Positions 1 through 64,000 of a stretch of DNA of 64,000 nucleotides are shown here, piece by piece. The stretch lies in NCBI RefSeq assembly GCF_003054195.1, contig NZ_QBKP01000003.1, forward strand, positions 62,001-126,000. Reading direction: 5' to 3'. The position numbers and the translations under genes were made by a program. The DNA comes from Gemmobacter caeni. GTDB lineage: Bacteria; Pseudomonadota; Alphaproteobacteria; Rhodobacterales; Rhodobacteraceae. Every line of letters starts with the position of its first letter. The stretch's first letter is position 1. The notes under the pieces are model-generated. The model searched no databases. It saw only the letters and a list, made by a program, of their open reading frames with translations, and had not been told where the DNA came from.

Positions 1-903
1 CTGCGCGCCCTCGCCCGGCAGAACGAGAAGATGGATGTCGAGAAAGAGGCCGCCGCGCTGGATCGCAAGGCCGAGCAGCTTCTGAAAGACCTCTACAAGG
101 ATCTGACGCCCTGGCGGAAATGCCTTGTTGCCCGCCACCCGGACCGCCCGCATTGCAGCGATTACATCGACGCGCTGTTTACCGAATACACACCGCTGGC
201 CGGGGACCGGAACTTTGCCGACGATCACGCCATCATGGGCGGCCTCGCGCGGTTCAATGACATGCCGGTGGTGGTGATCGGCCACGAAAAGGGCAACGAC
301 ACCAAATCGCGGATCGAGCACAATTTCGGCATGGCCCGTCCCGAGGGCTATCGCAAGGCGGTGCGGCTGATGGATATGGCCGACCGTTTCAACCTGCCCG
401 TCATCACGCTGGTCGACACGCCCGGTGCCTATCCGGGCAAGGGCGCGGAAGAGCGTGGCCAGTCAGAGGCCATCGCGCGCTCGACCGAGAAATGCCTGCA
501 AATCGGTGTGCCGCTGGTGTCGGTCATCATTGGCGAAGGCGGCTCCGGCGGGGCGGTGGCCTTTGCTACGGCCGACCGGATCGCCATGCTGGAACATGCT
601 GTCTATTCGGTGATCTCGCCCGAAGGCTGTGCCTCGATCCTCTGGAAGGATGCCGAGAAGATGCGCGAGGCGGCCGAGGCGCTGCGCCTGACCGCGCAGG
701 ATCTGCAAAAGCTGGGCGTTATCGACCGCATCATCAAGGAACCTCTGGGCGGCGCGCAGCGCGGCAAGAAAGAGGCGATTGATGCCGTTGGCAAGGCGGT
801 CGAGATGATGCTGAAAGAGCTTTCGGGCAAGTCGCGCGAGGTTCTGGTACGCGACCGGCGGCAAAAGTTCCTCAAAATGGGTTCGAAGGGCCTCGCGGCC
901 TGA
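1..903 (+). CDS. accA: Acetyl-CoA carboxylase carboxyltransferase subunit alpha (5' partial)
   Basis: This is the alpha subunit of the carboxyltransferase half of acetyl-CoA carboxylase. With AccD it moves CO2 from carboxybiotin to acetyl-CoA, giving malonyl-CoA for fatty acid synthesis in the cytosol. The frame is open from base 1 and 300 residues are present; the family is about 319 residues, so roughly 20 N-terminal residues lie upstream of the window. Recognisable AccA segments include the [13 protein letters not shown] stretch, [17 protein letters not shown] and the glycine-rich GEGGSGGA of the crotonase-like carboxyltransferase fold. The internal ATG at 31 is not the start, because family-like sequence precedes it. 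An inverted repeat GGCCGCA...TGCGGCC (930-956) lies just downstream but has no T-run. Confidence 0.97.
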
Positions 904-973
904 TCACATCCGCGTGGCTGCCGCAGGATGGCCGCATTTGCGACCGACTGCGGCCATGGCCATGATCCAGCCT

Positions 974-998
974 TTCCGTCCATGTGTATCGGACGGAA
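974..998 (+). promoter_or_regulatory. Hairpin overlapping the ribosome binding site of the Hint gene
   Basis: The perfect 8-base arms TTCCGTCC (974-981) and GGACGGAA (991-998) flank a 9-base loop. The right arm contains most of the Shine-Dalgarno-like GGAAGG (995-1000) that precedes the ATG at 1010. If it folds in the mRNA it would hide the ribosome binding site of the Hint protein. The repeat is seen directly; translational control is inference. Confidence 0.45.
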
Positions 999-1009
999 GG
1001 TAATGGTTC

Positions 1010-2062
1010 ATGGCGCCCAACCAGCTTATCCAGAACGGGAGCTTTTCGGCTGGCAGCACCAGTTGGACCGGCACCGATATCGAGCTGAACCCATATACCT
1101 CCTATGGTGTATCGGGCGGCTCCAACCCGTCTGCCGGAACGGTTACCGAAATGGATGGCCGCAGCGGCTATCGCACCGTCCTGCAACAGACCGTCACTGT
1201 TGCGCGTGATGGCCAGACCGGCACCTTCAGCTTTGATACCGCCCTGCGTTCGGCGCTGACCGGCAATCCGTCCTCCGGTGCCTATAATGTGCAGATCATC
1301 AATGCGACCACGGGCAGCGTGATCCTGTCGCACACGATCTCGCCGACCTCGACCACCTGGGTCAACCAGAGTTACACCGTCACCTTCCCGAGCGCCGGAA
1401 ATTACATCGTGCGCTTCAACGAAGCCGCTTCGGGGGCGGATGACAGCCTCGGCTCGGTTCTGGACAACGTGTCGCTGCTGGTGTGCTTCGTCGCTGGCGC
1501 GCGTATCCGTGCCGAAACCGGTATGGTTCCGGTCGAGGCGGTCGAACCCGGCATGCGGATCTGGACCGCGGATCATGGCTTGCAGACCGTCCGCTGGTCG
1601 GGGCAGCGCCGGATCAGCCAGGCACAGCAACGCGCCACCCCCGCTCTGCGCCCGGTGATATTCGAGCCGGGTACGCTGGGCGAGGGTCAGCCCGCGCACC
1701 GGCTTCGCGTTTCGCAGCAGCATCGCATGTGCCTGCGCGACTGGCGCAGCCAGCTTTATTTCGGAGAAAGCGAGGTGCTGGTGCCTGCGAAAGCTCTGAT
1801 CGACGGTAAGGGTATCCGGCTTGCAAAACCCGAGCAGGCGGTGACCTATGTGCACTTCCTGTTTGACAGGCACGAAATCGTCGAGGTTGAAGGATGTCTG
1901 GCCGAAAGCTTTCTGCCCACCGGCCTGTCACTGGGCGGAGTGGAAGAGGCGGCGCGGGAAGAAATTCTGCGGCTGTTCCCGCAGCTTCGGCAGCAGCGGA
2001 ACATCATTGACAGTGCGCGGCCCGTGTTGTCGGCGCGCGAGGCAGCCGTGCTGGCTGCCTGA
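1010..2062 (+). CDS. Hint-domain protein with N-terminal beta-sandwich (DUF642-like) domain
   Basis: This 350-residue protein has two parts. Residues 1-155 are rich in Ser, Thr, Gly and Asn, begin with LIQNGSFSAGSTSW and resemble galactose-binding/DUF642-type beta sandwiches. From Cys159 (CFVAGARIRAETG) a Hint (hedgehog/intein) domain of the kind common in Rhodobacteraceae begins, including MRIWTADHGLQTVRW. Cys159 is the expected autoprocessing nucleophile, so the N-terminal domain may be released or attached to something after self-cleavage. No classical signal peptide is visible; related proteins are often exported by type I systems, which is inference here. It stands alone, converging with the PPOX gene one base away. 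The start follows GGAAGG, which is partly inside a hairpin. Substrate and biological role are unknown. Confidence 0.8.
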   Translation: MAPNQLIQNGSFSAGSTSWTGTDIELNPYTSYGVSGGSNPSAGTVTEMDGRSGYRTVLQQTVTVARDGQTGTFSFDTALRSALTGNPSSGAYNVQIINATTGSVILSHTISPTSTTWVNQSYTVTFPSAGNYIVRFNEAASGADDSLGSVLDNVSLLVCFVAGARIRAETGMVPVEAVEPGMRIWTADHGLQTVRWSGQRRISQAQQRATPALRPVIFEPGTLGEGQPAHRLRVSQQHRMCLRDWRSQLYFGESEVLVPAKALIDGKGIRLAKPEQAVTYVHFLFDRHEIVEVEGCLAESFLPTGLSLGGVEEAAREEILRLFPQLRQQRNIIDSARPVLSAREAAVLAA

Positions 2063-2063
2063 G

Positions 2064-2669
2064 TTACCACATGGTTTTCGCCGCCCGGCCCGGCCATTCG
2101 GCATCATAGCTGGCCCCGTCAAACCGGCCTTCGGTAATTTCACGCAGCATATCTCCGATAGTGGGCAGGCCCGCCGACTGGTCGCCGGAGGTCCAGAGTT
2201 CGGCACGGATCAATGCACGCGCACATTGGGAATAGACCTCCGCAATCTCGATCACGATGACCGTGCGCGGGGCCTTGCCATCGCGGGCGAAGCTTTGACA
2301 CAGCTCGGGCGCCGCACTGAGACGGGCGGAGCCGTTCACCCGCATCGCCGTGGAGCTGCCGGCGACGAGGAACATCAGGCTTACCCGGCCATCACGCACG
2401 ATGTTGCGCAGGGAATCGATGCGTTCGTTGCCCTTCCAGTCAGGCATCAGCAGGGTGCGTGCATCCGCGATGCGCACCACCGGCCCGCAGTCTCCGCGCG
2501 GACTGCCATCGGTGCCTTCCGGCCCTACGGTGGTCAGCACGCAGAACCGGGACCGCTCGATATGAGCGCGATAGGCCGGGGTCAGTATGGGGGTGACCTT
2601 GATCCGCGCAGCTTCGCCCGGAGTGCCGTAGAGCGCATGCAGCGCGTCCAGATCCTCAACCCAGCTCAT
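2064..2669 (-). CDS. Pyridoxamine 5'-phosphate oxidase-fold FMN protein (MSMEG_1061-like)
   Basis: This 201-residue protein has the split-barrel flavin-binding fold of the PPOX superfamily. The segments RSRFCVLTTVGPEGTDGSPRGD and LLMPDWKGNERIDSLRNI are typical of the MSMEG_1061-type FMN-dependent subfamily, whose physiological substrates are mostly unknown. It is the last gene of the ftsE-ftsX-acyltransferase run and its start overlaps the end of the acyltransferase gene by four bases, so it is probably translationally coupled. It is not pdxH itself, since the pyridoxine-5'-phosphate oxidase C-terminal signature is absent. Redox enzyme or flavin sensor are both possible. Confidence 0.8.
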   Translation of the reverse strand: MSWVEDLDALHALYGTPGEAARIKVTPILTPAYRAHIERSRFCVLTTVGPEGTDGSPRGDCGPVVRIADARTLLMPDWKGNERIDSLRNIVRDGRVSLMFLVAGSSTAMRVNGSARLSAAPELCQSFARDGKAPRTVIVIEIAEVYSQCARALIRAELWTSGDQSAGLPTIGDMLREITEGRFDGASYDAEWPGRAAKTMW

Positions 2670-3400
2670 GCGGAAAACCCGGCTTCGATCATCAGCGCGT
2701 CAGAGGAGGCCTCGATCTCGCGTTCCAGCCGGGCCATGAACTCGCCATTTCCAAGACCAGGGCCGATGGCGGGAAGAAACTCCACCACGGCGGTGCCGGG
2801 CTTGCGCAGCACGCCGCGCCTTGGCCAGAACAGGCCGACATTGGTGCCGACCGGCACGCAATCCTGACCAAGCTGACTATAAAGCAGGGCAGACCCGACC
2901 TTGTAAGGGGCTTTCACCCCGGGTGCGACACGCGTGCCCTGGGGATAGATGATCAGCTGCCCCGGCAGGCTGGCGCCCGATTTCACATCGGCCATCATCT
3001 TCATGATCGCCGCGCCCCGCTTGCCACGGTTGACCGGCACGCAACCGATGCGCAGCGCATACCAGCCCAGCACGGGCGCCCAGACCAGTTCGCGCTTCAT
3101 GATGAACTTGCCACGCGGCACCGCGCCGAAGATCAGAATGATATCCAGAAAGCTCTGGTGTTTCGCGGCAATCAGCACCTCGCCCTGCGGCGGGGTGCCA
3201 CGCACTTCGGTATTCAGCCCCGTCAGCAGCCGCAGGCTGAACCGCACCCATGCGCAGAAGCTGCGGCAGGCGGTATGGGCATAGCGGCGATCTATCAGGG
3301 CGGGGATCAGCAGCACGACGCCGATGACAAACATCGCCAGATACATCTGGATGCTGAAGATCAGCGACAACAGCCATTGCAGGGGCAGGATGCGGCGCAT
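2666..3400 (-). CDS. 1-acyl-sn-glycerol-3-phosphate acyltransferase (PlsC family)
   Basis: This is a lysophospholipid acyltransferase of 244 residues that adds a second acyl chain to lysophosphatidic acid or a related lysolipid at the inner membrane. A hydrophobic N-terminal segment (about residues 8-35) anchors it. The catalytic HX4D motif is HQSFLD at 81-86, the phosphate-binding region PVNRGKRG begins near 122, and the YPQGTR block lies at 152-157. It directly follows ftsX with no gap and overlaps the downstream PPOX gene by four bases, so membrane lipid synthesis is co-transcribed with a cell-envelope division complex. Exact acyl acceptor cannot be told from sequence. Confidence 0.9.
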   Translation of the reverse strand: MRRILPLQWLLSLIFSIQMYLAMFVIGVVLLIPALIDRRYAHTACRSFCAWVRFSLRLLTGLNTEVRGTPPQGEVLIAAKHQSFLDIILIFGAVPRGKFIMKRELVWAPVLGWYALRIGCVPVNRGKRGAAIMKMMADVKSGASLPGQLIIYPQGTRVAPGVKAPYKVGSALLYSQLGQDCVPVGTNVGLFWPRRGVLRKPGTAVVEFLPAIGPGLGNGEFMARLEREIEASSDALMIEAGFSA

Positions 3401-4297
3401 TCAGGTCAGCTCCTTGAGGCGCGAGAAGGCGGCAAACCTTGTGGCGGCAAAGGCCACTGCAGCGGCGAGCAGGGGCAGGACAGCAGGCAGAAGCCAGCCC
3501 CAGCCGGTAAAGCCGAGGCCGGTCAGAAAGCCGCCCGCCGTGTCGGCAGAGGGCAGGATCGCCACACCGATCATGCCCAGCAGGGCGCCGACGGCGGAAC
3601 CGGCCAGTGCCCGCAGGGTGAACCGCCGCACGAAAGCCCGCGCGATATAGCTGTCACGCGCACCGACCAGCCGCAGCACGCGGATCACCTGTGCATTGGC
3701 GGCCAGTGCCGCATGGGCGGCCAGCGTGATCATCCCGGCCATGGTGCCGCCGATCAGCAGGATCGACACCAGACCCAGCAGCCGCAACCGCCCCGCCGCT
3801 ACCGCCAGCGGGCGGCGCCAGCGCGTGTGGTCATCCAGTACGGCACCCGGTGCCTCTGCCAGCAGCCGCTGTCGCAGCCCGTCGGCATCGTAACCCGTGG
3901 AATCCTCGGTGAGTTCGACCAGACGGGGCAGGGGCAGGCTGTCGACCGGCAGGTCGGGCCCGAACCACGGCTCCAGCAGCTTGCGCTGTTCCTCGTCGCT
4001 CAGCGCGCGGGCGCTTTCGACGCCGGGTGTGGTGGCCAGCACGTCAAGAACGGCGCGGGTTTGCATCTCGATCTGATCGGCCGGGGCAGAGATCCGCACC
4101 GTCGCAGTTCGGGCCAGCGCATCGGACCAGCGGTCTGCCATCCGGCCGGCGGCCATCGACAGGGCCAGTGCGAAGACCGCGAGGAACGTCATGGCGCCTG
4201 CGGTGAACGAGGTCAGCCATGCGGTATGGCCTGACCGTGGCACAACCCGGTCGGATTGCCGGTCACGACGCAGAAGCTGGGGCAGAAGGGCGCGCAT
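3401..4297 (-). CDS. ftsX: Cell division protein FtsX (permease-like subunit)
   Basis: This is the membrane partner of FtsE. The FtsEX complex signals across the inner membrane to periplasmic cell-wall hydrolase activators during division. The 298-residue protein has an N-terminal cytoplasmic tail, one membrane segment near residues 29-50, a periplasmic domain to about 165, and three further membrane segments, with the FtsX/MacB motif LRLVGARDSYIARAF between them. The ATG at 4297 is chosen over the GTG one codon upstream because it forms a TGATG overlap with the ftsE stop. The sequence is much diverged from the E. coli protein but the context with ftsE is decisive. Confidence 0.92.
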   Translation of the reverse strand: MRALLPQLLRRDRQSDRVVPRSGHTAWLTSFTAGAMTFLAVFALALSMAAGRMADRWSDALARTATVRISAPADQIEMQTRAVLDVLATTPGVESARALSDEEQRKLLEPWFGPDLPVDSLPLPRLVELTEDSTGYDADGLRQRLLAEAPGAVLDDHTRWRRPLAVAAGRLRLLGLVSILLIGGTMAGMITLAAHAALAANAQVIRVLRLVGARDSYIARAFVRRFTLRALAGSAVGALLGMIGVAILPSADTAGGFLTGLGFTGWGWLLPAVLPLLAAAVAFAATRFAAFSRLKELT

Positions 4298-4980
4298 CAC
4301 AGATCCGCCCCGGCCAGTTGCAGCCGACGATTGCTGATCCGCAGCACGCGTGCCGCGATCTGGGCCTTGGCCTGCCGGATCAGGTTCATGTCATGGGTGG
4401 CGACAACGATGGTCTTGCCCATCCGGTTCAGTTCGACCAGCAGGGTCAGAAGCCGCAGCGACATTTCCCAGTCGAGGTTGCCGGTCGGCTCGTCCGCGAG
4501 GATGACTTCCGGGTCCATGATGATGGCGCGGGCCAGAACCGCCCGCTGTCGCTCGCCTCCGGACAGCGAGGGGGGCAAGGCATCGGCCAGATGTTTCAGC
4601 CCGACCCAGGCCAGAAGATCGCCCAGATCGCGGTTGTCGATCTCGCGTTGCGAAACGGTCAGCGGCAGCGTCACATTGGCGGCCAGCGGCAGATGGTCAA
4701 GAAACTGGCAATCCTGGTGCACCACCCCGATGCGTCGCCGCATCTGCGCCACGTCATCGCGGCCAAGGCTGCGGACTTCGCGGTCAAACAGCGTGACATG
4801 GCCTGCCGTGGGCGAAAGCTCGGCATAGCAAAGCTTCAGGAAGGTCGATTTGCCAGCGCCCGAAGGGCCTGTCAGAAAATGAAAAGACCCCGGTGCCAGC
4901 CGGAGCGTCATGTCCGAGAGCAGTTCGCCCCCGCCGTAACTGTAGGCCACGTTCTCGAAGGAAATCACCGGATGCCCCAT
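4297..4980 (-). CDS. ftsE: Cell division ATP-binding protein FtsE
   Basis: This is the ATPase of the FtsEX complex, which works at the septum with FtsX. The 227-residue ABC domain contains Walker A GPSGAGKS (38-45), the signature LSGGERQ (139-145) and Walker B VILADEP (159-165), followed by the GNLD D-loop and the switch histidine in ATHDMN. The open frame runs upstream to 5196, but the family start is the ATG at 4980 (MGHPVISFENV); the upstream residues are not FtsE-like. No strong Shine-Dalgarno is seen. It is the first gene of a four-gene minus-strand unit and is transcribed away from the zinc-ribbon gene at 5141, with a shared 160-base promoter region. Confidence 0.95.
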   Translation of the reverse strand: MGHPVISFENVAYSYGGGELLSDMTLRLAPGSFHFLTGPSGAGKSTFLKLCYAELSPTAGHVTLFDREVRSLGRDDVAQMRRRIGVVHQDCQFLDHLPLAANVTLPLTVSQREIDNRDLGDLLAWVGLKHLADALPPSLSGGERQRAVLARAIIMDPEVILADEPTGNLDWEMSLRLLTLLVELNRMGKTIVVATHDMNLIRQAKAQIAARVLRISNRRLQLAGADL

Positions 4981-5140
4981 TGTCGCATGGCGCGCACATT
5001 CGCCCAGTGGCGCGGCGGATTCAACCACATGCGCGACGACTTGCGGAGAATCCTGTCCGACTTGGGGTTGGACAAGCAACATATCGTTGCTACAACTGGG
5101 CCAGTAACAAGCCGGAAACGGCGGGCGGGAGCGGGACAGG

Positions 5141-5980
5141 ATGCGGCTGATTTGCCCCAATTGCGATGCGCAGTACGAGGTCGCGGATGATGCCATTCCG
5201 ACCGAGGGCCGCGATGTGCAATGTTCGAATTGTGGCCACGCCTGGTATCAGGAGCACCCGTCGGTTCTTGAAGCCCGCGAAGAGGCCGATGCGCTGGAAG
5301 CCGCGCTGACGCTGCCCGATCCCGTGCTGGAAACCGGGACGCCGCCGCTGGCGGAGCCGGAACCGGCGCCTGTGCCACCGCCGCCGATTGTCGAGCCCGT
5401 TCCGGAACCCCCGGTCCCGCCCGTCGCAGCACCACCCCGCCGCAGCAGTCTGGACGACAGCCTGATGGCCGTCCTGCGCGAAGAGGCGGAACGTGAGGCG
5501 CAGGCTCGGGCGAGGGAAGAGCCGCGCGGGCTGGAAGTGCAGGGTGATCTCGGGCTGGATTCCGTGGGGGCTGTTGTGCCTGCGTCTGCGCAGCGCGTGG
5601 CCCGGCTGAAAGGAATCGAGACCGACTCGCAGGAGGATGCCGAGGGCGAAGCCGCCGCGGCGCGTATCGCCAAGGGCCGGGATTTGCTGCCCGATATCGA
5701 GGAAATCAATTCCACGCTCCGCCCCTCAAGCGAGCGCGGTGTCAACGAGGCAGAGGTCTCGTCGGCGGCGCAGCCGCAGGGCAGTTCGTTCCGCAGCGGC
5801 TTTGCGCTGATGCTGCTGGTCGCGGTCGCCCTTGCGCTGGCCTATGTGATGGCGCCCCGGATTGCCCAGCAAATCCCGGCGCTTGCGAAACCTCTGGCGG
5901 GCTATGTCGAAGGCGTCGATGCGGCACGACTTTGGCTTGACGGGCTGATGCAGCGAGCAATTGCCGCCTTGCAGGGCTGA
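5141..5980 (+). CDS. Zinc-ribbon (MJ0042-type) membrane protein
   Basis: This 279-residue protein starts with a zinc ribbon with two Cys pairs, CPNC (5-8) and CSNC (28-31), the MJ0042-type domain found at the start of many alphaproteobacterial proteins. A long acidic, proline-rich low-complexity linker follows (about 45-210), then one membrane segment (about 220-239) and a short amphipathic tail. It is therefore probably an inner membrane protein with a cytoplasmic zinc ribbon. It is divergent from ftsE, an arrangement I associate with Rhodobacteraceae, which hints at an envelope or division role. No enzyme motif is present and the function is unknown. Confidence 0.8.
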   Translation: MRLICPNCDAQYEVADDAIPTEGRDVQCSNCGHAWYQEHPSVLEAREEADALEAALTLPDPVLETGTPPLAEPEPAPVPPPPIVEPVPEPPVPPVAAPPRRSSLDDSLMAVLREEAEREAQARAREEPRGLEVQGDLGLDSVGAVVPASAQRVARLKGIETDSQEDAEGEAAAARIAKGRDLLPDIEEINSTLRPSSERGVNEAEVSSAAQPQGSSFRSGFALMLLVAVALALAYVMAPRIAQQIPALAKPLAGYVEGVDAARLWLDGLMQRAIAALQG

Positions 5981-5989
5981 CGCCCGGCT

Positions 5990-8449
5990 TCAGAACAGAT
6001 CCAGCAGCCGCTTCAGATAACCAAGTTCGTTGTCGGCGCGCTGTTGCTCGCCCGCGCGGCGCCGGATCTCGTCCAGCAGATCCTGCGCGCGGCGGTAAAC
6101 ATCCTGCCCCTGCGCCATGTTGCTGTCCGAACCGATGGCGCGACTGTCGCCCTGCTCACGGCCCAGCGGATCGCGGGAGCGGCCGGGCTCATCGTTGCCG
6201 CCAGGCTGCTGCTCGGCCTGATCGGCACGCCGGGCTTCGCGCGCGGCTTCGTCAAGCGCCCGCATCCCCTGACGCAGCCGGTCCATCGCTTCGGCCTGCC
6301 GGTCCAGTGCGCCGGACAGATCGCCGTCGCGCAGCGCGCGTTCCGCCTCGTCCATGGATTGCTCGGCCCCATCCAGCGCCTGCCGTCCCTGTTGACCCTT
6401 CTCGCTGCCCTCGCCGGGAAGCTGGCGATTGCCCAGCCCTTCCAGCCGTTCGCGCAAAGCGCGCTGACGCTCGGCCAGACTGCCGCCTTCGCCCTCTTCC
6501 TTTTCGCCCTGACCCTGATCGCCCTGCTGCAACTGGCGGAAGGATTCGTCTGACAGATCCTGTTGGTCGCGCAGCGTTTCCTGAAGCGCCCCCATGCCGG
6601 GTACCGAAAAGCCATCATCGCCCGCGCCACCTTCGGTGATCTGCAAATTCTCCAGCAATTGCTGCAACATGGCCATGGCCTGCGCGGCTTCGGCCATCTT
6701 TCCTTCCTCGATCAGGCGCTGGATTTCATCCATCATTTCCTGAATCTGGTTGCCGGTGATCTGCATGCGTTCCTGATTTTCGGCCTGCTGCCCATCCGGG
6801 TTGCGCTGGGCGCGTTCGGCGAGCATGCGCACATAATCCTGCGTTGCGGCGCGCAGCTCTTCCATCAGTTCCTGAATTTCGGCCGGATCGGCGCCGTTGC
6901 GGATCGCCTCGTTCAGCCGGTCCTGTGCGCGTTCCAGCCGGGCGCGGGCTGAGGCCAGATCGCCTTCCTCGACCAGCAGCGCAATCTCCCAGAACTCTTT
7001 CGCCAGTTCATCGCGCAGTTCCGGGGTCAGCGTTGCGGCATTGGTATCCAGCTTTGCCATCGCCGTTTTCAGCCGGTCGAAAGTTTTTTCGTCGCGGATC
7101 AACCCGTCGGGATGATAGGTGATCGCTCGGAAAATCTGCGCGGCGCGCGGGGCATTGCTGCGGTTCCAAAGCAGATCACGCCGCATCTCGACGATTGCGG
7201 CGGCCAGCGGATCGAAAAAGCGCTTGCCGGGCAGCACGAGACTCAGGGGCTCAGTCTGGCCGGTCTGTCCGCGTCCGTCCGTCACTTCAAGCTGCACCTG
7301 CACGGGCAGGTTGGCGAAGGGATGTTCCGAGATATCCTCGACCAGCGCATCCTCGAAGCTGGCGCGGTTGCCGCTGATCGGCAGCGGCAAGTCAAGCGTA
7401 AGGGCAGGGCGCGGTTCCGGCTCGGTCGCAAGGCCATACCGCCGGTCAACCTGCGGCAAGTCCAGCGTGATGCTGACGCTGCCCGAGGTAATGCCATAAT
7501 CGTCCTCCGCGGAGAAGGGCAGCTTCATCTTGCCATCGCGTTCGCGGGTTACCGGCCCCGTCACTGAAACGCCCGGTGCCTTGTCCGGGCTGACGGCCAC
7601 CTGCCATTCGCGTCCGCCGCGTCCGCTGATCGAAAGAGCGCCGCTTTGCATCACCTCAAAGCTCTGCGCCGGGTCCGAGGCGGCACCGGGCCGGGTGCTG
7701 CCCGAGATGGTTTCGTTCAGCGTCAGCGCGCCGACATCGCCGTAAAGCCGGATCTGGACCTTGCTGCCCTGCGGTAGCTCCAGCGGGCCGGCGGGTACGT
7801 CATTGAGGTAAAGCGCCGGCTTGCCAGTATAAAGCGGCGGCTGGGCCCAGCCTTCCCACGAGGGGCCGGCCATCATGGCCTCGGCGGCGCCGGGGGCGAG
7901 GCCGGACACGCTGGCGACCCGCCAGATGGAGCCGAACAGCAGCGCCATCACCATGGCGGTCAGCGCCATGTAGCGGAGCCCGAACGGGTCGCGCTCCGCC
8001 AGACGCAGGTCGGGCCGCACCGGGCGGGCGGTGGCGGCGCGGGCTGTCATGCGGGCGCGATGGGTCTGCCAGACCGCGACCGAGGCCGGATCAGAGCCAC
8101 CCACCGCCTGTTCGTCGGTCAGCGCCGAAATCGGCTGGCCGGGCAGCGAAGCATCCAGTCGCGCCAAAGCTTCGGTCCGCCGGGGGGCGTTAAAGCGGCG
8201 TAACCCGCGCCACAGGGCCCAGCCTGCACCGACACAGGCGGCGACCAGCCCGGTCCAGGCCGCTTCAAGTGGCAGGATATCCTGAAGCCCGAAGGCCAGC
8301 ACGGACAGGACCAGCAGAAGCACGGTCCACAGCGGCCAAAAGGCGCGTGACAGGCGTTCGGCCCATAGCCCCGCCCACGTCAGCCGCAGCGGCCAACGGA
8401 TACGGTGAAACAGCTCGGGCGCGGGTTTCGCCTGCATTGCCTCCGTCAC
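5990..8449 (-). CDS. DUF4175 / TIGR02302 family membrane protein
   Basis: This 819-residue protein has hydrophobic segments in the first 170 residues (around 33-55, 62-80 and 155-172), a beta-rich region to about 430 and a very long charged helical C-terminal half. Residues from about 530 are rich in Gln, Glu, Arg and Gly, with repeats such as RDQQDLSDESFRQLQQGDQG that suggest coiled coil. This matches the uncharacterised alphaproteobacterial TIGR02302/DUF4175 family. It sits 16 bases after lysA and is probably the last gene of the argH-lysA run. The frame opens with GTG at 8449; an ATG four codons later (8437) preceded by GGAGG is a possible alternative. Function is unknown. Confidence 0.8.
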   Translation of the reverse strand: MTEAMQAKPAPELFHRIRWPLRLTWAGLWAERLSRAFWPLWTVLLLVLSVLAFGLQDILPLEAAWTGLVAACVGAGWALWRGLRRFNAPRRTEALARLDASLPGQPISALTDEQAVGGSDPASVAVWQTHRARMTARAATARPVRPDLRLAERDPFGLRYMALTAMVMALLFGSIWRVASVSGLAPGAAEAMMAGPSWEGWAQPPLYTGKPALYLNDVPAGPLELPQGSKVQIRLYGDVGALTLNETISGSTRPGAASDPAQSFEVMQSGALSISGRGGREWQVAVSPDKAPGVSVTGPVTRERDGKMKLPFSAEDDYGITSGSVSITLDLPQVDRRYGLATEPEPRPALTLDLPLPISGNRASFEDALVEDISEHPFANLPVQVQLEVTDGRGQTGQTEPLSLVLPGKRFFDPLAAAIVEMRRDLLWNRSNAPRAAQIFRAITYHPDGLIRDEKTFDRLKTAMAKLDTNAATLTPELRDELAKEFWEIALLVEEGDLASARARLERAQDRLNEAIRNGADPAEIQELMEELRAATQDYVRMLAERAQRNPDGQQAENQERMQITGNQIQEMMDEIQRLIEEGKMAEAAQAMAMLQQLLENLQITEGGAGDDGFSVPGMGALQETLRDQQDLSDESFRQLQQGDQGQGEKEEGEGGSLAERQRALRERLEGLGNRQLPGEGSEKGQQGRQALDGAEQSMDEAERALRDGDLSGALDRQAEAMDRLRQGMRALDEAAREARRADQAEQQPGGNDEPGRSRDPLGREQGDSRAIGSDSNMAQGQDVYRRAQDLLDEIRRRAGEQQRADNELGYLKRLLDLF

Positions 8450-8465
8450 AGTTGGGGCCGCGAAG

Positions 8466-9731
8466 TCACAGCCATGACGGCAGCTTATCGCGGCTCAGCA
8501 TCTCGTCATAGCTCGGGCGTTCCCGGATGACGGCGAAGTGATCGTCGCGCACCAGAACCTCGGGCACAAGAGGGCGCGAGTTGTATTCGTTGGCCATGAC
8601 CGCGCCATAGGCCCCGGCCGAGCGGAAGGCCACCAGATCTCCCTCTGCCATCAGCGGAAGATCGCGTGCCTTGGCGAACGTATCGCCGGTTTCGCAGATC
8701 GGGCCCACGATGTCGAAAGGCTGGGTCGGCGTGGCGGGGGCGGGTTCTGCCACCGCGACGATGTCGTGATGCGCACCATACATCGCCGGGCGCACCAGAT
8801 CGTTCATTGCGGCGTCGACGATCAGGAAATCACGGCCCTCGCCATGTTTCACATAGATCACCTTCGACACCAGAATGCCGGAATTTCCGGAAATCAGCCG
8901 CCCGGGCTCGATCTCGATCTCACAATCCAGATGTCCCAGTTTCTGCTTGATCAGTGCGCCGTAATCCAGTGGCAGCGGCGGCGCCTCGTTCGACCGGGTA
9001 TAGGGAATACCCAGACCCCCGCCCAGATCAAGGCGGCGGATCGTGTGGCCATCCGCCCGCAGCGCGGCGGTCAGGTCGGCCACCTTGTCAAAGGCCTGGC
9101 CGAACGGCTCCAGATCGGTCAGCTGGCTGCCGATATGCACGTCGATACCCACGATCTCCAGCCCCGGCAGCCGTGCGATTTCGGCATAGACTTCACGCGC
9201 GCGCGCGATCGGGATGCCGAACTTGTTCTCGCTTTTCCCGGTGGCGATCTTTTCGTGGGTCCGGGCATCCACATCCGGGTTTACCCGGACGGTGACGGGC
9301 GCCCGCAGTCCCATCGAGGCGGCGACGTCGGACAGCGCCCGCATCTCGGGTTCGCTTTCCAGGTTGAACTGGCGGATGCCGCCTTCCAGCGCGATCCGCA
9401 TTTCCTCGCGCGTCTTGCCGACGCCCGAGAACACGATGCGATCCCCCGGCACCCCGGCGGCCTTGGCGCGCAGATATTCCCCGATGGAGACCACGTCCAT
9501 CCCCGCGCCCAGATCGCCCAGAAGCTTCAGCACCGCCACGTTGGACAGCGACTTGATGGCGAAGCAGACCATGTTCGGCAGCGGGTCCAGCGCCTGTTTG
9601 AACAGTTGGTAATGCCGGGTCAGCGTCGCAGCGGAATAGCAATAGAACGGCGTACCCACCGCAGCGGCGATTTCGGTCAGCGGCACATCCTCGGCGTGCA
9701 GGCTGCCATTGCGGTAGATGAAGTGATCCAT
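8466..9731 (-). CDS. lysA: Diaminopimelate decarboxylase
   Basis: This enzyme catalyses the last step of lysine synthesis, decarboxylating meso-diaminopimelate with pyridoxal phosphate. The 421-residue protein has the fold-III TIM barrel plus C-terminal beta domain. Lys60 in MVCFAIKSLSN is the expected PLP lysine. HIGSQ and the LDLGGGLGIPY phosphate-binding glycine loop follow, and the C-terminal GPICETGD provides the conserved active-site Cys. The ATG at 9731 is preceded by a strong GAGGAGG. It lies in a minus-strand set with argH and small lipoprotein genes, so arginine and lysine biosynthesis genes share transcription direction and perhaps an mRNA. Confidence 0.97.
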   Translation of the reverse strand: MDHFIYRNGSLHAEDVPLTEIAAAVGTPFYCYSAATLTRHYQLFKQALDPLPNMVCFAIKSLSNVAVLKLLGDLGAGMDVVSIGEYLRAKAAGVPGDRIVFSGVGKTREEMRIALEGGIRQFNLESEPEMRALSDVAASMGLRAPVTVRVNPDVDARTHEKIATGKSENKFGIPIARAREVYAEIARLPGLEIVGIDVHIGSQLTDLEPFGQAFDKVADLTAALRADGHTIRRLDLGGGLGIPYTRSNEAPPLPLDYGALIKQKLGHLDCEIEIEPGRLISGNSGILVSKVIYVKHGEGRDFLIVDAAMNDLVRPAMYGAHHDIVAVAEPAPATPTQPFDIVGPICETGDTFAKARDLPLMAEGDLVAFRSAGAYGAVMANEYNSRPLVPEVLVRDDHFAVIRERPSYDEMLSRDKLPSWL

Positions 9732-9800
9732 GCGCGCCTCCTCAAGCAGTCGCCCCGCCTATAGCAGAACACAGCATCTTCGCAATCGCGGCGCAAAGGG

Positions 9801-10082
9801 TTACCGCACCGGCGCGGTGCGCAGAAACAGGTAGAGCGGCAGACCGCAGCCGGGGCCAAGCAGAAAGGTCACCGGCAGGGCGATCAGCGCCAGCCAGTTG
9901 CGCCGCACCCAGGTTTCCGCGATGGCCCAGAGGGCAAGCGCGATGGCGGTGATCAGCATGTCCGACGGGCCGGGTGTGAAGCGGGCGAGGGCGGCGGGCA
10001 GCCCGCCCGCCAGTAATTGTGACAGGGGAGCCACCGCCCCGGCCAGTGTCAGCGCCAGATACAGAAGGCGCAACGCCGACAT
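9801..10082 (-). CDS. DUF2834-like small membrane protein
   Basis: This 93-residue protein has three predicted membrane segments (about 3-24, 38-58 and 63-84). The ending GLPLYLFLRTAP matches the conserved C-terminus of DUF2834 membrane proteins (GLPLFLYLRE type). It starts with an ATG that overlaps the stop of the upstream lipoprotein gene in a TGATG, so it is translationally coupled, and lies 69 bases before lysA. Function is unknown. Confidence 0.7.
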   Translation of the reverse strand: MSALRLLYLALTLAGAVAPLSQLLAGGLPAALARFTPGPSDMLITAIALALWAIAETWVRRNWLALIALPVTFLLGPGCGLPLYLFLRTAPVR

Positions 10083-10300
10083 CAGAGGCCGATCCCGATT
10101 CCGATGCCGCCGATCCGGGTTCCGATCCGCGCGCCATGAGGCGTGACGCCGACCCGAGCCGTTCCGACCCGCGTGCTGACAGAGGGTGTCACCGCCACGC
10201 CGGTGGGCGTGGCATGAACGTTCAGGTTGGTCTGCGGCTCCGGCACCGGGGCGGCGCAGGCGGCCAGCAGGATCAGCCCGAGAACGGCGGCTGTTCGCAT
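10082..10300 (-). CDS. Small lipoprotein with Val/Thr/Gly-rich tail
   Basis: This 72-residue protein begins MRTAAVLGLILLAACAAP, a lipoprotein signal with lipobox LAAC. The mature part is nearly free of acidic residues and alternates Thr, Val, Gly and Arg, ending in a Gly-Ile run (GTRIGGIGIGIGL), suggesting short beta strands. The open frame extends upstream to 10504 but the upstream residues are a shadow of the neighbouring gene. Start and stop overlap both neighbours as TGATG, so three small genes are tightly coupled. I do not recognise a family. Confidence 0.6.
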   Translation of the reverse strand: MRTAAVLGLILLAACAAPVPEPQTNLNVHATPTGVAVTPSVSTRVGTARVGVTPHGARIGTRIGGIGIGIGL

Positions 10301-10452
10301 CACGGGCTCACATGGGTCAGTCCGGCACGGGCGTCGCCGGACAGCGTAACCCCGGTCTGGGCCTCGGGCGCCTTCGGCGGGCCGTCGGCCCCGCAGCCTG
10401 CCAGAAGCGCGGCCAGCGCCAGCCCGATCAACCCTTTGCCTGCATTCGTCAT
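10300..10452 (-). CDS. LptM-like short lipoprotein between argH and lysA
   Basis: This 50-residue protein starts at the ATG at 10452 (MTNAGKGLIGLALAALLAGC). The lipobox is followed by CGADGPPKAPE. This fits the LPAM_2/LptM pattern (CGxKGPLYxP) of tiny outer membrane lipoproteins, which in many proteobacteria are encoded next to lysA/dapF and in E. coli help assemble the LPS translocon LptDE. The position just after argH and upstream of lysA supports this. It is shorter than the E. coli protein and the Tyr of the motif is missing, so the LptM role is inference. Confidence 0.6.
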   Translation of the reverse strand: MTNAGKGLIGLALAALLAGCGADGPPKAPEAQTGVTLSGDARAGLTHVSP

Positions 10453-10518
10453 TTTCGTCTCCAAGACTTTCCGCCGCCTGTCGCGGCACATGCGCCGCAG
10501 GCAATCAGGCGGCGAGCG

Positions 10519-11943
10519 TCAGCGCAACAGCCCCTGCCAGCGCGCGATCTGTTCGCGCACCTGAACCGGCGATGTTCCGCCATATGACTGCCGGGAGATC
10601 ACGGAATTCTCGACCCCCAGCACCGAATATACACTTTGGTTTATACCTTCGTGAACGGATTGCATTTCGGTCATGGTCAGCTCGGGCAGGTCACAGCCCT
10701 TCTTCTCGGCCAGCGCAACCAGCGTGCCGGTCACATGATGCGCTTCGCGGAAGGGCAGGCCCAGTTCGCGCACCAGCCAATCGGCCAGATCGGTCGCGGT
10801 GGAGAAGCCCGAGGCCGCGGCGGCGCGCAGGTTTTCGGTCATCGCCTGCATGTCGCTGACCATGCCGGTCATCGCGGCCAGACCGAGCATCAGCGTGTCT
10901 GCGGCGTCAAACACCTGTTCCTTGTCCTCCTGCATGTCCTTGGAATAGGTCAATGGCAGACCCTTCATCACGGTGAACAGCGCCACCGTCGCGCCGAGGA
11001 TACGCCCGAGTTTCGCGCGCAGCAGTTCCGCCGCATCGGGGTTCTTCTTCTGCGGCATGATGGACGAGCCTGTCGTCCACTTGTCCGACAGTTTGACAAA
11101 GCGGAACTGGGCCGAGGACCAGATCACCAGCTCTTCAGCAAAGCGGCTCAGGTGCATGGCGCAGATCGCCGAGGCCGACAGGAATTCCAGCGCGAAATCG
11201 CGGTCGCTGACCGAATCGAGACTGTTGGCTGTCGGCCGGTCAAAACCCAGAGCCGCCGCCGTGGCATGGCGGTCGATGGGGAAGGAGGTTCCGGCCAGCG
11301 CCGCGGCGCCCAGCGGGCATTCGTTCATCCGGCGCCGCGCGTCCTCGAACCGCGAACGGTCCCGCGCCAGCATTTCCACATAGGCCAGCATGTGATGGCC
11401 CCAGGTCACGGGCTGCGCGGTTTGCAGATGGGTGAAGCCCGGCATGATCCAGTCGGCGCCTGCTTCGGCCTGCGACAGGAAGGCTTTCATCAGCGCAGTC
11501 ACTCCGGCAATCGCCGCATCGCACTGGTCGCGGACCCAAAGCCGGAAGTCGACGGCGACCTGATCATTGCGCGACCGTGCCGTGTGCAGCCGCTTGCCGG
11601 CCTCGCCCACGATCTCGGTCAGGCGGGCCTCGACCGACATATGAATGTCTTCATGTTCGACCCTGAAGGTGAAGTTTCCGGCCTCGATCTCTGACAAGAC
11701 CGTGAGCAGCCCTTCCCGGATCGCCCCGGCGTCTTTATCGGTAAGGATGCCCTGCGCCGCCAGCATCGCGGCATGGGCGCGCGAACCGGCAATATCCTGG
11801 GCGTAAAGCCGCTGGTCGAAGCCGATGGAGGCGTTGATCGCCTGCATGATGGCATCCGGCCCGCTGCTGAAGCGACCGCCCCACATGGCATTCGCCGTAT
11901 CCGGGGCGTTTGCGGAAGTCTGGGTCTTGTCGTCTGCGCTCAT
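10519..11943 (-). CDS. argH: Argininosuccinate lyase
   Basis: This enzyme cleaves argininosuccinate into arginine and fumarate, the last step of arginine synthesis. The protein is 474 residues when started at the ATG at 11943 (MSADDKTQ), slightly longer than the usual 460; the long upstream extension of the frame to 12198 is not family-like. It contains the N-terminal [11 protein letters not shown], the [10 protein letters not shown] block and the fumarase/lyase signature [12 protein letters not shown], which carries the catalytic serine loop. It leads the argH-lipoprotein-DUF2834-lysA-DUF4175 run and is divergent from a thioredoxin-like gene with only 26 bases between start codons, so both promoters must lie within or beyond the facing coding regions. 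Confidence 0.97.
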
Positions 11944-11969
11944 TCTGGGCCTGCCTTTGTGGAGGGAAA

Positions 11970-12518
11970 ATGCTGCCTGTCCGTGCCGCCGTCCTTTATA
12001 CGGCCTTGCTGTTCGGTGCAAACCCGGCTGCTGCCGATATTGCCGCCGCCGATGCGCTGCGCGACGGTGACATGAAGAAGCTGAACTTCGCCGAGGCTCA
12101 GGAACTGCCCGAAATCGGGCTGGTCGGGCTGGACGACAGCCCCCGCGCATTGTCTGAGTTTCGCGGCAAGTGGACGGTGGTGAACTTCTGGGCCACATGG
12201 TGCCCGCCTTGCCGCCACGAGATGCCTTCGCTCGGAGCCTTGCAACAGGTGATGGGCGGGCCGGAGTTCGAGGTCGTGACTGTCGCCACCGGCCGCAATG
12301 CCGTTCCGGCCATCGAAGAGTTCTTCGAAGAGGCGGGTGTCACCCATCTGACCGCGCTGCGCGATCCGAAATCGGCGCTGGCCCGCAATGTCGGGATCGC
12401 GGGCCTTCCGGTGACGCTGATCCTCAACCCCGAGGGCGAGGAGGTTGGCCGCCTGATCGGCGATGCCGACTGGAACAGCGCCGAGGCGCGGGCCGTCCTT
12501 ACCGCGCTGATGCGCTGA
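11970..12518 (+). CDS. TlpA/ResA-type thiol-disulfide oxidoreductase
   Basis: This 182-residue exported or membrane-anchored thioredoxin-fold protein has a hydrophobic N-terminus ending in a likely cleavage or anchor site (GANPAAAD, about residue 23). The redox motif is WCPPC (77-81) and the cis-proline is in [10 protein letters not shown]. Proteins of the TlpA/ResA group reduce periplasmic disulfides, for example in cytochrome c or copper-site assembly; the actual client is not visible here. The start at 11970 is set by GGAGGG immediately upstream. Its last 20 bases overlap the end of the convergent DUF2087 gene. Confidence 0.88.
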
Positions 12519-13041
12519 GCCGAAGCGACCGGATCAGTGCCACTGCTTCGGCCGGGGGAGCCTGTTCGATCCGCCGATAACCGGTTCCGTCGGGCTGCCT
12601 GGCAATCAGGCCGCTCTGCGCCATGGTGCGGCGCAGGATGGCGGCATCTCCGAACAGGTGCAGCCGGTCCAGCAGGGATGAAAACGCGCGCTCCGTCCAG
12701 CTTTGACCCTTTGGCACCTGTGCCCAGAGCCCCCACAGCGCCAGATGCTGGGCCGAGGTCTTGGCGGGCCAGCTTTTCAGCCGCGCCTCCGCATCGAAAT
12801 ACCGCCGGACCTTTTCGACCGCACGCAGGTCGACCTCGGGCAGGAGCGGTGGATCAAGCCGGAGCCGGGCGGCGTCCTGGGCCCGGAAATGCTGAAAGTT
12901 CCGAAAGCCTGCACCGCGCGCCAGCATGTTCAGCAAGGTCAGATGGCCTGGCTGGCCCTCATGTCCGGCGAGCTCCGCGCCAAGACGGCGCGCGAGCACA
13001 GAGATGTCTTCTGCCCGATAGGGCAGGGAAAGGCGTGTCAT
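12499..13041 (-). CDS. DUF2087 domain protein
   Basis: This 180-residue protein has an N-terminal helical part with HLTLLNMLARGAGFRNFQHF. Its C-terminal part fits DUF2087: RLKSWPAKTSAQHLALW, then WTERAFSSLLDRLHLFGDAAILRRTMAQSGLI and the ending DGTGYRR. DUF2087 looks like a winged-helix-type fold and is often joined to regulator domains, so nucleic acid binding is possible. Function is not established. It ends 20 bases inside the thioredoxin-like gene on the other strand and is 139 bases downstream of tag. Confidence 0.7.
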   Translation of the reverse strand: MTRLSLPYRAEDISVLARRLGAELAGHEGQPGHLTLLNMLARGAGFRNFQHFRAQDAARLRLDPPLLPEVDLRAVEKVRRYFDAEARLKSWPAKTSAQHLALWGLWAQVPKGQSWTERAFSSLLDRLHLFGDAAILRRTMAQSGLIARQPDGTGYRRIEQAPPAEAVALIRSLRLSASAR

Positions 13042-13180
13042 GGCACCCTCATGTCTGGCCCGGAACGGCGCGGGTCACCCTTGGCGGCCGGGCATGGGGA
13101 AACCATGGCTGGCGGGACGGCAGGTTTAGCTGGCCTTTCGGCTGGTGACGCCTGGGTGAACTGCGGACCCTGCACAAAGT

Positions 13181-13759
13181 CTAGCGCGGCGGTATTCCGG
13201 CGGCAAGCCGGCCATGACAGGGGCAGGTGACCATGTGGTCGTTCACCATGCCGGTTGCCTGCATGAAGGCGTAGACGATGGTCGGGCCGCAGAACTTGAA
13301 CCCTTCGGCCTTCAGCGCTTTCGACATGGCCCGCGATTCGGGCGTCTCGGTCGGCACTTCGGCCATGCTGGAGAAGCGGTTCACGATGGGGTTGCCGCCG
13401 ACGAAGCGCCACAGGAAGGGCGAAAACCCCTCGCGTTCCTCGATGCGCAGCCAGGCGCGGGCGCCTGCAATGGTGCCCTCGATCTTGCCGCGATGGCGCA
13501 CGATGCCCGGATCGGCCAGAAGGCGCAGCACCTCGGGCTCACCCCAGCCTGCGATGACCTCCGGGCGGAAACCTTCAAAGGCGGCGCGAAAGGTCTCGCG
13601 CTTGCGCAGAATGGTGATCCAGCTCAGCCCGGCCTGAAACCCGTCGAGGATCAGCTTTTCGAACAGGGCGCGGCTGTCGTGTTCGGGCACCCCCCATTCG
13701 GTATCGTGATACGCGACATAAAGCGGCTCGGTGCCGCACCAGGTGCATCTGCCTTCCAT
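13181..13759 (-). CDS. tag: DNA-3-methyladenine glycosylase I
   Basis: This base-excision repair enzyme removes 3-methyladenine from alkylated DNA. The 192-residue protein matches the Tag family throughout. The zinc-binding residues are visible as Cys5 (MEGRC), His18 (AYHDTEWG) and the C-terminal His and Cys in NDHMVTCPCH. ALFEKLILDGFQAGLSW is the conserved catalytic region containing the essential Glu. Its start region faces the EAL gene, with about 85 bases between the two start codons. Confidence 0.95.
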   Translation of the reverse strand: MEGRCTWCGTEPLYVAYHDTEWGVPEHDSRALFEKLILDGFQAGLSWITILRKRETFRAAFEGFRPEVIAGWGEPEVLRLLADPGIVRHRGKIEGTIAGARAWLRIEEREGFSPFLWRFVGGNPIVNRFSSMAEVPTETPESRAMSKALKAEGFKFCGPTIVYAFMQATGMVNDHMVTCPCHGRLAAGIPPR

Positions 13760-13844
13760 GACAAACTCCGCAAAATTAGAACTAAATGTGAACTTTCATC
13801 CGGTCTTTACCTTTGGCCACGCAATCTGTCGAGCGGAAGCAAGC

Positions 13845-14690
13845 ATGGGGGTGGTGATGGAGTTCCGGCAGCCAGGCGGTGCCAAACCGAAAGGGCCATT
13901 GTCCGATCCGCTCAGCTTTGCGATATCCGAACTGGACCGGCAGACCATGACCATGGTGGAGGAGGCGCTGCGCGATGGCCGGGTGCGGCTGGCTTTCCAG
14001 CCCGTCGTGATCGCGGCGGATACCCGGAAAATCGCCTTCCACGAAGGGCTGATCCGCCTGCTGGACCCTGCCGGGCGGGTGATCCCGGCACGGGAGTTCA
14101 TGGGCGCCGTCGAAACGCAGGAACTCGGGCGACAAATTGATTGTGCCGCGCTGGATCTGGGGCTGCGGACGCTGGCGCGCCATACGGATATCCGTCTGTC
14201 AGTCAACATGTCGGCCCGTTCCATCGGCTATCCCCGCTGGATGCGCATTCTCAAACGCGGGTTGCGGCAATCCCCGACCATCGGGGAAAGGCTGATCCTC
14301 GAAATCACCGAAAGCTCGGCCATTGCGGTGCCGGAAACCGTGACGGCCTTCATGGATGATCTGCAACGTGAGGGCATTGCCTTCGCGCTCGACGATTTCG
14401 GGGCGGGCTATACCGCCTTCCGCTACTTCAAGGAGTTCTTCTTTGACATCCTGAAGATTGATGGCCAGTTCATCCGCAACATCCATACAGACCGCGACAA
14501 TCAGGCGCTGACCCGGGCGCTGATCTCCATCGCACGTCAGTTCGAGATGTTTACCGTGGCCGAGGCGGTGGAAACCGTGGAAGAGGCGCAGTTTCTGCAA
14601 ACTCTGGGCATTGACTGTATGCAGGGCTACCTTTTCGGGGCGCCGACGCTGAAGCCCGCTTTCTTGCCCGAGGATCGCAAGCTTGCCTGA
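13845..14690 (+). CDS. EAL domain protein (probable cyclic-di-GMP phosphodiesterase)
   Basis: This 281-residue protein consists of an EAL domain with no GGDEF, sensor or membrane part. The signature EAL is EGL (E67 in FHEGLIRL). The other metal and catalytic positions are conserved: Asn in SVNMSAR, Glu in LEITES, the Asp pair in LDDFGAGY, Lys in LKIDGQFI and Glu in VAEAVET. It should therefore hydrolyse c-di-GMP to pGpG, although Gly in place of Ala is a variant. The ATG at 13845 is chosen; an ATG four codons later with GGGGGTGG in front is equally possible, and the frame further upstream is only an extension with a GTG. Confidence 0.85.
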   Translation: MGVVMEFRQPGGAKPKGPLSDPLSFAISELDRQTMTMVEEALRDGRVRLAFQPVVIAADTRKIAFHEGLIRLLDPAGRVIPAREFMGAVETQELGRQIDCAALDLGLRTLARHTDIRLSVNMSARSIGYPRWMRILKRGLRQSPTIGERLILEITESSAIAVPETVTAFMDDLQREGIAFALDDFGAGYTAFRYFKEFFFDILKIDGQFIRNIHTDRDNQALTRALISIARQFEMFTVAEAVETVEEAQFLQTLGIDCMQGYLFGAPTLKPAFLPEDRKLA

Positions 14691-14825
14691 CATCTGCGAC
14701 GAATCGCCAAAATTGGCACGTCGCCGCGCAATCTTCTTGCTCAGCGCCCGAAACTTGCTTACCCCATGCTGCAAGGCGGCAGAGGAGCCCCTCCGCCGCA
14801 TCGGCCAAGGGAGAGGACTACAGCC

Positions 14826-16001
14826 ATGACGAATGTCGTTATCGTTTCTGCCGGGCGGACTGCCGTCGGCAGCTTCAACGGGTCTTTTGCCAATACGCCG
14901 GCGCATGAGCTGGGCGCTTCGGTGATTGAGGGCGTGGTGGCCCGCGCCGGGATCGACAAATCCGAAGTTTCCGAGACCATTCTGGGTCAGGTGCTGACCG
15001 CCGGTCAGGGCCAGAACCCGGCCCGTCAGGCGCATATCCTGGCTGGGCTGCCGCAGGAAAGCTCTGCCTGGAGCCTCAATCAGGTTTGCGGGTCCGGCCT
15101 GCGCGCGGTCGCGCTGGGCGCACAGCATGTGCAGCTTGGCGATGCCAGCATCGTCGTGGCAGGCGGTCAGGAAAACATGTCGCTGTCGCCCCACGTCGCG
15201 CATCTGCGGGCGGGTCACAAGATGGGTGACATGAAGTTCATCGATTCGATGATCAAGGACGGGCTGTGGGATGCCTTCAATGGCTATCACATGGGGCAGA
15301 CGGCAGAGAATGTCGCGAACCAGTGGCAGATCAGCCGCGACATGCAGGACGAATTTGCTCTGGCCAGCCAGAACAAGGCCGAAGCGGCACAGAAAGCCGG
15401 CCGCTTCAAGGACGAGATCATTCCCTTCACGATCAAGGGTCGCAAGGGCGACATCGTGGTGGATGCCGATGAATATATCCGTCACGGCGCGACCATGGAT
15501 GCGATGCAGAAGCTGAAACCGGCCTTCGTGAAAGACGGCTCGGTTACCGCGGCCAATGCCTCGGGTATCAATGATGGTGCGGCGGCGGTGCTGCTGATGT
15601 CGGCGGACGAAGCCGCGAAGCGTGGTCTGAAGCCGCTGGCGCGCATCGCTTCCTACGCGACGGCGGGTCTGGACCCGGCGATCATGGGCGTCGGCCCGAT
15701 CTATGCAAGCCGCAAGGCGCTGGAAAAGGCGGGCTGGAAAGCTGCGGACCTCGATCTGGTCGAAGCGAACGAGGCGTTTGCGGCTCAGGCCTGCGCGGTG
15801 AACAAGGACATGGGCTGGGACCCGTCGATCGTGAACGTGAACGGCGGTGCCATTGCCATCGGTCACCCGATTGGCGCTTCGGGCTGCCGCATCCTGAACA
15901 CACTGCTGTTCGAAATGCAGCGCCGGGACGCGAAAAAGGGCCTTGCCACGCTTTGCATCGGGGGCGGCATGGGCGTCGCCATGTGCCTTGAGCGCGTCTG
16001 A
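14826..16001 (+). CDS. phaA: Acetyl-CoA C-acetyltransferase (beta-ketothiolase)
   Basis: This thiolase condenses two acetyl-CoA molecules to acetoacetyl-CoA, the first step of polyhydroxybutyrate synthesis. The 391-residue protein has the acyl-carrying Cys88 (NQVCGSG), the [10 protein letters not shown] histidine block and the C-terminal CIGGGMG cysteine. The ATG at 14826 follows GGGAGAGGA; the upstream extension to 14766 is discounted. phaB follows after an efficient-looking terminator and a separate regulatory region, so the two genes are probably controlled partly independently although they serve one pathway. The pathway polymerase phaC is not in the window. Confidence 0.95.
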
Positions 16002-16026
16002 ATATTTCAAACTTTAAAAACTTCCG

Positions 16027-16061
16027 GCGGCGCACTGGCAACAGTGCGCCGCTTGTCTTTT
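16027..16061 (+). terminator. Rho-independent terminator after phaA
   Basis: Perfect 11-base arms GCGGCGCACTG (16027-16037) and CAGTGCGCCGC (16042-16052) enclose a GCAA tetraloop and are followed by TTGTCTTTT. This should end the phaA transcript before phaB. Confidence 0.9.
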
Positions 16062-16067
16062 GATCCT

Positions 16068-16118
16068 TTGCGAAATTTTGCTGCAATTGCGAAAAAACTT
16101 TCGCAACATTGTTGCGAA
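16068..16118. promoter_or_regulatory. TTGCGAA repeat cluster in front of phaB (operator candidate)
   Basis: TTGCGAA occurs at 16068-16074, 16087-16093 and 16112-16118, and inverted as TTCGCAA at 16100-16106. The last two make a perfect 9-base inverted repeat, TTCGCAACA-T-TGTTGCGAA (16100-16118), 52 bases before the phaB ATG. PHA regulators of the PhaR family are reported to bind TGC-rich sites in Paracoccus and Rhodobacter, which makes PhaR a reasonable candidate; that link is inference. Confidence 0.6.
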
Positions 16119-16170
16119 GGCGCGCTCTGTCCGATAGCAAGATTCCAAGCAGACATTTCAAGGAGGAATC

Positions 16171-16896
16171 ATGTCGAAAGTTGCTCTGGTCACCGGCGGG
16201 TCGCGCGGCATCGGTGCGGCGATCTCGGTCGCGCTGAAGAATGCGGGCTATTCCGTTGCGGCGAATTACGCTGGCAATGACGATGCCGCCGCCGCCTTCA
16301 CCAAGGAAACCGGCATTCCCACCTACAAATGGTCTGTCGCCGATTACGATGCCTGCGCGGCCGGTATCGCCAAGGTCGAGGCAGAACTGGGTCCGGTATC
16401 GGTTCTGGTGAACAATGCGGGCATCACCCGCGATGCGATGTTCCACAAGATGACCCGTGCGCAATGGCAGGAGGTGATGGATACCAACCTCACCGGCCTG
16501 TTCAACATGACCCATCCGCTGTGGTCGGGAATGCGTGACCGCAAATTCGGGCGCGTGATTAATATCTCCTCGATCAACGGGCAGAAAGGCCAGGCGGGGC
16601 AGGCGAACTATTCGGCGGCGAAGGCGGGCGATCTGGGCTTCACCAAGGCGCTGGCGCAAGAGGGCGCGCGGGCGGGCATCACCGTCAATGCAATTTGTCC
16701 GGGCTATATCGGCACCGAGATGGTCCGCGCGATTGATGAAAAGGTGCTGAACGAGCGCATCATCCCGCAGATCCCGGTCGGTCGTCTGGGGGAGCCCGAA
16801 GAAATCGCGCGCTGCGTGGTTTTCCTTGCGGCCGAGGATGCAGGCTTCATCACCGGCGCGACCATCAGCGCCAATGGCGGCCAGTTCTTCGTCTGA
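16171..16896 (+). CDS. phaB: Acetoacetyl-CoA reductase
   Basis: This short-chain dehydrogenase reduces acetoacetyl-CoA with NADPH to (R)-3-hydroxybutyryl-CoA, the monomer for polyhydroxybutyrate. The 241-residue protein has the cofactor loop TGGSRGIG (8-15), the NNAG motif (81-84), Asn106, and the catalytic Ser133/134, Tyr147 and Lys151 (YSAAK). The segment INGQKGQAGQ is characteristic of PhaB rather than FabG. A strong AAGGAGGAATC precedes the ATG. It has its own operator-like upstream region and its own terminator. Confidence 0.95.
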   Translation: MSKVALVTGGSRGIGAAISVALKNAGYSVAANYAGNDDAAAAFTKETGIPTYKWSVADYDACAAGIAKVEAELGPVSVLVNNAGITRDAMFHKMTRAQWQEVMDTNLTGLFNMTHPLWSGMRDRKFGRVINISSINGQKGQAGQANYSAAKAGDLGFTKALAQEGARAGITVNAICPGYIGTEMVRAIDEKVLNERIIPQIPVGRLGEPEEIARCVVFLAAEDAGFITGATISANGGQFFV

Positions 16897-16915
16897 CCCG
16901 TTCACACAATCGCTC

Positions 16916-16942
16916 AAAGGCCCGCTTGCGCGGGCCTTTTTC
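16916..16942 (+). terminator. Rho-independent terminator after phaB
   Basis: Ten-base arms AAAGGCCCGC (16916-16925) and GCGGGCCTTT (16930-16939) with a four-base loop are followed by further T residues. Confidence 0.92.
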
Positions 16943-16965
16943 TTTGCCTAGACCTGCGGTCGGAC

Positions 16966-17012
16966 GCAAAAATCTTTGAAAGATTTTTGCAAATTTCTTG
17001 CAAGAAATTTGC
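16966..17012. repeat. Two abutting perfect palindromes before the EamA gene
   Basis: The first palindrome has 12-base arms GCAAAAATCTTT (16966-16977) and AAAGATTTTTGC (16979-16990) around one central base. The second is a perfect 24-base palindrome, GCAAATTTCTTG (16989-17000) followed directly by its complement (17001-17012). They share the GC at 16989-16990 and end eight bases before the transporter ATG. They are very AT-rich for this genome. They could be tandem operators or a structured 5' leader. Confidence 0.75.
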
Positions 17013-17020
17013 GGGGGCAG

Positions 17021-17902
17021 ATGACACAGGGCAGGGCGACCGCCATTGGATTCAGTGCAGTGCTGCTTTGGGCACTGCTTGCGCTGTTCACTATCGGTTC
17101 GGCGCCGGTGCCGCCCTTTCTGCTGAATGCGATCTGCTTCGCCATTGGCGGTGGCCTTGGATTGGTTCGCGTTCTCGCCAGCGGCGAGGGCGCGGTGCTG
17201 CGCCGTGTGCCGTGGTATGTCTATCTCTTCGGCACCATCGGGCTTTTCGGGTATCACGCCCTCTATTTCACCGCCTTCCGCATCGCGCCCTCTGCAGAAA
17301 CCGGGCTGATCGCCTATCTCTGGCCACTCTTCATCGTGCTGCTGTCGGGCCTTCTGCCGGGCGAGCGTTTGCGCGCGGGGCATATCCTCGGCGCGCTGAT
17401 CGCCTTCGCCGGGGCGGCGCTGATCGTTTTGGGCCGCGACGGCGGGCAGGCCAATGTGACGGGGCTTCTGCTGGCCTTCGGTTGCGCGATCACCTGGGCA
17501 GTTTATTCGGTCGCTTCACGCGCCTTCGGGCAGGTGCCGACGGCCGCGGTGGCAGTCTATTGCCTGGCAACGGCGCTGCTGTCCGCGATTGCGCATCTGG
17601 CCATCGAACAGACGGTCTGGCCCGCAACCGCGACAGGCTGGCTGTCGGTGCTGGCGCTGGGGCTTGGGCCAGTGGGGCTGGCGTTTTTCACATGGGATAT
17701 CGGCATGAAAAAAGGCGACATCCAGTTGCTTGGAGTCGCCTCTTATGCTGCGCCGCTCCTCTCCACGCTGGCGCTGGTGATTGCCGGTATCGCGCCCCCA
17801 TCGCTGACACTGCTTGTCTCGGCGGTTCTGATCACCGGAGGGGCTGCGCTGGCCGCGCGGTCAAGACCGGCGCGGCCCGGCGCGAAACGCGGTCAGGCGT
17901 GA
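17021..17902 (+). CDS. EamA/DMT superfamily transporter
   Basis: This 293-residue inner membrane protein has ten hydrophobic segments arranged as two EamA repeats, typical of drug/metabolite transporters that export amino acids, nucleosides or similar solutes. The ATG at 17021 is preceded by GGGGGCAG. The frame stays open to 16976, but those extra residues would be encoded by the palindromes and are unlikely. The end overlaps the convergent DUF465 gene by 10 bases. The substrate cannot be read from sequence. Two large palindromes at the promoter or leader suggest tight control. Confidence 0.85.
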   Translation: MTQGRATAIGFSAVLLWALLALFTIGSAPVPPFLLNAICFAIGGGLGLVRVLASGEGAVLRRVPWYVYLFGTIGLFGYHALYFTAFRIAPSAETGLIAYLWPLFIVLLSGLLPGERLRAGHILGALIAFAGAALIVLGRDGGQANVTGLLLAFGCAITWAVYSVASRAFGQVPTAAVAVYCLATALLSAIAHLAIEQTVWPATATGWLSVLALGLGPVGLAFFTWDIGMKKGDIQLLGVASYAAPLLSTLALVIAGIAPPSLTLLVSAVLITGGAALAARSRPARPGAKRGQA

Positions 17903-18060
17903 GACAGCCGCTCAATCTCTTCCTTGAGCTTGAGCTTCTGCTTTTTCAGCGCCGCGATTTCGAGATCGTCACTTCCGGGGGCGCGCTGAGCGCGCTCAAC
18001 CATTTCGGACAGGTGTTCGTGCTTTCTCCTCAGCTCGACAATATGCGAAGCGACGGTCAT
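17893..18060 (-). CDS. YdcH family DUF465 protein
   Basis: This short gene encodes 55 residues beginning MTVASHIVELRRKH and ending KEEIERLSHA. It is a charged, heptad-like helical protein with LEIAALKKQKLKLKEEI, which is the DUF465/YdcH pattern of small coiled-coil proteins widespread in alphaproteobacteria. AGGAGGC lies just upstream of the ATG at 18060. Its 3' end overlaps the transporter gene on the opposite strand by 10 bases. Function of the family is unknown. Confidence 0.85.
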   Translation of the reverse strand: MTVASHIVELRRKHEHLSEMVERAQRAPGSDDLEIAALKKQKLKLKEEIERLSHA

Positions 18061-18157
18061 CAAAGCCTCCTGTTTTGTGTTCGACAGGTTGATTGCACCA
18101 CGGATTCATTCGCTTGTCATCAAAATGTCACCGCTGCGGCGCGGCATTTTCGGGCAA

Positions 18158-18916
18158 TTAGCCGAACTGCGCCGAAAGGTCGCCGCCGGTGCGCAGGATT
18201 TCGTTCGCGGCGGGGGTATAGCTTTCGCGGTCGCCCTCATGTGATGCGCCGTGATGGATGACAAAGGGGGTGAGCAGCCGGAAAGGTGCCCGCCCGCCCT
18301 TGCGGGCGCGCAGAATCAACCGGCGCGCGGCGCGGCCCTCGCGGGAAGCCAGCGGCAGAACACTGGCCGAGCCGAGCGTGCCAAGTGTCGACAGAAGGTC
18401 GGGCAGGGCATCTGCACCAGTAATCATGGTCAGCCAGCCGCCCGGGCGCAGCCGGCGCGCGGCGGTGCTGACCCATTCTCCCATAGCGACAGCCTCGACC
18501 CGCATGGCCAGCGCGCGGCCGGCGACGGGCGAGGGGGTGCCGCCAGGCGGGTAGTAGGGCGGGTTGCAGATCACATGGTCAAAGTCGCGGCGCAGATCGC
18601 GCGGCATGTCGCGCAGGTCGCCTTCTGCCACCTCCAGCGCGATGCCGTTGCGGGCGGCGTTGCGGCGGGCAAGATCCGCATAGTCGGCTTGCAATTCCAG
18701 CCCGGCAAGACGCAGGCCCGGCACACGCCAGCCCAGACATAAGGAGGCAGCCCCGGCACCGCAGCCAAGATCCAGCACGCTCTGCCCCGCCTCTGCCGGA
18801 CAGGCGGCGGCGAGCAGCACCGGATCTGTCGCCGCGCGATAGCCTTTCAGCGGCTGCCACAATCGCAGCTTTCCGCACAGAAACTTGTCATCACTGAGGT
18901 CCGCGTCGGAAAACAT
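18158..18916 (-). CDS. TrmN6-like SAM-dependent methyltransferase
   Basis: This 252-residue protein has a Rossmann methyltransferase fold with SAM motif VLDLGCGAGAASLCLG and the N6-adenine/glutamine methyltransferase motif NPPYY. The opening (LSDDKFLCGKLRLWQPLKGYRAATDPVLLAA) is typical of the YfiC/TrmN6 group that methylates A37 of tRNA-Val. The exact target base is inference. Its start overlaps the stop of the DUF2007 gene as TGATG, so the two are coupled. Confidence 0.82.
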   Translation of the reverse strand: MFSDADLSDDKFLCGKLRLWQPLKGYRAATDPVLLAAACPAEAGQSVLDLGCGAGAASLCLGWRVPGLRLAGLELQADYADLARRNAARNGIALEVAEGDLRDMPRDLRRDFDHVICNPPYYPPGGTPSPVAGRALAMRVEAVAMGEWVSTAARRLRPGGWLTMITGADALPDLLSTLGTLGSASVLPLASREGRAARRLILRARKGGRAPFRLLTPFVIHHGASHEGDRESYTPAANEILRTGGDLSAQFG

Positions 18917-19131
18917 CAGCGCCCCGGGTCGATCTCATTGTCACGCAACACGGCGCGCGCGATGAAAAGGTCACGGTCCGCCACCATCAGCCGCTGCGGC
19001 AGAATGCCAAGGCTTCCATCAAGGATGCTCATGTGGACGTCGAGCGGAAACACCGCTATACCCTCGCCCTCAAGAAGGGTCGTGGCGAAGGCGATGACGG
19101 TCGGGTCTGTGCTGCGCAGGATTTCCTTCAT
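18916..19131 (-). CDS. DUF2007 domain protein
   Basis: This 71-residue protein begins at the ATG at 19131 (MKEILRSTDPTVIAFATTLL). The pattern of an opening strand, an amphipathic helix, EGEGIAVFPLD, and the later RLMVADRDLFIARAVL matches the small ferredoxin-like DUF2007 family, sometimes described as putative signal-transducing proteins. It is translationally coupled to the TrmN6-like methyltransferase and divergent from the polyprenyl synthase gene. Function unknown. Confidence 0.8.
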   Translation of the reverse strand: MKEILRSTDPTVIAFATTLLEGEGIAVFPLDVHMSILDGSLGILPQRLMVADRDLFIARAVLRDNEIDPGR

Positions 19132-19185
19132 GTCGCAGCAATGTCGGCAAAAGGCGCGCTTGTCGAGGGGATGAACGGGGGCGAT

Positions 19186-20187
19186 ATGGGGTTGGACGAG
19201 GCTGCACAGAAACCGCATGATCGCCTTGGCGAATGGCTGGCCGCCGATATGGAGGCGGTGAACGCCATGATCCGCGCCAGAATGGCGTCTGAACATGCGC
19301 CGCGCATTCCCGAGGTCACCGCGCATCTGGTGGAGGCCGGGGGCAAGCGGTTACGCCCGATGCTGACGCTGGCGGCGGCGCGGCTGTGTGGCTATGACGG
19401 CCCGTTCCACATCCATCTGGCGGCGACGGTGGAATTCATCCACACCGCCACCCTGTTGCATGACGATGTGGTGGATGAAAGCACCCAGCGGCGCGGGCGT
19501 CCGACGGCCAACCTGCTGTGGGATAACAAATCCTCGGTTCTGGTCGGCGATTACCTGTTCGCCCGCAGCTTTCAGTTGATGACCGAGACGGGCTCGCTGC
19601 GGGTGATGGAGATTCTGTCCAACGCCAGCGCCACGATTGCCGAAGGCGAGGTGCTGCAACTGACGGCAGCGCAGGATCTTGCGACAACGGAAAGCATTTA
19701 TCTGCAAGTCGTGCGCGGCAAGACGGCGGCGCTGTTTTCTGCCGCGACCGAGGTGGGTGGCGTCATCGCAGGAGCTTCGGCTGAACAGGTGCAGGCGCTT
19801 TATACCTATGGGGATGCGCTTGGCATTGCCTTCCAGATTGCTGACGACCTGCTGGATTATGGCGGCACCTCTGCCGCCATCGGCAAGAATGTGGGTGATG
19901 ATTTTCGCGAGCGCAAGCTGACCCTGCCGGTGATCAAGGCCGTGGCGCAGGCCGATGCGGCAGAGCTTGCCTTCTGGGAGCGCACGATAGCAAAGGGCCG
20001 TCAGGAAGACGGTGATCTGGAGCAGGCGCTGGCCATCATGGCCCGTCATGGCGCGATGGAAGCGGCGCGCGACGATGCGCTGGCCTGGGCCGCAAAGGCG
20101 CGGGCCGCCATCGACACGCTGCCCGACCATCCGCTGCGCGGCATGCTGTCGGATCTCGCTGCCTATGTGGTCGCGCGGATCAACTGA
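19186..20187 (+). CDS. ispB: Polyprenyl diphosphate synthase (ubiquinone side chain)
   Basis: This trans-prenyltransferase extends farnesyl diphosphate with isopentenyl diphosphate to make the isoprenoid tail of ubiquinone. The two Asp-rich magnesium motifs are DDVVD (93-97) and DDLLD (220-224), with GGKRLRPML near the N-terminus and KLTLPVIKA near the C-terminus. The 333-residue version starting at 19186 ([14 protein letters not shown]) aligns best with relatives; ATGs at 19141 and 19171 are alternatives. In this bacterial group the quinone is UQ-10, so the product is probably decaprenyl diphosphate, which is inference. The end overlaps the convergent ispE gene by 25 bases. Confidence 0.92.
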
Positions 20188-21071
20188 GCCATATCGGCCC
20201 GTCCCGGATAGATCAGGCCCGACGCGACCCACCACTCGGGCTGGTCTGCTGCCAGAGCCTCGGACGCCGCAATCGCCTCGGCCTCCTTCGCGAACAGTGC
20301 GAAACAGGTGGCGCCCGATCCTGACATGCGCGCGAACAGCGCGCCGGGCAGGGCCGCCAGCGCGCTGACCACATCGCCGATCACCGGGGCAATAGTCCGG
20401 GCGGGGGCCTCCAGATCATTGCGGGTCTCGCGCAGCCAATCCGCCAGCGCGGCGGCGTCGATCCATCCCGGCAAAGCCTCGGGCAGAGACGGGTTTTCCT
20501 TATGGGGCAGGGTCTTGAAAACCGCTGGCGTCGGCACCTCGACGCGCGGATTGGCCAGAACCACATGCACTTCGGGCAGCGGCGGCAGCCAGTCCAGCTT
20601 CTCTCCGATGCCACGCATCCGGGCAGGATGCGAGGCAAGACAGACCGGCACATCCGCCCCCAGCGCGGCCACCGCATCGGCCTGCGCCTGTGCCATGACC
20701 GGCATTCGCCCTGCCATGGCCTGAAGCCGCAGCAGCACGCGGATGGCCGCCGCCGCATCAGCCGACCCGCCGCCAATCCCGCTGGCCGGGGGCAGGCGCT
20801 TGTCCAGCACCAGTTCGGCACCCATGTCGCCCGCAACCAGCCGTGCCGCGCGCAGGACCAGATTATCGTCACCGGCAGGCACGCCCGCTGCAAAAGGCCC
20901 CGTGATCCGCAGGCTCAGCCCGTCCGCCGGGGTCGCGCGCAGCCCGTCGCCGATCCCGGCGAAGACAACCAGACTGTCCAGCAGGTGATAACCGTCTGCC
21001 CGCTGTCCGGTGACATGCAGGCAGAGGTTGATCTTGGCATGAGCGAATTCAGTGATCGTTTTCGGCAGCAT
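20163..21071 (-). CDS. ispE: 4-(cytidine 5'-diphospho)-2-C-methyl-D-erythritol kinase
   Basis: This GHMP-family kinase phosphorylates CDP-methylerythritol in the non-mevalonate isoprenoid pathway. The 302-residue protein shows [11 protein letters not shown] with Lys13, the ATP loop [13 protein letters not shown] (93-105) with the catalytic Asp, and the C-terminal [13 protein letters not shown]. The best start is the ATG at 21071 inside the 3' end of the TPR gene (23-base overlap); no ATG, GTG or TTG in frame lies closer to the family start. Its neighbour on the opposite strand makes a polyprenyl diphosphate, so upstream and downstream isoprenoid steps are encoded side by side. Confidence 0.94.
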
Positions 21072-22803
21072 CGACCTTGCCCAGCGGGGCGGCGCCTTCA
21101 TCGGCAAGCACGCGGTCCAGCCCGATTTCCAGCTTGCGGCGAATGCGCTTCGCCTCTTTTTCGTCGGGGTCGAACGACAGGGCGCGGCGCCACTGGAATT
21201 GCGCTTCCAGCTTGCGACCGACCGCCCAATAGACATCGCCCAGATGGTCGGTCACGATCGGGTCCACCGGCTCCATCAGCGAGGCGGCTTCCATCGGCTC
21301 GACCGCCTCGTCATAGCGGCCAAGGCGGAAATAGGCCCAGGCCAGGCTGTCAGTGATATACCCGCTGTCGGGTTGCGCGGCGACGGCGCGCTTGATCAGG
21401 TCCAGCGCCTCGTCGAGGTTCTTGTTCAGTTCAAGAAAGCTGTAGCCGAGGTAATTGAGCACCTGCGGCTGATCGGGGCTCAGTTCCAGCGCCTTGCGCA
21501 GATCGGCCTCGGCCTGATCCCAGCGTTTCTGGCGCTCGTGACAGATGCCGCGGCTGAAGAACAGCGGCCAGTCGCGGGCGGTCGGGGTGCCGACCAGCGC
21601 GATGGCGGCGTCATAGCCCTTGGTCGCATCCTCGAACCGATCCTCGCGACGCAGCAGGTCGGCATAGGCGATCTGCACGCTGAGAAGCTTCGGATAGGTA
21701 CGGGCAAGGTTCTGGAGCACCTCCAGCGCGGCATCGGTGCGGTCACTGGCCAGCAGGGTGTCGGCCCGGCCCAGTTCAGCCATATAGAATTCCGGCGCGG
21801 TGTTCGGAACCAGCGCAAAGGTTGCGGCGGCCATATCATGCTGGCCTTCCGCATTCAGCAGGCTCGCCGACATCAGCACCGCCTCGGTGTGATCGGGGCG
21901 CAGCCAGGCAGCCGTGCGGGCATAGATCAGGGTATAGCTGTTGTCCGCCTCACCATTCAGCGCCACGGCCATGGTGTAGAAGGCCTCGGCCACGCCTTCG
22001 GCAGGGTTGGTTGCGATGGCATAGGGCACAGGCTCGCCCGCATCCAGACGTGCGCGCATCTCATCGACCGCCGGATCTTGCCCCTGCGCGAAAGCGCCGT
22101 CCAGAAGCGCGACGGCATCGGCATTGCGTTCCAATTGGCTGAGGATCTGGGCATGACCGAGCAAAGCGCGGCGCACGGTTTTCAGGGGGGCGAGGGCAGG
22201 GTCCGACAGGATCTTGTCTGCCCCTTCGAAATCACCGACCGATGCCAGCGCCAGCGCCTTGTGATAGCGCGCGAAGAGGGCGGCACCTTTTGCCTCGGCG
22301 GCCTTGTCGAAGGCAGCCAATGCCTCGGTCATCCGGCCCTGACCGGCCTCGGACCAGGCGCCGACCAGCTGGTCGAACAGCGTATTGGTGCTTTGCCCCT
22401 TGGCAATAGCCGCTACGATGGCGGCGTAATCTCCGCGTTTGGCCTCGTCGGCCAGCAGGGCGAGGCTGGCGAACTGGCTTTTGCCCCCCAGATCGACAAG
22501 CTGTTGGCCATAGCGCGCCGCAGCCTCGAAATCACCCGAACCCATGGTGGCGACGATGGCGCCATTCAGCATATCGGTGTTCTGCGGGTCCTTCGCGAGC
22601 GCGCGGGCAAACCAGCCTGCCGCCTCGGCGTAATTGCTGTCCGTGGCGGCGACACGGGCGGCCAGATAGGCGCCGGCATCCACCGGCTGTTCCGGGGCGG
22701 ATGCGGTCTCGGTCGTTTGCGCGGGGGCTGTCTCGGCCCGTGCCAGCGGCGCGCCCGCAAGGGCGGCAAGGGCAAGGACGAGGGCGGTAGGTCCGAGGCG
22801 CAT
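21049..22803 (-). CDS. Exported tetratricopeptide repeat protein
   Basis: This 584-residue protein has a signal peptide ([23 protein letters not shown], about 23 residues) and then repeated helix pairs spanning nearly the whole length. Clear TPR units are [18 protein letters not shown] near 58, [20 protein letters not shown] near 435 and the following [19 protein letters not shown] and [19 protein letters not shown]. It is probably a periplasmic or membrane-associated scaffold. ispE starts inside its 3' end, so the two are co-translated, but no functional link is evident. Confidence 0.85.
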
Positions 22804-22919
22804 TCAAATCTCCGCTGACTGGCCGATGCGCCAGATTAGGCTGCGCTTGGGCACAGCGCAATGCGCCGGGGGCCGCGCAGGGGCGTTGATGGCGTGAAGT
22901 CGCGCAGATGTTATTTCAA

Positions 22920-25514
22920 TCACTTGCGCAACAGCCCGCGCGCCCCGCCTGCGATCAGCAGGGCAACATCGGTCATCGCCCGTGTGGGTGAAAGTCCGGG
23001 TGGTACGGCGATATAGCGCGGCTGCCAGTCCGGGTGGAACTTCTGCTTGAAGGCACGCAGGCCCGCGAAATTGTAAAAAGCCCCGCCATGGCGATAGATC
23101 AGCCGCCCGAAACGGTTCCACAGCCGCCCGACCGACCGCTCCGACAGGCCCGCCAGCGGCGCGACACCAAGGCTGAATTCGGTCGCGCCCAGATCGCGGT
23201 AATGTTCCATCAGCGTCAGGAACAGGAACTCCATCATGCCTGAAGCCTCATCGGGCAGATAGCGCATGAGGTCCACCGACACCCGCCGCCCGTCACCCGG
23301 AGCCAGCACATTGGCGAAGGCGAGGATCGGCCCGTCTGCCGCGCGCCGCACCACGGCGATCGGAAAGCGGGCCAGATAGGACGGCTCGAACCGTCCGACG
23401 GAAAAGCCCTTTTCGCGTGCGGTCTTGCCGCCGAGCCAGGCCTCCGACACCGTGGCCAGTTCCGCGAGCAGCGCGGCGTCATGCGGCGGTGTCAGAAGCT
23501 CCATCCGCAGGCCGTCACGCTCCTGCCGGTTGTGGGTGGCGCGCAGGGATTTGAAGGCGGCGCCCGACAGGCTGAAATTCTGCAACGGGATGACGGCCTC
23601 TTCGCCGACCTTGTGGAGCGCCATGCCCAGATCGACATAGACCGGCAGATGCTGCGGCCCGACTTCGTAGAACATCGGACGGCAATTGGCGCGCTGCGCC
23701 TGGTCGATGAAGGCCCAGCAAAGGTCAGGCACCTCCTCCGGGCGGCCGACGGGATCGCTCAGCGCGACCCAGGTCGAGCCTTGCACGCCGTACATGATGA
23801 AGGCGCCACCGGCATCCGAGAACAGAAAACGCTTGTCACCCGACAGGCCGATACAGCCCTGCGGATCGCCCGCCGCCGCCACGATGGCCGCTGCGCGCTC
23901 CAGCACGCCGGGATCTTGCGCGCGTACCGGACGGCTGCGCACCGGGCGCAGCGCCAGATAAATGCCGAAAAACAGCAGGATGGCCGAGGCGACCAGCCCG
24001 GCCCGCAACGCGCGGGGCGTATTGGCGCCATGGGCGATTTCGGTCCACAGATCGTTGGAATAGGGCGTGGTGCGGTGGACGAAGAAAAAGAACACCGCCG
24101 CCGCCAGCACGACCCCCAGAACCAGTGCGAACCATGCCGGGCTGAATACACCCTCGGTCAGCTTGGCCTTACGGTGGAAGGCTCCCCGGAACGGCAACAG
24201 CAGCAGCAGGCCCGCCCCCAGCAGCAGCGCGCTGTCCACATCAAACCCGTTCAGCAGCGAGGCAACCAGGCCGCCCGCCAGCACTGCCTGTGTCAGCCAG
24301 AACGCGGCCTCCACCCTCCGGGCCAGACCGTGCGACAGGATCAGCAGCAGCACCCCGGCCACAGCGGAGGCCAGCGTGCCGCCTTCGATCAGCAGGGCCG
24401 CGATGACGTCGCGGTCCGCCATCGCATCCCCCCGGACCGACGGGATCAGCGAGGCCATCAGCAGATAGACCCCGAAGCCGAAGGTCACCAGCCCCACCAG
24501 CGAGGGCACCACGCCGCCCAGAGCCTCGGTCACGGGGCGGCTTTGCGCGGGCAGGCGCCCCATCAGCCGGGTGATGAACCCGCCCGCCATCCGCGCCTCG
24601 TTGACCGAAACGATGACGAAGCCCAGCACGAAGGGCAGGATGTAATAGATCATTCGGAACATCAGCAGCGCGGCGGCAGCCTCACTGACGGGCACTTCCG
24701 GAGGCAGGGTGCCGATGACCACGGTTTCAAACACACCGACGCCGCCGGGCACGTGGCTCAGAATGCCGATCATCATGGCGATGGCGTAGATCGCCACGAA
24801 GGATGCAAAATCGGGGGTGCCGGCGGGCATCAGCACCCAGAGCGTATAGGCCGCTGCCACCACGTCGATCAGCGTCACCGCAAGCTGCCCGGCCAGACTG
24901 CGCGGCGGCGGCAGGCGCAGGTCGAACCGCCAGACCTTCAGGGAGCGGTTGCCCCAGGAAATGAACACGATCACCGCGACCGAGATCACCAGAACCGCCA
25001 GCGAGCCCCAGCGTACCAGGCCGGGGGACAGCGGCAGCACGTCCGAGGCCGCCATCGGATGCACCGCCAGCGCGGCCAGGCCGATCAGGGTCAGGCCGGT
25101 GCCGAGCGCCATGGCGATATAGGCTGAAACCGCCGCCACCTCGAAGGCATTCAGCCCGAAGGCGGAATAGATGCGATAGCGCACCGCCCCGCCGGAAACG
25201 ATGCTGACGCCGATGGTATTGCCGAAGGCATAGCCCAGAAAACCGCCCAGCCCCACGACCCGCCACGGCAGCCGGTGTCCGATGAAATGCAGCGCGAAGA
25301 CATCATAACCCACCAGCGCCGCATAGCCGACCGCTGTTGCCAGAACCGCGCCGATCAGGCTGTGCCACGGTGTTGCACGGATATGTGCCATCACATCCGC
25401 CGGATCGACCGGCCGCAGCAGGTGATACAGCGCATAAAGACCCAGCCCGAACAACCCGATACCCAGCAGGATCGGAAAGCTTCGGCGCAGGAAAGTGAGA
25501 GTGGATGAGATCAT
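22920..25514 (-). CDS. mprF: Bifunctional lysylphosphatidylglycerol flippase/synthetase MprF
   Basis: MprF aminoacylates phosphatidylglycerol from a charged tRNA and flips the product to the outer leaflet, lowering surface charge and giving resistance to cationic peptides. The 864-residue protein has about 14 membrane segments in the first 530 residues (flippase domain, with FGNTIGVSIVSGGAVRYR and GGVGVFE) and a C-terminal DUF2156/GNAT-like synthase domain. LGVAPLAGLSE and GRLIYRHGGAFYNFAGLR are the expected catalytic-domain blocks. The length fits the family. Whether lysine or alanine is transferred cannot be decided. It is a single gene between the TPR and TetR genes. Confidence 0.93.
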   Translation of the reverse strand: MISSTLTFLRRSFPILLGIGLFGLGLYALYHLLRPVDPADVMAHIRATPWHSLIGAVLATAVGYAALVGYDVFALHFIGHRLPWRVVGLGGFLGYAFGNTIGVSIVSGGAVRYRIYSAFGLNAFEVAAVSAYIAMALGTGLTLIGLAALAVHPMAASDVLPLSPGLVRWGSLAVLVISVAVIVFISWGNRSLKVWRFDLRLPPPRSLAGQLAVTLIDVVAAAYTLWVLMPAGTPDFASFVAIYAIAMMIGILSHVPGGVGVFETVVIGTLPPEVPVSEAAAALLMFRMIYYILPFVLGFVIVSVNEARMAGGFITRLMGRLPAQSRPVTEALGGVVPSLVGLVTFGFGVYLLMASLIPSVRGDAMADRDVIAALLIEGGTLASAVAGVLLLILSHGLARRVEAAFWLTQAVLAGGLVASLLNGFDVDSALLLGAGLLLLLPFRGAFHRKAKLTEGVFSPAWFALVLGVVLAAAVFFFFVHRTTPYSNDLWTEIAHGANTPRALRAGLVASAILLFFGIYLALRPVRSRPVRAQDPGVLERAAAIVAAAGDPQGCIGLSGDKRFLFSDAGGAFIMYGVQGSTWVALSDPVGRPEEVPDLCWAFIDQAQRANCRPMFYEVGPQHLPVYVDLGMALHKVGEEAVIPLQNFSLSGAAFKSLRATHNRQERDGLRMELLTPPHDAALLAELATVSEAWLGGKTAREKGFSVGRFEPSYLARFPIAVVRRAADGPILAFANVLAPGDGRRVSVDLMRYLPDEASGMMEFLFLTLMEHYRDLGATEFSLGVAPLAGLSERSVGRLWNRFGRLIYRHGGAFYNFAGLRAFKQKFHPDWQPRYIAVPPGLSPTRAMTDVALLIAGGARGLLRK

Positions 25515-25648
25515 CTTGAAAATGCAGCCTGTCGCGGTCTTCCGGCCCCGTTTCAGCTAGGCCATCACCGTGCGCGTGTAAACACTGACGGGAGGATTGT
25601 GCCGTGGCGGAGCGGCCGCTGTGGCAGAGCGCCGCGCATCGGGGGCAT

Positions 25649-26254
25649 TCAGCGGGTCGGCAAGGGGGAGGCTCCGACCGCATTCAGTGCCATGGCGGCA
25701 TAGATCGCCTCGACCTCGGCGCGACCAAGGCGACCGCCCTCGCGATACCAGTTCGTCACCCCGGTCAGCATGGCAATCAGCGCCAGCGTGGCAAGCTTGG
25801 TGTCGGGCACCGCAAAGACCCCGGCGGCGCGGCCATCGCGCAGGATCGCCTCAAGCGTATTCTCGTAGCGGCGTCGCAGGGCTTCGATGGCGGTGAAATT
25901 GGCAGGCTCCAGATTGCGCAATTCCATGTAGGCAACGAAAACCGCGTCGGGCCGGTCGATGTGATAGCCGATATGGAACCGGGCGAACTGATCCAGCCGG
26001 GCCTCGGGGCCGTTGACAGGGGGCAGGGCGGCGCAGGCGGCCAGCAGACCGTCCAGATGGTCGCGCATCAGATCGGCCAGCAGGCTTTGCTTGTCGGGCG
26101 TGTACAGATACAGCGCCCCGGCCTGCACACCGACCTCGGCTGCGATCTGCCGCATGGAAACGGCGGCATAGCCGTGCCGGGCGAACAGGTGTTCAGCCGC
26201 CGCGCGGATGCGGGGGCCGGTGATTTCGGAGTGTGAGCCGGTCTTGCGTGCCAT
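25649..26254 (-). CDS. TetR/AcrR family transcriptional regulator
   Basis: This 201-residue repressor-type protein has an N-terminal helix-turn-helix (RIRAAAEHLFARHGYAAVSM then RQIAAEVGVQAGALYLY) and a ligand-binding helical domain. The inverted repeat CTGAAC-GCAT-GTTCAG lies 14 bases upstream of its start, between it and the divergent lipoprotein gene, and could be its own operator. It ends 134 bases from the mprF start. Ligand and targets are unknown; autoregulation and control of the divergent gene or mprF are guesses from position. Confidence 0.85.
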   Translation of the reverse strand: MARKTGSHSEITGPRIRAAAEHLFARHGYAAVSMRQIAAEVGVQAGALYLYTPDKQSLLADLMRDHLDGLLAACAALPPVNGPEARLDQFARFHIGYHIDRPDAVFVAYMELRNLEPANFTAIEALRRRYENTLEAILRDGRAAGVFAVPDTKLATLALIAMLTGVTNWYREGGRLGRAEVEAIYAAMALNAVGASPLPTR

Positions 26255-26267
26255 GTGTCCATGCTAT

Positions 26268-26283
26268 CTGAACGCATGTTCAG
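26268..26283. promoter_or_regulatory. Inverted repeat, candidate TetR operator
   Basis: Six-base arms CTGAAC (26268-26273) and GTTCAG (26278-26283) surround GCAT, 14 bases upstream of the TetR start codon. The size and spacing suit a TetR-type dimer. Binding is inference. Confidence 0.45.
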
Positions 26284-26358
26284 TTCAAGCCCGCCCTTTC
26301 CGGGCCGCGGCTCTGGCTTGCCGAAAGGCCCGGCCTCCCTGTAAGGATAGGCGGCACG

Positions 26359-26649
26359 ATGCCAGCGCCGGACCTGCCGATGAATGCTTTCCGCCCCTTC
26401 CTTCTTGCGCCGCTGGCCCTTGCGGCCTGCACGGCCATGCCGGAACTGGCGCCGCCTGCCGCCCCTGCGGGACCGGCCCCCGCGCTTCAGCCGATTGATA
26501 CGCTGCTGGCAGAGGCGCAGCTTGATGCCGTGCCGGTCAACGCGGCGGATGGTCTGGCGGGTCGGGCCGCCGCGCTGCAGTCCCGTGCGGCTGCCCTGCG
26601 CGCGCTGCGTCTGACGACGCCGGAGCCGACCCCGGCAACAGACGGCTGA
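26359..26649 (+). CDS. Small hypothetical lipoprotein
   Basis: This 96-residue protein has a lipoprotein signal with the lipobox LAAC (FLLAPLALAACTAM). The mature part is rich in Ala and Pro. It contains a short helical repeat, LAGRAAALQSRAAALRALR, near the C-terminus. The ATG at 26359 has AAGGA upstream; a second ATG at 26380 gives a shorter, equally good signal. It lies 67 bases before hom and is divergent from the TetR gene. No family is recognised. Confidence 0.65.
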   Translation: MPAPDLPMNAFRPFLLAPLALAACTAMPELAPPAAPAGPAPALQPIDTLLAEAQLDAVPVNAADGLAGRAAALQSRAAALRALRLTTPEPTPATDG

Positions 26650-26716
26650 CGCCAGCCCGATTGCGCAGGGCGGTTGAACGGGCTAACAGACGGACAGACA
26701 AATCACGGAGCATATT

Positions 26717-28012
26717 ATGGTTCAGCCCCTGCGTCTCGGGCTCGCCGGTCTTGGAACAGTCGGCATCGGAGTGGTGAAGATCGTTCAGCAACATGCCGAT
26801 CTGATCACTGCGCGCACTGGCCGCCCCGTGGTGATTACCGCCGTTTCGGCGCGGGACCGCACGAAGAACCGCGATGCCGATCTTTCGGCCTATGCCTGGG
26901 AAACCGATCCGGTTGCTCTTGCGCAGCGCGAAGATGTCGACGTGTTCGTCGAGGTGATGGGCGGGCATGAGGGCGCGGCGAAAGCTGCGACCGAGGCCGC
27001 CATCGCAGCGGGCAAGGATGTTGTGACCGCGAACAAGGCGCTGCTGGCGCATCACGGGCAGACACTGGCCGAAGCGGCCGAGGCCGCGGGCCGGGTGATC
27101 CGGTTTGAGGCGGCGGTGGCGGGGGGGATCCCCGTCATCAAGGCGCTGACCGAAGGTCTGGCTGGCAACCGTATCACCCGTGTCATGGGCGTTATGAACG
27201 GCACCTGCAACTATATCCTGACCCGGATGCAGAACGCAGGCCTGCCCTATGAAACCGTGTTCGAGGAAGCCCGCCAATTGGGCTATCTTGAGGCCGATCC
27301 GAATCTTGATGTGGGCGGGATCGATGCCGGACACAAGCTGTCGCTGCTGGCCGCCATCGCCTTCGGCACCCGCGTCGCCTTCGACGCGGTAGAGCTTGAA
27401 GGCATCGGCAATGTCTCGATCGAGGATATCGAACTGGCCGACGACATGGGCTATCACATCAAGCTCCTCGGCGTGGCGCAGATGTCGGGACGCGGGCTGG
27501 AACAGCGCATGACCCCGTGCCTTGTGCCTGCCGAAAGCCCCTTTGGCCAGCTGCAAGGCGGCACCAATATGGTGATGCTGGAAGGCGACAGTGTGGGCCA
27601 GATCGTGCTGCGCGGCCCCGGCGCGGGCGAGGGCCCGACCGCCAGCGCGGTGATGTCCGATGTCATCGACATCGCGCGCGGTCTGCGACTGCCGACCTTC
27701 GGGCGGCCTGCCGCCACGCTGGTTCCGGCGGTTCCGGCCAAGGCCGCGACCCCCGCGCCCTATTACCTGCGGATGACGCTGCTGGACAAACCCGGCGCCC
27801 TGGCCAAGATCGCCACCTGTCTGGGCGAGGCGGGCATCTCCATCGACCAGATGCGCCAGATCAACCAGCCGGGCGAGGAAGATGACGATGCGATCGTCAT
27901 CTTCGTCACGCACAAAGCGGCCCCGGCCGATGTGGCACATGCACTCACAAGCTTTGCGCAGACCGGCGTGCTTGTTGGTCAGCCCGTCGCCATCCGCATC
28001 GAGGAACTGTAA
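26717..28012 (+). CDS. hom: Homoserine dehydrogenase
   Basis: This enzyme reduces aspartate semialdehyde to homoserine, feeding threonine and methionine synthesis. The 431-residue protein has an NAD(P)-binding Rossmann loop GLAGLGTVG (8-16), the signature with AVAGGIPVIKAL and NGTCNYILT, and the substrate-binding block leading to DVGGIDAGHKLSLLA. A C-terminal ACT domain (about 350-431, YLRMTLLDKPGALAKI) is the expected threonine feedback-inhibition site. It is transcribed with glpX downstream, 117 bases away. Confidence 0.96.
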   Translation: MVQPLRLGLAGLGTVGIGVVKIVQQHADLITARTGRPVVITAVSARDRTKNRDADLSAYAWETDPVALAQREDVDVFVEVMGGHEGAAKAATEAAIAAGKDVVTANKALLAHHGQTLAEAAEAAGRVIRFEAAVAGGIPVIKALTEGLAGNRITRVMGVMNGTCNYILTRMQNAGLPYETVFEEARQLGYLEADPNLDVGGIDAGHKLSLLAAIAFGTRVAFDAVELEGIGNVSIEDIELADDMGYHIKLLGVAQMSGRGLEQRMTPCLVPAESPFGQLQGGTNMVMLEGDSVGQIVLRGPGAGEGPTASAVMSDVIDIARGLRLPTFGRPAATLVPAVPAKAATPAPYYLRMTLLDKPGALAKIATCLGEAGISIDQMRQINQPGEEDDDAIVIFVTHKAAPADVAHALTSFAQTGVLVGQPVAIRIEEL

Positions 28013-28129
28013 GCGGGCAGGCCGCGCCAGTGCGTTAGCGGAACCATCCTTGCGGGCAGGGCTTGCGGCGGCTAGGACAGGGCAAAGTCTTTAACCGGCC
28101 TCCATACGGGGCAGACAATGGGGGTTTTC

Positions 28130-29098
28130 ATGGCCGATGCGGCTCAGTTTCAGGATCGGATGCTTTCCCTCGGACTCGCCCGCGTGTCCGAGGCGGCAGC
28201 ACTTGCCTCGGCGACGCTGATCGGCCGGGGGAACGAGAAGGCGGCGGATCAGGCGGCCGTCAATGCGATGCGCGATCAGCTCAACCTCCTGGACATTGCC
28301 GGTGTTGTGGTGATCGGCGAGGGCGAGCGTGACGAGGCGCCGATGCTGTATATCGGTGAGGAAGTCGGCACCGGCAACGGCCCGGCTGTGGATATCGCGC
28401 TCGATCCGCTGGAAGGGACCACGCTGACCGCCAAGGACATGCCGAACGCGCTGACCGTGATCGCCATGGCGCCGCGCGGCACGTTGCTGCATGCGCCCGA
28501 TGTTTACATGGAAAAGCTGGCCATCGGTCCGGGCTATGCGCCCGACATCGTGACGCTGGAGATGAGCCCGGCGGAGCGTGTGGAGGCGCTGGCCCGCGCC
28601 AAGGGTTGTGCACCGGGCGATATCACCGTCTGCATCCTGGAGCGTCCGCGCCACGAGACGCTGATTGCCGAGGTGCGCGGCACCGGCGCGGCGATCCGGT
28701 TGATTACCGACGGCGATGTGGCGGGCGTGATCCATTGCGCCGAAAGCGACAAGACCGGCATCGACATGTATATGGGGTCGGGCGGGGCGCCGGAGGGCGT
28801 ACTGGCAGCTTCGGCCCTGAAGTGCATGGGCGGCCAGATCTATGGCCAGCTGCTGTTCCGCAACGATGACGAACGCGCCCGCGCCGCAAGTGCCGGGATC
28901 ACCGATCTGAACCGGATTTATACCCGTGACGAGATGGTGACCGGCGATGTGATCTTTGCCGCGACCGGGGTGACCAATGGCTCGATCCTGTCGGGCATCA
29001 AGCGCGAGCCGGGCTGGGTGACGACCGAGACGCTCTTGATGCGGTCGAAAACCGGATCGGTGCGGCGGATGAGCTATCGCAGCCCTGTGAAAGCCTGA
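28130..29098 (+). CDS. glpX: Class II fructose-1,6-bisphosphatase
   Basis: This enzyme removes the 1-phosphate of fructose-1,6-bisphosphate in gluconeogenesis. The 322-residue protein shows the GlpX metal-binding segments GEGERDEAP (63-71) and DPLEGTT (92-98) and the C-terminal block around FAATGVTNGSILSG. The ATG at 28130 is chosen because relatives begin about nine residues before the RMLSLGLARV segment; an ATG at 28118 is also possible. A strong terminator follows directly. Confidence 0.94.
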   Translation: MADAAQFQDRMLSLGLARVSEAAALASATLIGRGNEKAADQAAVNAMRDQLNLLDIAGVVVIGEGERDEAPMLYIGEEVGTGNGPAVDIALDPLEGTTLTAKDMPNALTVIAMAPRGTLLHAPDVYMEKLAIGPGYAPDIVTLEMSPAERVEALARAKGCAPGDITVCILERPRHETLIAEVRGTGAAIRLITDGDVAGVIHCAESDKTGIDMYMGSGGAPEGVLAASALKCMGGQIYGQLLFRNDDERARAASAGITDLNRIYTRDEMVTGDVIFAATGVTNGSILSGIKREPGWVTTETLLMRSKTGSVRRMSYRSPVKA

Positions 29099-29113
29099 GG
29101 TTCCGAAATGTCA

Positions 29114-29141
29114 AAAAGGCCCCCGGTTTCGGGGGCCTTTT
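29114..29141. terminator. Terminator between glpX and the thioesterase gene
   Basis: Twelve-base arms AAAAGGCCCCCG (29114-29125) and CGGGGGCCTTTT (29130-29141) enclose GTTT. It has a T-run on both strands and lies between convergent genes, so it probably works in both directions. Confidence 0.9.
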
Positions 29142-29161
29142 GCATTTTGAGTGTCGGGTTT

Positions 29162-29572
29162 TCACCTGTCCTCGGGCCGCAGCACCATCTGGGTCTGCGT
29201 AACCATCGCCGCCAGCTTGCCATCCTCGCGCAGGATGCGGGTCTGCCACACAATTGTCTTGCGCCCCTTGTGCAGCGGCTCGGTCACCGCGCGGGCGGTG
29301 GTGCCCAGCGGCACGGGGCGGAAGAAGCCGGTCTTGCTTTCCACTGTCACCGTCCCCTCACCCTCGCGCAGGTTGAGGAAGGTCGCCGTCCCGCCCAGGT
29401 TATCCGCTAGGCCCATGATGGCGCCGCCATGCAGAACGCCGTTCCGGTTTCCCAGAGCCTCGGTCACCTCAAGTTCGGCCTCCACCCGGTCGGGCGTGGC
29501 CGACACGATCCTCAGACCCAGCAGGCGGGCGAAGGCAGGCTGATCGGCAGCGATGGGCGGAATGTCAGACAT
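29162..29572 (-). CDS. PaaI/YdiI-like hotdog-fold thioesterase
   Basis: This 136-residue hotdog-fold protein probably hydrolyses an acyl- or aryl-CoA thioester. The GNRNGVLHGGAIMGLADNLGG segment is the catalytic helix with His-Gly-Gly and Asp. The ATG at 29572 (MSDIPPIAAD) is the family start; the frame further upstream runs through the gcrA terminator and is discarded. It lies downstream of gcrA, separated from it by a terminator, and substrate specificity is unknown. Confidence 0.85.
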   Translation of the reverse strand: MSDIPPIAADQPAFARLLGLRIVSATPDRVEAELEVTEALGNRNGVLHGGAIMGLADNLGGTATFLNLREGEGTVTVESKTGFFRPVPLGTTARAVTEPLHKGRKTIVWQTRILREDGKLAAMVTQTQMVLRPEDR

Positions 29573-29601
29573 GTGAAACTCGGGGACTGTGTTGAGAAGA
29601 A

Positions 29602-29630
29602 AACGCCCGCCACCTTGCGGGGCGGGCGTT
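29602..29630 (-). terminator. Rho-independent terminator after gcrA
   Basis: Ten-base arms AACGCCCGCC (29602-29611) and GGCGGGCGTT (29621-29630) are followed on the minus strand by TTTTCTTCTC. It ends the gcrA transcript, 20 bases past its stop. Confidence 0.85.
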
Positions 29631-29649
29631 CGAATCTCACAAGGCCGGG

Positions 29650-30267
29650 TCAGCGGCGGCGGTCGCGCCGCGCGCTCATCGGCTGGAAGGCCACGCCGAC
29701 ATGGGCGTCGCAATAGGGCTTGCCCGCCTGCGAGGGCAGGCCGCAGAACCAGAAATCTTCGGTCGCCGGATCACCGATCGGCCATTTGCAGGTGCGTTCG
29801 GTCAGTTCCATCAGCGTCAGCTTGCGGGCGCGCTTTTCCACCTCGCGCACCGAGGCCAGCGCCTCGGGGCTGATCTCGTTGGCCGAAGGTTGCGGCGGCA
29901 GCGGCTGGCCTGCCGGAACGATGGCCTTGCGCAGCGGGATCGGGGCCGAGGGGGCCGGGGCAGCCGCTGCCGGTTGCGGGGCAGGGCGTTCGGGCGGGGC
30001 AGGGCGCGGCGGCTCTGCCGCGCGCGGGGCCGGTTCGGGGGCCGGGCGCGGGGTTTCGACGCGCGGGGCCGGAGCCTCGACCGCGACCTCTTCCTCATCC
30101 TCTTTGCCGCCAGCGCCGCCGACACGGTTCGACAGGCCCAGACGGTGAACCTTGCCGATCACCGCGTTGCGGGTCACGCCGCCCAGCTCTTTGGCGATCT
30201 GGCTGGCGCTCTGGCCTTCAGACCACATCCTCTTGAGCGTCTCGACGCGCTCGTCAGTCCACGACAT
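29650..30267 (-). CDS. gcrA: GcrA family cell cycle regulator
   Basis: GcrA is an alphaproteobacterial transcription factor that acts with sigma-70 RNA polymerase at promoters carrying methylated GANTC sites. The 205-residue protein has the conserved N-terminal DNA-binding helix-turn-helix (MSWTDERVETLKRMWSEG, then GVTRNAVIGKVHRLGLSNR), a long Pro/Ala-rich linker (about 55-145) and the C-terminal sigma-interacting block TCKWPIGDPATEDFWFCG with Cys residues. The linker is longer than in Caulobacter. The gene has its own terminator. Confidence 0.93.
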   Translation of the reverse strand: MSWTDERVETLKRMWSEGQSASQIAKELGGVTRNAVIGKVHRLGLSNRVGGAGGKEDEEEVAVEAPAPRVETPRPAPEPAPRAAEPPRPAPPERPAPQPAAAAPAPSAPIPLRKAIVPAGQPLPPQPSANEISPEALASVREVEKRARKLTLMELTERTCKWPIGDPATEDFWFCGLPSQAGKPYCDAHVGVAFQPMSARRDRRR

Positions 30268-30374
30268 GCTGTTCTCCGGCTTGGGTCTCCCGCGGCACGG
30301 CCGGGCGCGGGGTCGGACGCTATTTTACCCTGCCACGCCGCAGATACAAGCCATGCAGATGAAGCGCGTCCGCC

Positions 30375-31100
30375 TCAGACCTCAATCTGGGTAAAGCCGT
30401 CGCGCAGGGCCCTGGACCAGGCCTCGCTCATGGCGCGGAACTGTTCGTCCCCGGCCTCGATCCGCCGCCGCATGCTGATCTGGCATGCATCGCGTTCGAT
30501 CACGCACATATCGAGCGGCATGCCGACCGAGAGATTGGATCGCAGCGTGGAATCCATGCTCAGCAGCACCGCCTTCTGCGCATCGGCCAGCGAGGTTTCA
30601 GGCCGCACCACCCGGTCAAGGATCGGCTTGCCGTATTTGTGTTCGCCGATCTGGAGGAAGGGGGTATCCTCGGTCGCCTCGATGAAATTGCCCTCGGGGT
30701 AGATGAGGAACAGCCGCATCACGCCGCCGCGCCGCTGACCTGCAACGATCATCGAGGCAGAGGCGCTCTGGCGCATCGCGCTCATCTTCTCGTCCACCTC
30801 ATTGCGGACGGAGGCCAGCATGTTGCCGACAATCTCGGCCACCTTCAGCATGGTTGGCGCTTTCAGGATCGAGGTTTCGCCGTCGGCGTCGGGTTCTTCG
30901 ATGGCTTCGCGCAGGCGTGCGATGGTGGTCTGCGTCACGCTGAGGCTGCCAGCAGTCATGATGGCGATGACACGCTCGCCCGGCTCTTCGAAAGTGAACA
31001 TCTTGCGGTAGGTCGAGATATTGTCGAGTCCGGCGTTGGTCCGGGTGTCCGACAGCAGCACCATGCCTTCATTCAGCAGAAGGCCTACGCAATAGGTCAT
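30375..31100 (-). CDS. Proteasome-type peptidase Anbu
   Basis: This 241-residue protein is Anbu, the bacterial ancestral beta-subunit relative of the proteasome and HslV. It begins MTYCVGLLLNEG, so removal of Met1 would expose Thr2 as the N-terminal nucleophile, and Asp18 and Lys33 fit the catalytic Asp and Lys of the family. The ATG at 31100 is chosen because it sets Thr2; the upstream extension is not family-like. It is the last gene of a minus-strand run with a transglutaminase, an alpha-E protein and an ATP-grasp enzyme, a set described by comparative genomics as a likely peptide synthesis or tagging system. Peptidase activity and substrate are not well established. Confidence 0.93.
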   Translation of the reverse strand: MTYCVGLLLNEGMVLLSDTRTNAGLDNISTYRKMFTFEEPGERVIAIMTAGSLSVTQTTIARLREAIEEPDADGETSILKAPTMLKVAEIVGNMLASVRNEVDEKMSAMRQSASASMIVAGQRRGGVMRLFLIYPEGNFIEATEDTPFLQIGEHKYGKPILDRVVRPETSLADAQKAVLLSMDSTLRSNLSVGMPLDMCVIERDACQISMRRRIEAGDEQFRAMSEAWSRALRDGFTQIEV

Positions 31101-31169
31101 GTTCGTTTCCGTGAGTGGCGTTTGACGCAACACTAGGGCTGCGCCCGCGCGGGCGCAACCACCGCTTCG

Positions 31170-31994
31170 TCACTGCTGTTCCTGCTGCTGGCCCTGCGTG
31201 CAGACGGCCACGCGCACTGCCATGGTTTCGGCGCCGGGACCGCGCGCGATGCCGCGGATCGGCGCCGCATCCTGTGCGTCGAAGCCGGAGGCAAGCCGGA
31301 TGTAGCGTTCATCCGGGCAGCAGGCATTGGCCGGATCGAAACCGACCCAGCCCAGACCGGGCAACCAGATTTCGGCCCAGGCATGGGCGGCCTCATGCGC
31401 CTTGCCCCCGGCATCCGCGAACAGGTAGCCCGAGACATAGCGCGCGGGCATCCCCCGGTGCCGTGCAATGGCGATCAGGGCGTGGGCGTGATCCTGGCAG
31501 ACACCTTCGCCCAGACCCAGTGCTTCGGCGGCTGTGGTATGCGCCTCGGTCACGCCGGGGCGATAGGTGATCGCTTCTGCCACCGCAGCGGAAAGCCGGT
31601 GCGCGGCATCCAGCGGGCCGTCGGCGCCTTCTGCCGCCTCTGACAGATCGACCAGCGCGGTATCGACGCGGGTGGGCAGGGTGTCGCGCAGATAGACTTC
31701 GGGGCGCACCGTCTCGCGATGGCCACGCAGAACCCCGGCAAGGTCGCGGGTATCGACCGTGCCGGTGACCTGCACCAGAATTTCACTGACCGGGCCGATC
31801 ACGGACCAGGCGCTGATCCGGTCGCCCGCGCCGTCGCGGAAGCTGCCGCCCTGAAGTCCGTCGCTGACGGTAACCTTCCAGTCCAGTACCGTCTGCCCTT
31901 CGAACACCGAAGGCGTCAGGCGATGGCTTTGCACCACACCGCGCACGGGCGCGGCATAGCGATAACAGGTGACATGATCGACGGTCAGACGCAT
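31170..31994 (-). CDS. Transglutaminase-like cysteine peptidase/amidase
   Basis: This 274-residue cytosolic protein has an N-terminal beta domain (MRLTVDHVTCYRYAAPVRGV) and a transglutaminase-like catalytic core. The triad is visible as Cys166 (GEGVCQDHAH), His204 (AHAWAEIW) and Asp220 (GFDPAN). In this gene context it probably cuts or transfers amide or isopeptide bonds made by the ATP-grasp enzyme encoded upstream. The C-terminus is an unusual Gln-rich tail (QGQQQEQQ). Its start codon overlaps the alpha-E stop by one base, showing tight coupling. Confidence 0.92.
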   Translation of the reverse strand: MRLTVDHVTCYRYAAPVRGVVQSHRLTPSVFEGQTVLDWKVTVSDGLQGGSFRDGAGDRISAWSVIGPVSEILVQVTGTVDTRDLAGVLRGHRETVRPEVYLRDTLPTRVDTALVDLSEAAEGADGPLDAAHRLSAAVAEAITYRPGVTEAHTTAAEALGLGEGVCQDHAHALIAIARHRGMPARYVSGYLFADAGGKAHEAAHAWAEIWLPGLGWVGFDPANACCPDERYIRLASGFDAQDAAPIRGIARGPGAETMAVRVAVCTQGQQQEQQ

Positions 31995-32944
31995 CAGCGC
32001 AGATCCCCGCTCAGATAAGATTCATGGATGGCAGTGCCCAGTTCGGCGGAATCGCGGATGAACCGCGACAGAAACTCGTGCAGCCCCTCGTCGAAAATCG
32101 CCTCGACATTGGTGGTTTCCAGCTCGTTCAGCATGGCGGTGGCCTTGCCCTGTGCAGGCATGGTGCGGCCATAGGCCTTGGCCAGTCGCGTCAGGTGGTT
32201 GTTCACGCCGGACAGGCAGGTGATGAGCGAACGCGGGCTTTGCGGATTGAGGATCAGGAAATCCGCGATCTTGGCCGCCGTCACCTCGCCGCCATAGGCC
32301 CAGTGGAAGGCGCGATGCGCCCCCATGGCCCGCAGAAGCGTCGTCCATTGATAATTGTCGAGCCCGGACCCCACGAATTCGATGCGTGGCAGCAGGACGT
32401 AATATTTCACATCCAGCATCCGGGCGGTGTTGTCGCCGCGTTCCAGATAGTAGCCGATATTCAGGAAGTTGTAGCCGTCATTGCGCAGCAGCGTCGCGTC
32501 GATGGCGCCGCGCACCATGGCGGTGTGGCGCATCACCCATTCGGTCAGGCGGCTGAGTTCCAGCTCGCTGCGCGGGGTGCGTTCCAGTTGCCGCAACTCC
32601 TGAAAAGCGGTGTTCAGCGCGTCCCAGACCTGGCTGGTCAGCGCTGTGCGCACGATGCGGCCGTTTTCCCGCGCCGCCGTGATGCAGCTTGCCACCGAGG
32701 AGGGGTTGTCGCGGTCGAAGAACAGCCAGCTTTCAAGGTTGCGCTGCACCGGGTCGCCGTATTTGTGGGAAAACCCGTTGGCCGTGCCCGAGGATTGCAG
32801 CAGGCTGTCCCATTCGTTGCGATAGCCATGGGTGGAGGGCATCAGCGTGATGCGCGATCCCACTTCCAGCAGCCGCGCCGCAATGTCGGCGCGTTCCATA
32901 TAGCGGGCGATCCAGTAGAGGTTGTCTGCGGTTCTGCTCAGCAT
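31994..32944 (-). CDS. Alpha-E domain (DUF403) protein
   Basis: This 316-residue, almost all-helical protein matches the alpha-E/DUF403 family, with the conserved start MLSRTADNLYWIARYMERAD and the later YYLERGDNTARMLDVKYY. These proteins occur almost only next to circularly permuted ATP-grasp enzymes and transglutaminases, and are thought to act with them in making or presenting a peptide. A chemical activity is not known. The ATG at 32944 is preferred over the TTG one codon upstream. It follows the ATP-grasp gene by six bases. Confidence 0.92.
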   Translation of the reverse strand: MLSRTADNLYWIARYMERADIAARLLEVGSRITLMPSTHGYRNEWDSLLQSSGTANGFSHKYGDPVQRNLESWLFFDRDNPSSVASCITAARENGRIVRTALTSQVWDALNTAFQELRQLERTPRSELELSRLTEWVMRHTAMVRGAIDATLLRNDGYNFLNIGYYLERGDNTARMLDVKYYVLLPRIEFVGSGLDNYQWTTLLRAMGAHRAFHWAYGGEVTAAKIADFLILNPQSPRSLITCLSGVNNHLTRLAKAYGRTMPAQGKATAMLNELETTNVEAIFDEGLHEFLSRFIRDSAELGTAIHESYLSGDLR

Positions 32945-32950
32945 CAATGA

Positions 32951-34363
32951 TTACTCCGCCAGCACCCAGGTATCCTTGACCCCGCCGCCCTGAGACGAGT
33001 TCACCACAAGGCTGCCGTCTTTCAGCGCCACGCGGGTCAGCGCGCCGGGCACGAGGTCGATGCTTTCGCCGACCAGGCAATAGGGCCGCAGGTCCACATG
33101 GCGTGGTGCGATACCTTCGGCCACGAAAGTCGGCGTCGTGGACAGCGCAAGCGTCGGCTGAGCGATATAATTGTCGGGATCGTCAAGGATCTTCAGCCGG
33201 AAGGCCTCGACCTCGGCCTTGGTGGATTTCGGCCCGACCAGCATGCCGTAACCGCCTGAGCCATGCACCTCTTTCACGACCAGTTCGGGCAGGTTGTCGA
33301 GCACATATTTCAGGTCATCCGATTTGCCGCATTGCCAGGTCGGCACGTTGTTGAGGATCGGCTCTTCCCCCAGATAAAAGCGCACCATTTCGGGCACGAA
33401 AGTATAGACCGCCTTGTCATCCGCCACGCCCGCACCGGGTGCGGAACAGATCGCCACCCCGCCGGAGCGGTAGACATCCATCAGCCCCGGCACGCCCAGC
33501 ATGGAATCCGGGCGGAAGCACAGCGGGTCGATGAAGGCATCGTCAATCCGGCGATAGATCACATCCACCTTCTTCGGGCCCTCGGTGGTGCGCATCCAGA
33601 CAAATTCGCCCTCCACGAACAGATCCTGCCCTTCCACCAACTCGACCCCCATCAGATCGGCGAGGAAGCTGTGTTCGTAATAGGCGCTGTTGAAATGGCC
33701 GGGGGTCAGCAGAACCACGCGCGGCTCGCCCGTGCATTTCGCGGGCGCGACCGAGGCGAGTGTACGGCGCAGCCTTTCGCTGTAACTGTCGACCGGCTGG
33801 ATGCGGTTCTCGCGGAACAGATCGGGGAACATCCGCATCATGATTTCGCGGTTTTCCAGCATGTAGCTGACACCCGAGGGCGTGCGGCAGTTGTCTTCCA
33901 GCACAAAAAACTCGTCAGGCCCGGTGCGCACGAGGTCAATGCCGACGATGTGGCTGTAAACTCCCTTGGGCGGCACGAAGCCGACGACGGCCTTTTCGTA
34001 AGCCTCGTTTTCATACACCAGACGCGCCGGGATGCGCCCGGCCTTCACGATCTCGCCCCGGCCATAGACATCGGCCAGAAACATGTTCAGCGCCCGCGCG
34101 CGCTGCTTGATGCCGCGTTCCAGCCGGGTCCATTCCGGGGCGGTGAACACGCGGGGGAACATGTCGAACGGGATCAGCCGATCCGGGTCGCCGCCCTCGC
34201 CATAGACCGCGAACGTGATGCCGATGCGGCGAAACAACGTTTCAGCCTCGGCCTGCTTCATCTGCCTGAGCTCGGCCGGCATATGCCGCATCCAGTCTTC
34301 CAGCCGCGCATAAGGCGCGCGCACTGCGCCGTTATCATACATTTCGTTGAAATAGGTCGTCAC
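32951..34363 (-). CDS. Circularly permuted type 2 ATP-grasp protein
   Basis: This 470-residue enzyme belongs to the DUF404/DUF407 ATP-grasp amidoligases, which join amino or carboxyl groups using ATP. Typical segments are FDMFPRVFTAPEW near the start, DLVRTGPDEFFVLEDN, VVKEVHGSGGYGMLVGP (nucleotide loop) and the ending SLVVNSSQGGGVKDTWVL. The start is a GTG at 34363 (VTTYFNEMYDNG) with GGGGGCG upstream; the frame further upstream is not family-like. As the first gene of the operon it probably makes the amide-linked product that the alpha-E, transglutaminase and Anbu proteins handle. The product is unknown. Confidence 0.92.
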   Translation of the reverse strand: MTTYFNEMYDNGAVRAPYARLEDWMRHMPAELRQMKQAEAETLFRRIGITFAVYGEGGDPDRLIPFDMFPRVFTAPEWTRLERGIKQRARALNMFLADVYGRGEIVKAGRIPARLVYENEAYEKAVVGFVPPKGVYSHIVGIDLVRTGPDEFFVLEDNCRTPSGVSYMLENREIMMRMFPDLFRENRIQPVDSYSERLRRTLASVAPAKCTGEPRVVLLTPGHFNSAYYEHSFLADLMGVELVEGQDLFVEGEFVWMRTTEGPKKVDVIYRRIDDAFIDPLCFRPDSMLGVPGLMDVYRSGGVAICSAPGAGVADDKAVYTFVPEMVRFYLGEEPILNNVPTWQCGKSDDLKYVLDNLPELVVKEVHGSGGYGMLVGPKSTKAEVEAFRLKILDDPDNYIAQPTLALSTTPTFVAEGIAPRHVDLRPYCLVGESIDLVPGALTRVALKDGSLVVNSSQGGGVKDTWVLAE

Positions 34364-34654
34364 TGAAGCGCCCCCGATCTTGCTGATTTCAGTTAAGCGT
34401 CGCCCCGGCGGACATGAAAGCGGCGGTGACGGTTTTCGCGGCAAAAAGGCCTGAAACCTGCCGGGAACAGGGTCATTCGCCTAATATTTGAGCAAATTTT
34501 GGTGAATTGCAGGAGCCAAAGCCTTTCGGATGGCCGAATCCGGGCGAAAATTCCCTATCGCGTGCATCAGATTTGCATGGCCCGGAAGGGCCTGAGGCTT
34601 GCGCTTGGTCCCTTCGGGAACCTAGATGGGAACAAACATGCTTGAGGTTCCTCC
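34364..34654. other. Divergent promoter region between the ATP-grasp operon and pepF
   Basis: This 291-base stretch holds no convincing gene. It contains an AT-rich patch at 34481-34505 that could hold promoter elements, and a short hairpin GGCCC-GGAA-GGGCC at 34579-34592 in the pepF leader. No recognisable operator or riboswitch was found. Confidence 0.4.
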
Positions 34655-36481
34655 ATGACTCTTCCGCTTCCTTCGCCGGTTTTCGATGCCAATGCCGCCG
34701 GGGGCGGGCTGGGCAATCTGCCCGAATGGGATCTGACCGATCTTTACCCCGCGCCGGATGCGCCCGAAGTTGCGCGCGACATGGCCTGGCTGGAAAAAGC
34801 CTGTGCCGATTTCGCGGCGGCCTATGAAGGCAAGCTGGCGGACCTCGATGCTGCCGGGTTGCTGGCCTGCGTGCAGGAATACGAGGCAATCGACGTGATC
34901 GCCGGGCGCCTGATGTCTTACGCCGGGCTGCGCTATTACCAGAACACCATGGACAGCGAGCGCGCCAAGTTCATGGCCGATGCGCAGGACCGTGTCACCA
35001 CCTTCACCACGCCGCTGGTGTTCTTCAGCCTGGAGTTCAACCGTCTGGAAGATGCGGCGCTGGACCGGCTGCTGGCCGCCAATGCCGATCTGGCCCGCTA
35101 CAAGCCGGTGTTCGACCGGATGCGCGCCATGCGCCCGCACCAGCTTTCGGACGAGTTGGAGCGCTTCCTGCATGACGAAAGCGTCGTCGGCGCCTCGGCC
35201 TGGAACAAGCTGTTCGACGAGACGATGGCAGGCCTGATGTTCAAGGTCGCGGGCGAGGAGGAGGAGCTGAACCTCGAAGCCACGCTGAACCTGCTGACCG
35301 ATACCGACCGCGCGAAACGCGAGGCTGCGGCGCGGTCGCTGGCCGAAGTCTTTGATCGCCATATCAAGCTGTTTGCGCGGGTGCACAACACGCTGGCCAA
35401 GGAAAAGGAAATCCATGATCGTTGGCGCAAGATGCCCAGCCCGCAGCATGGCCGCCATCTGTCGAACCATGTGGAACCCGAGGTGGTGCAGGCTTTGCGG
35501 GATGCCGTGGTTGCCGCCTATCCCAAGCTCAGCCATCGCTACTATGCGCTGAAGGCGAAATGGCTGGGTCTCGACCGGCTGCAAGTCTGGGACCGCAACG
35601 CGCCGCTGCCCATCGAACAGCCGAAAACCGTGGACTGGGATACCGCACGCAAGACGGTTTCCGATGCCTATGCCGTCTTCTCGCCGCGTCTGGCCGAACT
35701 GGCCGAGCCGTTCTTCACGCAGGGCTGGATCGACGCAGGTGTGAAGCCCGGCAAGGCCCCCGGTGCGTTCGCGCATCCGACCGTCACCACCGTGCATCCC
35801 TATGTGATGCTGAATTACCTCGGCAAACCGCGCGATGTGATGACGCTGGCGCATGAACTGGGGCATGGCGTGCATCAGCGGCTGGCGGCGGCACAGGGGG
35901 AGTTGTTGTCCTCCACCCCGCTGACGCTGGCCGAAACCGCCAGTGTGTTTGGCGAGATGCTGACCTTCCGCAAGCTCCTGGACGGAGCCAGAACCCCGGC
36001 CGAGCGCAAGACCTTGCTGGCCGGAAAGGTCGAGGACATGATCAATACGGTCGTGCGCCAGATCGCCTTCTATGATTTCGAATGCAAGCTGCATGCGGCG
36101 CGGGCGGAAGGGGAACTGACCCCCGACGACATCAATGCCCTGTGGATGAGCGTGCAGGCCGAAAGTCTTGGCCCGGCCTTCGATTTCATGGATGGGTATG
36201 AGACCTTCTGGGCCTATATCCCGCATTTCGTGCATTCGCCGTTCTACGTCTATGCCTATGCCTTCGGTGACGGGTTGGTGAACGCGCTTTACGCGGCCTA
36301 TGCCGATGGTCTGCCGGAGTTCCAGGAGAAGTATTTCGATCTGCTGAAGGCGGGCGGCTCGAAGCACCACAAGGAACTGCTGGCGCCCTTCGGGCTGGAT
36401 CTGTCTGATCCCGGTTTCTGGCAGAAGGGGCTCGACATGATCGCGGGCTTCATTGACGAGCTTGAGGCGATGGAAGCCTGA
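34655..36481 (+). CDS. pepF: M3 family oligoendopeptidase F
   Basis: This cytosolic zinc metallopeptidase cuts short oligopeptides. The 608-residue protein has the M3 zinc motif HELGH (400-404) and the downstream ASVFGEML segment that supplies the third ligand Glu. The N-terminal LPEWDLTDLYPAPDAPEV and the C-terminal YVYAYAFGDGLVNALYAAY are characteristic of the PepF/M3B group. It is divergent from the Anbu operon, so two peptide-degrading activities share a promoter region. A strong terminator follows. Confidence 0.94.
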   Translation: MTLPLPSPVFDANAAGGGLGNLPEWDLTDLYPAPDAPEVARDMAWLEKACADFAAAYEGKLADLDAAGLLACVQEYEAIDVIAGRLMSYAGLRYYQNTMDSERAKFMADAQDRVTTFTTPLVFFSLEFNRLEDAALDRLLAANADLARYKPVFDRMRAMRPHQLSDELERFLHDESVVGASAWNKLFDETMAGLMFKVAGEEEELNLEATLNLLTDTDRAKREAAARSLAEVFDRHIKLFARVHNTLAKEKEIHDRWRKMPSPQHGRHLSNHVEPEVVQALRDAVVAAYPKLSHRYYALKAKWLGLDRLQVWDRNAPLPIEQPKTVDWDTARKTVSDAYAVFSPRLAELAEPFFTQGWIDAGVKPGKAPGAFAHPTVTTVHPYVMLNYLGKPRDVMTLAHELGHGVHQRLAAAQGELLSSTPLTLAETASVFGEMLTFRKLLDGARTPAERKTLLAGKVEDMINTVVRQIAFYDFECKLHAARAEGELTPDDINALWMSVQAESLGPAFDFMDGYETFWAYIPHFVHSPFYVYAYAFGDGLVNALYAAYADGLPEFQEKYFDLLKAGGSKHHKELLAPFGLDLSDPGFWQKGLDMIAGFIDELEAMEA

Positions 36482-36486
36482 TCCTG

Positions 36487-36510
36487 AACCGGCCCTTCGG
36501 GGCCGGTTTT
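36487..36510 (+). terminator. Rho-independent terminator after pepF
   Basis: Nine-base arms AACCGGCCC (36487-36495) and GGGCCGGTT (36500-36508) with a TTCG loop are followed by T residues, six bases past the pepF stop. Confidence 0.9.
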
Positions 36511-36522
36511 CATTTGTGGTCG

Positions 36523-36891
36523 TCAGAAATGTGCCTTGGGCTCATCGGGTTTGCCCGCCGCCACAGCGAGCAAGCCGCCGACAAGGCAGAAGCCGATCGG
36601 GAACATGGTGAAGACGCCAAAGCCGAAGGCCAGATAGATCAGACCCGCCGACAACAGCATCAGAATACCACCCCAGAGCGCGCGCGCCCGCGCCATGGCG
36701 CCGCCGGCAATGGCCAGCAACGGGGCGAGGAAACTCGCAAGCCGGATGGTCTGCGCATTCTCGAACTGGCCGAACATCCGCCCGACTTCGGCGTGATTCT
36801 GAACGACCTCGGTATAGCCGAAGCTGAAGAAGCCCACGATCATGGCGAAGATGCCGCCAATCAATCCCAATACCAGAGCGGCGTTGCGCAT
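36523..36891 (-). CDS. Hypothetical four-helix membrane protein
   Basis: This 122-residue protein has four hydrophobic segments (about 4-25, 50-68, 72-91 and 93-112), with the short loop YTEVVQNHAEVGRMFGQFENAQ between the first two. It resembles small DUF4064-type membrane proteins but I cannot assign a family firmly. It is a single gene between the pepF terminator and the complex I subunit gene. Function unknown. Confidence 0.65.
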   Translation of the reverse strand: MRNAALVLGLIGGIFAMIVGFFSFGYTEVVQNHAEVGRMFGQFENAQTIRLASFLAPLLAIAGGAMARARALWGGILMLLSAGLIYLAFGFGVFTMFPIGFCLVGGLLAVAAGKPDEPKAHF

Positions 36892-36962
36892 GGCCTGTCC
36901 TTTGCTTCGGTCCGGGAAATCACATGGGACCAGCGGTGCGCCCGGTCAAGGGCACGGCAGGG

Positions 36963-37274
36963 TCAGTGCGTCCAGGCGCTGCGACGGTTGGTGGCGAAAT
37001 TCTCGCCATAGCCCAGCGGGCGCACGTTGGGTTTGCGCTTGTGGGTTTCCAGCACTTCGAACTCGATCCCGTTGTCACGGGCGTAATCTTCCGCAGCTTC
37101 GCGGCTGTCGAAGCGCAGCTTGACCTGGGTGGTGGTATCGGTGGTCGAAGTCCAGCCCATCAGCGGATCGACCTCGCGCGCGCTGGCGTGTGCAAATTCC
37201 AGCACCCAGCCCTTTGTCTTGGCGGTGCCCGATTGCATGGCGTTGCGGGCGGGCTGGTAGATGCGTGCGCGCAT
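36963..37274 (-). CDS. NDUFS4-like ETC complex I accessory subunit
   Basis: This 103-residue protein begins [16 protein letters not shown] and contains [22 protein letters not shown] and [15 protein letters not shown]. This is the ETC complex I subunit (NDUFS4/18 kDa) family, an accessory subunit of NADH:ubiquinone oxidoreductase shared by alphaproteobacteria and mitochondria. The ATG at 37274 is preceded by AAGGAG. It stands apart from any nuo genes, which is usual for this subunit. Confidence 0.9.
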
Positions 37275-37364
37275 GGGAAGCTCCTTGCAGATCTGCCTTC
37301 TTATTGGCGAAAACCGCAGGTTAGGCAAGGGCCGCCGCAGCGAAATCCGCCGCCTGAGCAAGGT

Positions 37365-37417
37365 CTGTCGGCTGGTCTGGGAGTGTGGTTGGGGTGTGGG
37401 GTGCGACCAGCCGACAG
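37365..37417. repeat. Perfect 13-base inverted repeat with G-rich loop
   Basis: Arms CTGTCGGCTGGTC (37365-37377) and GACCAGCCGACAG (37405-37417) are exact reverse complements. The 27-base loop has G-runs of 3, 4 and 4 on the plus strand, so it is C-rich on the minus strand. It could be the core of a small RNA or a structured leader. No T-run follows on either strand, so it is not a simple terminator. Confidence 0.7.
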
Positions 37418-37485
37418 TGCGTTGCTTGCCCTGTTACGATGCGGCATTCTGCAAAACTTCGCAACCAAAAGCTGAAACCGACGCA

Positions 37486-37507
37486 ATCAATTTTCTGTAA
37501 AATTGAT
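37486..37507. repeat. AT-rich 9-base inverted repeat upstream of uvrB
   Basis: ATCAATTTT (37486-37494) and AAAATTGAT (37499-37507) flank CTGT, and flanking GACG/CGTC could extend the stem with a small bulge. It lies 115 bases before the uvrB start and could be an operator or part of the leader. Confidence 0.55.
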
Positions 37508-37622
37508 CCGTCCGTCTTCAGACTCTGGCAATCAGGGTTAACGCTGTCTGAAAGGCAGCAGGTATTCGCCCCTTGAACCGGAACAAAAACGGATCATCTT
37601 GAGGGCAAGCCAAGGAATCGCT

Positions 37623-39800
37623 ATGCCGCACAACAATACCAACGCCCCGACCGAACGGCCCGAGGTGCTGACCCGTCCCAAGCTTGAAGGCGGGCGTCGC
37701 TTCGTCATGCATTCGCCCTTCCAGCCCGCAGGCGACCAGCCGACGGCTATCGCGGAACTGGTGGGGGGCGTGCAGGCGGGGGAGCATGATCAGGTTCTGC
37801 TGGGCGCCACCGGCACCGGCAAGACCTTCACAATGGCCAAGATCATCGAGGAAACCCAGCGTCCCGCCATCATCCTTGCGCCCAACAAGACGCTGGCTGC
37901 GCAATTATATGGCGAGTTCAAGGGCTTCTTCCCCGAAAACGCCGTCGAGTATTTCGTCAGCTATTACGATTACTACCAGCCCGAAGCCTATGTGCCGCGG
38001 TCGGACACCTATATCGAGAAGGAAAGCCAGATCAACGAACAGATTGACCGGATGCGCCACTCGGCCACCCGGGCGCTTCTGGAACGCGACGATGTGATCA
38101 TCGTGGCCTCGGTCAGTTGCATCTACGGTATCGGCTCGGTCGAAACCTATTCGGCCATGACGCAGGACCTGGTCGTCGGGCAGATGTATGAACAGCGGCA
38201 GGTGATTGCCGAACTGGTGGCCCAACAATACCGGCGCAACGATTCGGGCTTCCAGCGCGGCAGTTTCCGGGTGCGGGGCGACAGTCTGGAAGTCTGGCCC
38301 GCCCACCTTGAGGATCGGGCCTGGCGGTTTTCTTTCTTCGGGCCGGAACTGGAAAGCATCGTCGAATTCGACCCGCTGACCGGCGCGAAGACCGATGTGT
38401 TCAAGCAGATCCGTATTTACGCCAACAGCCACTACGTCACGCCGCGCCCGACCATGCAGCAGGCGATCAAGGGTATCAGGCTGGAGCTGAAGCAGCGGCT
38501 GGAACAATTGGTGGGGGAGGGCAAGCTGCTGGAGGCGCAGCGGCTGGAGCAGCGCTGCAATTTCGATCTGGAAATGCTGGAGGCGACCGGCGTCTGCAAC
38601 GGGATCGAGAACTATTCACGCTATCTGACAGGTCGCGCGCCGGGTGAGCCGCCGCCGACGCTGTTTGAATTCATCCCCGACAATGCCATTGTTTTCGCCG
38701 ATGAATCCCACGTTTCCGTGCCCCAGATCGGCGGCATGTATCGCGGTGACTATCGGCGCAAGTTCACGCTGGCGGAACACGGCTTCCGGTTGCCTTCCTG
38801 CATGGACAACCGGCCGCTGAAGTTCGAGGAATGGGACGCGATGCGCCCGCAGTCGATCTTCGTTTCGGCCACCCCGGCGGCGTGGGAGATGGAGCAGGCC
38901 GGCGGCGTCTTCGCCGAACAGGTGATCCGCCCGACCGGCCTTCTGGACCCGGTGGTAGAGATCCGCCCGGTGGAAATGCAGGTCGATGACCTGCTGGACG
39001 AGATCCGCCGCGTCGCGGCGCAGGGGCTGCGGGTTCTGGTCACCACGCTGACCAAGCGCATGGCCGAAGACCTGACCGAATATTTCCACGAACAGGGCAT
39101 CCGCATCCGCTATATGCACTCGGACATCGACACGATCGAACGCATTGAAATCCTGCGGGATTTACGTCTGGGGGCCTTTGATGTGCTGGTGGGCATCAAC
39201 CTGCTGCGCGAGGGGCTGGATATCCCCGAATGTGGGTTGGTTGCCATTCTGGATGCGGACAAGGAAGGGTTCCTGCGGTCGGAAACCTCGCTGATCCAGA
39301 CCATCGGGCGGGCGGCGCGGAATGCCGAGGGTCGGGTGATCATGTATGCCGACCGGATCACCGGCAGCATGGAGCGCGCACTCGCCGAAACCAATCGGCG
39401 GCGCGAGAAACAGATGGCCTATAACGAGGCGCATGGCATCACGCCGCAGACGGTGAAGAAGAACGTCGAGGATGTGCTCGCGGGTCTCTGGCAGGGCGAT
39501 ACCGATCAGGCGCGTATCACGACCAGGGTGGACAAGCCCATGGTTGGGCAGAACCTCGCGGCGCATCTGGAAGCGCTGCGGGTGCAGATGCGCAAGGCCG
39601 CCGAGAACCTCGAATTCGAGGAGGCCGCGCGCCTTCGGGACGAGGTCAAGCGTCTGGAGGCCGTGGAGCTTGCCGTTGCGGACGATCCTCTGGCCCGGCA
39701 GGAAGCCGTGGAAGAGGCCGTCGATGCAGCGGTGAAGCAAAGCGGACGGTCCACCGCCGGGCGGGCGGGTCAGCGCGGCGGCAACAAGCGGCGGCGCTGA
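37623..39800 (+). CDS. uvrB: Excinuclease ABC subunit B
   Basis: UvrB is the damage-verifying helicase-like subunit of nucleotide excision repair, loaded by UvrA and joined by UvrC. The 725-residue protein has Walker A GATGTGKT (61-68), the beta-hairpin [12 protein letters not shown] that probes DNA, the DESH box, helicase motif VI (QTIGRAARN) and a C-terminal UVR domain ([24 protein letters not shown] type). The C-terminus is extended by a basic Gly/Arg-rich tail. The ATG at 37623 has AAGGA in front; the TTG at 37599 is less likely. Confidence 0.97.
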
Positions 39801-39845
39801 ACCGGCGTCACCGGACCGGCAGGGCCCGCCCGCCGGGTTGCGGCG

Positions 39846-40163
39846 TTAAAGAACAGCCGCCACTTCGTACATCACCGGCTCGAAACTGCGGCAGAGCGTG
39901 GCGATAACCTTGTTGCGCTGGCGCATCTCGGGGCTGCGCAGCATGGCCTGATAGTCCTCGCGCCGCTGCCATTGCGAATAGTTGCAGATCCGGGTCTGCG
40001 CATCATTCATATGCAGGCCCGCCGCGATGAAACCGGGTTGCTTGCTGATGAATTCGCGATAGGCGTCTTCCAGCGCCTCCATCAGGTCATGGGCGGTGCC
40101 GGGGCTGAGTTCGAAGGTGGTGATGACAGTCTGGCCTTGAAAGGCGGTGCGGATGTCTGGCAT
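39846..40163 (-). CDS. Antibiotic biosynthesis monooxygenase (ABM) family protein
   Basis: This 105-residue ferredoxin-like barrel protein starts at the ATG at 40163 (MPDIRTAFQGQTVITTFEL) and contains FISKQPGFIAAGLHMNDAQTRICNYSQW, which matches the ABM domain. Members are cofactor-free monooxygenases, heme-degrading enzymes or of unknown activity. The frame extends upstream to 40397 but those residues are a shadow of the opposite-strand gene. It is divergent from the small membrane protein gene, 49 bases away. Confidence 0.82.
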   Translation of the reverse strand: MPDIRTAFQGQTVITTFELSPGTAHDLMEALEDAYREFISKQPGFIAAGLHMNDAQTRICNYSQWQRREDYQAMLRSPEMRQRNKVIATLCRSFEPVMYEVAAVL

Positions 40164-40212
40164 GGTTGGCTCCTCCTGCCCAGGCAGCCTAACAGAAAAA
40201 GCCAGAGGAAAC

Positions 40213-40401
40213 ATGCGCCTCATCGACGCCGACCATCCGATGTTCGCCCGGCCCGTGGTACGCTGGCTGACGGCGGTGCTGCCGCTGATCTGGGCGGGGC
40301 TGGAACTGGCGGCGGGGAATACCGGCTGGGCAGTCATGTTCGGTCTGGCGGGCGCGGTTGCAGTATACGAACTGATCATCGTCGGCCCTTCGGGCAAGTG
40401 A
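40213..40401 (+). CDS. Small hypothetical membrane protein
   Basis: This 62-residue protein starts at the ATG at 40213, preceded by AGAGGAAAC. It begins MRLIDADHPMFARPVVRW and has two hydrophobic segments (about 18-34 and 38-56). I recall similar short proteins (RLIDADHPMF start) in Rhodobacteraceae, none characterised. Its end overlaps the end of the convergent lipoprotein gene by 26 bases. Confidence 0.7.
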   Translation: MRLIDADHPMFARPVVRWLTAVLPLIWAGLELAAGNTGWAVMFGLAGAVAVYELIIVGPSGK

Positions 40402-40678
40402 CGCGGGCGCGCATCTCGCCGCTGTCACCCCGCACGGTCGAAGGCAGCACGTCGCAGCCGGTGAGCCACGGAACCACGGCGATCATGGTCGCCCGGATGT
40501 TCGCATGTTCCCCTGGCGCGGCCCAGCCTTCGCGGATGACCTCCACCTGATTGGCCTTTCGGTAGACGGTGTAGCGATGGCCGTCGACAACGGTTTCATG
40601 CCGCGCGCCGCCGAACATCAGCGGCGCGGGCTGGGCGCCGCAACCGGCGCAGAGCAGGAGCAAAAGCAGGATTCGCAT
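40376..40678 (-). CDS. Hypothetical lipoprotein
   Basis: This 100-residue protein has a short lipoprotein signal, MRILLLLLLCAGC, with the lipobox CAGC. The mature part contains HRYTVYRKANQVEVIREGW and two Cys (GCDVLP and VTCPKG) that may form a disulfide. I recognise no family. It overlaps the 3' end of the small membrane protein gene on the other strand. Confidence 0.65.
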   Translation of the reverse strand: MRILLLLLLCAGCGAQPAPLMFGGARHETVVDGHRYTVYRKANQVEVIREGWAAPGEHANIRATMIAVVPWLTGCDVLPSTVRGDSGEMRARVTCPKGRR

Positions 40679-40723
40679 CCTGCCACCTTGCGCGCCGATT
40701 GGTTGACGAATGCCTAACGCAGG

Positions 40724-42097
40724 TTAGCCCAGCACGGATTTCACCGCATCAGCGGCGGCGGCGATCACCGTATCGGCCTCGGCCTCCGTCAGGCAGAGCG
40801 GCGGGGCGAAACCCAGAATATCCCCCTGCGGCATAGCGCGGCCGATCACGCCACGATCCAGCAGCGCGGCGGCAATGGCGGGACCGACCTTGCGTGCGGG
40901 ATCAAAGAAGCGGCGGTCGTCGCGGTCCTCGACAAATTCCACTGCCGCCATCAGCCCGTCGCCGCGCACTTCACCGACATGAGCATGCCCGGCCAGCGCA
41001 TCGGCCAGCCCTCTGCGGAAATGCGCGCCGATTGTGCCGGCGTTCTGCACCAGACTCAGATCGTCGATCAGCCGCAGGTTCGCCACCCCGGCGGCGGCAC
41101 AGATCGGATGCGCGGAATAGGTCCAGCCGTGGCCCATCGGCCCGAAGTCATCCGATCCCTGCACCAGCACCTGCCACAGCCGATCCGACACGATGGACCC
41201 CGACAGCGGCGCATAGGCCGAGGTCAGCCCCTTGGCGATGGTGATGAGGTCCGGCTCCATCCCGTAATGGGTCGACCCGAACATGGTGCCGAGGCGCCCG
41301 AAGCCCGTCACCACCTCATCCGCCACCAGCAGGATGTCGTATTTCTTCAGCACGGCCTGAATCGCGGCCCAATAGCCCTCGGGCGGGGGCACGATGCCGC
41401 CGGTGCCAAGGATCGGCTCGCCGATGAAGGCGGCGATGGTGTCGGGGCCTTCGGAAAGGATCAGCTCTTCCAGCTTTGCCGCGCAATGGGCGCTGAACTG
41501 CGCCTCGGTCATCGAGCGATCCTCGCGGCGGAAGAAATAAGGTGCCTCGGTATGCAGGACGGGCGCGCGCGGCAGGTCGAAATGCGCGTGGAACAGCGAA
41601 AGGCCGGTCAGGCTGCCGGTCATCACGCCCGAGCCGTGATAGCCGCGCCAGCGCGAGATGATCTTCTTCTTCTCGGGGCGGCCGAGGATATTGTTGTAAT
41701 ACCAGATCAGCTTGATGTTCGTTTCATTCGCGTCCGACCCGGAGAGACCGAAATAGACCCGGCTCATATGGGCAGGCGCGCGTTCGATGATCATGCGGGC
41801 CAGGGTGATGCTGGCCTCGGTGCCGTGCCCGACATAGGCGTGGTAATATGCGAGCTCGCGGGCCTGTTCGGCAATCGCTTCAGCGATCTCGGTCCGGCCA
41901 TATCCCACGTTCACGCAGTACAGCCCGGCAAAGGCGTCGAGGCTGCGCTTACCCGCGGTATCGGTTATATGGCAACCCTCGCCCCCGGCGATGACCCGGC
42001 GCGCGCTTTCGCCCCGCGCATGCATGCCCATATGGGTGGAGGGGTGAAAGAAATGGTCGCGGTCCCAGGCATTCAGCTCGTTGTCGTGGTCGGCCAT
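40724..42097 (-). CDS. doeD: Class III aminotransferase, probable diaminobutyrate transaminase (DoeD-like)
   Basis: This 457-residue PLP aminotransferase (fold type I, class III) starts at the ATG at 42097 (MADHDNELNAWDRDHFFHPS); the much longer open frame to 43471 is an antisense extension. GSDANETNIKL, LVADEVVTGFGRLG and the PLP lysine in TIAKGLTSAYAPLSG are clear. It is divergent from doeA-doeB, so its likely role is transamination of L-2,4-diaminobutyrate to aspartate semialdehyde in ectoine breakdown. On sequence alone other omega-amino acids are possible. The final pathway dehydrogenase doeC is not adjacent. Confidence 0.8.
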   Translation of the reverse strand: MADHDNELNAWDRDHFFHPSTHMGMHARGESARRVIAGGEGCHITDTAGKRSLDAFAGLYCVNVGYGRTEIAEAIAEQARELAYYHAYVGHGTEASITLARMIIERAPAHMSRVYFGLSGSDANETNIKLIWYYNNILGRPEKKKIISRWRGYHGSGVMTGSLTGLSLFHAHFDLPRAPVLHTEAPYFFRREDRSMTEAQFSAHCAAKLEELILSEGPDTIAAFIGEPILGTGGIVPPPEGYWAAIQAVLKKYDILLVADEVVTGFGRLGTMFGSTHYGMEPDLITIAKGLTSAYAPLSGSIVSDRLWQVLVQGSDDFGPMGHGWTYSAHPICAAAGVANLRLIDDLSLVQNAGTIGAHFRRGLADALAGHAHVGEVRGDGLMAAVEFVEDRDDRRFFDPARKVGPAIAAALLDRGVIGRAMPQGDILGFAPPLCLTEAEADTVIAAAADAVKSVLG

Positions 42098-42256
42098 GTC
42101 GGTCCTTTCCCTGCGCTTTGCCCCAAGGCTAGACCAAGGCGCCCTGCCGATCCAGCCGCAAGGCCAGGCGCTTGATAATGTCTCCCGGCAAGCTAACCTG
42201 CATCGGCGTGACGCGCTGCCGGAGCGGGAATGCGTCGCAGAAGCGGAGGCGTGGAA

Positions 42257-43438
42257 ATGTCGGATGTCATCCTGAAGTTCAGCCGCGAGGAATATGCCGC
42301 CCGCCTGGAAAAGACCCGGCGGGCGATGGAGGCGAAAGGGGTCGATCTGCTGATCGTCACCGATCCCAGCAGTATGAACTGGCTGACCGGCTATGACGGC
42401 TGGTCGTTCTATGTCCATCAATGTGTCGTGGTGCTGCCGCAGGGCGAGCCGGTCTGGTATGGCCGGGGGCAGGATGCCAATGGCGCGCGGCTGACCGCCT
42501 ATCTGCGCCCCGACAACATCATCGGTTATCCCGATCATTATGTGCAGTCGACCGAACGGCACCCGATGGACCTGCTGTCGCAGATTCTGACCGACCGGGG
42601 CCACGGGAAGGCGCGGATCGGGGTCGAGATGGACAATTACTGGTTCACAGCCGCGGCCTTCGCCAGCCTGACAAAGCATCTGCCGAATGCACGGTTCAGC
42701 GATTGCACCGCGCTGGTGAACTGGCAACGCGCCTGCAAGAGCCCGCAGGAAATCGCCTACATGCGCACAGCCGCGCGGATCGTGGAAAAGATGCACGAGC
42801 GCATTCTGGAAAAGGTCGAGCCGGGGATGCGCAAATGCGATCTGGTGGCCGAAATCCAGGATGCAGGTCTTCGAGGCGTGGAAGGGGCGGGCGGCGATTA
42901 TCCTGCGATCGTGCCGCTGCTGCCCTCGGGGCGCGACGCCTCGGCGCCGCATCTGACCTGGGATGACCGGCCGATGCAGCGTGGCATGGGCACTTTCTTT
43001 GAAATCGCGGGCTGCTATCACCGCTATCATGTGCCGCTGTCGCGCACCGTGTTTCTGGGCAAGCCGACCCAGGCGTTTCTGGAGGCAGAGAAGGCGACGC
43101 TGGAAGGGATGGAGGCTGGCCTTGCCGCCGCGAAACCCGGCAATACCTGCGAGGATATCGCGCGCGGCTTCTTCGGCGTGCTGGCGAAATACGGCATCGT
43201 GAAGGACAACCGCACCGGCTATGGCATCGGCGTCAGCTATCCGCCGGACTGGGGCGAACGCACCATGAGCCTGCGGCCCGGCGACCGGACGGAACTGCAA
43301 CCCGGCATGACCTTCCATTTCATGACCGGCCTCTGGCTGGAAGATATGGGATTGGAAATCACCGAATCCATCCTGATCACCGAAACCGGGGTCGAATGTC
43401 TGGCCAATGTGCCGCGCCAGCTTTTCGTGAAGGATTGA
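42257..43438 (+). CDS. doeA: Ectoine hydrolase (M24 peptidase fold)
   Basis: DoeA opens the ectoine ring to N-acetyl-diaminobutyrate. The 393-residue protein has a creatinase-type N-terminal domain (DLLIVTDPSSMNWLTGYDGWSFYVHQ) and a C-terminal pita-bread M24 domain. The segments PDHYVQSTERHPMDLL and RIGVEMDNYWFTAAA are characteristic of DoeA/EutD rather than of prolidases. The ATG at 42257 has GGAGG seven bases upstream. doeB follows after four bases, giving a tight two-gene operon, divergent from the aminotransferase gene with 159 bases between them. Confidence 0.9.
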   Translation: MSDVILKFSREEYAARLEKTRRAMEAKGVDLLIVTDPSSMNWLTGYDGWSFYVHQCVVVLPQGEPVWYGRGQDANGARLTAYLRPDNIIGYPDHYVQSTERHPMDLLSQILTDRGHGKARIGVEMDNYWFTAAAFASLTKHLPNARFSDCTALVNWQRACKSPQEIAYMRTAARIVEKMHERILEKVEPGMRKCDLVAEIQDAGLRGVEGAGGDYPAIVPLLPSGRDASAPHLTWDDRPMQRGMGTFFEIAGCYHRYHVPLSRTVFLGKPTQAFLEAEKATLEGMEAGLAAAKPGNTCEDIARGFFGVLAKYGIVKDNRTGYGIGVSYPPDWGERTMSLRPGDRTELQPGMTFHFMTGLWLEDMGLEITESILITETGVECLANVPRQLFVKD

Positions 43439-43442
43439 GCCG

Positions 43443-44441
43443 ATGTCACAGCTTCCTCCGTCGCCGGTCACCGCAACGGTGGATTTCGATGCACAGGGCG
43501 TCAGTCATGGCTTCCTGCGGCTGCCCTACAGTCGTGACGATGCGGCCTGGGGCTCGGTGATGATCCCGCTGACGGTGGTGAACAACGGCAGCGGGCCCAC
43601 AGTGCTGCTGACCGGCGCAAACCACGGGGACGAATACGAGGGGCCGATTGCCTTGTTCGATCTGGCGGCAACGGTGCAGGCCGGGGAGGTGAGCGGGCGG
43701 CTGATCATCATTCCGGCGATGAACTACCCGGCCTTTCTGGCGGGAACCCGTACCTCGCCCATTGACAGGGGCAATCTGAACCGCAGCTTTCCCGGCCGCC
43801 CCGATGGCACGGTGACCCAGAAAATCGCCGACTACTTTCAACGGGTGCTGCTGCCGGTGGCGGATGTGGTGCTGGATTTCCATTCGGGCGGCAAGACGCT
43901 GGATTTCCTGCCCTATTGTGCAGCGCATGTTCTGCCCGACAAGGCGGTCGAGGCGCGCGCCTTCGATCTGGTCCGGGCCTTCGGGGCACCCTGGTCGTGC
44001 CGGATGCTCGAAATCGACGCGGTCGGCATGTATGACACCGCCGCCGAGGAAATGGGCAAGGTCTTCGTCACCACCGAACTGGGCGGCGGCGGTACGGCAT
44101 CGGCGCGGACGGCGGCTATCGCGAAGGAGGGGCTGCGCAACCTGCTGGTCGCCGCCGGGGTGATGCAGGGCGCGGTCGTGCCCCGCCCGACCCGCTGGCT
44201 CGACATGCCCGATGCCGATTGCTTCACCTTTGCCGAGGATGGCGGGCTGATCACATTTCTGGCCGATCTGGGTGATCGGGTCACGGCCGGGCAGCCCGTC
44301 GCGCAGATATATCCGACCGGCCGGACCGGGCTTGCGCCGGTGACGGTGACGGCACGCCGGGCGGGCCTGTTCATGGCGCGGCATTTTCCGGGCCTTGTGA
44401 AGCCGGGCGATTGCGTGGCTGTGGTCGCGGTTGAAGTGTAA
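43443..44441 (+). CDS. doeB: N-acetyl-diaminobutyrate deacetylase (aspartoacylase family)
   Basis: DoeB removes the acetyl group from N2-acetyl-2,4-diaminobutyrate made by DoeA. The 332-residue zinc hydrolase shows the HxxE ligands in TGANHGDEYEGP, GNLNRSFPGRPDGTVT, and the third zinc ligand in LDFHSGGKTLDF. The block AEEMGKVFVTTELGGGGTA, containing the catalytic Glu, is typical of DoeB. The C-terminal beta domain (about 250-332) resembles the lipoyl/biotinyl-like barrel of succinylglutamate desuccinylases. Together with DoeA and the aminotransferase, the cell could use ectoine as carbon and nitrogen source. Confidence 0.9.
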   Translation: MSQLPPSPVTATVDFDAQGVSHGFLRLPYSRDDAAWGSVMIPLTVVNNGSGPTVLLTGANHGDEYEGPIALFDLAATVQAGEVSGRLIIIPAMNYPAFLAGTRTSPIDRGNLNRSFPGRPDGTVTQKIADYFQRVLLPVADVVLDFHSGGKTLDFLPYCAAHVLPDKAVEARAFDLVRAFGAPWSCRMLEIDAVGMYDTAAEEMGKVFVTTELGGGGTASARTAAIAKEGLRNLLVAAGVMQGAVVPRPTRWLDMPDADCFTFAEDGGLITFLADLGDRVTAGQPVAQIYPTGRTGLAPVTVTARRAGLFMARHFPGLVKPGDCVAVVAVEV

Positions 44442-44547
44442 CCCGGCCTCCCGTTTCCGCCGCGGCGCGGGTGCTTTACGCTGGCAAACGGCGCTCCTAT
44501 AGTCCGCGCATCTTCCGCGCAAAGCGGTGAAAATAACGACTGAACGG

Positions 44548-45018
44548 ATGTGCCAGATGCTGACCATCGCGCGGGAAAACCCGACCGGAGCCGACCTTTC
44601 GCTGCTGTTTGAACGGCATACCGCCGATATGCATGCGGATACCCCGCCGGAGAGCATTCATATGATGGATGCCTCGGAACTGGATATTCCCGAAGTGTTT
44701 TTCTTCGTGATGCGCGATGCGGGCGTGCCGGTGGCGATGGGCGCCTTCAAGCGGATCGACGACAGCCATGCCGAGATCAAGTCGATGCATGTGCTCATTG
44801 AACGTCGGGGCGGCGGGCTGTCGCGGCGTCTGCTGGATCATCTGGTGGCCGAGGCGCAGGCGGCGGGGTTCACCCGGCTCAGCCTCGAAACCGGCGTGCA
44901 GGATATGTTCGGCCCGGCGCGCGGGTTGTATGAACGCGCAGGCTTCGTGCAATGCCCGCCGTTTGAGGGCTATTGGGATGACCCGAACAGCTATTTCATG
45001 ACGCGGAGCCTTGCCTAA
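44548..45018 (+). CDS. GNAT family N-acetyltransferase
   Basis: This protein of about 156 residues has the GNAT acetyl-CoA-binding region LIERRGGGLSRRLLDHLV and the following AQAAGFTRLSLETGVQ and ARGLYERAGFVQCPPFEGY. The acceptor is unknown. Start choice is uncertain: ATG at 44548 (MCQMLTIAREN) or 44557 (MLTIARENP), neither with a good ribosome binding site; the GTG at 44527 is less likely. It stands between doeB and the tRNA gene with no obvious functional partner. Confidence 0.85.
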   Translation: MCQMLTIARENPTGADLSLLFERHTADMHADTPPESIHMMDASELDIPEVFFFVMRDAGVPVAMGAFKRIDDSHAEIKSMHVLIERRGGGLSRRLLDHLVAEAQAAGFTRLSLETGVQDMFGPARGLYERAGFVQCPPFEGYWDDPNSYFMTRSLA

Positions 45019-45069
45019 CCGCGATCTGCGCGGCAAAAGGGGCGGGCGCGGGCTCGTCCCGCATTCTCC

Positions 45070-45146
45070 GGTCCCGTAGCTCAACCGGATAGAGCAAGCG
45101 CCTTCTAAGCGCTAGGTTGTGGGTTCGAGTCCTACCGGGATCGCCA
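45070..45146 (+). tRNA. tRNA-Arg (anticodon TCT)
   Basis: This 77-base gene folds into a full cloverleaf. The acceptor arm is GGTCCCG with CGGGATC, the D arm GCTC/GAGC, the anticodon stem AGCGC/GCGCT with loop CTTCTAA (anticodon TCT), and the T arm GTGGG-TTCGAGT-CCTAC. Discriminator G and CCA are encoded. It reads AGA codons, rare in this GC-rich genome. Confidence 0.97.
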
Positions 45147-45176
45147 GTTTCTCAGGCCATTTCAGGCGGGCAGGCT

Positions 45177-46025
45177 ATGGCCGAAACACTCATCACGACC
45201 CTGCGGGACGGGCTGGCGCTGCGGGCGCCCGCGATGATCGTCACGATCTATGGTGATGTGGTAGTGCCGCGCGGGGGGGTGCTGTGGATGGGCACCCTCA
45301 TCGAGATCGGCGCCGCGCTGGGCTTCAGTGAAACGCTGGTGCGCACGGCGGTGTCGCGGCTGGTGGCCGCCGGGCAACTGGCAGGCGAGCGGGAAGGGCG
45401 GCGCAGTTTCTACCGGCTGGCCGAGAATGCCCGACAGGAATTTTCGGCGGCGGCGCGTCTGCTTTATGGCAAGCCCGCCCGCGCGACCGGCTGGCAGATT
45501 CATCATGCGCCGGGTCTGACGGAGGAGGCGGCGCGGCGCGGCGCGCTGGCACGCATGGCGGGGGATCTGTGGTTGCGCCCCGATCATCCGGGTTTTGCCG
45601 CGCCGGGATTGTGCTTTCGCAGCGAGCCTCTGACGGGGATCGCGCTTTTGCCCGAATATGTCGCCGGATTGTGGCCGCTGGACCGTCATGCGGCCGCCTA
45701 TCGCGCCATGATCGCGCAATTCTCGCCGCTGGGGAACCGGCTTGCCTCCGGCCTGCCGGTTTCAGCAGAGACGGCGCTGGTGGCGCGGCTGCTGCTGGTT
45801 CATGCCTATCGAGGCGCTTTGCTGCGCGATCCGCGTCTGCCCGAGGCCGCTTTGCCTGACGACTGGCCCGGCGAGGCGGCGCGGACCCTGTTTGCACAGC
45901 TTTATCGCACGCTGTCGCCCGCCGCCGATTCGTATATCGGCACCCGGTTCGAGGGCGGCGCAGGCCTTTTGCCTGCCCGAACCGCCGAAACGCAGGCGCG
46001 CCTGCTGGCATTGTCCGAGGACTGA
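45177..46025 (+). CDS. paaX: PaaX family transcriptional repressor
   Basis: PaaX represses phenylacetate genes and is released by phenylacetyl-CoA. The 282-residue protein has an N-terminal winged helix (LWMGTLIEIGAALGFSETLV, then RTAVSRLVAAGQLAGEREGR) and the PaaX core and C-terminal domains (GWQIHHAPGLTEEAARRGAL; LLVHAYRGALLRDPRLPEAALP). The ATG at 45177 is used; the frame upstream runs into the tRNA gene. It is encoded just ahead of the paaJ-paaABCDE operon in the same direction, 182 bases before paaJ. Confidence 0.93.
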   Translation: MAETLITTLRDGLALRAPAMIVTIYGDVVVPRGGVLWMGTLIEIGAALGFSETLVRTAVSRLVAAGQLAGEREGRRSFYRLAENARQEFSAAARLLYGKPARATGWQIHHAPGLTEEAARRGALARMAGDLWLRPDHPGFAAPGLCFRSEPLTGIALLPEYVAGLWPLDRHAAAYRAMIAQFSPLGNRLASGLPVSAETALVARLLLVHAYRGALLRDPRLPEAALPDDWPGEAARTLFAQLYRTLSPAADSYIGTRFEGGAGLLPARTAETQARLLALSED

Positions 46026-46109
46026 TCCCGCCAAACCCTTGTCAAAGCGCCGTTTCCCGGCCGACGGCGGGCTGTCGATCAAAACATCACGAGGAATCCA
46101 ATAAATCGC

Positions 46110-46138
46110 TTAACAGTGTGATGCTTTCGCGCTATACG
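46110..46138 (+). promoter_or_regulatory. Predicted sigma-70 promoter of the paaJ-paaABCDE operon
   Basis: TTAACA (46110-46115) and TATACG (46133-46138) are separated by exactly 17 bases, giving an expected transcript start near 46145, about 60 bases before the paaJ ATG. The operator-like repeat at 46142 would cover the start point. Confidence 0.6.
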
Positions 46139-46141
46139 TTG

Positions 46142-46155
46142 ACCGAGCGGTTGGT
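46142..46155. promoter_or_regulatory. PaaR-like operator at the paaJ promoter
   Basis: ACCGAGCGGTTGGT fits the pattern ACCG-NN-CG-NN-CGGT with one mismatch (T for C). This is the core pattern reported for TetR-family PaaR regulators of phenylacetate genes. It sits right at the predicted transcription start. A closer match lies at 59430-59443 in the same gene cluster. Confidence 0.55.
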
Positions 46156-46207
46156 GAATTGGGAGACGCACCAGCTTCATCCGATACATGCGAGGGGGAA
46201 CAGGCCC

Positions 46208-47413
46208 ATGACGGAAGCCTTCATCTGCGACGCGGTACGCACGCCCATCGGGCGATATGGCGGGGCGCTGGCCTCGGTGCGGGCCGATGACCTTGCCGCG
46301 CTGCCCCTGAAAGCGTTGATGGAGCGGAACCCCGGTGTGGATTGGTCGGCGGTCGATGACCTGATCTATGGCTGCGCCAATCAGGCGGGCGAGGACAATC
46401 GCAATGTGGGCCGCATGGCGGTGTTGCTGGCGGGTATGCCCATCGGCGTCCCGGGCACCACGGTGAACCGTCTTTGTGGATCGGGCATGGATGCGGTCGG
46501 CATGGCCGCCCGCGCCATCAAGGCGGGCGACTGCGATTTCGTGCTGGCTGGCGGCGTCGAAAGCATGAGCCGCGCGCCCTTCGTGATGCCCAAGGCCGAA
46601 AGCGCCTTTTCGCGCTCGAATGCGGTCTATGACACGACGATTGGCTGGCGCTTCGTCAACCCCTTGATGAAAAAGCTGTTTGGCGTCGACAGCATGCCAC
46701 AGACCGCAGACAATGTGGCAGCCGATTTCGCCGTCAGCCGTGCTGATCAGGATGCCTTTGCCGCCCGCTCGCAAGCCCGCTGGGCCGCTGCGCAAGAGGC
46801 CGGGATCTTCGCTGATGAAATCGTGCCGGTCACCATTCCCCAGCGCAAGGGTGACGCGATCATCGTTGCCACCGACGAACACCCGCGCCCCGGCTCCACC
46901 GCCGAGGCGCTGGCGAAGCTGAAGGGCGTGAACGGCCCGGATCTCAGCGTCACCGCTGGCAATGCCTCGGGCGTGAATGACGGCGCGGCGGCGCTGGCGA
47001 TCCTGTCGGAACAGGCGGCGCGCGCGCAGGGCCTGACGCCCAGGGCCCGCATCGTCGCCATGGCGGCGGCGGGGGTTGAGCCGCGCATTATGGGCATCGG
47101 CCCGGCGCCCGCAGCGAAAAAGGTGCTGGCCCGCGCGGGGCTGACCATCGACCAGATGGATGTGATAGAATTGAACGAGGCTTTCGCCAGTCAGGCACTG
47201 GCGACGCTGCGTGACCTTGGCCTGCCGGATGATGCGGCGCATGTGAACCCCAATGGCGGGGCCATCGCGCTGGGGCATCCGCTGGGCATGTCGGGCGCGC
47301 GGCTGGTGACGACCGCGATGTATCAGCTTCACCGCACCGGCGGGCGCTATGCGCTTTGCACCATGTGCATCGGGGTGGGGCAGGGCATCGCCATCATTAT
47401 CGAACGCGTCTGA
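46208..47413 (+). CDS. paaJ: 3-oxoadipyl-CoA / 3-oxo-5,6-dehydrosuberyl-CoA thiolase
   Basis: This thiolase makes acetyl-CoA plus 2,3-dehydroadipyl-CoA, and finally succinyl-CoA plus acetyl-CoA, at the end of phenylacetate degradation. The 401-residue protein has Cys90 ([12 protein letters not shown]), the histidine block [11 protein letters not shown] and the C-terminal CIGVGQG. It resembles PcaF of protocatechuate breakdown, but its place as first gene of the paa operon makes PaaJ the better name. The ATG at 46208 is chosen; the upstream extension covers the promoter. Confidence 0.93.
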
Positions 47414-47431
47414 ACAGGGAGGGACCGGCCC

Positions 47432-48430
47432 ATGTATGCACAGATGGTGAAATCCGAGGGGATGAAATCCCGCGAGGACATGACGCCCGAGGAAATCGCG
47501 TTTCAGGAACGCATTGACCGGGGCGAGAAGATCGAGCCGAAGGAATGGATGCCGGAAGGCTATCGCAAGACGCTGATCCGCCAGATCGGCCAGCACGCGC
47601 ATTCCGAGATCGTCGGCCAGTTGCCGGAGGGCAACTGGATCACCCGCGCGCCCACGCTGGAACGCAAGGCGATCCTGCTGGCCAAGGTGCAGGACGAGGC
47701 GGGGCACGGCCTTTACCTCTACAGCGCCGCTGAAACGCTGGGCGTCAGCCGCGACGAGCTGCTGGACGCGCTGCATGCCGGGAAGATGAAATATTCCTCG
47801 ATCTTCAACTATCCGACGCTGAACTGGGCTGACATCGGCGCGGTGGGCTGGCTGGTCGATGGCGCGGCGATCATGAACCAGGTGCCGCTGCAACGTACCT
47901 CTTACGGCCCCTACAGCCGTGCGATGATCCGCATCTGCAAGGAGGAAAGCTTCCACCAACGGCAGGGCTACGACATCATGATGAAGATGGCGGCGGGCAC
48001 CCCGGAACAGAAGGAAATGGCGCAGGATGCGCTCAACCGCTTCTGGTATCCGGCGCTGATGATGTTTGGCCCGTCCGACAAGGACTCGGTTCATTCTGCG
48101 CAGTCGATGGCGTGGAAGATCAAGATCAACACCAACGATGAACTGCGCCAGAAGTTCGTCGATCAGACCGTGCCGCAGGCGCATTACCTTGGCCTGACTG
48201 TCCCCGACGAGGGGCTGAAATGGAACGAGGAAAAGGGCGGCTGGGATTTCAGCGAACCGGACTGGAGCGAGTTCTTCGCGGTCATCGCCGGGAACGGCCC
48301 CTGCAATACCGAACGCCTGGAGGCCCGCGTGACCGCCTGGGAGGATGGCGCCTGGTTCCGTGACGGGCTGATGGCGCATGCGAAGAAGGCCGATGCCCGC
48401 CGCGCCGCGGCCCGCATGGCCGCCGAATAA
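47432..48430 (+). CDS. paaA: 1,2-phenylacetyl-CoA epoxidase subunit PaaA (catalytic)
   Basis: PaaA is the di-iron catalytic subunit of the multicomponent oxygenase that forms the 1,2-epoxide of phenylacetyl-CoA. The 332-residue ferritin-like helical protein has iron ligands in two ExxH motifs, E89/H92 (QDEAGH) and E172/H175 (EESFH), plus Glu77. [15 protein letters not shown] and [13 protein letters not shown] are typical PaaA segments. It begins 18 bases after paaJ and is followed by paaBCDE in the standard order. Confidence 0.97.
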
Positions 48431-48488
48431 TCATCGAACAGGGGGGCGCCTGCCCCCCAAGCCAGACACCCATCACCGGGAGGAACCC

Positions 48489-48773
48489 ATGTCCAGCGAA
48501 TGGCCCCTTTGGGAAGTTTTCATCCGTGGCCAGCACGGCCTCAACCATCGTCACGTCGGCAGCCTGCATGCGCCGGATGCCGAAATGGCGATCCGCAATG
48601 CGCGCGACGTCTATACCCGCCGCAATGAAGGCGTCTCGATCTGGGTTGTGAAGTCGAATGACATCACCGCCTCCAGCCCCTCGGACAAGGGACCGCTGTT
48701 CGAGCCATCGAATTCCAAGGTCTATCGCCACCCGACCTTCTTCGACATCCCGCCGGAAGTGGGGCATATGTGA
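48489..48773 (+). CDS. paaB: 1,2-phenylacetyl-CoA epoxidase subunit PaaB
   Basis: This small 94-residue subunit of the phenylacetyl-CoA epoxidase is thought to bridge PaaAC units and possibly the reductase. It begins MSSEWPLWEVFIRGQHGLNH and contains VGSLHAPDAEMAIRNARDVYTRR, which identifies PaaB. The ATG at 48489 follows GGGAGGAACCC. The paaB stop overlaps the paaC start as TGATG. Confidence 0.96.
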   Translation: MSSEWPLWEVFIRGQHGLNHRHVGSLHAPDAEMAIRNARDVYTRRNEGVSIWVVKSNDITASSPSDKGPLFEPSNSKVYRHPTFFDIPPEVGHM

Positions 48774-49540
48774 TGGGTAGCGCAGTCAATCAGGCCGCCT
48801 TCTTCGAATGGCTGTGCCGGATCGGCGACAATTGCCTGATCCTTGGCCACCGGGTTTCGGAATGGTGCGGGCATTCGCCGGTTCTGGAGGAAGACATCGC
48901 GCTGGCCAATCAGGCGCTTGACCTGATCGGGCAGACGCAGTTCTGGCTTGGCCTCGCGGCCGAGGTGGAGGGCAAGGGCCGCACTGCCGATCAGCTTGCC
49001 TATCTGCGTGACGCGGCGGCCTTCCGCAACGTGCTGCTGGTCGAACGTCCGAACGGCGATTTCGGCAATACGCTGATGCGGCAGTTCCTGTTCGACGCCT
49101 GGCATATCGAGTTGCTGCGCGCCTTGGAGAAATCCTCCGACGCCCGCGTGGCGGAGATCGCCGCCAAGGCGGTGAAGGAAGTGGCCTATCATCTGGAACG
49201 CTCTGCCGATCTGGTGATCCGTCTGGGGGACGGCACCGAGGAAAGCCGCGCGCGGATGCAGAAGGCGCTGGATACGCTTTACCCCTATACGGGGGAGCTG
49301 TTCATGGCCGATGCCTCGGACGAGGCCGTGGTCGCCGCCGGGATCGCCCCGGCACCGGCCAGCCTGAAGGCGGCATGGGATGCGACGGTTTCGCAAGTGC
49401 TGGCTGAATCCACGCTGACCCATCCGGGCGAGACCTATCAGCATAAGGGCGGCCGCAAAGGGGTTCATTCCGAACACCTTGGCTATATCCTGGCCGAAAT
49501 GCAGTTCCTGCAACGCGCCTATCCTGGCGCGACCTGGTAA
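48773..49540 (+). CDS. paaC: 1,2-phenylacetyl-CoA epoxidase subunit PaaC (structural)
   Basis: This 255-residue ferritin-like subunit forms the core heterodimer with PaaA but is known to be structural rather than catalytic. It has WLCRIGDNCLILGHRVSEW, a diagnostic opening, and WHIELLRALEKSSDARVAEI. The ATG at 48773 overlaps the paaB stop; the GTG one codon upstream is less likely. It is followed four bases later by paaD. Confidence 0.95.
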   Translation: MGSAVNQAAFFEWLCRIGDNCLILGHRVSEWCGHSPVLEEDIALANQALDLIGQTQFWLGLAAEVEGKGRTADQLAYLRDAAAFRNVLLVERPNGDFGNTLMRQFLFDAWHIELLRALEKSSDARVAEIAAKAVKEVAYHLERSADLVIRLGDGTEESRARMQKALDTLYPYTGELFMADASDEAVVAAGIAPAPASLKAAWDATVSQVLAESTLTHPGETYQHKGGRKGVHSEHLGYILAEMQFLQRAYPGATW

Positions 49541-49544
49541 CGCC

Positions 49545-50072
49545 ATGCAGGGGGGGGAGGAACGCCCGGGCATCGCGGAAATCCGGGGCTGGCTGTCGGA
49601 AGTGCCGGACCCGGAAATCCCGGTGATCAGCCTGACCGATCTGGGCATCATCCGCGATGTGGCCTGGCAGGGGGAGACGCTGGTTGTCACCGTGACACCC
49701 ACCTATTCGGGCTGCCCGGCGACCGGGGTCATCAACCTCGACATCGAAAAGGCGCTGCGCGACCGGGGCATCACCGATCTGCGGCTGGAGCGGCAGTTGT
49801 CGCCGCCCTGGACGACCGACTGGATCACAGCCGAGGGGCGCGAGAAGCTGCGCGCCTATGGCATCGCCCCCCCGATCGACGGCACCGCCGCCGATGGGCG
49901 GCTGGCGGGGCGGATCGCGCGGCTTTCGGGCACGTCGAACCTGACCATCGCCTGCCCGCGCTGTGGCTCCACCCAGACCCGCAAGGTCAGCCAGTTCGGC
50001 TCGACCCCCTGCAAGGCCAGCTATGTCTGCAACGACTGTCTGGAACCCTTCGACTATTTCAAATGCATCTGA
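49545..50072 (+). CDS. paaD: 1,2-phenylacetyl-CoA epoxidase subunit PaaD
   Basis: PaaD is a 175-residue assembly factor thought to help build the iron centres of the epoxidase. Residues 10-95 are a DUF59/MIP18 domain (VPDPEIPVISLTDLGIIRDV; TPTYSGCPATGVINLDIE). The C-terminus is a zinc-ribbon-like region with CPRCGS and CNDC pairs and the ending FDYFKCI. The ATG at 49545 is four bases after the paaC stop. Confidence 0.95.
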   Translation: MQGGEERPGIAEIRGWLSEVPDPEIPVISLTDLGIIRDVAWQGETLVVTVTPTYSGCPATGVINLDIEKALRDRGITDLRLERQLSPPWTTDWITAEGREKLRAYGIAPPIDGTAADGRLAGRIARLSGTSNLTIACPRCGSTQTRKVSQFGSTPCKASYVCNDCLEPFDYFKCI

Positions 50073-50105
50073 CGATGCGTCCGACCCAATAGGCAGGAGC
50101 CCATC

Positions 50106-51182
50106 ATGGCACGCTTCCATTCCCTGAAGGTCACCGAGGTCCGCCGCGAGACGCGCGACGCCGTGGTGGTGACCCTCGCCCCGCGCGACGAGGACCGCGC
50201 GCTGTTCGACTTTACCCAAGGCCAGTATCTGACCTTCCGCCGCGATTTCGACGGCGAGGAACTGCGCCGCAGCTATTCCATCTGCGCCGGCAAGGATGAG
50301 GGCGTGCTGCGCGTCGGCATCAAGCGCGTCGATGGCGGCGCCTTCAGCACATGGGCGAACGAGAACCTCGCCCCCGGCGATGAAATCGACGCCATGCCGC
50401 CGATGGGCAAGTTCTTTACCGCCCTCGAACCCGACACCGCAAAGCACTACCTCGGCTTTGCGGGCGGCTCGGGCATCACGCCCTTGTTGTCGATCATCAA
50501 GACCGTGTTGGCCCGCGAACCTGCCAGCCGCTTCACGCTGGTCTATGCCAATCGCCAGATCAGCACGATCATGTTCCGCGAGGAACTGGAGGATCTGAAG
50601 AACCTCTATCTCGGCCGCCTCTCGGTTCTGCATGTGCTGGAAGCCGAGGCGCAGGACATCGACCTGTTCACCGGCCGGGTGGATGTCGAGAAGATGAAAG
50701 CGCTGTTCGAGCACTGGATCGACGCGAAATCGGTGGATATCGCCTTCATCTGCGGCCCTGAGCCGATGATGCTGGCTATCGCCGCCAGCTTGCGCGACCA
50801 TGGGCTGAGCGACAGCCAGATCAAGTTTGAACTGTTCGCCAGCGGCCAGCCGGGCCGGGCGCGTGCCAAGGCCGTTTCCAAGGTCGCGGTGACGCCGGGC
50901 AGCGGCACGCAGGCCACCGTCACGCTCGACGGCGCGACCCGCAGCTTCGAGATGCCGCGCGGGGGCCAGTCGATCCTCGATGCCGCCATCGCCGCCCAGA
51001 TGGACGCGCCCTATTCGTGCAAGGCGGGCGTCTGTTCGACCTGCCGCTGCAAGGTGCTGGAGGGCGAGGTGGAAATGGCCGTGAACCACGCGCTTGAAGA
51101 TTACGAGGTCCGCGCGGGCTATGTGCTGTCCTGCCAGGCGATCCCGCTCAGCGACCGTGTGGTCGTGACCTATGACGAATGA
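50106..51182 (+). CDS. paaE: 1,2-phenylacetyl-CoA epoxidase reductase PaaE
   Basis: PaaE passes electrons from NADPH through FAD and a 2Fe-2S cluster to PaaA. The 358-residue protein has an FAD domain with RRSYSICAG (about 57-65), an NAD(P) domain with GFAGGSGITPLLSII and a C-terminal plant-type ferredoxin domain with Cys ligands in SCKAGVCSTCRCKV and a later Cys near VLSCQAIP. It completes the paaABCDE block. The next gene starts nine bases after its stop. Confidence 0.96.
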   Translation: MARFHSLKVTEVRRETRDAVVVTLAPRDEDRALFDFTQGQYLTFRRDFDGEELRRSYSICAGKDEGVLRVGIKRVDGGAFSTWANENLAPGDEIDAMPPMGKFFTALEPDTAKHYLGFAGGSGITPLLSIIKTVLAREPASRFTLVYANRQISTIMFREELEDLKNLYLGRLSVLHVLEAEAQDIDLFTGRVDVEKMKALFEHWIDAKSVDIAFICGPEPMMLAIAASLRDHGLSDSQIKFELFASGQPGRARAKAVSKVAVTPGSGTQATVTLDGATRSFEMPRGGQSILDAAIAAQMDAPYSCKAGVCSTCRCKVLEGEVEMAVNHALEDYEVRAGYVLSCQAIPLSDRVVVTYDE

Positions 51183-51190
51183 GGTCTGAA

Positions 51191-51943
51191 ATGTCCGACA
51201 CGATGAATATCGAAGACTATCTGGCGCAGGGCGGTGTTCTGACCGCGCCCGGCAACGTGCCCGCCCGCTATCGGGGCGAGCTGATGCGGCTGATGGGGTC
51301 GTTCGTCGACAGCGAACTGGCCGGGTCGGCGGGCTTTGCCGCCTCGATCAACTTTGCGCCCGGCATCAAGGAACGCATCAGTGCCAGCCGGATCACGCTG
51401 GAAAAGGCCGATCATGCCGAGCGCGTGCTGGACGTGATGGGCAGCTTCGGCACCGATACCAAACGCTATCAGGGCCAGCATGACTGGGCTGCCCGGGTGG
51501 GTCGCGACGCCGATCTGGGCGCGGCGAGGCAGGCGGGCGACATGCGCCTGTCGGTGTTCCATTACCCGATCACCGGCTGGGCGGATGCGGTGGCGATGAA
51601 CGTGCTGATGGGCCTTGCTACCGGCGTGCAGATGACCGAACTGACCCGCGTCTCTTACGCGCCGCTGGCCGAGGTCTTCCGCGAGATCGCCCCGCGCGAG
51701 GCGCGTCACACTGAGCTGGGGCTGGAGGGGCTGGAGCGTATCGCCGCGACCGACACGGGCCGCGCCGAGGCGCAATCTGCGCTGGCCTATTGGCGCCCGC
51801 GCGTCGCCGCGACCTTCGGCGTCGCCGGTTCCGGCCGCTATGATACGCTGCGCAAATTCGGCCTGCGCCATAGCCCGAACGAGGCCCTGCTGTCCCGCTG
51901 GGAGGCGCTGGTGGCCGAGAAGCTGGCCCCGCTGGGCCTCTGA
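51191..51943 (+). CDS. Additional PaaA/PaaC-family ferritin-like protein
   Basis: This 250-residue protein belongs to the phenylacetic acid catabolic (PF05138-type) family but is neither PaaA nor PaaC, both of which are already encoded upstream. GQHDWAARVGRDADLGAARQ and SVFHYPITGWADAVAMNVLM are recognisable family-like segments. The second metal motif ExxH is intact (E170-H173), but at the first one the Glu three before His75 is Lys72 (EKADH), so a normal di-iron site is doubtful. The ATG at 51191 has GAGG upstream. It could be a structural or regulatory subunit, or have its own substrate; function is unknown. Confidence 0.85.
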   Translation: MSDTMNIEDYLAQGGVLTAPGNVPARYRGELMRLMGSFVDSELAGSAGFAASINFAPGIKERISASRITLEKADHAERVLDVMGSFGTDTKRYQGQHDWAARVGRDADLGAARQAGDMRLSVFHYPITGWADAVAMNVLMGLATGVQMTELTRVSYAPLAEVFREIAPREARHTELGLEGLERIAATDTGRAEAQSALAYWRPRVAATFGVAGSGRYDTLRKFGLRHSPNEALLSRWEALVAEKLAPLGL

Positions 51944-52012
51944 CACGCTACCTGCGGGCGCGGTGGAACAGGGCCGCGCCCGTTGATGAACGACAAATCT
52001 GAAGGAAACGCC

Positions 52013-54064
52013 ATGACCGCCGCGCCGCGCCGTCTTGAAAGCTATCTCTGTGGCCACTGGATGGCCGGGCAGGCCGAGGGGCAGACGCTGCTCGATGCCG
52101 CCACCGGGGCGCCGGTGGCGATGATCGATTCCACCGGGCTCGATTTCGCCGGCGCGCTGGATTACGGCCGCCGCGTGGCCGGCCCGCGCCTGCGGGCCAT
52201 GTCCTTCCACGACCGCGCCGGGATGCTCAAGGCGCTGGGCCTGAAGCTGATGGAATGGAAGGAGGAGTTCTATACCGAGAGCTTCCGCACCGGCGCCACC
52301 CGCGCTGATGGCTGGATCGACATCGAAGGTGGTATCGGCACGATGCTCACCTTCGCATCGAAAGGCCGCCGCGAATTGCCGAACACCCGCGTGCTGACCG
52401 ATGGTGAGGTGGAGGTGCTGTCGAAGGATGGCAGCTTTGTCGCGCAACACATCCTGACGCCGCTGACCGGCGTTGCGGTGCATATCAACGCCTTCAACTT
52501 CCCCATCTGGGGGATGCTGGAAAAGATTGCGCCGACGCTGCTGGCCGGGGTGCCCTGCATCGTGAAACCCGCGAGCCAGACCGCCTATCTGACCGAGTTG
52601 ATGGTGCGCCGGATCGTCGAAACCGGCATCCTGCCGGATGGTGCGCTGCAACTCGTCTGTGGCTCGGTCGGGGATCTGCTGGATCATGTGACGGGGCAGG
52701 ATGCCGTCACCTTCACCGGATCGGCCTGGACCGGGCGCAAACTGAAATCGCACAAGGCGGTGGTGGAAAACTCGGTCCGCTTCACGATGGAGGCCGACAG
52801 TCTGAACGCCTCGATCCTTGGCCCCGATGCCGGGCCGGGCACGCCGGAATTTGACCTGTTCGTCAAGGAAGTCTCGCGCGAGATGACGGCGAAGGCCGGG
52901 CAGAAATGCACCGCCATTCGCCGCGTCATCGCACCCCGCGCCCATGTTCAGGCATTGGTCGAGGCGCTGCGCGACCGGCTGGGCAAGACCCTGCCGGGCC
53001 TACCGGGCGACGAGACCACCCGCATGGGCGCGCTGGCGAGCCTTGACCAGCGCGACGAGGTCCGCGCCCGCATCCGCGACCTGCAAGCCGATGCCGAGAT
53101 CGTGGCGGGCAACCCCGATGACGTGCGCGTCGTTTCGGGCGATGCCACCATGGGCGCCTTCCTCAACCCGGTGCTGATGTATTGCGACACACCCTTCACC
53201 GCATCTGCGGTGCATGAGGTGGAGGCTTTCGGCCCGGTGTCCACCGTTATGCCCTATGACGACCCGGCCGAGGCGGCGGAACTGGCCGCGATGGGCAAGG
53301 GCTCGCTGGTCTCCTCGGTCTTTACCGATGATCCGAAAGTGGCCGAGGAGGTGGTGCTGGCTCTTGCCCCGTTCCATGGCCGCGTGATGATCGGCAACCG
53401 CGCATCGGCGAAAACCTCCACCGGGCATGGCTCGCCGCTCGCGCCGCTGGTCCATGGTGGCCCCGGCCGCGCTGGCGGTGGCGAGGAAATGGGCGGCATT
53501 CGCGGCGTCAAGCATTACATGCAGCGCACCGCCGTGCAGGGCAGCCCGCGCCTTCTGTCGGCGGTGACGGGCCGCTGGATCGAAGGCGCGCCGGTCACCC
53601 ATGACATCCACCCCTTCCGCAAATCGCTGGAGGAGCTGAAGATCGGGGACCAGCTGGTCACCGCGAAACGCGAGGTGACGCTGGAGGATGTGGAGCATTT
53701 CGCCCATTTCACCGGCGATACCTTCTATGCCCATATGGACGAGGCCGCCGCCAAGGCGAACCCGTTCTTCGACGACCGCGTGGCGCATGGCTATCTGATC
53801 GCGAGTTTCGCGGCGGGGCTGTTCGTAGAACCGAACCCCGGCCCGGTTCTGGCCAATTACGGCGTCGATAACCTGCGTTTCCTGACCCCGGTCTATTTCG
53901 GCGACACGCTGCAAGTGCGGCTGACCTGCAAGGAGATCAACCCGCGTGCCAATGCCGAACATGGCGAGGTGCGCTGGGATTGCCAGGTGACCAACCAGAA
54001 CGGCGCGGTGGTGGCGCAATATGACGTGCTGACCATGGTCGCGAAACACTGGCCCGCCGCATGA
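52013..54064 (+). CDS. paaZ: Oxepin-CoA hydrolase / 3-oxo-5,6-dehydrosuberyl-CoA semialdehyde dehydrogenase
   Basis: This fusion enzyme first opens the oxepin-CoA ring with a C-terminal MaoC-like hydratase domain and then oxidises the aldehyde with an N-terminal aldehyde dehydrogenase domain. The 683-residue length fits PaaZ. The dehydrogenase part has the Glu in [11 protein letters not shown] and the catalytic Cys299 (GQKCTAIRR). The hydratase part (from about 540) contains [17 protein letters not shown] and [13 protein letters not shown]. The ATG at 52013 follows GAAGGAAACGCC. Its stop overlaps paaY. Confidence 0.95.
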
Positions 54065-54675
54065 GCCGCGTCTACGCCTATGACGGCGTGGTGCCGGTGA
54101 TCGACCCCATGGCCTTTGTCCATCCCGAGGCGGTGGTCATCGGCGATGTGATCATCGGCCCGGCGGTCTATGTCGGCCCCGGCGCCGTGCTGCGCGGCGA
54201 TTTCGGCCGCATCGTGCTGGAGCGTGGATGCAACGTGCAGGAAACCTGCGTGGTGCATTCCTTCCCCGGCAAGGATGTTGTGGTGGAGGAAAGCGGCCAT
54301 ATCGGCCATGGCGCGGTGCTGCATGGCTGCCAAATCGGCAGGAACGCCATGGTCGGCATGAATGCCGTGGTGATGGATGAGGCGGTGGTGGGCGAAAACA
54401 CCATCATCGCCGCCATGGCCTTCGTGAAGGCGGGCGCACAGATCCCGCCCAACAGCCTTGCTGTCGGCTCGCCGGCTAAGGTGGTGCGGGAACTCAGCCC
54501 CGAGGAAATCGCCTGGAAGCGGCAGGGCACCGGCGTCTATCAGCGCCTCGCGTTGGAGGCCCGCGACAAGCTCCGCCCTGCAGTGGCGCTGACCGAAGCG
54601 GAACCCGACCGCCGCCGCACCACCGCACCGGAATATGATCCGCTGGTGCTGGCGCGGGCAGGGTTCGAGGGGTAG
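54061..54675 (+). CDS. paaY: Hexapeptide-repeat protein PaaY (thioesterase type)
   Basis: PaaY is a left-handed beta-helix protein related to gamma-carbonic anhydrases. In E. coli it acts as a thioesterase that clears dead-end CoA esters of the phenylacetate pathway. The 204-residue protein shows the hexapeptide pattern ([20 protein letters not shown]) and the metal-ligand histidines in VVHSFPGKD and [12 protein letters not shown]. It overlaps the paaZ stop by four bases (ATGA) and closes the plus-strand paa operon, ending seven bases before the convergent secreted protein gene. Confidence 0.92.
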
Positions 54676-54682
54676 GGCGGGC

Positions 54683-55675
54683 CTACCCTCCGCCCGCCTC
54701 CACGCGCAACTCCCGGATGACGCGAAACCCGTAAGACGGCATGGCGAAATCTTCAGAACCAAAGCGGCGGTGTGCCGGGCGCAGGCTGTCCATTGAAGTC
54801 TGATAGGAGCCCCCTTTTTTCACGCGGCGGCAGGTGGCGGTTGCGCGTGCCTGCGCCAGATAGGCGCTGTCGCTGGACAGGCCCAGATGTTCCGGCGTCC
54901 AGCAGGACAAGGTGTATTCAAAGACGTTCCCGGACATATGCCGCAGCCCCCAGCGGTTTGCCGCGTCCAGTTCATCGACGGTGACGGGGCCGTTCGGATC
55001 GCGCAGCTCGGGCATCGGGTGGCCAAGGATGTTCTCGGTTCCTAGCCGCGAGAAATTCGCCTGATCCGATGTCAGCGCATCGCCCTGTGCGAAGGGTGTC
55101 TCGGTGCCCGCCCGTGCAGCATATTCCCATTCCGCCTCGGTCGGCAGCCGGTAGACCGTCTGTCCGACCTTCCGGTTCAGCCAGTCCACATAGGTCTGCG
55201 CATCTTGCCACGAGATATTGATGACGGGATGCCGCGGCCCGAGGCGGATATAGCCGTTGATCGTGACGACCCGATGATCAGGAACACGGCTGCATCCGCC
55301 ATCGTCGACACATTCCATCCACTCGGCATGGGTGGTTTCGTTCCGCGCCATGGCGAAGGGAACATCCATCTCGACCCGGTGGGGCGGATGTTCGGCGGGC
55401 AGGATGTTCACCTCGCCCGGTTTCCTGCGCCCGAACTGGTCTTTCGCTTTGTCGTAATAGAACGGGTTGCGGGATTCTCCCGGGATCGCCCCCATTATAA
55501 AGTTGCCGGGCGGCATGACGATCATTTCGGGACAGGCATCACATTCGCGGAATATCGAGAGCGGAGTAAGGGACGCGCCCGAAGCCTCTGCCAGCGCACC
55601 GGAGGGGATCAGTACCGCAAGCGAGAGTGCCGTCACGATCAGGCGCCGACGGCAGGCGGGTGGCATCACTTGCAT
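54683..55675 (-). CDS. Exported SUMF1/formylglycine-generating-enzyme-like protein lacking catalytic Cys
   Basis: This 330-residue protein has a signal peptide (RRLIVTALSLAVLIPSGALA, ends near residue 29) and a sulfatase-modifying-factor fold: EMIVMPPGNFIMGA, HPVINISWQDAQTYVDWLN, YRLPTEAEWEYAARAG, NVFEYT and the ending SYGFRVIRELR. In true formylglycine-generating enzymes the GGS block is followed by two active-site cysteines; here it reads GGSYQTSMDSLRPAHRR with none, so it is probably a binding or structural module. It is coupled to the small exported protein gene upstream. The start may be 55675 or the ATG at 55666, which forms a TGATG with that gene. Confidence 0.85.
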   Translation of the reverse strand: MQVMPPACRRRLIVTALSLAVLIPSGALAEASGASLTPLSIFRECDACPEMIVMPPGNFIMGAIPGESRNPFYYDKAKDQFGRRKPGEVNILPAEHPPHRVEMDVPFAMARNETTHAEWMECVDDGGCSRVPDHRVVTINGYIRLGPRHPVINISWQDAQTYVDWLNRKVGQTVYRLPTEAEWEYAARAGTETPFAQGDALTSDQANFSRLGTENILGHPMPELRDPNGPVTVDELDAANRWGLRHMSGNVFEYTLSCWTPEHLGLSSDSAYLAQARATATCRRVKKGGSYQTSMDSLRPAHRRFGSEDFAMPSYGFRVIRELRVEAGGG

Positions 55676-55986
55676 CTGGTCTCAAGCGTCAGAGCCATGG
55701 TCGCGATCTGCTTCTTGACGCGGCTCTGGTTCGGCAGACGCTCGATCGCCGACATGTTGTTGACGCCCCTGTACCAGGAGTCGAAAAGCAAAGCTGTGAT
55801 GTCGTCGTCAAGTGTCGCTTCGGCAAGGCGGTGGGCACAGAGGCACTTGCGCTGATCCATGCCATTCGCGCGGCCCTCCCTGATCATCTTTTTGCAGATC
55901 TCAGCGCCCGACGGGGCTGCGGCGGCAGGGCCGACCGACAGAAGGATCGCGGCCAGGGTCGCGGTGGCGCGGAGGATTTGTCGCAT
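55666..55986 (-). CDS. Small exported protein with four conserved-looking Cys
   Basis: This 106-residue protein has a signal peptide (MRQILRATATLAAILLSVGP, cut near AAAAPSG). The mature part has Cys in EICKKM, two in RKCLCAH and one in TRCK at the C-terminus, enough for two disulfides. It overlaps the gene for the SUMF1-like protein, so the two are probably made together and may act together in the periplasm. I do not recognise a family. Confidence 0.7.
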   Translation of the reverse strand: MRQILRATATLAAILLSVGPAAAAPSGAEICKKMIREGRANGMDQRKCLCAHRLAEATLDDDITALLFDSWYRGVNNMSAIERLPNQSRVKKQIATMALTLETRCK

Positions 55987-56090
55987 GGGTTGAAAGCCTT
56001 CAAGGGAATGCGCGCGGAAATTGCCACACGCATCTTGGAAGGGCAATTGAAAACCCATGATTGTCTGGTGATGCCCAGAAGGGCGGTGCT

Positions 56091-56690
56091 TCACCGCACC
56101 GCCTTGATGCCTTCGAGGATCAGCGTCGTCGCGACGTCGGCGTAATCGTCTCGGCTGATGCGGCCGCCTTCCTTGAACCACATGTAGACCCAGTTCATCA
56201 TGCCAAACAGCGACATGGTGACGGGCATCAGCAGGGGGCGGTCGCTGCTGTCAAGGTCCGGGTTGATCTGACGCAGCACGGTGGAAAAGCGTTTGACGAT
56301 GCGGCGCTCGACGCCGGTGATTTCGGCCTTCTGGTCATCAGACAGGGCGGCGGCGGCATTGAGCTGCACCTTGTGCTGATTGTCGGCACCGCGATAGTTT
56401 TCCAGCACGGCCCCCACCAGTTGCCGCAGGCGGTCGGCCGGGGGCAGGGTGGGGTCGTCGGCCTCTTCCGTGGCGGTCTCCAGCCCCTCCAGATGCGTCA
56501 TGATGATCGCGAAGATCAGCGCATCCTTGCTGGGGTAATAGTGATACAGCAGCGCCTTAGACACCTGCGCATGCGCGGCGATCTGGGACATGGAGGCTTT
56601 CTCCATCCCCTGTTCGGCAAAGACTGCGGCGGCATTTTCCAGAATGCCACGTTGCTTTTCTTCGAAATCTGTCGCTCTGGTCCGAGCCAT
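56091..56690 (-). CDS. TetR family regulator, probable PaaR
   Basis: This 199-residue regulator has an N-terminal helix-turn-helix (KASMSQIAAHAQVSKALLYH) and a helical ligand domain with the C-terminal block MMNWVYMWFKEGGRI. It is located in the phenylacetate region downstream of paaK, beyond a terminator. Two ACCG-N6-type near-palindromes in the cluster (46142 and 59430) look like its operators. PaaR regulators elsewhere respond to phenylacetyl-CoA. Assignment as PaaR is inference from position and sites. PaaX is also encoded, so the cluster may be doubly controlled. Confidence 0.8.
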   Translation of the reverse strand: MARTRATDFEEKQRGILENAAAVFAEQGMEKASMSQIAAHAQVSKALLYHYYPSKDALIFAIIMTHLEGLETATEEADDPTLPPADRLRQLVGAVLENYRGADNQHKVQLNAAAALSDDQKAEITGVERRIVKRFSTVLRQINPDLDSSDRPLLMPVTMSLFGMMNWVYMWFKEGGRISRDDYADVATTLILEGIKAVR

Positions 56691-56717
56691 ATTCTCGCTT
56701 TCCTGCCATTCTGGCCG

Positions 56718-56738
56718 AAAAAAGGGGGCAGGGCCCCC
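56718..56738 (-). terminator. Rho-independent terminator between paaK and the TetR gene
   Basis: On the minus strand GGGGG (56738-56734) and CCCCC (56728-56724) form a stem followed by TTTTTT (56723-56718). A second GC-rich inverted repeat, CGCGGCCG (56760-56767) with CGGCCGCG (56776-56783), lies between it and the paaK stop. Confidence 0.7.
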
Positions 56739-56794
56739 GTTTCTGCTTTAGCGGCAAGTCGCGGCCGAGTCACCCCGGCCGCGGAAATTCACCG

Positions 56795-58105
56795 TCATTC
56801 CTTGGGGCGGTTGTCGATCACGCGCTTGGCCTTGCCTTCCGACCGGGCCACCGCATTCGGGTCACGCACTTCGATTTTGGTCGAGACGCCGACGACCGAC
56901 TTGATGTGATGCGCCAGTTCCTTGGCCGACTTCGCGCGGGCGTCCTCGGCTGTCATGTCGGGGGTGCATTCAACGTGGACGGTCATGTTGTCCATCCGGC
57001 CCGAGCGGGTGAGTTCGATCTGGAAATGCGGGGCGAGGCCCTTGCACTTCAGGATCTGCTCTTCGATCTGGGTCGGGAAGACGTTGACGCCGCGCAGGAT
57101 GATCATGTCGTCGCTGCGGCCGGTGATCTTTTCGATCCGGCGCATGGAGCGGGCAGTGCCGGGCAGCAGGCGGGTCAGGTCGCGGGTGCGGTAACGCACC
57201 ATCGGCAGGCCTTCCTTTGTCAGCGTGGTGAATACCAGTTCGCCCATCTCGCCGTCGGGCAGCACCTCGCCCGTCACCGGGTCGATGATTTCCGGGTAGA
57301 AGTGGTCTTCCCAGATGTGAAGCCCGTCCTTGGTTTCCACGCATTCCTGCGCGACGCCCGGCCCCATGACCTCGGACAGGCCATAGATGTCGACCGCGTG
57401 CATGTCGAAAGCCTGTTCGATTTCCTCGCGCATGGCGTTGGTCCAGGGTTCGGCCCCGAAGATGCCGACCTTCAACGAGGATTCGCGGGGGTCGAGGCCC
57501 TGACGGCGGAACTCATCAAGGATCGACAGCATGTAGCTCGGCGTCACCATGATGATGCGCGGCTTGAAGTCGTTGATCAGCGTGACCTGCCGTTCGGTCA
57601 TCCCGCCCGAGATCGGCACCACAGTGCAGCCCAGCCGTTCCGCGCCGTAATGCGCGCCCAGACCGCCGGTGAACAACCCGTAGCCATAGGCATTGTGCAG
57701 GATGTCGCCCGGACGCCCCCCCGCAGCCCGGATGGACCGCGCGATGAGGTTCGCCCAATGGTCGATATCGGCGGCGGTATAGCCCACCACGGTCGGTTTG
57801 CCGGTGGTGCCGGACGAGCCGTGGATGCGCACCAGTTTCGTCTGCGGCACGGCGAACATGCCGAAGGGATAGGTGTCGCGCAGATCCTGCTTGGTGGTGA
57901 AGGGGAACTTCGCCAGGTCCTTCAGCGACTTCAGCTCCTCGGGGTGCACGTCGTGCTCGATGAAGCGGTTGCGGTAGAAGGGCGAGTTTTCATAGGCGTG
58001 TTTCAGCGACCGCTTCATGCGGTGGAATTGTAGCGCCTCGATTTCATCGCGCGAGGCGTATTCGATCGGGTCCAGATCCTGCTTGCGCGGCGTCAGGTCT
58101 TCCAT
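56795..58105 (-). CDS. paaK: Phenylacetate-CoA ligase
   Basis: PaaK activates phenylacetate to phenylacetyl-CoA with ATP, the entry step of the pathway in the cytosol. The 436-residue adenylate-forming enzyme has the P-loop SSGTTGKPT (97-105), DIYGLSEVMGPGVAQEC, YRTRDLT and the C-terminal hinge RSDDMIILRGVNVFPTQIE typical of PaaK. The ATG at 58105 is preceded by AAGGGAGGAC. It follows paaI in a paaG-paaI-paaK minus-strand unit. Confidence 0.97.
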   Translation of the reverse strand: MEDLTPRKQDLDPIEYASRDEIEALQFHRMKRSLKHAYENSPFYRNRFIEHDVHPEELKSLKDLAKFPFTTKQDLRDTYPFGMFAVPQTKLVRIHGSSGTTGKPTVVGYTAADIDHWANLIARSIRAAGGRPGDILHNAYGYGLFTGGLGAHYGAERLGCTVVPISGGMTERQVTLINDFKPRIIMVTPSYMLSILDEFRRQGLDPRESSLKVGIFGAEPWTNAMREEIEQAFDMHAVDIYGLSEVMGPGVAQECVETKDGLHIWEDHFYPEIIDPVTGEVLPDGEMGELVFTTLTKEGLPMVRYRTRDLTRLLPGTARSMRRIEKITGRSDDMIILRGVNVFPTQIEEQILKCKGLAPHFQIELTRSGRMDNMTVHVECTPDMTAEDARAKSAKELAHHIKSVVGVSTKIEVRDPNAVARSEGKAKRVIDNRPKE

Positions 58106-58134
58106 GGTGTCCTCCCTTGGAAATGCGGGTCCGG

Positions 58135-58584
58135 TCAGGCTTCGACCGGCAGATGGCTGCCCTTCACGACACGCGAATGACCGCGGAATTCCGCGATATG
58201 CTGGCCGTGCTGGTTGGTGATGCGGATGTCGTAGATGCCGGACCGGCCCTGACGTGACAGCTCGGTCGCCGTGGCGACAAGGCGGTCGCCGATGCGGGCG
58301 GGGGCGATATAGGTGATCGAGCAGTGCTGGCCGACCACCACCTGATTGTGGCTGTTGCAGGCGAAGGCAAAGGCGCTGTCGCCCAGCGTGAAGATGAAGC
58401 CGCCGTGGCAATTGCCGTGGCCGTTCGACATGGCATCGGTCACGGTCATCGCAAGGGTCGCCTCGCCGGGGGCGATGTGTTCCAGCTCCATCCCCAGCCG
58501 CTGCGAAGTGCTGTCATTGTTCCACATCGCATCGGCGCAGGCGCGCGCGATGTCCTGCGCGGTCATTTCGGCCATGTCCTTCAT
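58135..58584 (-). CDS. paaI: Phenylacetyl-CoA pathway thioesterase PaaI
   Basis: PaaI is a hotdog-fold thioesterase that hydrolyses hydroxyphenylacetyl-CoA by-products and keeps CoA available. The 149-residue protein has the catalytic segment GNCHGGFIFTLGD with Asp69. The start at 58584 forms an ATGA overlap with the paaG stop and is preceded by a G-rich stretch; an ATG three codons later is an alternative. It is the middle gene of the paaG-paaI-paaK unit. Confidence 0.92.
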   Translation of the reverse strand: MKDMAEMTAQDIARACADAMWNNDSTSQRLGMELEHIAPGEATLAMTVTDAMSNGHGNCHGGFIFTLGDSAFAFACNSHNQVVVGQHCSITYIAPARIGDRLVATATELSRQGRSGIYDIRITNQHGQHIAEFRGHSRVVKGSHLPVEA

Positions 58585-59375
58585 TCCCCCCTGAACTCCG
58601 GCTTGCGCTTTTCGAGGAAGGCGGTCACGCCCTCGGCATAATCGGCGCTGCGGCCCGCGATCTGCTGGCAATCGCGCTCCATGTCCAGTTGCTCGTCAAG
58701 GCTGTTGCTGCCCGCAGCCTGTATCAGCCGCTTGGTCATGCCAAGGCCCAGCGTCGGCCCGGCGGCAAGCGATTGCGCCAGCGCGGTCGCCTCGGCGAGC
58801 AGATCGGCGTCCTCCACCGCTTTCCAGATCAGGCCCCAGTCGGCGGCCTTTTCCGCCATCAGCGGTTCCGCTGTCAGGGCCAGCGCCTTGGCGCGCGCCT
58901 CGCCCAGCAGGCGGGTCAGGCTCCATGTACCGCCGGCATCGGGAACGAGGCCGATCTTGGCGAAAGCCTGGATGAATTTCGCGGATTTCGCCGCCAGCAC
59001 GATGTCGCAGGCGAAGGCGATATTGGCGCCAGCCCCGGCGGCGACGCCGTTCACTGCGCAGATCACCGGCTTTTCAAGGCTGCGGATCAGGCGCAGATTC
59101 GGGTTGTAGAAAGTGTCCAGCGTATAGCCCAGATCGGGGGCAGGGCCGCCCTTGCGCGGGTCGCGGTTGCCCAGATCCTGCCCGGCGCAAAAGCCACGCC
59201 CGGCGCCGGTCAGCAGAACGGCCCGGACGTCCGCATCGTCATGCGCCCGCTGGAAGCCCGCGCGCAGGGCAAGGTGCATCTCTTCGTTGAACGAGTTCAG
59301 CTTGTCGGGGCGGTTCAGCGTCAGCGTCAGCACGCCGTCGGCCAGTGTGGCCAGAACGGTATCGGATTGGGTCAT
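58581..59375 (-). CDS. paaG: 2-(1,2-epoxy-1,2-dihydrophenyl)acetyl-CoA isomerase
   Basis: PaaG converts the phenylacetyl-CoA epoxide to oxepin-CoA and shifts double bonds later in the pathway. The 264-residue crotonase-fold protein has GAGRGFCAGQDLGNRD (57-72), the oxyanion-hole segment NGVAAGAGANIAFACD and FAKIGLVPDAGGTW, all characteristic of PaaG. It begins at the ATG at 59375 and is transcribed away from paaN across a region with a PaaR-like operator. Confidence 0.94.
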   Translation of the reverse strand: MTQSDTVLATLADGVLTLTLNRPDKLNSFNEEMHLALRAGFQRAHDDADVRAVLLTGAGRGFCAGQDLGNRDPRKGGPAPDLGYTLDTFYNPNLRLIRSLEKPVICAVNGVAAGAGANIAFACDIVLAAKSAKFIQAFAKIGLVPDAGGTWSLTRLLGEARAKALALTAEPLMAEKAADWGLIWKAVEDADLLAEATALAQSLAAGPTLGLGMTKRLIQAAGSNSLDEQLDMERDCQQIAGRSADYAEGVTAFLEKRKPEFRGE

Positions 59376-59429
59376 CGCTCTCTCCCTTGCCCCGAAATCA
59401 TGGGGCCCTCGAAAATTCATGTTGCATAA

Positions 59430-59443
59430 ACCGACCGGCCGGT
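59430..59443. promoter_or_regulatory. PaaR-like operator between paaG and paaN
   Basis: ACCGACCGGCCGGT is an exact match to ACCG-NN-CG-NN-CGGT, the core reported for PaaR-type TetR regulators. It lies 54 bases from the paaG start and 33 bases from the paaN start, and overlaps a possible minus-strand -35 element (TTGACC, 59446-59441). It could control both divergent units. Confidence 0.65.
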
Positions 59444-59476
59444 CAATGATAAAGCGCAGCCTGGGAGGAGGATGCC

Positions 59477-61129
59477 ATGACCGCCCTGTTCGATCGCCAC
59501 CGCGAGATGCTGGACGATGCCGTGAAGGCCGTCCAGAGCCGTGCCTTCTGGACCCCGTTCCCCGAGGTGCCCAGCGGTAAAATCTATGGGGAAACTGCGA
59601 AAACGGATGGCGAGGCCGCCTATGCTGCGCTGCTGGGGCAACCCTTCGCGCTGCCCGGTCACCCCGAATCGCGCCGGGCGGGGGCCGAGGTTTCGCCCTT
59701 TGGTGGCGCCTTGGGAATCACCTATCCGGCGGCGGACGTGCCTGCCCTGATTGCCGCCGCTGAAGCGGCCGCCCCGGCGCTGGCCGAGGCGGGGCCGGAG
59801 GCGCGGGTGGGGATCTGTCTGGAAATCCTGACCCGGCTGAATCGGATCAGTTTTCTTCTGGGCAATGCCACCATGCACACCACCGGGCAGGCCTTCGCCA
59901 TGGCGTTTCAGGCGGGCGGCCCCCATGCGCAGGATCGCGGGCTGGAGGCGGTCGCTGTCGCCTGGTCCGAGATGACGCGCTTCGCCCGTGATGCGATCTG
60001 GGAAAAACCGCAGGGCAAGGCCGCGCCCTTGGTGCTGGAGAAACACTGGACGCTGGTGCCGCGCGGGCTGGCGCTGACCATCGGCTGCAACACCTTCCCG
60101 ACGTGGAATTCCTATCCCGGCATCTTCGCCAGCCTCGCCACCGGCAATCCGGTGATCGTGAAGCCGCATCCCGGCGCCATCCTGCCGCTGGCGCTGACCG
60201 TGCGCGTAGCGCGCGAGGTTCTGGCCGAGGCGGGTCTGCCCGCTGACGCCGTGCTTCTTGCGGTGGATGAACCGGGGGCCGAGGTCACGAAAGCATTGGC
60301 CAGCGATCCGGCGATCCGGCTGATCGACTATACCGGGTCGGCCACTTTCGGCGGCTGGCTGCGCGACAATGCCCGGCAGGCGCAACTGTTCACCGAGGAA
60401 ACCGGGGTGAACAGCATCACCCTCGCCGCGACGGATGATTACGCGGGCATGTGCGCCAACCTCGCCTTCTCGCTGTCGCTTTATTCCGGGCAGATGTGCA
60501 CGGCGCCGCAGAACATCTATATTCCCAGAGGTGGGATCGACACCGACGAGGGGCATAAGAGCTTTGACGCGGTAGCGGCGGCGCTGGCCGGGGCCATTGA
60601 CGATCTGCTGGCCGATCCGGCCCGCGCGGCGGGCGTCTCCGGCGCGCTGGCCAATCCGGCCACCGCCGCCCGGCTGGAAGGCCTGCGCGGGCAGGGCAGG
60701 GTGGTGCGCGACAGCGCGGGCGAAGGCCGCCTGCGCTCGCCCCTGCTGCTGGCGGTCGAGGATGGTCAGCCCGGCCCGCAGGACGGCGAATGCTTCGGCC
60801 CTGTCGCCTTCCTGATCGCGGTCGCGGATGCCGATGCGGGCATCACGGCGGCGGCGGAGATCGCCCGCCGCAAGGGCGCCATCACCGCCGCGCTTTATGA
60901 TACCGATGAGCCGCGCATCGCCCGTGCGATCCGGGCTTTCGCAGGCGCGGGGGTGAATCTGTCGATCAACCTGACCGGCAATATCTTCGTCAATCAATCC
61001 GCCGCTTTCAGTGATTTCCATGTCACCGGCGGCAATCCGGCGGGCAATGCCAGCCTGACCGACACCGCCTTTGTCGCCAGCCGCTTCACCCGCGTGATGT
61101 GGCGCCGCCCCCTGCGGCAGGCGACCTGA
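59477..61129 (+). CDS. paaN: Phenylacetic acid degradation protein PaaN (aldehyde dehydrogenase family)
   Basis: This 550-residue aldehyde-dehydrogenase-like protein matches the stand-alone PaaN type, without a hydratase domain. Clear parts are KHWTLVPRGLALTIGCNTFP, the Glu-containing FTEETGVNSITL and the putative catalytic Cys341 (SGQMCTAPQN). It would oxidise an aldehyde-CoA intermediate, yet PaaZ in the same cluster already does this, so PaaN may have a different substrate or serve as backup. The ATG at 59477 follows GGGAGGAGG. It leads the plus-strand unit with the ABC transporter genes. Confidence 0.9.
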   Translation: MTALFDRHREMLDDAVKAVQSRAFWTPFPEVPSGKIYGETAKTDGEAAYAALLGQPFALPGHPESRRAGAEVSPFGGALGITYPAADVPALIAAAEAAAPALAEAGPEARVGICLEILTRLNRISFLLGNATMHTTGQAFAMAFQAGGPHAQDRGLEAVAVAWSEMTRFARDAIWEKPQGKAAPLVLEKHWTLVPRGLALTIGCNTFPTWNSYPGIFASLATGNPVIVKPHPGAILPLALTVRVAREVLAEAGLPADAVLLAVDEPGAEVTKALASDPAIRLIDYTGSATFGGWLRDNARQAQLFTEETGVNSITLAATDDYAGMCANLAFSLSLYSGQMCTAPQNIYIPRGGIDTDEGHKSFDAVAAALAGAIDDLLADPARAAGVSGALANPATAARLEGLRGQGRVVRDSAGEGRLRSPLLLAVEDGQPGPQDGECFGPVAFLIAVADADAGITAAAEIARRKGAITAALYDTDEPRIARAIRAFAGAGVNLSINLTGNIFVNQSAAFSDFHVTGGNPAGNASLTDTAFVASRFTRVMWRRPLRQAT

Positions 61130-61162
61130 CCGTTTTCTCGTTTCTTTGGGAGGAGGAACCCC

Positions 61163-62302
61163 ATGAACAGACTGACCACCACCGCAATCGCCACCCTGAT
61201 GGCGCTGGGCCTTGCCCCGGCGGCGCAGGCCGAAATCAAGATCGGTGCCACGCTATCGGCCACCGGCCCGGCCTCTTTCCTGGGCGATCCGGAAGCCAAG
61301 ACGCTGGAAATGCTCGTCGAGGAAGTGAATGCCGCAGGCGGCATCAACGGCGAGATGCTGGAACTCGTGATGTATGACGACGGCGGCGACCCGAACAAGG
61401 CGCGCACCTTCGCCACCCGCCTCGTCGAAGATGATGAGGTTGCCGCGATCATCGGCGGCACCACCACGGGCACCACCATGTCGATCATCCCGGTGGCGGA
61501 AGATGCGGAAATCCCGTTCATCTCGCTGGCAGGTGCGGTGGACATCATTGACCCGGTGAAAGCCTGGGTGTTCAAGACCCCGCACACTGACCGCATGGCC
61601 TGCCAGAAGATCTTCGAGGACATGCAGAAGCGCGGCGTGACCAAGATTGGCATGATCTCGGGCACCGACGGCTTCGGCGCCTCGATGCAGGCGCAGTGCA
61701 AGGGCGTGGTGGGGGATTACGGCATCGAGATCGTGGCAGATGAAACCTACGATCCCAAAGACGCCGACATGACGCCGCAACTGACCAACATCAAGAACAC
61801 CGCTGGTATTCAGGCCGTTCTGAACCCCGGCTTCGGTCAGGGCCCGTCCATCGTGACGCGCAACTACAAGCAGCTTGCCGTCGGCCTGCCGCTGTATCAG
61901 TCGCATGGTGTGGCCTCGAAAGGCTTCATCGACCTCGCGGGGGTGGAAGCGGCTGAAGGCGTGCGCCTGCCTGCCGCTGCACTTCTGGTGGCAGACATCC
62001 TGCCCGACAGCGACCCGCAGAAAGCGGTCGTGACCGCCTATCGCGACGGGTTCGAGAAGAAGACCGGCACCCCGGTTTCGACCTTCGGCGGCCACGCTTA
62101 TGATGCCTTCATGATCCTGAAAGGCGCGCTGGAAAAGGCGGGGGGCGAGCCTGCCGCGATCCGTGATGCCATCGAAGGCACCACCGGCTATGTCGGCACC
62201 GGCGGTATCGTGAACATGACGGCAGAAGACCACCTTGGTCTCGACCTGACCGCGTTCAAGATGCTGGAAATCAAGAACGGCGACTGGACCATCGTGGAGT
62301 GA
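61163..62302 (+). CDS. livK: ABC transporter substrate-binding protein (branched-chain amino acid type)
   Basis: This 379-residue periplasmic binding protein of the HAAT/Liv class has a signal peptide (MNRLTTTAIATLMALGLAPA, cut near AAQA-EI). The mature protein contains IKIGATLSATGPASFLGDPE and VEEVNAAGGINGEM, typical of LivJ/K. It follows paaN after 33 bases, with GGGAGGAGG before the ATG, so its ligand is more likely phenylacetate or a related aromatic acid than leucine; that is inference from context. A hairpin follows it, as in many operons where the binding protein is needed in excess. Confidence 0.9.
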   Translation: MNRLTTTAIATLMALGLAPAAQAEIKIGATLSATGPASFLGDPEAKTLEMLVEEVNAAGGINGEMLELVMYDDGGDPNKARTFATRLVEDDEVAAIIGGTTTGTTMSIIPVAEDAEIPFISLAGAVDIIDPVKAWVFKTPHTDRMACQKIFEDMQKRGVTKIGMISGTDGFGASMQAQCKGVVGDYGIEIVADETYDPKDADMTPQLTNIKNTAGIQAVLNPGFGQGPSIVTRNYKQLAVGLPLYQSHGVASKGFIDLAGVEAAEGVRLPAAALLVADILPDSDPQKAVVTAYRDGFEKKTGTPVSTFGGHAYDAFMILKGALEKAGGEPAAIRDAIEGTTGYVGTGGIVNMTAEDHLGLDLTAFKMLEIKNGDWTIVE

Positions 62303-62343
62303 TCCAGCGTCGGGCATCCCTCGACTGACTTTCATTGACGGGA

Positions 62344-62366
62344 CGGGGCGGTCTTTGGCCGCCCCG
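62344..62366 (+). promoter_or_regulatory. Hairpin between livK and livH
   Basis: Eight-base arms CGGGGCGG (62344-62351) and CCGCCCCG (62359-62366) enclose TCTTTGG. There is no T-run, so it may stabilise the livK mRNA or partly attenuate transcription into livH. Confidence 0.5.
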
Positions 62367-62395
62367 CGATCCCTGCCAGCCGGAGAGCCTCCTGC

Positions 62396-63268
62396 ATGTC
62401 GGAACTATTGCAATTCCTCTTTTCCGGGGTGACGGTCGGCGCGGTCTATGCGCTTGTCGCGCTGGGCTTCACGATCATCTACAACGCCTCGGATGTGGTG
62501 AACTTCGCCCAGGGCGAGTTTGTCATGCTGGGTGGCATGGCCACGGTTTTCGCCCATGCCGCGGGGCTGCCGCTGCCGCTGGCGGCGCTGGTCGCCATCG
62601 TCGGCACCGCTGCCGTGGGGGTGGCGCTGAACCGGCTGGCGATCGAGCCCGCGCGCGGCGCGCCGGTCGTGTCGCTGATCATCATCACCATCGGCGCCTC
62701 GATCTTCATTCGCGGTGCGGCGCAACTGGTATTTGATAAGCAAATCCATACTTTCCCGGCCTTTTCGGGGGACGATCCGATCCGCATTCTGGGCGCGACG
62801 ATCCTGCCGCAAAGCCTGTGGGTCATCGCGGGGGCGGTGCTGGTTTTCGTGGCGCTCTGGCTGTTCTTCACCCGAACGCTCTTGGGGCGGGCAGTGCTGG
62901 CGACCTCGAACAACCGGCTGGCGGCGCAGCTTGTGGGCATCAACACCAATTTCGTGATGACGCTTTCCTTTGCGCTGTCGGCGGGCATCGGGGCCCTGGC
63001 AGGTGTTCTGGTGACGCCGATCACGCTGACCTCGTATGACGTCGGTCTGACGCTGGCCCTGAAGGGCTTTGCCGCCGCCATGCTGGGCGGCATGGGCAAC
63101 CCTAAGGGCGCGCTGGCGGGCGGGCTGCTGCTGGGCCTCCTGGAGGCGATGACGGCGGGCTACCTGAGTTCGCAATACAAGGATGCGGCGGCTTTCGTGG
63201 TCATCCTCGCGGTGCTGTTCCTGATGCCGCAGGGCCTGTTCGGCCGCAAATCCACGGATCGGGTGTGA
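62396..63268 (+). CDS. livH: ABC transporter permease LivH-like
   Basis: This 290-residue inner membrane permease of the Liv class has about eight membrane segments, the opening FSGVTVGAVYALVALGFTII and the family block SNNRLAAQLVGINTN followed by GMGNPKGALAGGLLLG. It pairs with LivM to form the channel. It lies 93 bases after livK and four bases before livM. Confidence 0.93.
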   Translation: MSELLQFLFSGVTVGAVYALVALGFTIIYNASDVVNFAQGEFVMLGGMATVFAHAAGLPLPLAALVAIVGTAAVGVALNRLAIEPARGAPVVSLIIITIGASIFIRGAAQLVFDKQIHTFPAFSGDDPIRILGATILPQSLWVIAGAVLVFVALWLFFTRTLLGRAVLATSNNRLAAQLVGINTNFVMTLSFALSAGIGALAGVLVTPITLTSYDVGLTLALKGFAAAMLGGMGNPKGALAGGLLLGLLEAMTAGYLSSQYKDAAAFVVILAVLFLMPQGLFGRKSTDRV

Positions 63269-63272
63269 CGCC

Positions 63273-64000
63273 ATGAAACTGACCCCGAAAACCGCAACCC
63301 TTCTGGTGCTGGCCGCGCTTGTGGCGATCACTCCGTTCTTCTTCCCTTCGGGCTACTACTACCGCGTGGGCGCCCTGATCTTCGTCAATGGGCTTGCCGT
63401 GACCGGCATCGTGATCCTGACCGGCTATGCCGGACAGGTGAGCCTTGGCCACGCCGGGTTCGCCGGGATCGGCGGCTATGCCTGCGCATTGGCGCCGGTG
63501 CATCTGGGCCTGCATCCCGCGCTGGCCGTGGTGCTGGGCGCGGTGATGTCCGCCGCGCTGGCCTGGCTGGTCGGGCGCCCGATCCTGCGGCTGAAAGGCT
63601 ATTACCTGGGTGTTGCCTCGCTGGGTATGGGCATCCTGATTTCCATGGTGCTGAACAACGAACGCTGGCTGACGCGCGGCCCTGACGGGATCGACGTGCC
63701 CGACCTCGGCCTGCGCGGCGTGCTGAAGGACTGGGGCCTGAACCTGTCGAACGGCGAGTTCTGGTATTTCTTCAGCGGCATCGTGATGATCCTCGGCGCA
63801 TGGGCCGCGCTGAACCTGCATCAAAGCCCGACCGGCCGCGCCCTGCGTGCGCTGCACGGGTCAGAAATCGCCGCCCGGACCGTGGGCGTGGATGTCAGCC
63901 GCCTGAAGCTCCAGGCCTTCGTGATCTCGGCGGTCTATGCCTCCGTTTCCGGCTCGCTGCTGGCCCTACAAAACAAGTTCATCACCCCCGATGTCGCGGG
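63273..64000 (+). CDS. livM: ABC transporter permease LivM-like (3' partial)
   Basis: The frame opens at the ATG at 63273, four bases after the livH stop, and runs off the end of the window; 242 complete codons are visible. It begins MKLTPKTATLLVLAALVA and contains LTGYAGQVSLGHAGFAGIGG, the diagnostic LivM block, and later GRALRALHGSEIAARTVGVD. It is the second permease of the same transporter. The ATPases livG and livF are expected just beyond the window. Confidence 0.93.
   Translation, partial: MKLTPKTATLLVLAALVAITPFFFPSGYYYRVGALIFVNGLAVTGIVILTGYAGQVSLGHAGFAGIGGYACALAPVHLGLHPALAVVLGAVMSAALAWLVGRPILRLKGYYLGVASLGMGILISMVLNNERWLTRGPDGIDVPDLGLRGVLKDWGLNLSNGEFWYFFSGIVMILGAWAALNLHQSPTGRALRALHGSEIAARTVGVDVSRLKLQAFVISAVYASVSGSLLALQNKFITPDVA

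Follow-up and report, generated by a model that had tools for sequence, protein, structure and literature searches.

What the four-gene set around the proteasome-like protein Anbu makes, and under which condition it is switched on, is the question raised by a locus of Gemmobacter caeni located in the window analysed here, a 64,000-nt stretch of its genome. The set itself is not new, being the already published 'Anbu operon', and the name Anbu dates from 2008, when the protein was put forward as a possible proteasome ancestor (PMC5666114). The initial annotation gave the operon no product; neither a product nor a substrate of Anbu is named in the available text of PMC5666114, PMC6376114 and PMC8665760. 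What is added here is a conserved palindromic operator and, as its probable meaning, control of the operon by NtrC under nitrogen starvation.

The operon of Gemmobacter caeni and its four proteins

The minus-strand open reading frames at 30375-34363 proved to encode ATP-grasp, alpha-E, transglutaminase-like and Anbu proteins, in the place and on the strand first annotated (Table 1), and are separated by gaps of 6, -1 and 69 nt, respectively. A strong-looking palindrome in the 69-nt transglutaminase-Anbu gap was rejected as a hairpin or attenuator, being no better than shuffled sequences (z -0.7); a z value below -2 for a hairpin signal was found in none of 48 such gaps.

Table 1. Features of the Anbu locus in the window of Gemmobacter caeni
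Feature	Position	Strand	Details and evidence
Anbu, proteasome-like Ntn hydrolase	30375..31100	-	241 aa; PF00227 and solved Anbu chains
Transglutaminase-like cysteine hydrolase with Bact_transglu_N	31170..31994	-	274 aa; PF08379 and PF01841
Alpha-E protein	31994..32944	-	316 aa from ATG; TTG at 32947 is an alternative start; PF04168
Circularly permuted ATP-grasp ligase	32951..34363	-	470 aa, GTG start; PF14403/PF04174, 3n6x
Putative NtrC-type 17-bp palindrome	34478..34494	.	CGCCTAATATTTGAGCA, other strand TGCTCAAATATTAGGCG; motif search
Divergent intergenic region, operon and pepF	34364..34654	.	No sigma-54 promoter above background
pepF-like M3 oligoendopeptidase	34655..36481	+	TIGR02290, 4.1e-189; neighbour, not a system member

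Profile searches and family alignments, from which proteins with an internal stop were left out, showed all signature residues previously cited for the four proteins to be intact in the window. The ATP-grasp protein matched PF14403 (6.6e-166, 552 bits against a cut-off of 32) and, among solved structures, its full-length relative 3n6x (E 8.2e-198), the putative glutathionylspermidine synthase Mfla_0391, whose structure title terms the function putative. Residues D143, E156, N158, K317 and K364 are kept in the window, and at least 75 of 78 sequences share them; by eye, the D/ExN and two Lys motifs that they form line up with D318, E330, N332, K498 and K533 of E. coli Gss, and we take them, by analogy with the Gss motifs, to be the metal and ATP residues. 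Gss itself, a permuted ATP-grasp fold, was reached by a fold search from the fusion protein of a sister system (2io7/2io8), while no profile match was obtained between the window ATP-grasp family and E. coli Gss (hhalign probability 0.2); Gss further differs in its amidase domain, which the window protein does not have. The all-helical alpha-E protein (PF04168, 1.8e-91, 307 bits against a cut-off of 20.8) carries the ER motifs E17-R18 and E168-R169, E17, R18 and E168 being identical in all 50 sequences compared. Its predicted model (pLDDT 90.8, pTM 0.90) found no PDB relative at E<=0.001 with Foldseek, TM-scores being at most 0.30 among the 50 matches listed.

The transglutaminase-like protein scored 84 bits against PF01841, and its Cys166-His204-Asp220 triad, intact as annotated, recurs in all 76 aligned transglutaminases, which include four of a large kind (from L063, L064, L065 and L067). 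Anbu matched PF00227 (1.5e-8) and, over its whole length, the solved Anbu chains 5loy (3.6e-77), 5nyj (2.4e-73) and 5lox (5e-58), as well as 5nyf and 5nyw. All 81 Anbu proteins have Thr at position 2, where Met removal is expected to expose it, and at least 78 of them have D18 and K33, both present in the window; the available text of PMC6376114 names the nucleophile Thr together with Asp17 and Lys32/33 (numbering without Met), and reports neither peptidase activity nor specific interactions for Anbu. Anbu proteins are further characterised by a dodecameric open ring or lock-washer assembly. Compared with archaeal-type proteasome beta subunits and HslV, the window protein is alike in its PF00227 domain and N-terminal Thr, but falls far under the Arc_protsome_B cut-off (25.7 against 224 bits), and it differs in that no linked AAA+ ATPase or unfoldase gene is reported for Anbu in the available text of PMC5666114.

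Conservation of the gene set and its neighbours

The initial annotation had proposed comparing the four-gene set across Rhodobacteraceae. The family set comprised 80 Anbu loci, one per genome and all from the same family, and in 73 of them ATP-grasp, alpha-E, transglutaminase and Anbu follow in this order on one strand. The seven exceptions comprise Anbu alone (L058), cuts at contig ends (L086 and L097) and four loci in which the small transglutaminase is absent and a large one is divergent (L063, L064, L065 and L067). In a named-genome set, overlapping the family set in species, the order was held in 63 of 80 loci (tblastn), the other 17 including loci cut at contig ends, some with no operon gene but Anbu, others where Anbu is accompanied by pepF alone, and some that lack the small transglutaminase. 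Among 120 genomes, alpha-E was present in all 83 that have Anbu, against 5 of the 37 Anbu-less ones.

The joint set is therefore highly conserved (73/80), as had been supposed, but not indivisible, since three-gene operons without Anbu exist (L248, L249 and L251). The core seems to consist of the ligase, alpha-E and the transglutaminase, with Anbu optional. In the sister system ATP-grasp and alpha-E are fused, and in all 27 proteins of this kind the ATP-grasp part has lost metal and ATP residues, those corresponding to E156, N158 and K364. Together, the Anbu-less operons and this degenerate ligase help to separate the core reaction from accessory parts.

The gene pepF, annotated as sharing the promoter region, is indeed the divergent neighbour across a common intergenic region, but its membership of the system did not hold: no more than 18 of the 80 family loci have it within 5 kb of the operon, which confines the link to the near clade. 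As for flanking genes that might reveal a substrate, no cluster occurred in more than 19 of the 80 loci. Besides pepF (18), the real-looking clusters are an alpha/beta-hydrolase-like gene downstream (18), mixed ABC ATPases (17) and a helicase-like gene (16), the last three names being our own reading of the sequences. None of the ABC ATPases exceeds 34% identity to the representative used for comparison, and they are therefore unrelated paralogues.

A conserved palindromic operator upstream of the ATP-grasp gene

A conserved palindromic operator precedes the operon. This element, the most informative one of the promoter region, was absent from the initial annotation, whose account of the promoter was in this respect incomplete. 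In the window it occupies the divergent promoter region, 115-131 nt before the ATP-grasp start. Upstream regions were compared in 77 loci plus the window (78 in all), L058, L086 and L097 being dropped for having no ATP-grasp gene in the stretch. With a 17-bp consensus read from the same loci on which it was tested, the palindrome was found at >=13/17 in 50 of the 78 regions against 3.56 expected, and at >=14 in 37 against 0.42; the remaining 28 had no palindrome at >=13/17. The 17-bp consensus replaced an earlier 18-bp one that was weak and shifted in register. The palindrome starts between -150 and -85 in 43 of the 50 sites, and a second site was detected in 34 of 57 regions (17.8 expected), at a spacing of 19-23 bp in 15 and of 30-32 bp in 10. 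It was also present in 27 of 33 Rhodobacterales-like regions of named genomes (1.35 expected), compared with 3 of 30 hslV control regions at >=13/17 (0.85 expected).

Scored with a matrix derived from the other clade, which reduces but does not remove circularity since its training sites were picked with the 17-bp consensus, the window site reached 19.4, a value equalled by none of 1160 shuffles. It has one mismatch to the 17-bp search pattern, and because at one mismatch this genome contains 10 such places against 7 for the reversed control pattern, position and conservation, rather than the match alone, carry the case for the site.

Link of the operator to NtrC and nitrogen genes

In Paracoccus denitrificans, a putative NtrC site, (T/C)GC(C/A)NNNNTTNNT(G/A)GCA, precedes glnBA, amtB and nasTS, and its mutation at nasT abolished induction (PMC5424462, available text). 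This printed consensus was not derived from Anbu loci, so that it gave a test free of circularity, weaker but positive: at >=10/11 it occurred in 15 of 78 Anbu-operon regions (2.88 expected), 3 of 30 P-II regions (0.7 expected) and 0 of 30 hslV regions (0.82 expected). Its outer halves agree with the 17-bp palindrome, though not all inner positions do, and 34 of the 50 palindrome sites score at least 9/11 on it. The window site scores 9/11, a value equalled or exceeded at another position in that region; with this score and its single mismatch, it is a moderate candidate for an NtrC-type operator.

The exact 17-bp pattern occurred at 105 forward sites (63 genomes) in the 120 genomes, against 7 for the reversed pattern. 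Genes beside exact sites include two for P-II, two for ammonium transporters, a glutamate-synthase-like gene, a cytosine deaminase gene and xdhA; exact sites occur in 29 family loci, where 15 of them lie inside a script-called ORF, some of these ORFs being surely spurious, and four precede uvrC-like genes. The palindrome was found at 12 of 30 P-II genes (0.6 expected), and the P-II gene of the window's own genome carries TGCACAAATATTGTGCA.

This genome encodes an NtrC-like protein (L217, 462 aa) without GAFTGA; the naming is ours, based on an adjoining NtrB-like ORF and a split TIGR01818 match under the cut-off, and none of 52 family matches passed the NtrC model cut-off. As described in the available text of PMC10274813, R. 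capsulatus NtrC works with sigma-70, and NtrC proteins of Rhodobacterales have a deletion over GAFTGA. For sigma-54 promoters the consensus was taken to be TGGCACG-N4-TTGC. The best candidate before the window operon was rejected (11.5/17, with 77% of control windows as good), and at >=14.5 none was found in 33 Rhodobacterales-like named loci, compared with 8 of 31 other alphaproteobacterial loci, in which the upstream site is sometimes paired with such a promoter (e.g. L328). The operator is thus probably an NtrC binding site of the GAFTGA-less type acting with sigma-70, and the operon is probably switched on when nitrogen is scarce, as are the P-II and ammonium-transport genes that share this site.

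Expression data from P. putida point the same way as far as the available text of PMC7801951, PMC8050072 and PMC3325844 goes: PP_2685-2688 are induced under nitrogen limitation. In one table Anbu is barely induced (1.12) and its partners by 11-15, the partners still being induced in an rpoN mutant; two other data sets have Anbu induced in nitrogen limitation. On the other side, the main text of PMC5424462 mentions no transglutaminase, proteasome or ATP-grasp gene (0 occurrences) among the 74 nitrate-induced genes of P. denitrificans. Among open-licence papers, no report of an NtrC site upstream of an Anbu operon in Rhodobacteraceae was found.

Proposed function and alternative explanations

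Taken as a whole, the best explanation, and a fairly probable one, is that the window carries an intact Anbu operon under nitrogen-starvation control. At low nitrogen, GAFTGA-less NtrC would bind the palindrome and sigma-70 transcription would turn the operon on. The ATP-grasp enzyme might then couple an amine or amino acid to a carboxylate on a metabolite or small peptide; alpha-E might be its dedicated partner, as their fusion in the sister system suggests; and the transglutaminase-like enzyme, with Anbu where present, might cut or transfer the amide bonds of the conjugate. Since no unfoldase is linked to Anbu, the operon would most likely serve to capture or recycle nitrogen by way of a small amide conjugate, and not for the breakdown of proteins in bulk.

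The tagging of proteins, proposed in the literature (PMC5666114, PMC6376114, available text), would have ATP-grasp and transglutaminase attach a peptide tag and Anbu remove it or degrade the protein, as recycling in starvation. The likely nitrogen control fits this, and so does the Ntn nucleophile kept throughout the Anbu proteins, but the missing unfoldase link (PMC5666114), the lack of peptidase activity and of specific interactions (PMC6376114) and the three-gene operons without Anbu make it unlikely. Very improbable is that the genes form a biosynthetic cluster whose small-peptide product is secreted or stored (as a siderophore-like compound, compatible solute or nitrogen reserve) and matured by the hydrolases: the ligase family does share its fold with glutathione and glutathionylspermidine synthetases (3n6x match; fold search of the sister fusion), but no single transporter family recurs by the operon, the ABC ATPases being unrelated paralogues, and an operator common to nitrogen-assimilation genes suggests primary metabolism.

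The palindrome could also be the real operator of another regulator, such as NtrX or an Lrp/AsnC protein, the link to nitrogen being indirect. Lrp/AsnC proteins would likewise be compatible with a TGCCYAA-N3-TTRGGCA pattern spaced by 20 and 31 bp, and the four uvrC-like genes, the presence at only 12 of 30 P-II genes and the inner positions unlike the printed NtrC consensus all speak for it. Against this stand the enrichment of that Paracoccus consensus (15/78 against 2.88), the company of P-II, amt, xdhA and cytosine deaminase genes, and the occasional pairing with a sigma-54 promoter in other alphas, which render such a regulator quite improbable.

To return to amide conjugation under NtrC, a broader version, possible but on balance doubtful, would extend it to Alphaproteobacteria as a nitrogen-starvation pathway built on ligase, alpha-E and transglutaminase, to which Anbu would add a dispensable hydrolase. 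Under continued NtrC control, the promoter machinery would have shifted from the enhancer and sigma-54 of Hyphomicrobiales to the sigma-70 and GAFTGA-less NtrC of Rhodobacterales; in the co-regulated sister system, the ATP-grasp would be a dead partner of alpha-E, ligation having passed to a DUF2126 domain. In practical terms, a conserved nitrogen-starvation operator indicates in which condition to look, which regulator could be deleted and which other genes share the site.

Comparison with known operons

The Anbu operons of Yersinia bercovieri and Pseudomonas contain the same four families in the same order as the window (PMC6376114, available text), and for the Pseudomonas operon induction by nitrogen limitation is reported in P. 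putida (see above). The cluster I35_5080-83 of Burkholderia cenocepacia (DUF404/407-DUF403-transglutaminase-large transglutaminase) shares ligase, alpha-E and transglutaminase under nitrogen control; it is NtrC-controlled and a common target of sigma-54 and NtrC, and Anbu is not named there in the available text of PMC5491218. Compared with the known Anbu operon, that of Gemmobacter caeni is distinguished by a divergent pepF neighbour, a trait of the near clade only, and by a putative NtrC-type palindromic operator with no accompanying sigma-54 promoter above background.

Identity and conservation of the Anbu operon

Re-examination of the four minus-strand genes showed that the coordinates, order and key residues in the initial annotation were all correct, and that the operon of the window is of a known kind, intact and well conserved. 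The genome (Rhodobacteraceae-type) comprises 5.1 Mb, and among the named Anbu proteins found, that of Gemmobacter caeruleus is closest (89% identity over 239 residues). Thr2 of Anbu is kept in 81/81 family proteins, C166, H204 and D220 of the transglutaminase-like hydrolase (TGase) in 76/76 aligned proteins, four of them large transglutaminases, and D143, E156, N158, K317 and K364 of the ATP-grasp ligase in at least 75 of 78 family proteins. Lined up by eye, the latter five correspond to Asp318, Glu330, Asn332, Lys498 and Lys533 of E. coli glutathionylspermidine synthetase/amidase, residues that we take to have roles in that enzyme. Immediately 3' of Anbu lies a minus-strand gene (29650-30267) which, from its N-terminal sequence, we take to encode a GcrA-like cell-cycle regulator. 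A GC-rich palindrome in the TGase-Anbu gap (31101-31169) was rejected, being no better than shuffled sequence (z -0.7).

The four-gene set is highly conserved: the complete one-strand order occurs in 73 of 80 Anbu-centred family loci (the 83 genomes with Anbu, minus the window's own and two with broken matches) and, by tblastn, in 63 of 80 loci of named genomes titled Alphaproteobacteria or unclassified Proteobacteria. A set of 120 family genomes that includes the window's contains 83 with Anbu and 88 with alpha-E, the latter comprising every Anbu genome and five without Anbu. The divergent neighbour pepF is near the operon in only 18/80 family loci. At L063, L064, L065 and L067 the operon consists of ATP-grasp, alpha-E and Anbu only; the small TGase is absent, and its place is taken by a large transglutaminase gene in divergent orientation. 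Genome G066 has a solitary Anbu (L058), with the remaining three genes at another locus (L247), and G048, G083 and G059 carry a three-gene operon (L248, L249, L251) with no Anbu match; because of these exceptions, Anbu appears to lean on the other three genes and not the reverse.

A conserved operator upstream of the ATP-grasp gene

Side-by-side reading of upstream regions first revealed a 17-bp palindrome with the consensus TGCCYAAWWWTTRGGCA. Among 78 regions (77 loci and the window), at least 13 of 17 positions were matched in 50, at least 14 in 37 and at least 15 in 19, against 3.56, 0.42 and 0.02 expected from dinucleotide-resampled copies. The operator starts at -150 to -85 in 43 of the 50 matching regions, and it stands out against freely diverged sequence, since no pair of regions has 5% or more common 11-mers (Jaccard). 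When a scoring matrix was derived from 29 sites in the more distant Anbu clade, 17 of 29 near-clade regions exceeded the null's 99th percentile, where 0.29 would be expected; the window site scored 19.4, higher than 1160/1160 shuffles. Of the 57 regions that hold a good site, 34 have a second palindrome nearby (17.8 expected), spaced by 19-23 bp in 15 and 30-32 bp in 10, approximately two and three helical turns.

Exact matches to YGCCYRAWWWTYRGGCR number 105 and come from 63 of 120 genomes, whereas the pattern reversed gives 7; neighbouring genes were read from 29 fetched family loci (see table), where 15 sites fall inside script-called ORFs, including L131, the Anbu-operon site of G091. The sole exact match in the window's genome precedes the large transglutaminase of the sister cluster (L113). 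The window operon site has one mismatch, and such sites need other support, because the genome holds 10 of them against 7 for the reversed control. Another one-mismatch palindrome (L118:1501-2659; G000:C4:280958) lies 61 nt upstream of a Bmp/PnrA-type ABC binding protein gene, perhaps bringing nucleoside uptake into the same regulon.

Features of the operon, its operator and related loci
Feature	Locus or coordinates	Strand	Remark
Anbu operon	window 30375-34363	minus	
Operator	window 34478-34494		
alpha-E	window 31997-32944	minus	
Fused ATP-grasp-alpha-E proteins	L218-L246, e.g. L218:1998-4361	minus	
P-II	L123, L151		beside exact palindrome
Ammonium transporter	L136, L140		beside exact palindrome
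Glutamate-synthase-like gene	L125		beside exact palindrome
Cytosine deaminase	L141		beside exact palindrome
xdhA	L144		beside exact palindrome
uvrC-like genes	L126, L128, L137, L143		exact palindrome 109-164 nt upstream; uvrC confirmed for L126

Predicted regulator and promoter type

In Paracoccus denitrificans, of the same family, one report describes a putative 17-bp NtrC site, (T/C)GC(C/A)NNNNTTNNT(G/A)GCA, before glnBA, amtB and nasTS, whose mutation abolished nasT induction (PMC5424462). This consensus has 11 fixed positions. At least 10 of them are matched in 15/78 Anbu-operon regions (2.88 expected), 0 of 30 hslV control regions (0.82) and 3 of 30 P-II regions (0.7), and at least 9 in 58 (26.0), 8 (9.1) and 11 (7.7), respectively. 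Its inner positions are partly unlike those of the palindrome, of which 34 of 50 sites score at least 9/11 on it. The palindrome itself precedes 12/30 P-II genes (0.6 expected), among them that of the window's genome, and 3/30 hslV genes (0.85). The candidate NtrC of this genome (L217) has no GAFTGA motif; PMC10274813 reports this lack for Rhodobacterales NtrC and connects it with sigma-70. NtrC control of the operon in nitrogen starvation is a supported prediction, against which it counts that the available part of PMC5424462 does not name the Anbu operon among nitrate-induced genes.

No sigma-54 promoter was seen upstream of the window operon. Among named loci, divided by record title and list rank and partly overlapping the 120-genome set, the Rhodobacterales-like group has the palindrome in 27/33 regions (1.35 expected) and a strong sigma-54 match in 0/33, against 11 (1.05) and 8 (0.25) of 31 in other Alphaproteobacteria. 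All eight sigma-54 loci are titled as taxa that we assign to Hyphomicrobiales. This split suggests that nitrogen control was retained while the promoter type changed. Elsewhere, the operon is reported to be induced under nitrogen limitation in P. putida (PMC7801951, PMC8050072, PMC3325844), although one data set shows no induction of Anbu itself (1.12) and continued induction in an rpoN mutant, and a Burkholderia cenocepacia relative is reported to be NtrC- and sigma-54-controlled (PMC5491218).

The sister system

In a second arrangement, alpha-E follows an ATP-grasp domain in a single fused protein, encoded beside a small transglutaminase and a large one with DUF2126, labelled a 'putative amidoligase' domain. 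The palindrome precedes this large transglutaminase in 9/29 cases (0.73 expected), and in G025 this cluster and the Anbu operon directly adjoin each other on the same strand in head-to-tail arrangement (L226, G025:C1:342338-352180). The fused ATP-grasp has probably lost its ligase activity, because the positions of E156, N158 and K364 are replaced in 27/27 proteins (by G/S/A/Q, R/L and G/S, respectively) and that of K317 is Arg or Gln; Pfam still calls this candidate pseudo-ligase ATP-grasp. Ligation may have been taken over by DUF2126. The ATP-grasp part of the fusion model (pLDDT 85.9, pTM 0.83) is nearest to 3n6x, then to homoglutathione, glutathione and glutathionylspermidine synthetases. 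That alpha-E is retained next to an ATP-grasp domain that has probably lost its activity points to a single functional unit made up of alpha-E and the ATP-grasp fold. The all-helical alpha-E model (pLDDT 90.8, pTM 0.90) had no significant PDB match by Foldseek and is perhaps an unrepresented fold.

Proposed function

Parts, gene order, residues and operator are established. A weakly supported proposal for the mechanism is that ATP-grasp with alpha-E would couple a small carboxylate with an amine or an amino acid, and that TGase and Anbu would then hydrolyse or transfer the product, for capture or recycling of nitrogen. Protein tagging and degradation by the Anbu system is a possible alternative to this ligation and nitrogen recycling. 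The gene set is a known system, not a new one, to which the present analysis adds a condition and a candidate regulator, both testable.
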